This document shows, in pieces, positions 1-40,818 of a DNA stretch of 40,818 bases. Positions within the stretch are counted from its first letter, which is position 1. Each line of letters starts with the position of its first letter. A program made the translations under genes and the position numbers. The stretch comes from Caulobacteraceae bacterium (GTDB taxonomy: Bacteria > Pseudomonadota > Alphaproteobacteria > Caulobacterales > Caulobacteraceae). Location of the stretch: the NCBI GenBank assembly GCA_947474775.1, contig CANJKG010000002.1, forward strand, positions 1 through 40,818, given 5' to 3'. Under the pieces are notes generated by a model. It did not search any database. It was not told the DNA's origin and saw only the letters and a list, made by a program, of their open reading frames with translations.

Positions 1-1
1 A

Positions 2-133
2 CCGTCGCGCGCCGACGGCGCGACGCTGCTCCACATGATCATGATCAACCTGCCCACCCAGGCTTATGAGCGGCTAACCTCGCCGCACATGCGGCCGGCC
101 CTGGTCAGCTACCCCAAGCAGGACACGCGTTAG
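2..133 (+). CDS. C-terminal fragment of an unidentified protein (5' truncated by window edge)
   Basis: Open frame from base 2 to TAG at 131-133: ...ATLLHMIMINLPTQAYERLTSPHMRPALVSYPKQDTR*. Too short to assign. Confidence 0.45.
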   Translation, partial: PSRADGATLLHMIMINLPTQAYERLTSPHMRPALVSYPKQDTR

Positions 134-142
134 GCGCGCGGC

Positions 143-856
143 TTACGCCTGGAGCGTGGCTTCCAGGAATGCCGTCGCCTCGATCCAGGACAGGTGCGCG
201 AGCTGCGGGTCGTAGCGGACGCCGGGGATGTCGGCGCGGGTCCCGCTTTCCGGGTCGGTGAAGGCGTGCATGGCCTGGCTGTAGGTGGTCAGGCGCCAGT
301 CGACGCCGGCCCCTGTCATTTCCCGCTGGAAAGCCTCCACATGGGCCGGCGGCGCATAGGGGTCCTGCGCCCCGGTGATCGCCAGGACCTTCGCCTTCAC
401 CGCCCCGGACTGGGCTGGCATGGCGGTCTCCAGGATGCCGTGGAAGCTCACCACGCAGGCCAGGTCGAGTCCGCCGCGGGCCATCTCCAGCACGCACCGT
501 CCGCCGAAGCAGTAGCCGATGGCGGCGATCCGCGCCGTGTCCGTCCCCTCAACGGTCCGCGCCGCGGCGTAGGTGGCGAGCACCCGCTCGCGCAGCAGCT
601 TCGGATCGTCCTTCAGGACGTGGTGCATGGCCCGGCGGGCCGCCTCGTCCGGCAGGGCGCCGTACATGTCGGTGATGACGGCCACATAGCCCATGCCGGC
701 CAGCTCCAGGGCGCGCTCGCGTATCTGGCGGCCGATCCCCAGGGCGTTGTGCATCACCATGACCATGGGGTGCGGGGCGTCGCCCTCCGGAAGCGCCACC
801 TGTCCATGCAGGGTCACGTCGCCATGGGCGTAGTCGAAGGCGCGCAGCTCGCTCAT
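143..856 (-). CDS. Dienelactone hydrolase family protein
   Basis: 237 aa; nucleophile motif GYCFGGRCVLEMARG (G-x-C-x-G-G), C-terminal YSQAMHAFTDP typical of DLH alpha/beta hydrolases. Confidence 0.88.
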   Translation of the reverse strand: MSELRAFDYAHGDVTLHGQVALPEGDAPHPMVMVMHNALGIGRQIRERALELAGMGYVAVITDMYGALPDEAARRAMHHVLKDDPKLLRERVLATYAAARTVEGTDTARIAAIGYCFGGRCVLEMARGGLDLACVVSFHGILETAMPAQSGAVKAKVLAITGAQDPYAPPAHVEAFQREMTGAGVDWRLTTYSQAMHAFTDPESGTRADIPGVRYDPQLAHLSWIEATAFLEATLQA

Positions 857-928
857 GAACCTTCCCGAATCGAAGATCGTCCCGAGGCGCGAGCATAGAG
901 GCTGGCGCGCCCGGATCGAACCGGATCG

Positions 929-1513
929 TCAGGCGGCCTTCTTCGGCTTCCTGGCCTTCTTGGCCTCGGCCTTCGCCTTCTTGCCGGCCTTCGCGGGCGA
1001 GGGGTCGAGCGCCGCCTCGCCGCCGCGCACCAGGTCGCGGAGCAGGCCCGCCAAGGCCTCTCGCCGGCGCCCGCCCGAGAGCAGCTTCATCAACCGTCCG
1101 TCCACCGCCGCCATTCGCGGCGCGGCCTCGGCCAGCACCGCCTGGCCCTGTTCGGTCAGTCGCACCGCGTTGGCGCGACCGTCGGTGGCCGACCGCTCGC
1201 GCTCCAGCAGCCCCTTGGCCATCATCCGGGCGGCCATGTCGGCCAATGTCGAGCGGTCGATGCCGGTGATCCGCACCAGGTCGGTCTGGTTGGCGCCTTC
1301 GTGGGCGGCGGCGGCGGCCAGCACCGCATACTGACGCTGGGTGATCGCGCCGCGTCCGAACTCCTCGGCGTAGAGATCGAGCGCCAGCTGCAGCGCCCGG
1401 TGCAGGAGCTGGCTCGGCGACTTCTCGAGCGCCGCGACCCGCCCCTTCTCCGTCTTGCCCTTGGCCATCCACACCCCCGGCTGGAATATGCTCGGGCCCG
1501 CATAACAAGACAT
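929..1513 (-). CDS. MarR family transcriptional regulator (start may be the internal ATG at 1468, MAKGKTEK...)
   Basis: Winged-helix pattern ITQRQYAVLAAAAAHEGANQTDLVRITGIDRSTLADMAARMMAKGLLERERSATDGRANAVRLTEQG. Confidence 0.85.
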   Translation of the reverse strand: MSCYAGPSIFQPGVWMAKGKTEKGRVAALEKSPSQLLHRALQLALDLYAEEFGRGAITQRQYAVLAAAAAHEGANQTDLVRITGIDRSTLADMAARMMAKGLLERERSATDGRANAVRLTEQGQAVLAEAAPRMAAVDGRLMKLLSGGRRREALAGLLRDLVRGGEAALDPSPAKAGKKAKAEAKKARKPKKAA

Positions 1514-1549
1514 TGCGACGTTTAAACGACGGACCTTCCGTGTGCGGCC

Positions 1550-2137
1550 CTACTCCTCCGGCGGCGGAGGCGGCGGCAGATCCTTGACCTCCAGATACTT
1601 CATCAGCAGCGGTAGCTGGGTCGCCACGAAGACCAGGGTCAGGATGGTCAGGCCGAACGATTTGAACGCCACCCAGGTCTCCTCGCTCTGGGTGCGCCAG
1701 ACCGCTTCATTGACCAGGGCGAGGCCCACATAGAACATCCCGAACCGCACCGTCAGCTTGCGCCAGACGTCCTCCGGCAGGGCCAGCGCCTCGCCCAGCA
1801 GCAGCTTCAGCGGATTGCGCCTCATCGCCACCCCACCTAGCAGGATCGCCGCCAGGATCAGGTTCACCACCGTGGGCTTCACCTTGAGGATCCGCGGATC
1901 GTCGAAGATCAGGGTGAGGCCCCCGAACACCGCCGCCATCAGCCCAACGAACAGCGGCAGGGGCGCCAGGCGCCGCTCCACCACCGCGCCGACGATCACC
2001 GAGATCACCGAGGCGACGACAATGGCCGCTGTCGCCTTCATGAAGTCCCGCCCGCCGAAGAAATAGACCACCGCGAACGCGATGGGCGGGAAGTAGTCGA
2101 CGAAGTAGCGGACCCACTTGCGGCCTCTATCGGTCAT
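1550..2137 (-). CDS. yciB: Septation protein A / YciB family inner-membrane protein
   Basis: 195 aa, multiple TM segments, VDYFPPIAFAVVYFFGGRDFMKAT and LIFDDPRILKVKPTVVNLILAAILLGG are characteristic of IspZ/YciB. Confidence 0.88.
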   Translation of the reverse strand: MTDRGRKWVRYFVDYFPPIAFAVVYFFGGRDFMKATAAIVVASVISVIVGAVVERRLAPLPLFVGLMAAVFGGLTLIFDDPRILKVKPTVVNLILAAILLGGVAMRRNPLKLLLGEALALPEDVWRKLTVRFGMFYVGLALVNEAVWRTQSEETWVAFKSFGLTILTLVFVATQLPLLMKYLEVKDLPPPPPPEE

Positions 2138-3078
2138 TTCGGCTCATCCTCAAGGCCCACCAGGGAGCGGGCGAAGGCCCGCGCGTTGAACGGCTGCAGG
2201 TCGTCGATGCCTTCTCCCACCCCGATCAGCTTGATCGGCGAGTCGGAGGCCTGCGCCACCGGCACCAGAACGCCGCCACGGGCGGTGCCGTCCAGCTTGG
2301 TCATGACGATGCCGGAGACGCCGATCTGGTTGCCGAAGATGTTCTCCTGGGCCAGCGCATTGCGGCCCACGGTGGCGTCCAGCACCAGAAGGGTCTCGTG
2401 CGGCGCGTCCGGATCGAGCTTCTTCACCACGCGGATGATCTTGTGCAGCTCGTCCATCAGCCCCTGCTTGTTCTGCAGCCGCCCGGCGGTGTCGATCAGC
2501 ACCACGTCGTGGCCTTGCGCCTTGGCCCGCTCCAGGGCCTCGAAGGCGAGGCCCGCCGCGTCGGAATTGATCGGGCGGCTCATGAAGTCGGCGCCGGCCC
2601 GGTCGGCCCAGACCTTGAGCTGCTCCACGGCGGCGGCGCGGAAGGTGTCGCCGGCCACCACCATCACCTTGGCGCCCTTGTCCCTCAGGTCGGCGGCGAT
2701 CTTGCCCAGCGTCGTGGTCTTGCCCGAGCCGTTCACCCCGATGAACAGGACGACGTAGGGGCGGGGTCCCGACAGCGGGTCGAATTCGCCCTCGCGGGCG
2801 GCCAGCTCGTCGCCGATCGCCTGCGCCAGGGCCTCCTTGATCTCCTCCTCGCCGATCTGCTTGCCGAACCGCTCCTCGGCGAAGCGGGCGGTGATGCGGG
2901 CGGCCGAGTGCGGGCCGAGGTCGGCCTCGATCAGCATCTCCTCCAACGCGTCGAGCCGGGCCTGGTCCAGCGGCGCCCGGGCCACGAAGACCTGGGCGAT
3001 CTGCTCGCCGACCTGCTTCGAGGATTTGGTAAGCCCCTCGGTGAGGCGCTGGAACCAGCCGCGTTTGGGTTCTGCCAT
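2134..3078 (-). CDS. ftsY: Signal recognition particle receptor FtsY
   Basis: MAEPKRGWFQRLTEGLTKSSKQ... GVNGSGKTTTLGKIAADLR, VMVVAGDTFRAAAVEQL, DTAGRLQNKQGLMDEL, TKLDGTARGG: SRP-type GTPase. Start placed at ATG 3078, inside the longer ORF. Confidence 0.96.
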   Translation of the reverse strand: MAEPKRGWFQRLTEGLTKSSKQVGEQIAQVFVARAPLDQARLDALEEMLIEADLGPHSAARITARFAEERFGKQIGEEEIKEALAQAIGDELAAREGEFDPLSGPRPYVVLFIGVNGSGKTTTLGKIAADLRDKGAKVMVVAGDTFRAAAVEQLKVWADRAGADFMSRPINSDAAGLAFEALERAKAQGHDVVLIDTAGRLQNKQGLMDELHKIIRVVKKLDPDAPHETLLVLDATVGRNALAQENIFGNQIGVSGIVMTKLDGTARGGVLVPVAQASDSPIKLIGVGEGIDDLQPFNARAFARSLVGLEDEPK

Positions 3079-3135
3079 GGGCCGGCTTCTAGCGACTGGC
3101 TTGCGCGCCGTCACGGGGGACCGCATCAAGGGCGG

Positions 3136-3765
3136 ATGGAGCCGCTCGAGACCGCCCTGACCGTGCTCGACTACGCCGCCGTGGCCGTGTTCGGCGCTTC
3201 GGGCGCCCTGGCTGCGGCGCGGGCCAAGCACGACATCATCACCTTCGGCTTCTTCGCCGCGGTCACCGGCGTGGGCGGGGGCACGTTGCGCGACCTGCTG
3301 ATCGACGCCCCGGTGTTCTGGGTGGCGCGGCCGGAATATGTGATCGTCTGCCTGGCCGCCGCCCTGGCCATCTGGATCCTTGGCTGGGCCCAGGGGCGCG
3401 AGCGGCTGCTGCTGTGGCTGGATGCGCTGGGCATGGCCGCCTACGCCGTCGTCGGCGCGCTGAAAGCGATCTCGCTCGGCGTGCCGCCGTTTTCCGCGGT
3501 GATCATGGGCGTGCTCACCGCCAGCTTCGGAGGCGTGATCCGCGACGTCCTGGCCCACCAGCCCTCGGTGCTTCTGCGCCGCGAGCTCTATGTGACCCCG
3601 GCGCTGCTAGGGGCGGCGGTATTCGTGGTGCTGAACGGAATGGACATGCCGCCGGCGGTAAGCGGGGGCGCGGGCTTCCTGGCGGCCTTCGCGCTCAGGG
3701 CCGGGGCTATCCTGTTCGGCTGGCAGATGCCGGGCTTCCCCGGCCGCGCGCCGCCAGGCCCCTAA
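3136..3765 (+). CDS. Trimeric intracellular cation channel (TRIC/YadS, UPF0126) family protein
   Basis: 209 aa: FGASGALAAARAKHDIITFGFFAAVTGVGGGTLRDLLI ... AVIMGVLTASFGGVIRDVL: duplicated glycine-rich UPF0126 motifs. ATG at 3136. Confidence 0.9.
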   Translation: MEPLETALTVLDYAAVAVFGASGALAAARAKHDIITFGFFAAVTGVGGGTLRDLLIDAPVFWVARPEYVIVCLAAALAIWILGWAQGRERLLLWLDALGMAAYAVVGALKAISLGVPPFSAVIMGVLTASFGGVIRDVLAHQPSVLLRRELYVTPALLGAAVFVVLNGMDMPPAVSGGAGFLAAFALRAGAILFGWQMPGFPGRAPPGP

Positions 3766-4193
3766 TCGTCCGGATGCTGGCGCGAGGCCACGGCGGCGAA
3801 GCCGTCCCCGGCGCTCTGGCCGGCCTCGGACTTCCATTCCGGCAGGTCGCCCAGGTTGTCCACGAAGGCCAGCTTGTCGGGGAAGATCAGCTGGGTGGTG
3901 GGTGCGGCCTGCGCCGGGGCGTCGAGGGCGCCGATCATCACCCCGATGCTACCCTTCGATTCGAAGCTCAGCGGCGTGCCGCAGGCGTCGCAGAACCCGC
4001 GCTGCACGGTCTCCGAGCTCCGGAAATAGGCCGGCGGCCGGGTGGTCCAGACCAGGCCGTGGGCGTCCACATACGGCCCGAAGAAGCCGCCGGTGGCCTT
4101 CTGGCACATGCGGCAGTGGCAGATGCTCGATGCGCCGAGCCGTTCGGCCGAGAACCGCACCGCCCCGCACTGGCATCCGCCGGTGATGCTCAT
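3762..4193 (-). CDS. GFA (glutathione-dependent formaldehyde-activating/CENP-V) family protein
   Basis: MSITGGCQCGAVRFSAERLG...CHCRMCQKATGGFFGPYV...FCDACGTPLSFES: Zn-binding CxC / CxxC pattern. Confidence 0.9.
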   Translation of the reverse strand: MSITGGCQCGAVRFSAERLGASSICHCRMCQKATGGFFGPYVDAHGLVWTTRPPAYFRSSETVQRGFCDACGTPLSFESKGSIGVMIGALDAPAQAAPTTQLIFPDKLAFVDNLGDLPEWKSEAGQSAGDGFAAVASRQHPDD

Positions 4194-5452
4194 GCCGCCT
4201 CCAGCACCTTGAGCTGCGCCAGGGCGCGCTTGCCGTCGTGGCCGGTGACGGTGAAGGGCGCGATTTCGCCCACCCGCGCCTCGCCCACGAAGGCAACCTC
4301 CGTGAAGTCGGCGGCGCGCGCCACGCCTGGCCGCTCCACCAGGGCGTCCAGCGTCCTGCCGGCTTGGCGGTCCAGGTGGCGGGCAAGCGCGGCTTCGCCC
4401 GCCTCGCGCAGGCGGCGCGCCCGGTCCTTGACCACGGTGCGGGGCAGCTGCGGCATCCGCGCGGCCGGCGTTCCGGGGCGCGGGCTGAACGGAAACACAT
4501 GCAGGAAGGACAGACCCGCCTCCTCCACCAGCCGCAGGGTGTTCTCGAACATCGCCTCGGTCTCGGTGGGGAAGCCGGCGATCAGGTCGGCGCCGAAGGC
4601 CACGTCCGGGCGGACGGCGCGGACCTCGGCGGCCAGCTGCAGGGCGTCGGCGCGGCTGTGGCGGCGCTTCATCCGCTTGAGGATCATGTCGTCCCCGGCC
4701 TGCAGCGACAGGTGCAGGTAGGGCGCGAGGCGAGGCTGCTCGGCGAGGCACCGCAGCAGGTCGGGGTCGATCTCCGCCGCATCGATGGACGACAGCCGCA
4801 GGCGCTCCAGCTCCGGGACCAGCCGCAGGATGCGCGCCACCAGCTGGCCAAGCGTAGGCGCGCCCGGCAGGTCGGCGCCCCAGCTGGTGATGTCCACCCC
4901 GGTCAGCACCACCTCGCGATAGCCCTGGGCGGCCAGACGCCGCACCTGCTCGACGATCTCGCCGGCCGCCGCCGAGCGGGAATTCCCCCGCCCATAGGGG
5001 ATCACGCAGAAGGTGCAGCGGTGGTCGCAGCCGTTCTGCACCTCCACATAGGCCCGCGCCCGGTCCTTCAGTCCGTCGATCAGATGGCCGGCGGTCTCGC
5101 GCACGCTCATGATGTCGTTGACCCGCACCCGGGCCGGCGCCGCCTGCGGAGCATAGGCGCCGGGGGCGGACTTCTCGGCGTTGCCCAGCACCAGGTCCAC
5201 CTCGGCCATGCCCGCGAAGGCGGCGGGATCGATCTGGGCCGCGCAGCCGGTGACGATCAGTTTGGCGCCCGGCCGCTCGCGCCTGGCCTTGCGGATCGCC
5301 TGGCGCGCCTGCCGCACGGCCTCGCCGGTCACCGCGCAGGTGTTGAACACCACCGCGTCGGCAAGCCCGTCCTCGGCCGCTCGCGCACGGATCACCTCGC
5401 TCTCGTAGGCGTTGAGGCGGCATCCGAAGGTGACGACCTCGACCCCGCTCAC
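4190..5452 (-). CDS. mtaB: tRNA (N6-L-threonylcarbamoyladenosine(37)-C2)-methylthiotransferase MtaB
   Basis: GTG start at 5452 (overlaps dapF stop as GTGA): VEVVTFGCRLNAYESE; radical-SAM motif NGCDHRCTFCVIPYGRGNSRS; FPTETEAMFENTL. Confidence 0.93.
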   Translation of the reverse strand: MSGVEVVTFGCRLNAYESEVIRARAAEDGLADAVVFNTCAVTGEAVRQARQAIRKARRERPGAKLIVTGCAAQIDPAAFAGMAEVDLVLGNAEKSAPGAYAPQAAPARVRVNDIMSVRETAGHLIDGLKDRARAYVEVQNGCDHRCTFCVIPYGRGNSRSAAAGEIVEQVRRLAAQGYREVVLTGVDITSWGADLPGAPTLGQLVARILRLVPELERLRLSSIDAAEIDPDLLRCLAEQPRLAPYLHLSLQAGDDMILKRMKRRHSRADALQLAAEVRAVRPDVAFGADLIAGFPTETEAMFENTLRLVEEAGLSFLHVFPFSPRPGTPAARMPQLPRTVVKDRARRLREAGEAALARHLDRQAGRTLDALVERPGVARAADFTEVAFVGEARVGEIAPFTVTGHDGKRALAQLKVLEAA

Positions 5453-6273
5453 GGCAGTTCGCCCGCGAAGTCCACGGCCGCGGGGCCGGTCATGATCACG
5501 TGGTCGTCGTCGCGCCAGTCGATGAACAGCTCGCCGCCGTCCAGCTCCAGGGTGGCGGCGCGGTCGGTCAGTCCACGGCGGGCGGCCGCCACCAGGGCCG
5601 CGCAGGCGCCGGTGCCGCAGGCCTTGGTGAGGCCGGCGCCGCGCTCCCACACCCTAAGGCGGATGCGGTCCTTGGCCTTGACCTGGGCGAAGCCGACGTT
5701 GGCCTTCTCCGGGAAGATCGGCAGGCGCTCGACCATGGGCCCGATCAGGTCGATGGCCACGGCGTCCACATCGGGGACGAAGAACACCACGTGCGGATTG
5801 CCCATGGAGACCGCGGCCGGCGCGCCGAGGTCGTCGCCGTTCTGGTCGGTGAGGCGAAGGGCGAGTTCGTTGGTGTCCTGTTCGACCTTCAGCGGAATCT
5901 CCCGCCAGTCGAGGCGGGGCTTGCCCATGTCGACGCTCACCAGCCGCTCGCCGGCGCGGGATGCGGTGAGGCGGCCGGCCTTGGTCTCGATGGCCACCTC
6001 GTCCTTCTCGCCCGAGGCCATCAGCAGCCAGCCCACGCAGCGGGTCCCGTTGCCGCAGGCCGAGACCTCCTCGCCGTCGGCGTTCCAGAACCGCACCGTG
6101 GCGTCGGCGCCCTGCGCGGGCTCGATGACGATCAGCTGGTCGCAGCCGATCCCGCTCTTGCGATCGGCGATCGCGCGCACCTCCGCCGCCGTGGGCGCGA
6201 AGGGGGCGGAGCGCGCCTCGACCACGACAAAGTCGTTGCCGAGGCCGTTCATCTTGAGGAAAGGCCGGCTCAT
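5449..6273 (-). CDS. dapF: Diaminopimelate epimerase
   Basis: MSRPFLKMNGLGNDFVVVEAR; active-site motifs SACGNGTRCVG and TKACGTGACAALVAA. Confidence 0.97.
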   Translation of the reverse strand: MSRPFLKMNGLGNDFVVVEARSAPFAPTAAEVRAIADRKSGIGCDQLIVIEPAQGADATVRFWNADGEEVSACGNGTRCVGWLLMASGEKDEVAIETKAGRLTASRAGERLVSVDMGKPRLDWREIPLKVEQDTNELALRLTDQNGDDLGAPAAVSMGNPHVVFFVPDVDAVAIDLIGPMVERLPIFPEKANVGFAQVKAKDRIRLRVWERGAGLTKACGTGACAALVAAARRGLTDRAATLELDGGELFIDWRDDDHVIMTGPAAVDFAGELP

Positions 6274-6322
6274 TGGCCGGCTATATAGGGGAAAGGCGGC
6301 TCCGGCGCACGCGGCCGCGCTC

Positions 6323-7219
6323 TTAGACGTCCTTCAGCAGGTCGGCCAGCAGGCGGCCCTCGGCGGCGCGGTTCGAGCCGGCCCGCCAGGCGACCACGAT
6401 CTCGCGGCTGGGATGGTCGGCGTCGATGGGGCGCACCGTCACCGGCGCGGCCTCCGCCAGGCCGGCGTCCACCGCCATCGCCGGCAGGAAGCTGACCCCC
6501 AGGCCCGAGCCCACCATCTGCACCAGGGTCGGCAGGGAGGTGGCGGCGAAGGTCTCCTCCTCCGACGTGCCCCTTGGCGGGCGCAGGCCGCAGGCCGCGA
6601 GCGCGTGCTCGCGCAGGCAGTGGCCGTCCTCCAGCAGGATCAGGCCCTCGCGCTCCAGGGCCTCAGGTGTGGCCGAGCTTTCCAGGGTCAGGGGGTGGCC
6701 GTTGGGGATCGCCGCCAGGAGTTCGTCGTCGGAGACGTGGGCCCAGTCCAGGCCGGCCATGTCGTAGGGCAGGGCGATGAGGGCCGCGTCCAGCTGGCCG
6801 GCCTTGAGCAAGGCGATCAGCCGGTGGGTCAGGTCCTCGCGCAGGAACAGCCGCAACTTGGGGAACCTGTCGCGCATCGCCGGCAGGGCGCGCGGCAGCA
6901 GGAAGGGCGCGATGGTCGGGATCACGCCCAGCCGGAACCGGCCGGTGAGCGGTTGGCCGGCGTTCTTGGCCGCCTCGATCAGTTCCTCGGTCTCGTTGAG
7001 GATCACGGTGGCGCGCCGCAGGGCCTCTTCGCCCACCGCCGTGAGGATCACGCCGGAGCGGGCGCGGTCCACCACCGGCGCGCCCAGGCACCGCTCCAGT
7101 TCCTGGATGCCGGCCGACAGGGTTGGCTGGGTGACGTGCGCGGCGTCCGCCGCCTTGCCGAAGCCGCCGTGTTCGGCCAGCAGCTTGAGATATTGCAACT
7201 GTCTGAGTGTCGGGAGCAT
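6323..7219 (-). CDS. oxyR: LysR-type hydrogen-peroxide-inducible activator OxyR
   Basis: LTTR HTH (HGGFGKAADAAHVTQPTLSAGIQELE) plus redox pair DGHCLREHALAACGL (C-x8-C), matching OxyR C199/C208; divergent from ahpC. Confidence 0.93.
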   Translation of the reverse strand: MLPTLRQLQYLKLLAEHGGFGKAADAAHVTQPTLSAGIQELERCLGAPVVDRARSGVILTAVGEEALRRATVILNETEELIEAAKNAGQPLTGRFRLGVIPTIAPFLLPRALPAMRDRFPKLRLFLREDLTHRLIALLKAGQLDAALIALPYDMAGLDWAHVSDDELLAAIPNGHPLTLESSATPEALEREGLILLEDGHCLREHALAACGLRPPRGTSEEETFAATSLPTLVQMVGSGLGVSFLPAMAVDAGLAEAAPVTVRPIDADHPSREIVVAWRAGSNRAAEGRLLADLLKDV

Positions 7220-7228
7220 GTGGACTAT

Positions 7229-7243
7229 ATAGACCCACTCTAT
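7229..7243. promoter_or_regulatory. Candidate OxyR binding site in the oxyR-ahpC intergenic region
   Basis: ATAG-ACCCACT-CTAT, i.e. the ATAG-N7-CTAT core of the OxyR consensus, 10 bp upstream of the oxyR ATG; preceded by CTAT making CTATATAG, with a further CTAT at 7258. A second full half-site at the canonical spacing is weak. Confidence 0.5.
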
Positions 7244-7353
7244 GCAAATTCCAAAAACTATCGATTAGGCTTCGGGGGGACGCGCCCCTATCTCAGCTGC
7301 GACGGCGCGGCCCTCCCCAAACCCGCGCGTCATCAGCAAGAGGTACTGAGAAT

Positions 7354-7911
7354 ATGATTGGCGTTGGCGAGACCCTGCCGGACTTCAAGGTCGTGGGCGT
7401 GAAGCCCAAGTTCAACCGTCACGAGGAGAATGGCGAGAGCGCCTTCGAGACGGTCACCAAGACGAGCTTCCCGGGGAAGTGGAAGGTGATCTTCTTCTAT
7501 CCCAAGGACTTCACCTTCGTGTGCCCCACCGAGATCGCCGAATTCGCCAAGCTGAACCCGCAGTTCGAGGAGCGCGACGCGGTCGTCCTGGGCGGCTCCA
7601 CCGACAACGAGCACTCCAAGCTCGGCTGGCGGCGCGAACACCCCGACCTCAACAGCCTGGCGATCTGGAACTTCGCCGACAGCGGCGGCGCCTTCGCCCG
7701 TGCGCTGGGCGTTCTGGACGAGTCCGAAGGTGTGGCGCTGCGGGCCACCTTCGTTGTCGATCCGAACAACGTCGTGCAGCACATCTACGTCAACAACCTC
7801 AGCGTTGGCCGCAACCCGGCTGACACCCTGCGGGTGCTGGACGCCCTGCAGACCGACGAACTGTGCCCCTGCAACCGCGCCGTCGGCGGCGACACCCTGA
7901 AGGCCGCCTGA
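7354..7911 (+). CDS. ahpC: Alkyl hydroperoxide reductase AhpC (2-Cys peroxiredoxin)
   Basis: FYPKDFTFVCPTEIAEF peroxidatic Cys; DELCPCNRAVGGDTL resolving Cys; ATG 7354. Confidence 0.95.
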   Translation: MIGVGETLPDFKVVGVKPKFNRHEENGESAFETVTKTSFPGKWKVIFFYPKDFTFVCPTEIAEFAKLNPQFEERDAVVLGGSTDNEHSKLGWRREHPDLNSLAIWNFADSGGAFARALGVLDESEGVALRATFVVDPNNVVQHIYVNNLSVGRNPADTLRVLDALQTDELCPCNRAVGGDTLKAA

Positions 7912-7921
7912 GGCCTGTGTT

Positions 7922-7943
7922 CGGGGGAGCTTCGGCTCCCCCG
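7922..7943 (+). terminator. Hairpin with UUCG tetraloop between ahpC and ahpD (attenuator or mRNA 3'-end stabiliser rather than a full terminator)
   Basis: CGGGGGAGC-TTCG-GCTCCCCCG, 9-bp perfect stem; no T-tract follows. Confidence 0.6.
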
Positions 7944-7970
7944 GCCATCTGAAAGATCTGGAGAACTGCC

Positions 7971-8507
7971 ATGTCCCTCGACGCCCTGCGCGAGACCCTT
8001 CCCGCCTACGCCAAGGACCTTAGCCTCAACCTCTCGAGCCTGGCCTCAGAGACGGTGCTGGGCGACCAGCAGAAGTGGGGCGCCTTCGTCGCCGCCGCCT
8101 ATGGCGTGGGCGTGCCGGCGGTCGTCCAGGCGGTGAACGCCCAGGCGGCGGAAGCGGGCCTGTCCGAGGAAGCGGCCACCGCCGCCAAGGCCGCCGCCGC
8201 GATCATGGGCATGAACAACGTCTACTACCGCTCGCTGCACCTGATCTCGAACCCCGAGTACAAGATCCTTCCGGCCCGGCTGCGGATGAACATCATGGCC
8301 AACCCTGGCGTGGACAAGGCCGACTTCGAGCTGTGGTCGACGGTGGTCTCGGCGGTGAACGGCTGCGGCATGTGCCTGGATTCCCACGAGGCCGAACTGA
8401 AGCGGCACGGGGTGTCGGCCCAGCAGGTCCAGGCGGCCCTGCGCATCGCCGCCGTGGTCAACGCGGTGAGCCGGGTGGTGGCGGCGGAGATGGCCGCCGC
8501 GGCCTGA
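7971..8507 (+). CDS. ahpD: Carboxymuconolactone decarboxylase-like alkylhydroperoxidase AhpD
   Basis: 178 aa; [20 protein letters not shown] (CxxC + H) AhpD active site; downstream of ahpC. Confidence 0.92.
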
Positions 8508-8541
8508 TCCGCACCTGTCATCCGCCCAGCCGAACGCCGCC

Positions 8542-9393
8542 TCAGGCCGCTTCGAAGCTGAGCGGCGCGCCCCAGAAGGTCTCCACCAGGCCGTGCTGGG
8601 CGCCCGGCTTGCCGGTGGTCAGGAACCGCCGACCGCCGCCCTTTCCCGCGTCGTACTCCGGATGCCGCTCCAGATAGCGCGCCAGCGCATCCGCCGTGGC
8701 CTGCGGCTGGTGGATCAGCGGCGTGCCGGGCGGCAGGGCGACGCGGAACAGGTCGGCGGTGATCTCGTAGTGGGTGCAGCCCAGGATCGCCCTGTCCGGC
8801 GGCCGGCCGATGCGCTTGGTCAGGGCCGCCACATGGCCCCCGATCTCGGCGGCGAGGAGGTCGGCGCCCGCGCCCTCCTCGATCATCCGCGCCAGGTTGG
8901 GGCAGGGCTCGGAGAACACCGCCACGTCCTGCCGGCGCTTGTCGATCTCGATCTCATAGACCCGGCTGCCCGCGGTGGCCGGGGTGGAGAACACCGCCAA
9001 TATGTCCAGCTTCTCCACCTTGTCGCCCCGCCGCTCGGCCTCGTGCTCCCAGGGCAGGCCGGTGGCCGCCTCTATGGTTGGCACGATGATCCCCAGAACG
9101 TTCAGCGCCCGGCCCTTCCGGCGTCGATAGCCCGGCAGCCAGGTCTGCTGCAGGCGCCTGAGCGCGATGCCTGAGGCGGTGTTGCAGGCCAGCACCACCA
9201 GGTCGCAGCCGGCGTCGAACAGCTGCTCGCAGCCCGCCCGTGTGAGGTCGACGATCTCCTCGCCGGGCCGCCCGCCATAGGGCGCATTGGCCTGGTCGGC
9301 GAGATAGACGAGGTCGGCCGCCGGGAACCGCTCCACCAGCGCGCGGTGGACGGTCAGTCCGCCAACTCCCGAATCGAACGCCCCGATGGCCAT
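8542..9393 (-). CDS. murI: Glutamate racemase
   Basis: MAIGAFDSGVGGLTV, VVLACNTASGIALRRLQ, AILGCTHYEITADLF: two catalytic Cys motifs. Confidence 0.9.
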   Translation of the reverse strand: MAIGAFDSGVGGLTVHRALVERFPAADLVYLADQANAPYGGRPGEEIVDLTRAGCEQLFDAGCDLVVLACNTASGIALRRLQQTWLPGYRRRKGRALNVLGIIVPTIEAATGLPWEHEAERRGDKVEKLDILAVFSTPATAGSRVYEIEIDKRRQDVAVFSEPCPNLARMIEEGAGADLLAAEIGGHVAALTKRIGRPPDRAILGCTHYEITADLFRVALPPGTPLIHQPQATADALARYLERHPEYDAGKGGGRRFLTTGKPGAQHGLVETFWGAPLSFEAA

Positions 9394-9496
9394 GCCTTAA
9401 GGGTTAGAGCGCGTCGCGGCCGGTGGACAAGCCGCTGGCGCGTCTTTCCCAGGCGCCACACAAAGGCCGGATGACGCCTCCAGTCTCGGAAACATC

Positions 9497-11617
9497 ATGC
9501 AACGACGCAGCTTCCTCGCGGGTTCGGCGGCCATGACCGCCCTGCCGCTCACTCCCACCGCCGCCGCCGCGCAAGGCGACTTGTTCATGCTGGCGCCCTG
9601 GTCCGGTCCCTTCGACGGGGTCCCGCCCTTCGACAGGGTCAAGGCCGCCGACCTGCAACCGGCGCTGGAGGCCGGCATGGCCCTGGAGCTGGCCCAGATC
9701 GCCGCCATCGCCGACAATCCCGCCGCGCCCACCTTCGACAACACCATCGCGGCCCTCGAGGACTCCGGCCGCCCCAAGTACCGCGCGGAGGTGATCTACG
9801 GCATCTGGACCAGTACGCTCTCGACGCCCGAGGTCCAGGCCGCCGAGAAGGCCATCGAGCCGAAGCTCGCCGCACACGCCGACAAGATCCTGCAGAACGG
9901 CAAGCTCTTCGCCCGCATCGCGGCGGTCTACGACGCCCGCGAGACCTTGCGGCTGACGCCCGAGCAGCAGCGGCTCACCTGGCTGCACTGGAACCGCTTC
10001 GTGCGCGCCGGCGCCAGGCTGGAGCCCGCCGCCAAGGCCCGGGTGGCGGCGATCAACGAGGAGCTGGCCGGCCACTTCACCACCTTCAGCCAGAACCTGC
10101 TGGCCGACGAGGCTGACTATGTCCTCTACCTGAAGACCGACAACGAGCTGTCGGGACTGCCGGACGACCTGCGGGCCGCCGCCGCGGCCGCCGCCAAGGA
10201 CCGCGGACGGCCCGGCGAGTACGCCATCCTCAACACCGCCTCCTCCGCCGATCCGTTCATGACCTACGCCGACGCCCGCGACCTGCGAGAGAAGGTCTGG
10301 CGGACCTTCTACAGCCGCGGCGACAACGGCGGGGCGCACGACAACAACGCCGTCATCCGCCAGATCCTGAAGCTGCGCGCCGAGCGGGCGAAGCTGATGG
10401 GCTTCCCAACCCACGCCCACTGGAAGCTGGCCAACAACTCCATGGCCAATACGCCGGAGGCGACCATGGACCTGATGATGCGGGTCTGGCCGTCGGCCAT
10501 CGCCCGGGTCCGCGAGGAGGTGGCCGAGATGCAGGCCATCGCCGACAGCCAGAAGAAGGGCCTGACCCTCGAGCCCTGGGACTACCGCTACTACGCCGAG
10601 AAGGTCCGCGCCGCCCGCTACGATCTGGATATGAACGCGGTGAAGCCGTACCTGCAGCTGGAGAAGCTGCGCGAGGGCATGTTCTGGACCGCCGGCCAGC
10701 TCTACGGCTTCAGATTCACGCCTGTGTCCAGCCTGCCCGTGCAGCACCCGGACGTCCGCGTCTGGGAGGTGAAGCGCGGCGCCGAGCACGTGGGCCTGTG
10801 GTGGTTCGACCCCTATGCGCGCGCCGGCAAGCGCTCCGGCGCCTGGATGAGCGACTACCGCGCCCAGGAGGCCTTCAGGGGCAAGGTCACGCCGATCGTC
10901 TCCAACAACTCCAACTTCGTGAAGGGCGCGCCGGGCGAGCCTGTGCTGATCTCCTGGGACGACGCGGTGACCATGTTCCACGAGTTCGGCCACGCCCTGC
11001 ACGGCCTGAATTCCGACGTGGTCTATCCGTCGCTGTCGGGGACCAACGTGTTCCGCGACTATGTGGAGTTCCCCAGCCAGGTGAACGAGCACTGGCTGCC
11101 GTCGCCAGAAGTGCTCAACCGCTTCGCCCTGCACCATAAGACCGGCGCGCCGATACCCCAGGCGCTCGTCGACAAGATCGCCAAGGCCCACACCTTCCGC
11201 AAGGGCTTCGACGTCACCGAATACCTGTCGGCGGCGCTGATCGACATGAAGCTGCACCTGGCCGGCGACGCCGACATCGACCCCGACGCCTTCGAGCGCG
11301 AGGAGTTGGCCAGGCTCGGCATGCCGCGCGAACTGCCCATGCGCCACCGCACGCCGCAGTTCCACCACGTCTTCTCGTCCGATGGCTATTCGGCCGGCTA
11401 CTATTCCTACCTCTGGGCCGAGACCCTGGCGCTGGACGCCTTCGAGGCCTTCACCGAGGCCGGCGGACCCTGGGACAAGGCGGTGGCCAAACGCCTGCAC
11501 GACCACATCATGTCGGCGGGTAACACCGTCGATCCGGCCCAGGCCTACCGCAACTTCCGTGGCCGCGATCCTGACGTGAAGGCCTATCTGCGCGACAAGG
11601 GGTTCCCGACAGCCTGA
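9497..11617 (+). CDS. dcp: M3 family metallopeptidase (peptidyl-dipeptidase Dcp-like) with Tat-type signal
   Basis: 706 aa; MQRRSFLAGSAAMTALPL signal; Zn motif MFHEFGHALHGL; C-terminal GYSAGYYSYLWAETLALDAFEAF. Confidence 0.92.
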   Translation: MQRRSFLAGSAAMTALPLTPTAAAAQGDLFMLAPWSGPFDGVPPFDRVKAADLQPALEAGMALELAQIAAIADNPAAPTFDNTIAALEDSGRPKYRAEVIYGIWTSTLSTPEVQAAEKAIEPKLAAHADKILQNGKLFARIAAVYDARETLRLTPEQQRLTWLHWNRFVRAGARLEPAAKARVAAINEELAGHFTTFSQNLLADEADYVLYLKTDNELSGLPDDLRAAAAAAAKDRGRPGEYAILNTASSADPFMTYADARDLREKVWRTFYSRGDNGGAHDNNAVIRQILKLRAERAKLMGFPTHAHWKLANNSMANTPEATMDLMMRVWPSAIARVREEVAEMQAIADSQKKGLTLEPWDYRYYAEKVRAARYDLDMNAVKPYLQLEKLREGMFWTAGQLYGFRFTPVSSLPVQHPDVRVWEVKRGAEHVGLWWFDPYARAGKRSGAWMSDYRAQEAFRGKVTPIVSNNSNFVKGAPGEPVLISWDDAVTMFHEFGHALHGLNSDVVYPSLSGTNVFRDYVEFPSQVNEHWLPSPEVLNRFALHHKTGAPIPQALVDKIAKAHTFRKGFDVTEYLSAALIDMKLHLAGDADIDPDAFEREELARLGMPRELPMRHRTPQFHHVFSSDGYSAGYYSYLWAETLALDAFEAFTEAGGPWDKAVAKRLHDHIMSAGNTVDPAQAYRNFRGRDPDVKAYLRDKGFPTA

Positions 11618-12000
11618 GCCTGATCCCGCAACCGTCGTTCCACCCGCTCGCGCCACAGGGCGATCAGGGGGGTGACGCCGAGTTCCATCGCCAATGGGAT
11701 GGCCACGGACGCCGACAGTCCGGTGGCGTCCAGTCCCAGCAGCCTGGCCGCGCCGCCGAGCGCGACGATGGCCGCCAGCGTCCGGACCACGGCGCCCCGC
11801 CGCTCGATCGCGGGCACGCAGGCCCAGAAGGCCAGGCCGATCCCCAGCAGCAGACCGGAGAGATAGCGCGCATGGCTGGAGCTGGCCGACAACGTCGACA
11901 TCCGCCCTAGCGCGCCCCACAGCCCCGCGCTCACCGGGACCATGGCGGCGACCAGGATCGTCACCTGGAGCGCGCGGCGCTCGACCCGTGGCGGAATCAC
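11584..12000 (-). CDS. DUF4345-type small membrane protein
   Basis: 138 aa, four hydrophobic segments, ARYLSGLLLGIGLAFWACVPAIERRG typical of DUF4345; overlaps the dcp 3' end by 34 nt. Confidence 0.7.
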   Translation of the reverse strand: MIPPRVERRALQVTILVAAMVPVSAGLWGALGRMSTLSASSSHARYLSGLLLGIGLAFWACVPAIERRGAVVRTLAAIVALGGAARLLGLDATGLSASVAIPLAMELGVTPLIALWRERVERRLRDQAQAVGNPLSRR

Positions 12001-12545
12001 CCGAACAGGCCGGGCTGGGCGATGGCGACCTTCGCGGCCGCGGCGCCCTCGATGGTCAGCAGCTTCAGCTTGGTCGACTGACCGCCGGGCGCCGAGAAAC
12101 CGCCCAGCTTGCCGCCCGCCGCCGTCACCCGGTGGCAGGGAACGACGATCGGCCAGGGGTTCTGGCCCAGGGCCTGGCCCACGTCGCGGGCCAGCAGCCG
12201 GTCGCCCAGCCGCGTGGCGATCTCGCCATAGGTCAGGGTCTCGCCGGGCGGGATGGCGCTGGCCACCTCATAGACCCTGGCGTTGAAGTCGCTGGTGCGC
12301 GCCAGATCCAGGGGCGCGCCGGAGAGGTCGGGCCGGCCGCCGGCCAGCAGGTCCTGGATCGCCGAGATCACCGCCGCCATTCCGGGCGGCGGCTCGGCGG
12401 GCGTCGCATCTGGCTCGCGGCGCAGCAGCGCGATCCTCGCCCGCGCCTCATCGGCCTCGGGCAGGCGCACCACGACCAGGCCGGCCTGGTTCCAGGCCAG
12501 CCCCGCCCAGCCTAGGGCGGTTTCGAAAAGCGCGTATCGGGTCAT
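11997..12545 (-). CDS. ogt: Methylated-DNA--[protein]-cysteine S-methyltransferase
   Basis: YGEIATRLGD...GQALGQNPWPIVVPCHRVTAAGGKLGGFSAPGG: PCHRV acceptor Cys motif. Confidence 0.93.
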   Translation of the reverse strand: MTRYALFETALGWAGLAWNQAGLVVVRLPEADEARARIALLRREPDATPAEPPPGMAAVISAIQDLLAGGRPDLSGAPLDLARTSDFNARVYEVASAIPPGETLTYGEIATRLGDRLLARDVGQALGQNPWPIVVPCHRVTAAGGKLGGFSAPGGQSTKLKLLTIEGAAAAKVAIAQPGLFG

Positions 12546-12615
12546 GCGGCCAGTATAGCCCCTCCAGGCCGGACGCGCTGGCGGCTTTCGGAAGTCACGG
12601 CGGCGCCTTTCCGGG

Positions 12616-12640
12616 GGAACGTCCCCCCAGCAGGGTCGTT
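12616..12640 (+). promoter_or_regulatory. Candidate EcfG/SigT general-stress-response promoter
   Basis: GGAAC (12616-12620) - N16 - CGTT (12637-12640), exactly the alphaproteobacterial EcfG consensus; 44 bp upstream of the ATG at 12685. Confidence 0.6.
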
Positions 12641-12684
12641 ATCCCTGCAACCTGGGCCAATCCGGCCGTTCAGGGGGAAGGTCG

Positions 12685-12882
12685 ATGCGCAGCCAGTTCA
12701 CGAGCCGCGCCCATATCGGGCTCATCCGCATGCCCGCCATCCGCCACCTGGCGCGGCGGAGGACGCAGGCGGTCTGCGCGCTAATCGGCCTCGCCCTGCT
12801 GGCGGGTGTGGTCGGCGCCGTGCTCACCCCTCAGACGGGCGCGCCCCTGACCGGACCCTTCAGCTACTTCCCGACCCAATAG
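12685..12882 (+). CDS. Small membrane protein of unknown function
   Basis: 65 aa: ...RTQAVCALIGLALLAGVVGAVLTPQTGAPLTGPFSYFPTQ; one TM helix; promoter-like element upstream. Confidence 0.6.
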   Translation: MRSQFTSRAHIGLIRMPAIRHLARRRTQAVCALIGLALLAGVVGAVLTPQTGAPLTGPFSYFPTQ

Positions 12883-12892
12883 GAGCCGCACC

Positions 12893-13128
12893 ATGGCGAT
12901 CACCACCGAGAACCGCACCGTCCTCAACGCCACCCGCGCCCGTTCCGGCCGCCTGGGCCGCGACGTGTTCTGGGTGCTGGTGTTCAGCACCCTGCTGGCC
13001 GCCCTGGCCCTGTTCGCCGCCTGGACCTGGAAGTCAGGCGACCTGTCGGAGACCCGTGGCCGCGCGCCAGCATCGGCGGCCCAGACCTTCGATTCGGTTG
13101 AGCCCGCGCCGGCGACCCAGCAGACGCC

Positions 13129-13132
<4 letters not shown>
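12893..13132 (+). CDS. Small membrane protein of unknown function
   Basis: 79 aa: GRDVFWVLVFSTLLAALALFAAWTW TM helix; 10 nt after the previous gene with AGGAG-like SD (ataggagccgcaccATG). Confidence 0.65.
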
Positions 13133-14955
<1,823 letters not shown>

Positions 14956-14989
14956 GGCCCGCCTTATGGGGGTGAGTCGGGCTGCGTGC

Positions 14990-15038
14990 GAGCGCGTTCC
15001 GCAAAAGTGGTCGCCGGCTTTGCGATTAGAACGCGCTC
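14990..15038. repeat. Palindromic dispersed-type intergenic repeat
   Basis: GAGCGCGTTC CGCAAA ... TTTGCG atta GAACGCGCTC: 10-bp outer arms plus 6-bp inner arms; same look as the AGAGCGCGTTCCGCAAAAGTG-type repeats common in alphaproteobacteria. Confidence 0.7.
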
Positions 15039-15057
15039 CAGCTCTTGAATGCCGAAA

Positions 15058-16794
15058 TCACTCCGCCGCCATCGCCACCGGCGCGGCCTGGCCGCCGCGC
15101 AGCAGCCGTCCGGGCAGGGCGTCGGTGGGCTCGCCGCCGCGGTAGGTGGTCTGGCCGGCCAGGATGGTGGCCACATAGCCATGGGCGCCCTGCATCAACC
15201 GCTTGCCGCCGGCCGGCAGGTCGAAGGCCACCTGCGGCCGCTTCACCTTCAGCCGGCCGTAGTCGATGACGTTGAGGTCGGCCCGGAAGCCCGGCGCGAT
15301 CACGCCGCGGTCGAACAATCCCACGGCCCGCGCCGTGTCGCGGCACTGGGCCTGGACCATCCATTCCAGCGACAGTTTCGGCCCGCGCGTGCGGTCGCGG
15401 GTCCAGTGGGTGATGTTGGTGGTGGGGAAACTGCCGTCGCAGATCATCCCCACGTGGGCGCCGCCGTCGGAGAGCCCCGGCACGGTGTTGGGGTCGGTGA
15501 GCATTGTGTGGCTGGGGGCGAGCGAGCCCTCCGCATAGTTCAGGTAGGGGATATAGAAGAGCCCCCGCCCCTCGTCGCTGAGCATGTGGTCGTAGGCCAG
15601 CTCGGCGGGATCGATCCCGCGCCGCTCGGCGATGGCCGCCACGGTCTGGTCGGCCGAGGGCTCGTAGTCCGGCTCCTCCCCCTGGATATACATGGCTGTC
15701 CAGCGGGACAGGGCGTTCATCAGCGGGCCGCGCAGGGGCGGCTGCCGGGTCAACAGGGCGGCGCGGACGGCCGGGTCGCGCAGGCGCTTCAGCTTCTCGG
15801 CGCGCGGAAGCTTCGCGATCTCCTGGAACGCCGGATGGCGGCTGAACGGACAGGCGGTCAGTTCCAGCCCCAGCAGCACGCCCACCGGACGTCCCGGCAC
15901 CTGGGCGCGCATGGGAAGGCCCGCGTCCACCGCCTGGGCCAGCAACTTGAGCAAGTGGAGGTAGTCCTGCGGCGCCACCGGGTTCTGCAGCAGGGAGAAC
16001 GACAGCGGACGGCCGGACTTCTCCACCAGCCGGCGCAGGATGCCGAACTCCGCGTCCGCGTCCTTGAAGTCGGAGATGAACTGCAGCACGCCCTTGCCCG
16101 CCGCGGCCATGCCCATGGCGATGCCGGTGAGCTCGTCCTCGCCGGCGGTGAGCGTCGGGGTGTCACGCCCGTCCGAGGTCTTGTGGTTCAGCGACCGCGA
16201 GCTGCTGAAGCCCAGGGCTCCGGCCTCCATGGCCCGCCGGGCGATCGCCGCCATGGCGCCGATGTCGGCCTCGGTGGCGGGCTCGCGCTCGGCGCCGCGG
16301 TCGCCCATGACGAATACCCGCAGCGCGGCGTGCGGCAGCTGCGCGCCGATATCCACGTCGAACCGGCGGCCGGCCAGGAAGTCCAGATAGTCGGGGAAGC
16401 TCTCCCACGCCCAGGGCAGGCCCTCGCGCAGCACCGGGAACGGGATGTCCTCGACGCCCTCCATCAGCCGGATCAGGCCGTCGCGGTCGCCGGGCCTGCA
16501 GGGCGCGAAGCCCACGCCGCAATTGCTCATCACCACCGTGGTGACGCCGTTCACCGAGGAGGGCTGCATACGATCGCTCCAGGTGGCCTGGCCGTCGTAG
16601 TGGGTATGGATGTCCACGAAGCCCGGGGTGACGATCAGCCCCCGGGCGTCGATCTCCTCGGCGCCCGCCCCGGACACCTTGCCCACCGCCGCGATCAGCC
16701 CGTTCCTGACCGCCACGTCGGCCTCGACCCCCGGCTCGCCTTGGCCGGAGATCACCTGACCGCCACGGATCACCAGGTCGTAGGCTTTTTCCAT
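15058..16794 (-). CDS. N-acyl-D-amino-acid deacylase / D-aminoacylase family amidohydrolase
   Basis: [22 protein letters not shown]...[47 protein letters not shown]...[14 protein letters not shown]. Start placed at ATG 16794. Confidence 0.9.
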
Positions 16795-16893
16795 GCGAGG
16801 TCTCCGTGGGCGGGCGGTTGCAATCTTCTTACGCCATTGTCCGCGCGGCGCCCAAGGGCGCGGGGACAGCCGTTTTGGGCTAGGATTCCGCGC

Positions 16894-18021
16894 GTGAGTC
16901 GCGCCCCTCTCCGCTTCTACGAATTCTTCGCCGGCGGCGGCATGGCCAGGCTCGGCCTGGGCGAGGCCTGGGACTGCCTGTTCGCCAACGACTTCGACCC
17001 GGTGAAGGCCGGCGCCTACCGCGAAAACTTCGCCGACGCCGGCGCCCACTTTCACCAGGGCGACGTCTGGAAGCTGTCGGCCGCCGACCTGCCGGGCCGG
17101 GCCGACCTCGCCTGGGCCTCCAGCCCCTGCCAGGACTTCAGCCTCGCCGGCGCGCGGGCCGGGCTCGCCGGTGGGCGCTCCTCGGCCTTTTTCGGCTTCT
17201 GGCGGCTGATGGAGGCCCTGGCCGCCGAGGGCCGGGCGCCGTCCACCATCGTCATCGAGAATGTCAGCGGCCTACTCTCGTCGCGTAATGGCGACGACTT
17301 CCGCGCCCTGGCCGAGGCCCTGGCGGCGCTGGACTACCGCTTCGGCGCCCTGGAGATCGACGCGGCGGCCTTCCTGCCCCAGTCGCGGCCCCGGGTGTTC
17401 GTGGTGGCGACGCGGATCGCCCCGCCGCCCGGTCTGACCGGCGACAGCCCGTTCCACACCCGCGCGGTGAAGGCTGCTGCGGAAGCCCTGCCGCCGGCCC
17501 TGGCCGCCCGCTGGCTCTGGTGGGGCCTCAGCCAGCCCGCGCCCCGCAACACCGACCTCGCCGCCCTGCTCGACCCAGACGAGGTCGCCCACTGGCGACC
17601 GCAGGCCCAGGCCCAGCGCCTGCTGGAGCTGATGGCCCCGCTGCATCGCGCCCGGGTGGCCGCCCAGCGCGGCCGCTCGGTGGGCGCCGTCTACCGCCGC
17701 ACCCGCCAGGAACACGGCCAGCGCATCCAGCGCGCCGAAGTGCGCTTCGACGGGATCGCCGGCTGCTTGCGCACGCCGCGCGGCGGCTCATCGCGCCAGT
17801 CGATCCTGGTGGCCCAGGACGGCCAGGTCCGCACCCGCCTGATCAGCCCGCGCGAGGCGGCCCGCCTGATGGGCCTGCCGGAGACCTATCGGCTGCCCCG
17901 CGCCGCCACCGCCGCCCTGCACGTGGCCGGCGACGGAGTGGCCGTGCCCGTGGTGCGCTGGCTGGCGCAGCAACTGCTGGAACCTCTGGCCAGAGCGCCC
18001 GCCGCTCTCGCCGCCGAGTAA
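16894..18021 (+). CDS. DNA (cytosine-5)-methyltransferase
   Basis: Motif [93 protein letters not shown] start 16894. Confidence 0.92.
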
Positions 18022-18106
18022 ATCTAACAGCGCCATCACGCGCAGGCGGCTTCCAAATCCTATCGGAAGGCTTAGGTTTGGCGCGCCATTCACCAGAGGT
18101 CCGGCC

Positions 18107-19096
<990 letters not shown>

Positions 19097-19098
19097 GC

Positions 19099-20280
19099 CT
19101 GCGCGTCGCCGTCGTCGGTTGCGGTGTGGCCGGCCTCGCGGCGGGCCTCGCCCTCCATCGACGCGGCCATGACGTCACCCTTCTGGAGGCCTTCGACGCG
19201 CCGCGACCCCTGGGATCGGGGCTGCTGCTGCAGCCATCCGGCCTCGCCGCCCTCAGAGCGCTCGGTTTGCTCGATCCGATCCTCGCCCTTGGCGCGAGGG
19301 TCGAGCGACTGGAGGGCCTGGATGCGGCGGGGCGGCCGGTCATGAAGATGAGCTACGCCCACTGGCGGCCGGGCGCGTTCGGCCTCGGTGTCCACCGCGC
19401 CAGCCTGTTCGGCGTACTGCACGATGCGGCGCGGCAGGCGGGCCTGGAGATCCGCACGGGCGCAGAGATCACCGCGATCGAGGACTTTGGCGAGCCCCGG
19501 CTGAGGGATCGCGTCGGCCGGGTCCACGGTCCGTTCGACCTCGTTGTCGCGGCGGATGGCGCCGCCTCGCCCATGCGGGAACTGGTCAGGCCGCGCGCCC
19601 GGTCGCCGGTCTATCCATGGGGTGCGGTCTGGGCCAACGCGACGGACATGGAGGGCCGTTTCGCCGGCGCTCTGCATCAACGCTACGACCGCGCCTCGAC
19701 CATGATCGGCGTGCTGCCCATCGGGGCCGGGCCAGACGGCGAACGCGACCTGGTGAGCTTCTTCTGGTCACTGCGCGTCGATCGGATGACGGATTTCTTC
19801 GCGGGCGACCTTAGGGCCTGGGGCGCCGAGGTCGCGCGGTTGTGGCCAGAAGCGTCTGCGGTTGTCGCGCAGTTAGAGAACCCTGAGCGGTTCTCACGCG
19901 CCGTCTACCGCAACGTCGTCGCGGGCGGATGGTCGCGAGGCCCCTTTCTGCTGATCGGCGATGCGGCCCACGGCACAAGTCCCCAGCTCGGCCAGGGCGC
20001 CAACCTCGGGCTTATCGATGCGGTGGAGCTGGCGGCGCGCGTTCCGGCGCCCGACCGCATCGCCGGTTACGAACGCGCGCGGCGTCTACAGACCGGGCCC
20101 TACCAGCTGATGTCGCGGGCGTTGACTCCGCTATTTCAGTCGGGCGGGTGGCTCGGGCCCCTGGTGAGGCGCTATCTGTTCGCGCCGCTCTCCCAGGCGC
20201 CGGGACTGCGCCGGATCGCAGCCATCGTTCTGACAGGGGTTTTCCGCTTGGGGCCGACACCGAAGGGGCTCCGCCCATGA
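19099..20280 (+). CDS. FAD-dependent monooxygenase (PHBH/UbiH-like); likely CTG start
   Basis: LRVAVVGCGVAGLAAGLALHRRGHDVTLLEA (GxGxxG) and LIGDAAHGTSPQLGQGANLGLIDAVELA. The ORF-track start (19126) would cut the FAD motif; see findings for the CTG start. Confidence 0.85.
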   Translation: MRVAVVGCGVAGLAAGLALHRRGHDVTLLEAFDAPRPLGSGLLLQPSGLAALRALGLLDPILALGARVERLEGLDAAGRPVMKMSYAHWRPGAFGLGVHRASLFGVLHDAARQAGLEIRTGAEITAIEDFGEPRLRDRVGRVHGPFDLVVAADGAASPMRELVRPRARSPVYPWGAVWANATDMEGRFAGALHQRYDRASTMIGVLPIGAGPDGERDLVSFFWSLRVDRMTDFFAGDLRAWGAEVARLWPEASAVVAQLENPERFSRAVYRNVVAGGWSRGPFLLIGDAAHGTSPQLGQGANLGLIDAVELAARVPAPDRIAGYERARRLQTGPYQLMSRALTPLFQSGGWLGPLVRRYLFAPLSQAPGLRRIAAIVLTGVFRLGPTPKGLRP

Positions 20281-20696
20281 TCGACGTCTACGACGCCACC
20301 ACGCGCTCCGCCGTCATGCGGCAGGTGAAGAGTCGCGACACCACGCCGGAGCGGCGGGTGCGCCAGGCCTTCACTCGGCTGGGCGCCCGCTACCGCCTGA
20401 ATCGCAAGGACCTGCCGGGCTCGCCGGACATCGTGATGCCGGGGCGCAGGCTGGCGGTGTTCGTCCACGGCTGCTTCTGGCACGGCCACGACTGCGCCCG
20501 CGGGGGCCGAATCCCCAAGGCCAACCGCGACTACTGGGTCGGCAAGGTCGGCCGCAACCGCGCACGGGACCAGGCGGCCCTGGCGGCGCTGGCCGACAAG
20601 GGTTGGCGGGTCGAGACCGTCTGGGAATGCGAGCTGAAGGACGCCGCGGGCCTCGAAGCGCGCCTCGCCGACCTGTTGCGGACCACCGCCCCATGA
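20277..20696 (+). CDS. vsr: Very short patch repair endonuclease Vsr
   Basis: MRQVKSRDTTPERRVRQAF...LPGSPDIVMPGRRLAVFVHGCFWHGHDC...GKVGRNRARDQAALAALADKGWRVETVWECELK: full Vsr pattern. Confidence 0.96.
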   Translation: MIDVYDATTRSAVMRQVKSRDTTPERRVRQAFTRLGARYRLNRKDLPGSPDIVMPGRRLAVFVHGCFWHGHDCARGGRIPKANRDYWVGKVGRNRARDQAALAALADKGWRVETVWECELKDAAGLEARLADLLRTTAP

Positions 20697-21568
20697 CCGC
20701 CGAGCCCCACGCCCGCCGTGTCGCCCTGCCGGGCTCGGACGGTGAGATGGCCTATCTGGACCTGGGGCCCGCCGGGCGGCCCGTGGATGTGGTCTTCGTC
20801 CACGCCAACGGCTTCAACGGGCGCACCTACCGCAGCGTACTGGCGCCGCTGGCCGACCTGCGCATCCTGGCGGTCGACCTGAGGGGCCATGGCCGCTCGA
20901 CCCTGCCGACGGTGATCGAGGGCCGCCGAGGCTGGACGGAGTTCCGCGACGACCTGCTGGCCTTCCTCGAGCTGACCACAGATGGGGCTGTCGTCCTGGC
21001 CGGTCACTCCATGGGCGGCACCACCAGCCTGCTCACTGCCGTCGATCGGCCGGAACGGGTGCGTGCGCTGGCCCTGTTCGATCCCGTGCTTCTGCAGCCC
21101 TCGGTGCTCAAGGGCCGCGCCGGGGGCGGCGGTCCGCCCGAGACCAACTCCCGCCTGGCGGAGGGCGCCATGAAGCGCCGTGTGGCCTTCAAGGATCGCG
21201 CCGAAGCGCTGTCGGCCTATCGCGGTCGCGGCGCCTTCAGGACCTGGAGCGAGGAGCAGATCATCGACTACATGATCGACGGCCTGATCGAGGCGCCGGG
21301 CGGCGGGGTCGTCCTGGCCTGCGCGCGCGACTGGGAAGCGTCGAATTTCCGGACCCACAACTGCGACCCCTGGGCGGCTCTGGCCCATGTGCGCCGACCC
21401 GTCCGGATCCTGCGCGCGGAGACCGACTCCACCGCCCACATCGAGGTTGATCCAGAGCTGTTCGACCGGCCGAACATCCATCTCGAGACCATTCCCGGGT
21501 CCACCCACTTCCTGCCCTTGGAGCGGCCGGAGCTGGCGAGGGCGGCCCTGCGGGACCTCTCCGGCTAA
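20693..21568 (+). CDS. Alpha/beta hydrolase
   Basis: VVFVHANGFNGRTYRSVL, VLAGHSMGGTTSLL nucleophile elbow, GSTHFLPLERPELAR. ATG 20693 overlaps the vsr stop. Confidence 0.88.
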   Translation: MTAEPHARRVALPGSDGEMAYLDLGPAGRPVDVVFVHANGFNGRTYRSVLAPLADLRILAVDLRGHGRSTLPTVIEGRRGWTEFRDDLLAFLELTTDGAVVLAGHSMGGTTSLLTAVDRPERVRALALFDPVLLQPSVLKGRAGGGGPPETNSRLAEGAMKRRVAFKDRAEALSAYRGRGAFRTWSEEQIIDYMIDGLIEAPGGGVVLACARDWEASNFRTHNCDPWAALAHVRRPVRILRAETDSTAHIEVDPELFDRPNIHLETIPGSTHFLPLERPELARAALRDLSG

Positions 21569-22491
21569 AGCGTCAGCCCGGGCTTCACGGCGGCCTGCAG
21601 CTGGGCCTGGGCCTCCGGATCGAGCTCGGTGATCCGGCGGGCCTTGAGGTCGAAGGCCACCTTCACCGCCTCGGCCACCGCCCAGGGCCGCCCGGTGTCG
21701 CGGTCGAGAATCCAGTGGACCAGGCGGCGCGAGCGCGGCTCGACGCTGGCCAGGCCGGAGCGCATTTCGAATCCACGGCCGACCCCGGGATAATCCAGGT
21801 GGATGAGGCGGTACTCCAACACCGCCCCGCCGATCTGGCGCGTCTCCGGCGTCGAGGTGGGCAGGATCAGCTTGCGCACCAGGTGCGAGGCGCTGGCCGA
21901 GATGCGGGCCATCACCACATCGGTACGCAACCGGCCGAACGGGTCGGTCTCCGAGGGCTTCACCACCCCCAGGCCGATCCTTGGCAGGCCAAGAATCTCG
22001 GCCCGCTTGAGGCTCGCATGGACAGCCACCGGCTCCAGGCTGACGCCGCGCGGCGCCGCCTGGCCTGGCAGGCCGATCTTGAGCGCCTCAGCCCGCGCCC
22101 TCACCCGCTCGGGCCAGGGGAAGGGACGCAGGTCCGCTGCGGTAACGTGGGCGATCACGGTGTTGAAGCTCGCCGACAGCGCGCCGTCCGCGTGATGCAG
22201 CAGGAGAAGAACCCGCGCCTCGCTCTCGCCCATTTCCAGCACTCCGCCGGTCATGGTCAGGATGGCGCTAGGCCGGGCCTCGCGCAGGAACCGGATGTGC
22301 TGTTCGCGAACCGCCAGCGTGGAGGTCGCCGAGGCCGTGAAGGCGTCCGGCATCCCGAGCTCGCGGGCCAGGCCCGCCAGGCCCTCCATACATTTGGCGA
22401 CGTAGTTGCCCACGTTGAGGTGGCCCATGGTGTCGCACTCCCACGACTGGGCGTTCCCCAACCAGACCTCGACGCCGACCCCGTCCACCAT
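21565..22491 (-). CDS. Hotdog-fold acyl-CoA thioesterase family protein (double-hotdog)
   Basis: 308 aa; SWECDTMGHLNVGNYVAKCMEGLAGL and repeated hotdog-like second half (VEPRSRRLVHWILDRDTGRPWAVAEAVKVAFDL). Confidence 0.7.
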   Translation of the reverse strand: MVDGVGVEVWLGNAQSWECDTMGHLNVGNYVAKCMEGLAGLARELGMPDAFTASATSTLAVREQHIRFLREARPSAILTMTGGVLEMGESEARVLLLLHHADGALSASFNTVIAHVTAADLRPFPWPERVRARAEALKIGLPGQAAPRGVSLEPVAVHASLKRAEILGLPRIGLGVVKPSETDPFGRLRTDVVMARISASASHLVRKLILPTSTPETRQIGGAVLEYRLIHLDYPGVGRGFEMRSGLASVEPRSRRLVHWILDRDTGRPWAVAEAVKVAFDLKARRITELDPEAQAQLQAAVKPGLTL

Positions 22492-22557
22492 CGCCTCCCG
22501 CCGTCCCTCGCAAACAGCGACCGGCTATGCCAGACTGCTCGCCATGAGGGAAACGCG

Positions 22558-23388
22558 ATGAACACGGGACGACCCTCGCGTACGCTGGTCTACCGGCACG
22601 GCCTGCTGGTGCGGATCACCCATTGGCTGAACGTGGTCGCCGTCACCCTCCTGCTGATGAGCGGGCTGCAGATCTTCAACGCCCACCCGGCGTTATACTG
22701 GGGCCAGAAGTCGACCTTCGCCGAGCCCTGGATCAACACAACGGCGTCCGAACGGGCAGGCCGGCCGATCGGCGTGACCACTATCGGCGGCCTCAGCTTC
22801 GAGACCACCGGCGTCCTGGGCTATTCCGGCAAGGCTGGCGCGGGGGAACCGCGTGGCTTCCCGGCCTGGGCCACGATTCCCAGCCATCGCGACCTGGCCA
22901 GCGGCCGGCGCTGGCACCTGTTCTTCGCCTGGGTGCTGGTGATCAACGGCCTGGTGTACTGGCTTGGCGGGCTGGCGGGCGGCCACATACGGCGCGACCT
23001 CGTGCCGGACCGCCGTGATCTTTCCCCGCGCAACATCTGGCATGAGATCGTCACCCACGCGCAGCTCAGGTTCCCCAAGGGCGAGGAGGCCCGGCGCTAC
23101 AACGTGCTGCAGAAGGGCGCCTACCTGGGCGTCGCCCTCGTTCTCCTGCCGCTGATGGTCGCCACCGGCCTGACCATGTCGCCAGGGATCAACGCCGCCT
23201 GGCCCTGGATGCTGGACCTGTTCGGCGGCCGCCAGTCGGCCCGCACGCTCCACTTCATCGCCGCCAGCCTGGTTGTGGCCTTCGTGATCGTCCACCTGGC
23301 CATGGTGGTGGCCTCGGGCCTCTGGAACAACATCCGCTCAATGATCACCGGCCGCTACGCCATCGAGGTCGAGGAGGCCAAGCCATGA
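22558..23388 (+). CDS. Cytochrome b561-type (cytochrome b/b6 domain) membrane protein
   Basis: RHGLLVRITHWLNVVAVTLLLMSGLQIF, RRWHLFFAWVLVINGLVYW, ARTLHFIAASLVVAFVIVHLAMVV: TM histidines. ATG 22558. Confidence 0.87.
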   Translation: MNTGRPSRTLVYRHGLLVRITHWLNVVAVTLLLMSGLQIFNAHPALYWGQKSTFAEPWINTTASERAGRPIGVTTIGGLSFETTGVLGYSGKAGAGEPRGFPAWATIPSHRDLASGRRWHLFFAWVLVINGLVYWLGGLAGGHIRRDLVPDRRDLSPRNIWHEIVTHAQLRFPKGEEARRYNVLQKGAYLGVALVLLPLMVATGLTMSPGINAAWPWMLDLFGGRQSARTLHFIAASLVVAFVIVHLAMVVASGLWNNIRSMITGRYAIEVEEAKP

Positions 23389-24161
23389 CCCAGCCCATGG
23401 GCCGTCGGGGCTGGCTGAAAGGCGCCCTTGCCTCGGCCGCCGGTCTCGTCCTGGCCGCCTGCGACAGGATCAACGCCGACCCGCGCGCCACCGCCGTGCT
23501 GCAATCCGCCGAACGGCTGACCCGGCGCGCGCAGCGGCTGGTGAGCGACCGCAATGCGCTGGCCCGCGAGTTCGCCCCGGCGGACATCTCGCGCGATTTT
23601 CGCGCCAACGGCTCGATCCGCCCCGCCGACCCCGACTACGTCGCCCATACGGCCGCGGGGTTCGCCGACTGGCGGCTGGTGATCGACGGCCTGGTGGAGC
23701 GGCCCCTGTCGCTGACCCTGGAGGAGTTGCGCGCCCAGCCGGCGCGGACCCAGATCACGCGGCACGACTGCGTCGAGGGCTGGTCGTCCATCGGCAAGTG
23801 GACCGGGGCTCGGCTCGGCCCCCTGCTGGACCGCGCGGGACTGAAGCCAGGCGCCCGCTACCTGGTCTTCCATTGCGCCGACAGCCTGGGGCCGGTCGGC
23901 GACCCCAACTCGAAGTACTATGAGAGCATCGACCTGATCGATGCGCGGCATCCGCAGACCATCCTGGCCTATGAGATGAACGACGCGCCCCTGCCGGTGC
24001 CGCATGGCGCCCCCATCCGCCTGCGGGTGGAGCGCCACCTGGGCTACAAGCACGCCAAGTACGTCATGCGCATCGAGGCCGTGGAGGACTTCGCCCACCT
24101 GCGCGGCGGCAGGGGCGGCTTCTGGGAAGACCGCGGCTACGAGTGGTACGCCGGGATCTGA
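23385..24161 (+). CDS. Molybdopterin-dependent oxidoreductase (sulfite oxidase/YedY family), probable Tat lipoprotein
   Basis: RRGWLKGALASAAGLVLAAC (Tat-like + lipobox), RHDCVEGWSSIGKWTGARLG (Mo-ligand Cys), overlaps the cytochrome b gene by 4 nt. Confidence 0.87.
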   Translation: MTQPMGRRGWLKGALASAAGLVLAACDRINADPRATAVLQSAERLTRRAQRLVSDRNALAREFAPADISRDFRANGSIRPADPDYVAHTAAGFADWRLVIDGLVERPLSLTLEELRAQPARTQITRHDCVEGWSSIGKWTGARLGPLLDRAGLKPGARYLVFHCADSLGPVGDPNSKYYESIDLIDARHPQTILAYEMNDAPLPVPHGAPIRLRVERHLGYKHAKYVMRIEAVEDFAHLRGGRGGFWEDRGYEWYAGI

Positions 24162-24175
24162 GCGCGAGGCGACTC

Positions 24176-24195
24176 ACCCCGGCGAGAGCCGGGGT
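24176..24195. repeat. REP-like palindrome, also plausible bidirectional terminator between convergent genes
   Basis: ACCCCGGC-GAGA-GCCGGGGT, perfect 8-bp stem; matches the widespread CCCGGCGAAAGCCGGG-type dispersed repeats. Confidence 0.7.
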
Positions 24196-24201
24196 CCAAG
24201 C

Positions 24202-25011
24202 TTACCGCCCCTCGTACGGTGACTGCGCCACCAGCTCCGCCTCCGCGGCGCAGGCGGCGGGGTCGGGTGCGGGCCCCTGCTTCCGGGCGGCGGCGATCTC
24301 CTTGGCGGCGGCTTCCAGGTCCTTGCGGAACTGCGGTACGCCGTGCAGGGCGGCCACCACGACTGAGCCGTTGGTGCGCCCGGCCTCCACCGCCGACATG
24401 TTGTGCACCCCGCAGACCATCCGGCTCTCGCCGAAGGCCCTTGCGCGGGCCAGGATCTGGGTCGCGCGGTCGGGGACCAGTTCAGCCATCACCAGGCCTA
24501 CGCCCCAGCCGAAGGTGTTGTGGCCGGACGGATAGTCCGGGCTGGTCTTCAGATAGTCCGCATGCTCACAGATCTCGCCCTCGTCCACCTGGAACGGCCG
24601 CTTGCGCTTATAGAAGTCCTTCGGGCGTGTGGTGGAGCTGTGCAGGTCCGTGCGCATCCGCCGCAGAAGCATGGTGGTCCTGGGCGCGTTCCCGTTGGTC
24701 AGCTCCACGCCGATGGCGCAGGCGAGCTCCTCGCGGATTCCCCACTCGAAGACGTCCTCCTCCGCCAGTTTCCAGCGCGGACTGTCCTTCATCGACCGGG
24801 TGGCCAGGAACATGGTCCGGTCGGCCTGGTAGCGGGTGGTGCCGGCCACGGGCGCCGGCGGCAGGATGGCGGTGGTGTCCGGCGCCGCATCGCCGAGATA
24901 GCCGGCCACCGGCGGCGGCCCCGGGATGCCGTCCGGCGACTGCAGGTCCTCCGGCTTCGGCGAGGCCCCGATCAGCAGGATCGCCAGCAGCGGAGCGGCG
25001 TACTTCGACAT
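24202..25011 (-). CDS. PAP2/class A acid phosphatase-like protein with signal peptide
   Basis: MSKYAAPLLAILLIGASP signal; KRKRPF, SPDYPSGHNTFGWG, GESRMVCGVHNMSAVEAGR (PAP2 motifs, motif 3 altered). Start placed at ATG 25011. Confidence 0.88.
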   Translation of the reverse strand: MSKYAAPLLAILLIGASPKPEDLQSPDGIPGPPPVAGYLGDAAPDTTAILPPAPVAGTTRYQADRTMFLATRSMKDSPRWKLAEEDVFEWGIREELACAIGVELTNGNAPRTTMLLRRMRTDLHSSTTRPKDFYKRKRPFQVDEGEICEHADYLKTSPDYPSGHNTFGWGVGLVMAELVPDRATQILARARAFGESRMVCGVHNMSAVEAGRTNGSVVVAALHGVPQFRKDLEAAAKEIAAARKQGPAPDPAACAAEAELVAQSPYEGR

Positions 25012-25103
25012 GAGAAAGCCTCCGGACGAACCGCCATAGTATGGACGATCCGGCCGGAGGCGAATGGAAACCAATCGCGGGCCCGCTGGCCGCGATCAGG
25101 CGG

Positions 25104-26159
25104 CTATTTCGCGAACAGCTTGGCCCAGCGCGGCTTGGTGCGCGCCTTCCAGCCGCCGCGGTGCCAGGCGTCGGAGGCGATCAGCGGCGCCACCGTGGTG
25201 GCCTCGGCGAACACCATCTGCTCCCAGGTGACGTCCACCTTGCCCCAGGAGCAGGCCTCCTTGAGGGTCGAGGACGAGCAGGCGCCGTCGCGCACGTCGG
25301 CCACGGTGATCTGCACGGCGTATTTGTGCATCTCCGCCTCGTGGCCGAGGATCTCGGCGCAGACCACCGTGTCCTGGGCGAAGTTCTTGGGCACGCCGCC
25401 GCCGATCATGAACAGACCCGTGGTCCCCGCCGCCAGCTTGATGTCCGTCAGTTCACGGAAGTCAGCTACCGAGTCGATGGACAGGTAGGGCTTGCCCGCC
25501 TTCATCCGCTCCACCTGGTGCTTCACCAGCCCGAAGCCGGCCGATGAATCGGTGAAGGCCGGGCAGAAGATCGGCACGCCCTCGTGATAGGCGGTCTCGA
25601 TAAGGGAGGCGGGCTTCTTGGCGTTGCCGGCCGCCAGCCACTTGCCCATCTCGTGGATGAACTCGCGGCTGGAATAGGGGCGCGGCTCCAGCTGCTCGCA
25701 GATCTCGTAGATCGCGTGGTCGCAGGCCTGCAGCTCCTCCTCGTCGATGTAGGTGTCGTAGATCCGGTCGATGTAGAGATCGCGCAGGACGCGGTCGTCG
25801 ACATCGGATTGCGCCTGGTAGTGCTTGAAACCCAGGGCCTCGAAGAAATCCATGTCGACGATCGAGGCCCCGGTGGAGACCACCACGTCGATCATCCCGT
25901 ACTTCAGCATGTCACGGTAGATGTGCATGCAGCCGCCGGCCGAGGTGGAGCCCGCCAGGGTCAGCCAGGTGGAGCAGGCCTGGTCCTCGATGGCCATGGA
26001 CAGGATGTCGGCGGCGCGGGCCGTATCGCGGCTGGTGAAGCTCATCTGCCGCATGGCGTCGATCACCGGTCGCGCGTCGTACTGGTCGATGGCCACGTGC
26101 TCGACGGTGTTGGCCAGAAGTTCGGCCTTGCGATTGGTCTTCTGAACGTCAGCGTTCAT
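25104..26159 (-). CDS. Deoxyhypusine synthase-like protein (probable homospermidine/polyamine synthase)
   Basis: 351 aa; LAGSTSAGGCMHIYRDMLKYGMIDVVVSTGASIVD, GGGVPKNF, SWGKVDVTWEQMVFAEATTVAPLI containing the DHS catalytic Lys context. Confidence 0.88.
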   Translation of the reverse strand: MNADVQKTNRKAELLANTVEHVAIDQYDARPVIDAMRQMSFTSRDTARAADILSMAIEDQACSTWLTLAGSTSAGGCMHIYRDMLKYGMIDVVVSTGASIVDMDFFEALGFKHYQAQSDVDDRVLRDLYIDRIYDTYIDEEELQACDHAIYEICEQLEPRPYSSREFIHEMGKWLAAGNAKKPASLIETAYHEGVPIFCPAFTDSSAGFGLVKHQVERMKAGKPYLSIDSVADFRELTDIKLAAGTTGLFMIGGGVPKNFAQDTVVCAEILGHEAEMHKYAVQITVADVRDGACSSSTLKEACSWGKVDVTWEQMVFAEATTVAPLIASDAWHRGGWKARTKPRWAKLFAK

Positions 26160-26273
26160 CTTCGGAAGCTCCCTTCTGAGGGTGATCGCCCGTCCAAGGA
26201 AAGTGCGCGACCGGGACGGAGCGACCGGCCGCGCCTATAACATTCCAACCGTGTCAGTTGTTACCGGCCCGAG

Positions 26274-27545
26274 TTACCGGCGGCGGCGCCTCTTGCCCGC
26301 CGCGCCCTTGGGCCGCGACAGCCGGACCACCTTGCGCTCCTCCTCCCGCTCCTCCCGGGGCAGGCGGATGGAGCGGCCGGCGAGGCCGAACATGGAGGCC
26401 ATGGGCGCGTCGGACACCATCACGGTCTCGGCGTCGCCGAAGCCGTTGAAGCGGGTGTTCATGGCCACCCCATAGGCGCCCAGCATGCCGATCTCCACAT
26501 AGTCGCCCTCACGGACATCCTCCGGCAGCCAGAACGGGCCCGGCATGTGGTCGAGACTGTCGCAGGTCGGCCCGTAGAAACGGAAGGGCCGCAGGGGCCC
26601 TTCCACTTCGAAGGCCTCTCCGTTCTCGGCCCGCATCAGCTTCACGGGGAACGGCCACTTGGTGTGCGCCGCATCGAACAGGCTGCCGTAGCTGCCGTCG
26701 TTCAGATAGAGCGCGTCGCCCTTGCGCAGCTCCACCGCGGTCAGGATCGAGGAGGCTTCGGCCACCAGGGCCCGGCCGGGCTCGCACCACAGCTCGGTGC
26801 CCTCGTGCACGCTCATCTCGGCGAAGCCACGATGGATCGAGTCCACATAGTCGGCCATGTCCGGCGGCACCATGCCCGGATAGATCGACGGGAACCCGCC
26901 GCCCACGTCGACGATGTCCACCAGCACGCCGGCGCGCACGATGGCCCGGTTGGCCTGCGCCAGGGCGGCCTGGAAGGCCGTGGGCCGCATGCACTGGCTG
27001 CCCACATGGAAGGACACGCCCATCCGATGCCGGGTGGCGCGGCGGGTGGCCATCAGCAGGGCCGAGGCCTCATGCGTCTCGACGCCGAACTTGCCGGACA
27101 GGGAATAGGCCGCGCCGTCGGTGGTGACCGCCAGGCGCACGATCAGCGTCAGGTCGTCGGCGCCATCGGTGGCCTCGAGGATTTTCTGCAGCTCGTCATG
27201 GGTGTCCAGCGCGAAGGCCCGCACCCCGTGATCGAAGTAGGCGGACGCGATCGCCCGGCGGCTTTTCACCGGGTGCATGAACGCCATGCGCGCGCCAGGG
27301 GCGTGCGCGGCCACCAGCTCGATCTCCGGGATCGAGGCCACGTCGAAGGACGTCACCCCGTTCGCCGCCAAGGTCTCGATGACCCATGGCGAAGGGTTCG
27401 CTTTCACAGCGTAGAAGACGTCGCCTTTGAACTTGTCCTGGAACCAGCGCGCCGCGACAGCTACGGCATCCGGTCGCGCGATGGCGACAGGACGCTCCGG
27501 AGACCGCTCACGGACCAGGTCCAGGGGCGTATGGTACGTTTGCAC
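26274..27545 (-). CDS. Ornithine/lysine decarboxylase (fold III, eukaryotic-ODC-like)
   Basis: GDVFYAVKANPSPWVIETLAANGVTSFDVAS (PLP Lys), HVGSQC, DVGGGFPSIYPG, EPGRALVAE, GPTCDSLDHM. Start uncertain; GTG 27545 chosen (VQTYHTPLDLV...). Confidence 0.87.
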   Translation of the reverse strand: MQTYHTPLDLVRERSPERPVAIARPDAVAVAARWFQDKFKGDVFYAVKANPSPWVIETLAANGVTSFDVASIPEIELVAAHAPGARMAFMHPVKSRRAIASAYFDHGVRAFALDTHDELQKILEATDGADDLTLIVRLAVTTDGAAYSLSGKFGVETHEASALLMATRRATRHRMGVSFHVGSQCMRPTAFQAALAQANRAIVRAGVLVDIVDVGGGFPSIYPGMVPPDMADYVDSIHRGFAEMSVHEGTELWCEPGRALVAEASSILTAVELRKGDALYLNDGSYGSLFDAAHTKWPFPVKLMRAENGEAFEVEGPLRPFRFYGPTCDSLDHMPGPFWLPEDVREGDYVEIGMLGAYGVAMNTRFNGFGDAETVMVSDAPMASMFGLAGRSIRLPREEREEERKVVRLSRPKGAAGKRRRRR

Positions 27546-27931
27546 CTCACGCAACCCCCAACGGATTGTTGAACCAAGTCCGGCGTTAGCAGCGCTTTTG
27601 AGGACATCGGGTCCGCCGGAGCCGTGCGAAATAGGGACTCTGGATGGCGATGTAAAGAGCAAGTTTTCCACAGGCCGGCGGCGCCATCGAAGATGTGGAA
27701 AATACTTAGTTATTCCTGAAGTTTAACAGGGGTCGGACAGGCCCAGGGAATCACGTTTTCTCAAGCGCCGGCCTGCGCCTTCGCCGGGACGCCGCGGCGA
27801 TGCCTGTTTAGAGGCGCCGCAGGCGTCGCCGGCGCCTTCCATTCCCGATGCGGTAGACCCGGAGCCGTCGGACATGCCATGAAGCCAGGGCGGGCCGGCG
27901 CCCGTGTGAACACCGGGAACCCTAGCCCTCA

Positions 27932-28726
27932 ATGCCCGCCGCCGCCGTGCTGTCGATCAGGAACGCGTCTCGGACGTTCGGCCTGCGCCGGGCGTTGGAC
28001 GGGGTGTCGCTCGACGTCCACAAGGGCGAGATGATCGCCCTTATCGGGCCCTCCGGATCGGGCAAGTCCACCCTCCTGCGCTCGATCAGCGCCCTGCAGC
28101 CCATCGACGGTGGCGACGGGCGCATCCAGGCGTTCGGCTCCCCGGTGCAGGAGAACGGACGCATCTCCGGCTCCGTCGGCGAGGTGCGCAAGCGCATCGG
28201 CTTCATCTTCCAGCAGTTCAACCTGGTCGGCCGCCTCTCCCTTTTCTCCAATGTCGCCCTGGGATCGCTGGGTCGCATCGACCGGCTCCGCGGGACGCTG
28301 GGCCTCTGGCCGGCGGAGACCAAGGCCGCGGTCATGGCGGCGCTCGCCCGGGTGGGGGTGGCCGACTACGCCGGACAGCGGGCCAACACCCTGTCCGGCG
28401 GCCAGCAGCAGCGCGGCGCCATCGCCCGCGCTCTCGTGCAGCGCGCCAAGATCGTGCTGGCCGACGAACCGGTGGCCTCCCTGGACCCGGTCTCCGCGCG
28501 CCGGGTGATGGAGATCCTGCGCGAGCTCAACCGGCAGGACGGCCTGACCGTGGTGGTCACCCTGCACCAGGTGGACTACGCCCTGCGCTACTGCGACCGG
28601 GTGGTGGCGCTGAAGGCCGGCAAGGTCGTCTACGACGGCGACACGGAAGGCCTGGACCGCGCCCGGCTGATCGACATCTACGGTCCGGAGTTCGAAGACG
28701 TGTTCTGGGAGGGAGCCCCCCAATGA
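27932..28726 (+). CDS. phnC: Phosphonate ABC transporter ATP-binding protein
   Basis: Walker A GPSGSGKSTLLRSIS, IGFIFQQFNLVGRLSLFSNV, NTLSGGQQQRGAIARALVQ, VLADEPVASLDPVSAR; PhnC-type sequence. Confidence 0.93.
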   Translation: MPAAAVLSIRNASRTFGLRRALDGVSLDVHKGEMIALIGPSGSGKSTLLRSISALQPIDGGDGRIQAFGSPVQENGRISGSVGEVRKRIGFIFQQFNLVGRLSLFSNVALGSLGRIDRLRGTLGLWPAETKAAVMAALARVGVADYAGQRANTLSGGQQQRGAIARALVQRAKIVLADEPVASLDPVSARRVMEILRELNRQDGLTVVVTLHQVDYALRYCDRVVALKAGKVVYDGDTEGLDRARLIDIYGPEFEDVFWEGAPQ

Positions 28727-29736
28727 TCGCTCGCCCGACAATCGCTCGCAGGAGCTTCCTCGGCCTCGCGGCCGCGCTCGTCCTGTCCGCGTGCGGAGAG
28801 AAGGCCGCCGCGCCGGACGCGCCCAAGGAGATCACCTTCTCCATCCTGTCGGCCGAGAACCAGTCCTCCATGGCGCCCCTGTGGCAGCCGCTGCTGGACG
28901 ACATGGCCAGCCAGGTGGGGGTGAAGGTGAAGCCCTATTTCGCCTCCAACTACACCGCCCTGATCGAGGCCATGCGGTTCAACCAGGTGCAGGTGGGCTG
29001 GTTCTCCGCCCTGCCGGCGCTGGAGGCCGTGCGCCGGGCCGACGGCGAGGTGATGGGCCGCGTGGTGGATGCCGGCGGCGAGGATTCCTACACCTCGGTC
29101 CTGATCGTGAAGAAGGGCAGCGGCATCACCCTCGACAAGGTGATGGCCTGCGGCAAGCGCTACACCTTCGGCCTGGGCGACGCCAAGTCCACCACCGGTA
29201 CGCTCGCGCCGATGAGCTATCTGTTCACCCCCAGGGGAATCGAGCCCAACGCCTGCTTCAAGGCGGTGCGCTCGGCCAGCCACCAGGCCAATGTGTTCTC
29301 CGTGGCCAACGGGGTGCTGGACGTGGCCACCAACAACAGCGTGGGCCTCCTGTTCGCCAACCGCGAGACGCCGGAGATCGCCTCCAAGGTCGAGATCATC
29401 TGGCGCTCGCCGCCGCTGCCGGAATCCTCGATCGTCGCGCGCAAGGACCTGGACCCGGCGATCCGCGAGAAGATCCGCCAGTTCTTCCTGACCTATGGCG
29501 TGGGCGAGGGACCGCAGGCGGACAAGCAGCGCGAGGTGCTCAAGGGGCTGACCTACGGCGGCTTCAAGCCCGCCGACGACAGCTACCTGGACCCCATCCG
29601 CGAGATGGAGGCGGCCGAGGTTCTGGCCCAGGCCAAGCGCGGCGGCGACAGGGCCAGGATCGCCAAGGCCCAGGCGGAATTCGACAAGGTCCGCGCCGCC
29701 GCCTCCCAGAAGCGCGCCGCCGATCCCGACGTCTAG
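28723..29736 (+). CDS. phnD: Phosphonate ABC transporter substrate-binding protein, Tat/lipobox signal
   Basis: ARRSFLGLAAALVLSACGEK; PYFASNYTALIEAMRFNQVQVGWFSALPALEAV; GDAKSTTGTLAPMSYLF. Confidence 0.92.
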   Translation: MIARPTIARRSFLGLAAALVLSACGEKAAAPDAPKEITFSILSAENQSSMAPLWQPLLDDMASQVGVKVKPYFASNYTALIEAMRFNQVQVGWFSALPALEAVRRADGEVMGRVVDAGGEDSYTSVLIVKKGSGITLDKVMACGKRYTFGLGDAKSTTGTLAPMSYLFTPRGIEPNACFKAVRSASHQANVFSVANGVLDVATNNSVGLLFANRETPEIASKVEIIWRSPPLPESSIVARKDLDPAIREKIRQFFLTYGVGEGPQADKQREVLKGLTYGGFKPADDSYLDPIREMEAAEVLAQAKRGGDRARIAKAQAEFDKVRAAASQKRAADPDV

Positions 29737-30543
29737 ATGACCCCGCCCACCGCCGCAGAGATTCCCCCGCCGCCCAGCCGCAGCCTGGCCCAGCGCGCGC
29801 CCGACATACTGGTCTGGGGCGGCGTGATCCTGCTGCTGATGATCAGCTTCAAGCCGGTGGAGATGGGCCATCTGGTCCGCCTGTTCTCGAACTCCGAAAA
29901 TATGCGCCAGTACGGCCAGGAACTGCTGCGACCCGACTTCGCCCAACTGCCGCTGTTCATCGCCCAGATGTGGCTGACGGTGCAGATCGCGCTGTGGGGG
30001 ACCGTGCTGGCGGTGATCCTCGCCATTCCCTTTGGACTCGCCTGCGCGCGCAACGTCTCGCCGGTCTGGCTGCAGCAGCCCATGCGCCTCCTGATGAACC
30101 TGCTCCGCTCGATCCCCGACCTGGTGATCGGCACCCTGTTCATCGTGGCGGTGGGGCTGGGACCGTTCGCCGGGGTGATGGCGCTGGCCCTCAACACCGG
30201 CGGCGTGCTCGCCAAGCTGTTCTCGGAGGCCGTCGAATCCATCGACAAGGGCCCGGTGGAAGGTGTCCGCGCAACCGGCGCCACGCGCCTGCAGGAGATC
30301 GTCTGGGGGGTGATCCCGCAGGTGGCGCCGCTGTGGACCTCCTACGCCCTCTACCGCTTCGAATCGAATTCCCGCTCGGCCACCGTGCTGGGCCTGATCG
30401 GGGCCGGCGGCATCGGCCAGCTGCTGTTCGAGACCATGAACGCCTTCGACTACAACCAACTCTCGGCCATCGTGATCGTCATCGTGCTCGCGGTCACGAT
30501 GATCGACATGCTGTCCCAGGCCATGCGCAGCCGGCTGCTGTAA
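29737..30543 (+). CDS. phnE: Phosphonate ABC transporter permease
   Basis: LLRSIPDLVIGTLFIVAVGLGPFAGVMALALNTGGVLAKLFSEAVESIDKGPVEGVRATGATRLQEI, ATVLGLIGAGGIGQLL; starts directly after the phnD stop. Confidence 0.93.
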   Translation: MTPPTAAEIPPPPSRSLAQRAPDILVWGGVILLLMISFKPVEMGHLVRLFSNSENMRQYGQELLRPDFAQLPLFIAQMWLTVQIALWGTVLAVILAIPFGLACARNVSPVWLQQPMRLLMNLLRSIPDLVIGTLFIVAVGLGPFAGVMALALNTGGVLAKLFSEAVESIDKGPVEGVRATGATRLQEIVWGVIPQVAPLWTSYALYRFESNSRSATVLGLIGAGGIGQLLFETMNAFDYNQLSAIVIVIVLAVTMIDMLSQAMRSRLL

Positions 30544-30548
30544 TTCAT

Positions 30549-30575
30549 CTCCCCCGAGGCGAAGCCCCAGGGGAG
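30549..30575. terminator. Hairpin between convergent phnE and Nudix genes
   Basis: CTCCCC-CGA-GGC-GAA-GCC-CCA-GGGGAG. Confidence 0.5.
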
Positions 30576-30582
30576 AGGAGCT

Positions 30583-31032
30583 CTATCCCTTGAACCCGGC
30601 CAGCAGGGCCTTCAGCTCGGGCTCATCCACCCGATCCGCCGCCTCGGCTGGCGACACCCAGGCCTTCTCGCGTTCGGCCTTCTCTGGCCAGTCGTCGGCC
30701 TCATGGGCGACCTTGAGGGCGTAGACGGAGACCCGCACATGCTGGACGCGCCCACTCTGCAGACGCTTGTCGTAGTGATAGTCGCCCAGGCGTTTGCGGC
30801 CGACGCGGCCGGAGACGCCCGCCTCCTCGAAGGCCTCCAGCGCCGCGGAAGGCCGCGACTTCAGTCCCTTGATCGGCCAGCCCTTGGGGATCACCCACCG
30901 CCGGGTCTCCCGCGAGGTGATCAGCAGCACCTCCACGCCGCCGCCCTCCGCGCGCCGCCACGGCAGGGCGGCGTATTGCGCCCTGGGTTCGCGATCCGGC
31001 TCGGCGGGGGTGTACTCGCGCGCCTTCGACAT
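30583..31032 (-). CDS. Nudix hydrolase (diphosphoinositol-polyphosphate-phosphohydrolase-like)
   Basis: RRWVIPKGWPIKGLKSRPSAALEAFEEAGVSG: Nudix box with L instead of the R of REUXEE. Confidence 0.87.
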   Translation of the reverse strand: MSKAREYTPAEPDREPRAQYAALPWRRAEGGGVEVLLITSRETRRWVIPKGWPIKGLKSRPSAALEAFEEAGVSGRVGRKRLGDYHYDKRLQSGRVQHVRVSVYALKVAHEADDWPEKAEREKAWVSPAEAADRVDEPELKALLAGFKG

Positions 31033-31351
31033 CAGCCGGACACGACGCGCAGTCCGCGGAGCGTCGCGCGGTGACGGAGGATGCGTCGGTGCGCAAGCGG
31101 AGGTGGGATGGCCCTGGAGTTCATGCCGTCAGGATGCGCCGGCAGCCGGATAAAATCCCGGGCCTCATCGCCGCAGGGTCTCGCCCGGCGCCCCGGGGCC
31201 GGCAGCCCAACCGGGCGTCGGGGCGCCGGCATGGGGCGGGATGGACTGGATTTTCGCTGTGCATGCCAACCTCGATCAACCGCCGCCAGGGGCCGACCTA
31301 GGCTGGTATACGGAGGATGTAAACGGGCCGCCGCCGCCTGATCGTCCGGTC

Positions 31352-31412
31352 GCATCACAAGACTTTCACAAGCATGACATTGGCCGTCGCGGAACCTTGT
31401 TGGCGCTGTCAT
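31352..31412 (+). promoter_or_regulatory. Candidate Pho-box region upstream of the OprO/P-type porin
   Basis: Direct repeat TCACAAG at 31355 and 31366 (11-bp period); CTTTCAC-AAGC-ATGACAT (31363-31380) has the 7-4-7 Pho-box layout; isolated perfect CTGTCAT at 31406-31412. Confidence 0.45.
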
Positions 31413-31474
31413 TGTGCCCAGCTAAGCCGCGCCAGCACCGGCGAGCGCGGGGGCATAGCTGAAGGATCCGCACA

Positions 31475-32692
31475 ATGATCAACAAGACCACGCTGTCTGG
31501 CGGGGCTGGGTTGGGCGCCCTGCTGGCGCTCAGCCTGGGCGCCAGCGCGCAGGCGCAGGACACCACCACCGTGTGGCAGGGCGCGCCTCGCTTCTCCAAC
31601 GAGGCCCTGACCTTCAAGGTCCGCGGCCGGGTCTATGAGGACTACGTCCGCCAGGACGTGAACCGCGAGGTGGGCGTCGACTTCAAGGCCAGCAACACCC
31701 GCCTGCGCACCGCCCGCCTGGGGGTCGAAGGCACCTGGAACGCGGACTGGGCCTACAAGGCCGAAGTCACCCTGGCGTCGGCCGGCGGGACCACCCAGTG
31801 GGAAGACCTGACCCTCGAATACAAGCCCAACGAATACACCTCCATCCTGGCCGGAAACTTCAAGACCGTGTCGCTCGAGAACATCAACTCGTCCCGCTAC
31901 AACACCTTCATGGAGCGCGGCGCATATAACGACTTCATCGACGCCGGCCGGGTGATGAACGTCCAGGTCAAGACGAACGGCCTCAACTGGACCGCCGCCG
32001 TGGCGGTCTCCGGCGACAGCCTGAACGCCCCCGACGTGGCCACCAACGCCTCGACCGGCTCGCGCGAGGTGATCGGCTTCAACGGACGGGCGACCTATTC
32101 GCCGATCCTCACCGACTTCACCACCGTCCACCTGGGCGTCTGGGCCCGCAGGCGCAACCGCGAGGACCAGGCCAACTTCACCTACCAGGTGCGCAACAAC
32201 ACCAACTACGGCGCCCGCTACGTCACCAGCGGCGCGATCGGCGTCCAGGACACCATGGTGGGCCTCGAGGGCGTGTGGATCCACAAGGCCTTCTCACTGC
32301 AGGGCGAGTGGGCGAACGCCAAGGTCGACCGCGCCGGAATCGCGCCCAGCGTGGACTTCCAGGGCTACTATGTGGCGGCCTCCTGGTACCTGACCGGCGA
32401 GACCCGCCGCTTCGAGGCCTTCAAGGGTGAGTTCAACCGTACCCGGATCCTCAATCCCGTCACCGCCGGCGGCTTCGGCGCCGTGGAGCTGGCGGTCCGC
32501 TACGACAACATCGACCTGAAGGAGCTGGCCGGAGCCGGGGAATACTCGGGCTGGACCTTCGGCGCCAACTGGCACCCGCACCCCTATGTGCGCCTCCAGG
32601 CCAACTACACCATGTCCAAGAACAACAACCCCGCCGTGGGCGCCGACGTCGACGTCGACACCCTGCAGTTCCGCGCCCAATTCGACTTCTGA
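31475..32692 (+). CDS. Phosphate-selective porin OprO/OprP family outer membrane protein
   Basis: Signal MINKTTLSGGAGLGALLALSLGASAQAQ; VRGRVYEDYVRQDVN...NTRLRTARLGVEGTWNADWAYKAEVTLA; C-terminal beta-signal LQFRAQFDF. Confidence 0.85.
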   Translation: MINKTTLSGGAGLGALLALSLGASAQAQDTTTVWQGAPRFSNEALTFKVRGRVYEDYVRQDVNREVGVDFKASNTRLRTARLGVEGTWNADWAYKAEVTLASAGGTTQWEDLTLEYKPNEYTSILAGNFKTVSLENINSSRYNTFMERGAYNDFIDAGRVMNVQVKTNGLNWTAAVAVSGDSLNAPDVATNASTGSREVIGFNGRATYSPILTDFTTVHLGVWARRRNREDQANFTYQVRNNTNYGARYVTSGAIGVQDTMVGLEGVWIHKAFSLQGEWANAKVDRAGIAPSVDFQGYYVAASWYLTGETRRFEAFKGEFNRTRILNPVTAGGFGAVELAVRYDNIDLKELAGAGEYSGWTFGANWHPHPYVRLQANYTMSKNNNPAVGADVDVDTLQFRAQFDF

Positions 32693-32700
32693 CCCAGCCT

Positions 32701-32720
32701 GGCCGGGCCTCGCCCCGGCC
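32701..32720 (+). other. Hairpin in the porin-pstS spacer
   Basis: GGCCGGG-cctcgc-CCCGGCC. Confidence 0.45.
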
Positions 32721-32740
32721 GCCTTCTCGGAGAACCACCC

Positions 32741-33778
32741 ATGAAACACCTGATGAGCTGCGCAGCCGCCGTCGCGCTGCTGATGCCCGCCACCGCCGCC
32801 CACGCCGCCCGCGACTTCGTCTGGGCCGCCGGCTCCTCCACCGTCTTCCCCTTCTCCACCCGCGTGGCGGAGCAGTACGCCCGCAAGAACAGCGCCAAGC
32901 CGCCCAAGGTCGAGAGCCTCGGGACCGGCGGCGGCATCAAGCTGTTCTGCGGCGGCGCCGGCGACAACTTCCCCGACATCGCCAACGCCTCGCGCCCGAT
33001 GAAGAAGGCTGAGTTCGACCAGTGCGCCGCCAATGGCGTGAAGGACATCGTCCAGATCAAGATCGGCTTCGACGGCATCGTGGTGGCCTCCGACAAGGAT
33101 GGCCCGAACTACGCCTTCAAGATCGAGCACCTGTACCTTGGCCTGGCGGCCAATGTGCTGCGCCAGGGCAAATTCATCGCCAACCCCTACAAGACCTGGG
33201 ACGAAGTCGGCTCGGGCCTGCCGGGCAACAACATCCTGGTCTATGGCCCGCCGCCCACCTCCGGCACCCGCGACGCCTTCGTCGAGCTGGGCATCGAGGC
33301 CGGCGCGCGGAAATATCCGATCGCGGAGGAACTGCGGTCCAACAACGAAGCGAAGTTCAAGCAGATCGTCGATCCGCTGCGCAAGGACGGCTGGGTCGAC
33401 GCCGGCGAGAACGACAACGCCATCGTCCAGACCCTGACCAAGACCCCCGGCTCGCTGGGCGTCTTCGGCTATTCCTTCCTTGAGGAGAACGGCGACAAGG
33501 TGAAGGGCATGCCCGTGAACGGTGTCATGCCGACCCCGGGGACCATCGCCGACGGCTCCTACCCGCTGGCCCGCTCGCTCTACATCTATGTGAAGAAGTC
33601 GCGGATCGCGACCACCAAGGGCCTGCAGGAGTTCGTCAACGAGTTCGTCTCCGACGCCGCCACGGGCCGGGGCGGCTATCTGCCGCAACGGGGCCTGATC
33701 GCCCTGCCGCCCGGCCAGCACGCCGCCCAGAAGGCGGTGGCCGAGAAGCTGCCGTCCATGGCTCGCCCGGCCTCCTGA
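32741..33778 (+). CDS. pstS: PstS-family phosphate ABC transporter substrate-binding protein
   Basis: Signal peptide; FVWAAGSSTVFPFSTRVAEQYARKN, VESLGTGGGIKLFCGG, PPTSGTRDAFVELG, SLYIYVKKS. Confidence 0.9.
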   Translation: MKHLMSCAAAVALLMPATAAHAARDFVWAAGSSTVFPFSTRVAEQYARKNSAKPPKVESLGTGGGIKLFCGGAGDNFPDIANASRPMKKAEFDQCAANGVKDIVQIKIGFDGIVVASDKDGPNYAFKIEHLYLGLAANVLRQGKFIANPYKTWDEVGSGLPGNNILVYGPPPTSGTRDAFVELGIEAGARKYPIAEELRSNNEAKFKQIVDPLRKDGWVDAGENDNAIVQTLTKTPGSLGVFGYSFLEENGDKVKGMPVNGVMPTPGTIADGSYPLARSLYIYVKKSRIATTKGLQEFVNEFVSDAATGRGGYLPQRGLIALPPGQHAAQKAVAEKLPSMARPAS

Positions 33779-33804
33779 GTTTTACGACCCCCACCAAGAC
33801 CACT

Positions 33805-33840
33805 GCGCCGCGGCCCTCCGGCCGCGGCGCCTTTCTTTTG
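33805..33840 (+). terminator. Rho-independent terminator after pstS
   Basis: GCGCCGCGGCC-CTCC-GGCCGCGGCGC (11-bp perfect stem) followed by CTTTCTTTTG. Confidence 0.85.
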
Positions 33841-33935
33841 GCCGCGCCCGCTCGTGACATCGAGCCGGATAGCGCTTAAGTTATGCATATACTGTAATTA
33901 CTGGAAATATCGTATTATAGCCATTGGAGGTCGCG

Positions 33936-34658
33936 GTGGACTTGCCATCGCTGAACGCGGACTTCGCGGACTACCCCACGCTCGGGAAGCTCTCGCCGGT
34001 GGGCGGCTTCCCCCATCCGCCGCGCATCCTGCTGCTGTACGGCTCCCTGCGCACGGTCTCCTACAGCCGGCTTCTGATCCTGGAGGCCCAGCGCCTGCTC
34101 GACAGGATGGGCGCCGAGACCCGGGTTTTCGACCCCACGGGACTGCCGCTTCCCGATGGCGCGGCCGCCGATCACCCCAAGGTCCAGGAGCTTCGCGACC
34201 TCATGGCCTGGTCGGAAGGCCAGGTATGGTGCAGCCCGGAGCGCCACGGCGCAATCTCGGGCGTCATGAAGTCCCAGATCGACTGGGTGCCCCTGGCCCT
34301 GGGGAGCATCCGGCCCACCCAGGGAAAGACCCTGGCGGTCATGCAGGTGTCCGGCGGCTCGCAGTCGTTCAACGCCGTGAACACGCTCCGGCTGCTCGGA
34401 CGCTGGATGCGGATGTTCACCATCCCAAACCAGTCGTCGGTGGCCAAGGCGTTCCAGGAGTTCGACGCCGACGGGCGCATGAGGCCATCCGACTACTACG
34501 AACGGGTGGTCGACGTGATGGAGGAGCTGTTCAAGTTCACCCTCCTGCTGCGCGACCGGAAGGACTACCTGGTCGACCGCTACAGCGAGCGCAAGGCGGA
34601 GGGCCGGCCGACCCTCGCGGCCTCCCTGGCCGACTCCGCCATGGCGCACGAGCGGTAA
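33936..34658 (+). CDS. arsH: Arsenical resistance NADPH-dependent flavoprotein ArsH
   Basis: [48 protein letters not shown]...[24 protein letters not shown] 33936 preceded by GGAGG. Confidence 0.93.
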
Positions 34659-34672
34659 CGACGGGTTGTCAT

Positions 34673-35074
34673 ATGGCGGTCGCTATGAGCGAGCATTCTG
34701 GCATCATGGAAATGGATTCTGCGGTACGCACGCTCGGCGCCCTCGCCCATGGCGGCCGGCTGGAGATATTCAGGCTGCTGATCGTGGCCGGGCCCGAGGG
34801 CATGGCGGCCGGGGACATCGCCAAGGCGGTGGGCTGTTACCCCAACACCCTGTCATCGAACGTCGCCATCCTGCACCGCGCGGGCCTGGTGAGCGCCCAA
34901 CGCGACGGCCGCTCCATCCGCTACGCTGCGGCCTACGACCAGATGGCGGCCCTGCTGGGCTACCTCGTGCAGGACTGCTGCAACGGCGCCGCGGAGATCT
35001 GTGGGCCCTTGGCCCAGGCGGTGGCCAGCGTCGCCTGCTGCGACACCCTCAACACCCAGGAGACGCCGGCATGA
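34673..35074 (+). CDS. arsR: ArsR/SmtB family repressor with C-terminal cysteine clusters
   Basis: ALAHGGRLEIFRLLI...LSSNVAILHRAGLVSAQRDGRSIRYAA; QDCCNGAAEIC and VACCDT. Confidence 0.9.
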   Translation: MAVAMSEHSGIMEMDSAVRTLGALAHGGRLEIFRLLIVAGPEGMAAGDIAKAVGCYPNTLSSNVAILHRAGLVSAQRDGRSIRYAAAYDQMAALLGYLVQDCCNGAAEICGPLAQAVASVACCDTLNTQETPA

Positions 35075-35598
35075 ACCGTCCGTACAACGTCCTCTTCGTT
35101 TGCACTGGGAACTCCGCCCGCTCGATCCTGGCGGAATCCATCCTGAACCGGGTCGGAGCGGGGAAGTTCGTCGCCTGGTCGGCCGGCTCCATGCCCGCGG
35201 GGCAAGTCAATCCTCTCGCCCTCGCCCTGCTGCGGAAGCTGAATTATCGGGTCGATCACCTCCGTTCCAAGCCCTGGGACGAATTCTCGCGGACCTCCAA
35301 TCCCGAGGCCCCGGAGTTGGATTTCGTGTTCACCGTCTGCGACAACGCCGCCGGCGAGGTCTGCCCCATCTGGCCGGGCCAGCCGATGAGCGCCCACTGG
35401 GGTCTGCCCGACCCGGCCGCGGTGAAGGGCACGGAGGCCGAGCAGGCGCTGGCCTTCGGCGACGCCTACCGGATGCTCTACAACCGCATCGAGATCCTGG
35501 TGAACCTGCCGGTGAGCTCGCTGGACCGCCTGACGCTGCAGAAGCGCCTGGACGAGATCGGCAAGGCCACCGGCAAGCCCGAGCCTGCAGGCCGGTGA
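35071..35598 (+). CDS. arsC: Arsenate reductase, low-molecular-weight phosphatase type
   Basis: VLFVCTGNSARSILAESILNRVG P-loop; DFVFTVCDNAAGEVCPIWPGQP; ATG overlaps arsR stop. Confidence 0.93.
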   Translation: MNRPYNVLFVCTGNSARSILAESILNRVGAGKFVAWSAGSMPAGQVNPLALALLRKLNYRVDHLRSKPWDEFSRTSNPEAPELDFVFTVCDNAAGEVCPIWPGQPMSAHWGLPDPAAVKGTEAEQALAFGDAYRMLYNRIEILVNLPVSSLDRLTLQKRLDEIGKATGKPEPAGR

Positions 35599-36269
35599 GC
35601 GACGCAGGCCTGGAGCCGCCGCTCTCGGACTTCGACCCGATCCGTCGCCTGACCGCCGAGACCCTGGGCACGGCCCTGCTGCTCGCCGTGGTGGTCGGCT
35701 CCGGGATCATGGGCGAGCGGCTGTCCGGCGGCAACGACGCCATCGCCCTGATGGCCAACGCCTTGGCAACCGGCGCCGGCCTGGTCGTGCTGATCACCGT
35801 GTTTGGCCCGATCTCCGGGGCCCACTTCAATCCGGCGGTCAGCCTGGTGTTCGCGCTGCGGCGGGAGATCTCCTGGCCGCTCGCCGCAGCCTACTCGGCT
35901 GTGCAGACCATCGGCGGCGTGATCGGCGTGTGGACAACCCACCTGATATTCTCCGAACCGGTGTTCCAGGTCTCGACGAAGATGCGCGAAGGCCCCGCCC
36001 TGGTGTTCTCCGAGGGCGTGGCGACCATCCTGGGGACGCTGCGCTTCCGTCCGCAGTTCACCCCGGTGGCGGTGGGCCTCTACATCACCAGCGCCTACTG
36101 GTTCACGGCCTCCACCTCGTTCGCCAACCCGGCCGTCACCATCGCCCGCAGCCTCTCCGACACCTTCGCGGGCATCGCCCCGTCCTGCGCGCCGATGTTC
36201 ATCGCCGCCCAGTTCGCGGGGGCATTGTTGGCGGTCGTGGTCTTCCGCTGGCTACTGAAGGCGCGCTGA
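35595..36269 (+). CDS. aqpS: Aquaglyceroporin of the arsenic operon (AqpS-like MIP channel)
   Basis: GTG 35595 overlapping the arsC stop; MIP motifs HFNPAVS and SFANPAVTIARSLSDTF. Confidence 0.87.
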   Translation: MSDAGLEPPLSDFDPIRRLTAETLGTALLLAVVVGSGIMGERLSGGNDAIALMANALATGAGLVVLITVFGPISGAHFNPAVSLVFALRREISWPLAAAYSAVQTIGGVIGVWTTHLIFSEPVFQVSTKMREGPALVFSEGVATILGTLRFRPQFTPVAVGLYITSAYWFTASTSFANPAVTIARSLSDTFAGIAPSCAPMFIAAQFAGALLAVVVFRWLLKAR

Positions 36270-36299
36270 CGCTTCCGCACTCCCAAGAGACGGGTGGAA

Positions 36300-37712
36300 C
36301 TAAGCCGCGCTCGGGCTGCGCCGCAGCACCCGCGCCAGGCGTCGCAGGCGCCGCCAGAAGCGCGTTTTCTCCGGCTCGGGATAGGGCTGCAGGTTGCGCA
36401 CGAAGTCCTCGGCGCAGGCGCGCCAGGAGAACTTCTCCGCGAAGGCCCGCACCGCCCTGCGGTCCAGGTTCAGCGCCTCCAGGCAGGCCTCGCGCAGGCC
36501 CTCGGTGGCGCTGCCGGCCAGCACGCCCGCGCCGGAGCCCGGGATGATGTCGATGGGGCCGGGCGCCGGATAGGCGGCCACCGGCGTGCCCGCGGCCATG
36601 GCCTCCAGGATCACCAGGCCGAAGGTGTCGGTGAGCGAGGGGAAGACGAAGACATCGGCGCAGGCGTAGGCCGCCGACAGCTCGGCGCCCAATTTGGGGC
36701 CCGTGAAGACGGCGTTGGGATACCGCTCCTCAAGCTCCTCCTTCTGGGGGCCTGGCCCCACGATGACCTTGGTGCCCGGCAGGTCGATGGCCAGGAACGC
36801 CTCGATGTTCTTCTCCACCGCCACCCGGCCCACATAGAGGAAGATGGGCTTCGGCAGGTCAGCGAAGACATCGGGCTCGGATTCCATCCGTGGACGGAAG
36901 ATATCGGTGTCCACGCCCCGCGACCAGGCGGAGATGTTGCGGAACCCGTGCTCCTGCAGCTCGTCGCGCATGGTGGGGGTGGCCACCATCAGGCGCCCCG
37001 AGGGCTTGTGGAACCACTTCATATAGGCGTAGCCGGCGGCCAGCGGCAAAGGCAGCCGGGCCGAAACGTACTCCGGGAAACGGGTATGGTAGCTGGTGGT
37101 GAACGGCAGCTTCCATTCCACGCAGATGCGCCTGGCCGCCAGGCCGATAGGGCCTTCGGTGGCGATGTGGATGGCCTCCGGCTCGAAGGCCTTGAAGCAC
37201 TCCTGCACCGGCTCGTAGACCCCGATCGCCACCTTGATCTCCGGATAGGTGGGCAGCGGGAAGGTCTTGAACTGGTCGGGGCTGATCACCTCCACCAGAT
37301 GGCCCATGCCCTTAAGCTCGGCGACCACCCGGGTGAGCGTGCGCACCACCCCGTTGACCTGCGGCTCCCAGGCGTCTGTGGCCAGCAGGATTCGCATCGG
37401 CCGGCGGGTGTCGCGCGGGGCGATGATCGCCTCGCGCAGGCGGGTGGAGGAGCGCGGCGGGCGCGGCTTGATGTCCGGCGACACCACCTGACTCTGCAGC
37501 CAGGCCCAGAAGGCCCCGAGCAGCGCCTCCTTGGTGGGGAAGTGGCGATAGACGGTGCGTTCGCCGACCCCCACGTCCTTGGCCACCTCGCCGAAATTGA
37601 GGTCCTCGAGGGCGCCGCTCTCCAGCTGGCGGCCCACCGCGCGCAGGATCTGCTCGCGGGTCTCCTCCCGTTGCCGGTCGCGAAGGCCGGGCGTGTGGCT
37701 CGGGGATTTCAT
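36300..37712 (-). CDS. Fusion of TetR-type HTH (aa ~10-75) with a GT4 glycosyltransferase (aa ~106-470)
   Basis: REQILRAVGRQLESGALEDLNFGEVAKDVGVGERTVYRHFPTKEALLGAFWAWL then MRILLATDAWEPQVNGVVRTLTRVVAELK...YVGRVAVEKNIEAFLAIDLPGTKVIVGPGPQ...FVFPSLTDTFGLVILEAMAAGTPVAA; one frame, no stop. Alternative internal ATG at 37397 for the GT alone. Confidence 0.85.
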   Translation of the reverse strand: MKSPSHTPGLRDRQREETREQILRAVGRQLESGALEDLNFGEVAKDVGVGERTVYRHFPTKEALLGAFWAWLQSQVVSPDIKPRPPRSSTRLREAIIAPRDTRRPMRILLATDAWEPQVNGVVRTLTRVVAELKGMGHLVEVISPDQFKTFPLPTYPEIKVAIGVYEPVQECFKAFEPEAIHIATEGPIGLAARRICVEWKLPFTTSYHTRFPEYVSARLPLPLAAGYAYMKWFHKPSGRLMVATPTMRDELQEHGFRNISAWSRGVDTDIFRPRMESEPDVFADLPKPIFLYVGRVAVEKNIEAFLAIDLPGTKVIVGPGPQKEELEERYPNAVFTGPKLGAELSAAYACADVFVFPSLTDTFGLVILEAMAAGTPVAAYPAPGPIDIIPGSGAGVLAGSATEGLREACLEALNLDRRAVRAFAEKFSWRACAEDFVRNLQPYPEPEKTRFWRRLRRLARVLRRSPSAA

Positions 37713-37728
37713 GACAGGGGCACTGTCA
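37712..37728. promoter_or_regulatory. Operator-like palindrome at the start codon of the TetR-GT gene
   Basis: TGACAG-GGGCA-CTGTCA, perfect 6-bp arms; further TGTCA at 37744-37748. Confidence 0.55.
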
Positions 37729-37761
37729 CGGGTTCGGCGGGAGTGTCAATGCGCGGCGGGC

Positions 37762-38580
37762 TCAGGCGGCGAGCGGCTCGGGGTCGGCAAGGCTTTCGCG
37801 GGCCGGGGCGCGGTCGATCACCGACCAGGACCGCAGGCGGGCCCATTCGAGGATCTCAAGCCGTCCGCAGGGATGCTCCACGAGCGCGGTGCAGCTCTCA
37901 ACCCAGTCGCCGTCGTTGACGTAGAGGATGTCGCCGATCTGGCGTATCTCGGCCTTGTGGATGTGGCCGCAGATCACCCCGTCCACGCCGCGGCGCCGGG
38001 CCTCGTCGGCCACCGCGTGCTCGAAGTTTTCGATGAACTGCAGGGCGTTCTTGACCCGCGTCTTCAGGAAGGCCGAGAGGCTCCAGTAGCCGAAGCCCAG
38101 CCGCCGGCGGACCCGGTTCATCAGGGTGTTGGCGGACAGCAGGGCCCGGTAGGCGACGTCGCCCAGGAGCGCCAGCCAGCGGGCATGTTGCACCACCCCG
38201 TCGAACTCGTCGCCATGGGTCACCAGGAAGCGCCGACCGTCCGCCGTCTCGTGGACGGCGTCGCGCGCCACCACCACCCCGCCGAAATGGACGCCACAGA
38301 AATCGCGCACCCGTCCATCGTGATTTCCCGGGATATAGGTCACCGACACGCCCTTGCGGGCCAGGCGCAGGATCTTCTGGACCACGTCGTTGTGCGCCTG
38401 AGGCCAGAACCAGCCGCTCTTCATCTTCCAGCCGTCGACGATGTCGCCCACCAGGTACAGCGACTCGCAGTCGATCTCGCGGATGAAGTCCAAGAGCAGC
38501 TCGGCCTGGCATCCCCGCGTGCCCAGGTGCACGTCGGAGATGAACACGCTGCGGAAGCGTCGCGGTCCCGTATCGCCCAC
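37762..38580 (-). CDS. PlcP/LpxH-like calcineurin-family metallophosphatase (UDP-2,3-diacylglucosamine diphosphatase-like; possible phospholipase C PlcP)
   Basis: VFISDVHLGTRGCQAELLLDFI, LVGDIVDGWKMKSGWFWPQAHNDVVQKILR, IPGNHDGRVRDF, VTHGDEFD, GVICGHIHKAEIR, NDGDWVESCTALVEH. GTG 38580 chosen as start. Confidence 0.87.
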   Translation of the reverse strand: MGDTGPRRFRSVFISDVHLGTRGCQAELLLDFIREIDCESLYLVGDIVDGWKMKSGWFWPQAHNDVVQKILRLARKGVSVTYIPGNHDGRVRDFCGVHFGGVVVARDAVHETADGRRFLVTHGDEFDGVVQHARWLALLGDVAYRALLSANTLMNRVRRRLGFGYWSLSAFLKTRVKNALQFIENFEHAVADEARRRGVDGVICGHIHKAEIRQIGDILYVNDGDWVESCTALVEHPCGRLEILEWARLRSWSVIDRAPARESLADPEPLAA

Positions 38581-38627
38581 TTCAGCCCCCAACGACCTCG
38601 GTCCTGCCCATGCGCTAGGCTGATTGC

Positions 38628-38645
38628 ATGTCGGTTTCGTGAAAC
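38628..38645 (-). promoter_or_regulatory. Candidate Pho-box-like element upstream of the PlcP-like gene
   Basis: Minus strand GTTTCAC-GAAA-CCGACAT; shares TTTCAC-N6-GACAT with the porin upstream element. Confidence 0.4.
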
Positions 38646-38723
38646 AGCGTTCGCGGCTGGCGCTTGGACCTGCACGGCTGCTAGGCGGTGGCCAGTAGTC
38701 AGGCCTAAGGGGGCCGCCCTGAT

Positions 38724-39368
38724 TTGATTTCCATGGACGCCCACGCCCACCCGGCCAAGGCGACGCCCAAGTCGCTGCGTACCCGCGCCCGCATCCTGGA
38801 CGCCGCCATGCGGCTGTTTGCCGAGGTGGGCTACCACGCCGCCACCAACGGGCTGATCTCGGACCATGCAAAGCTCACCCGCGGGGCGATGCTCTACCAT
38901 TTCGCCACCCGCGAGGAGCTGGTGAGGGCGGCCGTCGAGCACATCGAGCGCGCCCGCGCGCGCCTTTTCGAGCAAGCGGCCGCCAAGCCGCCGGCGCCGG
39001 GCGTGGACGCCGCCGAACACGCCATCGACGCCTACTGGCTGCTGCTGCACGAGCCGCCCTTCGTGGCCTTCGCCGAGCTGGAGGCGGCGGCGCGCACCGA
39101 TCCGATGCTGCGCGGGCAGTTGGCGGCGGCCCAGAGCGCCTTCGACCACGCCCAGGTGGGCGGCCGCTTCGGCGCCCTGGCGAAGGCCGGAGACGATCCC
39201 CGCTTCCAGGCTAGCCGCGACTTGGGCCGCTTCCTGCTGGAGGGCCTGGCCAAGGGCGCCATGACCTATGACGAGCAGCGCCGCCGCGAGCGCCTGCTGG
39301 CGGTGGTCAAGCGGGCGGTCCGCATGCTCAATCGCAAGGGCGACGTCCACGACCTGTGGGACGACTGA
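38724..39368 (+). CDS. TetR/AcrR family transcriptional regulator
   Basis: RTRARILDAAMRLFAEVGYHAATNGLISDHAKLTRGAMLYHFATREELVRAAV; full-length 214 aa. Start at 38724 or ATG 38733. Confidence 0.87.
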   Translation: MISMDAHAHPAKATPKSLRTRARILDAAMRLFAEVGYHAATNGLISDHAKLTRGAMLYHFATREELVRAAVEHIERARARLFEQAAAKPPAPGVDAAEHAIDAYWLLLHEPPFVAFAELEAAARTDPMLRGQLAAAQSAFDHAQVGGRFGALAKAGDDPRFQASRDLGRFLLEGLAKGAMTYDEQRRRERLLAVVKRAVRMLNRKGDVHDLWDD

Positions 39369-39374
39369 CGTCTC

Positions 39375-39416
39375 TAGAGCCTGATCGGTTCGAATCGAAC
39401 CGTGAATCAGGCTCTA
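39375..39416 (-). repeat. Palindromic repeat copy 1
   Basis: TAGAGCCTGAT CGGTTCGA A TCGAACCG TGA ATCAGGCTCTA: 11-bp outer and 8-bp inner arms. Confidence 0.8.
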
Positions 39417-39427
39417 CACTTTTGATT

Positions 39428-39478
39428 TAGAGCAGGATTCACGGCTCGGATGATTCCATCTGAACCGATCCTGCACTA
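39428..39478 (+). repeat. Palindromic repeat copy 2 (inverted relative to copy 1)
   Basis: TAGAGCAGGATTCACGGCTCGG...TGAACCGATCCTGCACTA aligns with the reverse complement of copy 1 (TAGAGCCTGATTCACGGTTCGATTCGAACCGATCAGGCTCTA). Confidence 0.7.
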
Positions 39479-40417
39479 GTGAACGTGGCCGTGGTGATGG
39501 GTGGCGCCGGACTCGCGAACCTCCACCGTCACATGCGACAGGCCATCGAGGCCGTCCAGCCGGGCGCGGTAGGCGTCTGGTGACAGCGGGTGGTCGGCGG
39601 CGATCACCACCACCGCGGCATGGTGACCCGGGCCCAGGCGCCAGAGGTGCAGGTCGACGATGGTCTCGCCCTCGGCCTGCAGGCGGGAGCGGACCTCGGC
39701 GGTGAGCTCCGGACTCGGATTGATGTCCAGCAAGGGCGCGGCGGCGCGGCGCACCAGCTTGACCGCGAACTGGGCCACCAGCGCCGCGCCCACCAGGCCG
39801 GCGACCGGGTCGGTCCAGGCCCAGCCCAGATAGGCCCCCGCCGCCAGCCCGGCGATGGCCAGGGCCGAGACCGCGGCGTCGGCGGAGAGATGCAGGTGGG
39901 CGGCCGACAGGTTCAGGTCCCCGTCGCGGTCCGAAGGCGTGTCCGACGCCGGCCGCAGCAGCGCCATGCAGATCAGGTTCACCGCCAGGCCGCCGGCCGC
40001 CAGCGGCAGGGCCGAGGCGTAGGCCACCGCCTGGGGGGCGAACACCCGGTGTGCGGCCTCCACCGCGATCAGCACCGCCGTCATACCCATCACCATGGCG
40101 TTGGCGAAGCCGGCCAGGTAGCCGACCTTGCCGGCGCCCCAGCTGAAGCGCGGGTTGCGGGCGTGGCGGCGGGCGAGCCGATAGGCGGCGGCGGCCGTCA
40201 GCAACGCGGCTACGTGCGCGGCCATGTGCAGGCCGCTGGCGGTCAGCGCCATCGACCGGAACGCCAGGCCGCCCGACACCAGGGCGACCAGGGTGACGGC
40301 GCAGATCGCGGCCACGATCCAGGTCCGCCGCTCGTTGCGGCGATGGTCGGCGCCCAGATAGGTCTGGTCGCCCTGGAAGGCGTCGAGCGAGCGCGGGATG
40401 GGGTCGGTGGCGGCCAT
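39476..40417 (-). CDS. CDF family cation efflux transporter (DmeF/ZitB-like)
   Basis: Six hydrophobic segments; GLHMAAHVAAL (TM2) and AHLHLSADAAVSALAI (TM5) metal-site motifs; His-rich C-terminus GATHHHGHVH. Confidence 0.9.
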   Translation of the reverse strand: MAATDPIPRSLDAFQGDQTYLGADHRRNERRTWIVAAICAVTLVALVSGGLAFRSMALTASGLHMAAHVAALLTAAAAYRLARRHARNPRFSWGAGKVGYLAGFANAMVMGMTAVLIAVEAAHRVFAPQAVAYASALPLAAGGLAVNLICMALLRPASDTPSDRDGDLNLSAAHLHLSADAAVSALAIAGLAAGAYLGWAWTDPVAGLVGAALVAQFAVKLVRRAAAPLLDINPSPELTAEVRSRLQAEGETIVDLHLWRLGPGHHAAVVVIAADHPLSPDAYRARLDGLDGLSHVTVEVRESGATHHHGHVH

Positions 40418-40421
40418 GAAG

Positions 40422-40436
40422 TGTTACTCTATAACG
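40422..40436. promoter_or_regulatory. Candidate Zur box between the CDF and COG0523 genes
   Basis: TGTTACTCTATAACG versus TGTTATA-N-TATAACA-type consensus (mismatches at three non-N positions); AT-rich island in GC-rich DNA. Confidence 0.5.
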
Positions 40437-40494
40437 ATAAGGGTCCGCAGAACGCCACTTCAGAAATCGTCCCGCGGCGACTACATGGGTCGGC

Positions 40495-40818
40495 ATGACC
40501 GAGACCACCGCCGCCACAAAGACCCCCGTCACCGTGCTCACCGGCTATCTGGGGGCGGGCAAGACCACCCTCCTGAACCGCATCCTCTCCGAGGACCACG
40601 GCAAGCGCTACGCCGTGATCGTCAATGAGTTCGGGGAGATCGGCATCGACAACGACCTGATCGTCGGCGCCGACGAGGAGGTCTTCGAGATGAACAACGG
40701 CTGCGTCTGCTGCACGGTGCGCGGCGACCTGATCCGGGTGGTCTCTGGCCTGATGAAGCGCAAGGGCGGCTTCGACGCCATCATCGTGGAGACCACGGGC
40801 CTGGCCGATCCGGGCCCG
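40495..40818 (+). CDS. COG0523/CobW-family GTPase (metallochaperone), 3' truncated by window edge
   Basis: [22 protein letters not shown] (Walker A), [27 protein letters not shown] (CxCC metal motif), [10 protein letters not shown]. Confidence 0.93.

Follow-up and report, generated by a model that had tools for sequence, protein, structure and literature searches.

Trigger enzymes are few. PutA, BirA, NadR and PepA each carry an enzyme and a DNA-binding domain in one chain, the DNA-binding domain of PutA being a ribbon-helix-helix. Five trigger enzymes are listed for Escherichia coli, in which PutA is a repressor of its own operon that shuttles between DNA and the membrane (PMC8249747). Among lipid enzymes, plcP with a downstream glycosyltransferase gene is a known arrangement that serves lipid remodelling when phosphate is short (PMC4796936), and the sphingolipid glycosyltransferases Sgt1 and Sgt2 of Caulobacter crescentus are induced by phosphate starvation (PMC6445935). 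We analysed a stretch of 40,818 nucleotides from a Caulobacteraceae genome, referred to below as the window, which contains a gene that invites comparison with these systems. Like the four named trigger enzymes, its product would join an enzyme and a DNA-binding domain in one chain, but where PutA has a ribbon-helix-helix and proline chemistry, this protein has a TetR_N domain and a GT4 glycosyltransferase. As in the PlcP-Agt operons of Alphaproteobacteria, to which the locus is likened by arrangement, a GT4 gene directly follows a metallophosphoesterase gene; in contrast to those operons, Phenylobacterium has a DNA-binding domain and a putative operator of its own between the two, and the window shows no Pho box. 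Sgt1 and Sgt2, likened by class and host, are GT4 lipid glycosyltransferases from the same bacterial family, but no DNA-binding domain is reported for them. Our search of the open-licence literature turned up no TetR-glycosyltransferase fusion. The gene, its parts and its upstream neighbour are as follows.

36300..37712, minus strand: fused TetR_N-GT4 gene, 470 aa, with an ATG start and an open frame without a stop; full-length throughout Phenylobacterium
36321..36377, minus strand: C-terminal basic amphipathic helix, residues 446-464, a possible membrane contact (hydrophobic moment, model, dN/dS)
36378..37400, minus strand: GT4 glycosyltransferase, residues 105-445 (PF13439, PF13692; fold matches)
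37395..37397, minus strand: internal ATG (M106), the ancestral glycosyltransferase start (alignment of 70 sequences)
37401..37484, minus strand: disordered linker, residues 77-104 (pLDDT below 50 over 76-99; dN/dS 0.72)
37485..37685, minus strand: TetR_N helix-turn-helix, residues 10-76 (PF00440 match; four helices in the model)
37762..38571, minus strand: metallophosphoesterase gene, LpxH/PlcP-like, upstream of the fused gene (Pfam Metallophos; start approximate)

The first-pass annotation had described a 470-aa frame joining TetR_N to a complete GT4 enzyme, and the open reading frame listing and Pfam bear this out, with no stop between the parts. The TetR_N match covers residues 28-67 (E 1e-7, above the gathering score of PF00440) and the recognition segment of the helix-turn-helix is E51-R52-T53-V-Y55-R56. 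The glycosyltransferase part matches Glyco_transf_4 at 119-270 and Glyco_trans_1_4 at 289-414. The structure model of the whole protein (mean pLDDT 74.5, pTM 0.67) has four helices at 10-76, disorder at 76-99 and a two-domain glycosyltransferase with the GT-B fold, whose nearest solved folds are the GT4 enzymes sucrose-phosphate synthase, GlgM, MshA, BshA, PimA and PimB. The domain borders given at first needed partial revision: the linker estimate of about 30 residues stands (about 28 in the window protein, with lengths differing among species in the alignment), and the helix-turn-helix was refined to about residues 10-76. The usual TetR C-terminal domain for ligand binding and dimerisation, already noted as missing, is absent by Pfam and in the model, where the helix-turn-helix is followed by the linker and then GT4.

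In place of the GT4 catalytic E-x7-E motif the protein has D362-x7-E370, both residues being invariant. The C-terminal helix, helical in the model, has the highest hydrophobic moment of the protein and a net charge of about +8; it is also present in unfused glycosyltransferases. The glycosyltransferase part is probably of the membrane-lipid type, making sugar-bearing membrane lipids.

The fusion is present in all 39 Phenylobacterium genomes and all three genomes of its sister genus in a sample of the family Caulobacteraceae, and was not found elsewhere in that sample. Caulobacter, Brevundimonas and other relatives have the glycosyltransferase only, starting near residue 103 of the fused protein. 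The search for this architecture among relatives, suggested at the outset, returned a TetR_N-GT4 protein throughout sampled Phenylobacterium and its sister genus, and a bare enzyme in the other genera. A second Phenylobacterium set gave one contiguous match in 33 of 36 cases; in the remaining three, a contig end interrupts the match or a longer linker divides it. No further fusion was detected in 386 genomes across the class, and the helix-turn-helix alone was matched in only four genomes besides the window genome. A tree built from 110 glycosyltransferase domains needs one change to account for the fused state (support 90), a single origin that would lie on the stem leading to Phenylobacterium and its sister genus. 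The assembly of the window genome is a draft broken into 293 contigs, so an error of sequencing or assembly might be thought to have made the junction. This can be practically dismissed, because the frame is full-length and open, with the same junction, in dozens of independent genomes, single-contig assemblies included.

The helix-turn-helix is under purifying selection, with a median pairwise dN/dS of 0.28; the medians are 0.72 in the linker and 0.13 and 0.24 in the two halves of the glycosyltransferase. The C-terminal helix has a dN/dS of 0.10. Residues E51, R52, T53, Y55 and R56 are invariant in 70 aligned fused sequences. The conserved open frame under selection indicates that the product is one translated chain comprising an enzyme and a DNA-binding domain. 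It is very improbable that the gene instead yields two products, with the glycosyltransferase made mostly from the internal ATG and the TetR part left over as a leader. The internal codon is indeed retained as ATG in 68 of the 70 sequences, but Met-106 is a conserved residue in unfused glycosyltransferases too, where it is the start; Shine-Dalgarno-like sequences rarely precede it in fused genes, one sequence has CTG and another CTC instead, and the helix-turn-helix is under purifying selection. In the window, the internal ATG lies at 37397 as first reported, likewise with no Shine-Dalgarno sequence before it. The internal ATG was rejected as the main start for its missing ribosome-binding sites and the loss of the codon in some species. 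The option raised with it, a chance fusion with the glycosyltransferase using the internal start, is ruled out: the fused gene is conserved across the genus and arose once, its helix-turn-helix is under purifying selection, and some species have lost the internal ATG.

Two further elements lie at the start of the fused gene.

37712..37728, no strand: palindrome TGACAG-N5-CTGTCA, the presumed operator, sharing the A of the start codon
37744..37749, minus strand: TTGACA, 20 bp upstream of the palindrome half-site, which may be a -35 element or a further half-site upstream

The region 37712-37748, proposed earlier as a target of the protein, thus has a candidate site at its edge. Among 72 distinct fused genes the palindrome is exact in 36 and has one mismatch in 24, two in eight and three in four. 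Positions G-15, C-13 and A-12 of the left half are invariant and further positions nearly so; the start had been picked by CTG[ACT]C before ATG, which only one of 87 loci lacked, so the invariance of the right half is partly built in, while the left half was not used. The copy in the window is the only exact one in the 2.97 Mb genome. Across 60 Phenylobacterium genomes we counted 38 exact copies, compared with three for a reversed control pattern: 26 at the fused gene, six before an L,D-transpeptidase gene and six elsewhere. The upstream TTGACA is conserved at -37 to -33 in fused genes. At the level of sequence, the gene has a predicted TetR-type palindromic operator by its own promoter. Because no Shine-Dalgarno sequence stands ahead of its ATG, the transcript may be leaderless, starting at or next to the ATG. 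A Pho box was rejected in favour of a TetR operator, as the half-sites are inverted and do not form 11-bp direct repeats; searched as a simple pattern, the Pho box core TGTCA-N6-TGTCA was not found in the window within one mismatch.

The closest relatives of the DNA-binding domain are stand-alone TetR proteins of about 199 aa from another family of the order (L135-L137, L145-L151), with 53-57 per cent identity to the fused helix-turn-helix and the same recognition segment. They resemble the fused gene in the type of helix-turn-helix and in a palindrome over the start, and differ from it in having the C-terminal ligand and dimerisation domain, in place of which the fused protein has a glycosyltransferase. 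They differ also in the number of sites: all seven stand-alone TetR genes encoding GLGERT[IV]YR have the palindrome twice, 20 bp apart, with the second copy over their own ATG, whereas the fused gene has a single palindrome. Its TTGACA stands 20 bp upstream of the palindrome, where the first tandem copy would begin, and so matches the period of the stand-alone genes. The palindrome is absent from four relatives that differ in the recognition segment, including a Phenylobacterium paralogue (L138), and from four further TetR relatives in other families of the class. This spacing and the palindromes common to the stand-alone TetRs suggest that promoter and operator travelled along with the helix-turn-helix domain. 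A different inverted repeat, about TGTCA-N6/7-TGACA, is found at related TetRs whose recognition helix differs (L138 2470-2650; L174-L176), and it too runs into the start codon. A 155-aa protein without a Pfam match follows one stand-alone TetR of the GERT type (L135 2824-3291), and a similar protein follows the TetR paralogue in L138.

The absence of the ligand and dimerisation domain could also mean that the helix-turn-helix no longer binds DNA and that a different TetR, a stand-alone one, reads the palindrome. We consider this improbable, as the recognition helix is invariant and under selection, sampled Phenylobacterium genomes contain no match to the stand-alone GERT-type TetR at E 1e-10 other than the fused protein, and the paralogue at L138 has a different helix and no such palindrome.

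We regard it as likely that the fused protein is a self-repressing glycosyltransferase of the trigger-enzyme type, acting as one chain and derived once from a plcP-glycosyltransferase operon. A flexible linker would tether the TetR helix-turn-helix to the membrane-lipid type GT4 enzyme, and the helix-turn-helix would bind TGACAG-N5-CTGTCA, covering the start of its own gene. Once enough enzyme was present, or enzyme was not engaged in catalysis, its transcription would be repressed. DNA binding, dimerisation, repression rather than activation, and any metabolic signal are what we infer from sequence here. The trigger-enzyme reading suggested at first is strengthened by the conserved operator-like palindrome at the start codon, common to stand-alone TetRs with the same helix. 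Against it stands the loss of the usual C-terminal TetR dimerisation domain, and coupling between the two domains may be loose, because the linker is unconserved. If correct, this would be a glycosyltransferase trigger enzyme and, equally, a TetR regulator with an enzyme as its sensor: the sensor domain of a repressor would have been exchanged once for a whole enzyme. The fusion and its predicted operator are kept together by the whole genus, and the unfused Caulobacter relatives offer a natural before-and-after comparison for how an enzyme becomes its own regulator.

Within self-repression, what the protein responds to can be read in several ways. It is quite conceivable, if somewhat short of an even chance, that repression of the gene simply tracks how much of the protein is present, without metabolic sensing; this agrees with the palindrome at the gene's own start, which has no other exact copy in the window genome, and with the disappearance of the TetR ligand domain, but the palindrome before the L,D-transpeptidase gene suggests a wider role in one subclade. 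A switch of the PutA kind is a more tentative possibility: acceptor lipid would draw the enzyme to the membrane through its C-terminal helix and leave the operator free, and without substrate the protein would return to DNA and repress. The strong conservation of this amphipathic helix, the operon context, which makes lipid glycosyltransferases the closest functional relatives, and the PutA precedent (PMC8249747) favour such a switch, yet the same helix occurs in unfused glycosyltransferases.

The second palindrome was found in one Phenylobacterium subclade, between a lysine-2,3-aminomutase-like gene and an L,D-transpeptidase gene (L218-L220, L222, L223, L225-L232, L234). Among the 11 closest orthologues, at 72.7 per cent identity or above, nine have the site within two mismatches, six of them exactly, and its surroundings are poorly conserved. 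This correlation in sequence suggests that the fused protein may act in trans at the L,D-transpeptidase gene in that subclade, which, if true, would link membrane glycolipid supply to cell-wall remodelling. That the lipid glycosyltransferase is a transcription factor reading its own state, free or membrane-engaged, and setting both its own gene and, in this subclade, the L,D-transpeptidase gene, is a speculative and rather unlikely extension.

The origin of the fused gene can be traced in its neighbourhood. The glycosyltransferase lies directly downstream of a PlcP-type metallophosphoesterase (identified as PlcP by fold and position) in the window and in most relatives. In 31 of 33 unfused relatives the two genes form a coupled pair, the metallophosphoesterase stop sharing one base with the glycosyltransferase start; the gap is 49 nt in the window and mostly 40-66 nt in fused genomes that keep this neighbour. 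In our favoured reading, self-repression by the fused enzyme, a tetR gene with its operator-promoter would have come between plcP and the glycosyltransferase gene, then lost its ligand-binding domain and been fused in frame to the enzyme. About 25 fused loci without plcP directly upstream nonetheless keep the palindrome. In 13 of 14 genomes checked with such loci, plcP is found elsewhere; regulation of the relocated plcP by the same palindrome was rejected, none being present within two mismatches in ten genomes.

A divergent full-length TetR gene lies beside plcP at 38724-39368 of the window, and in several genomes without plcP at this locus a gene similar to it is found upstream of the fused gene. 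On the other side, 32741-36269 of the window encodes, after a PstS-like phosphate-binding protein, proteins resembling ArsH, ArsR and ArsC as well as a MIP-family channel (MIP identified by Pfam, the other genes by eye); we take this to be an arsenic cluster that includes an aquaglyceroporin, of the arsR-aqpS-arsC-arsH kind.
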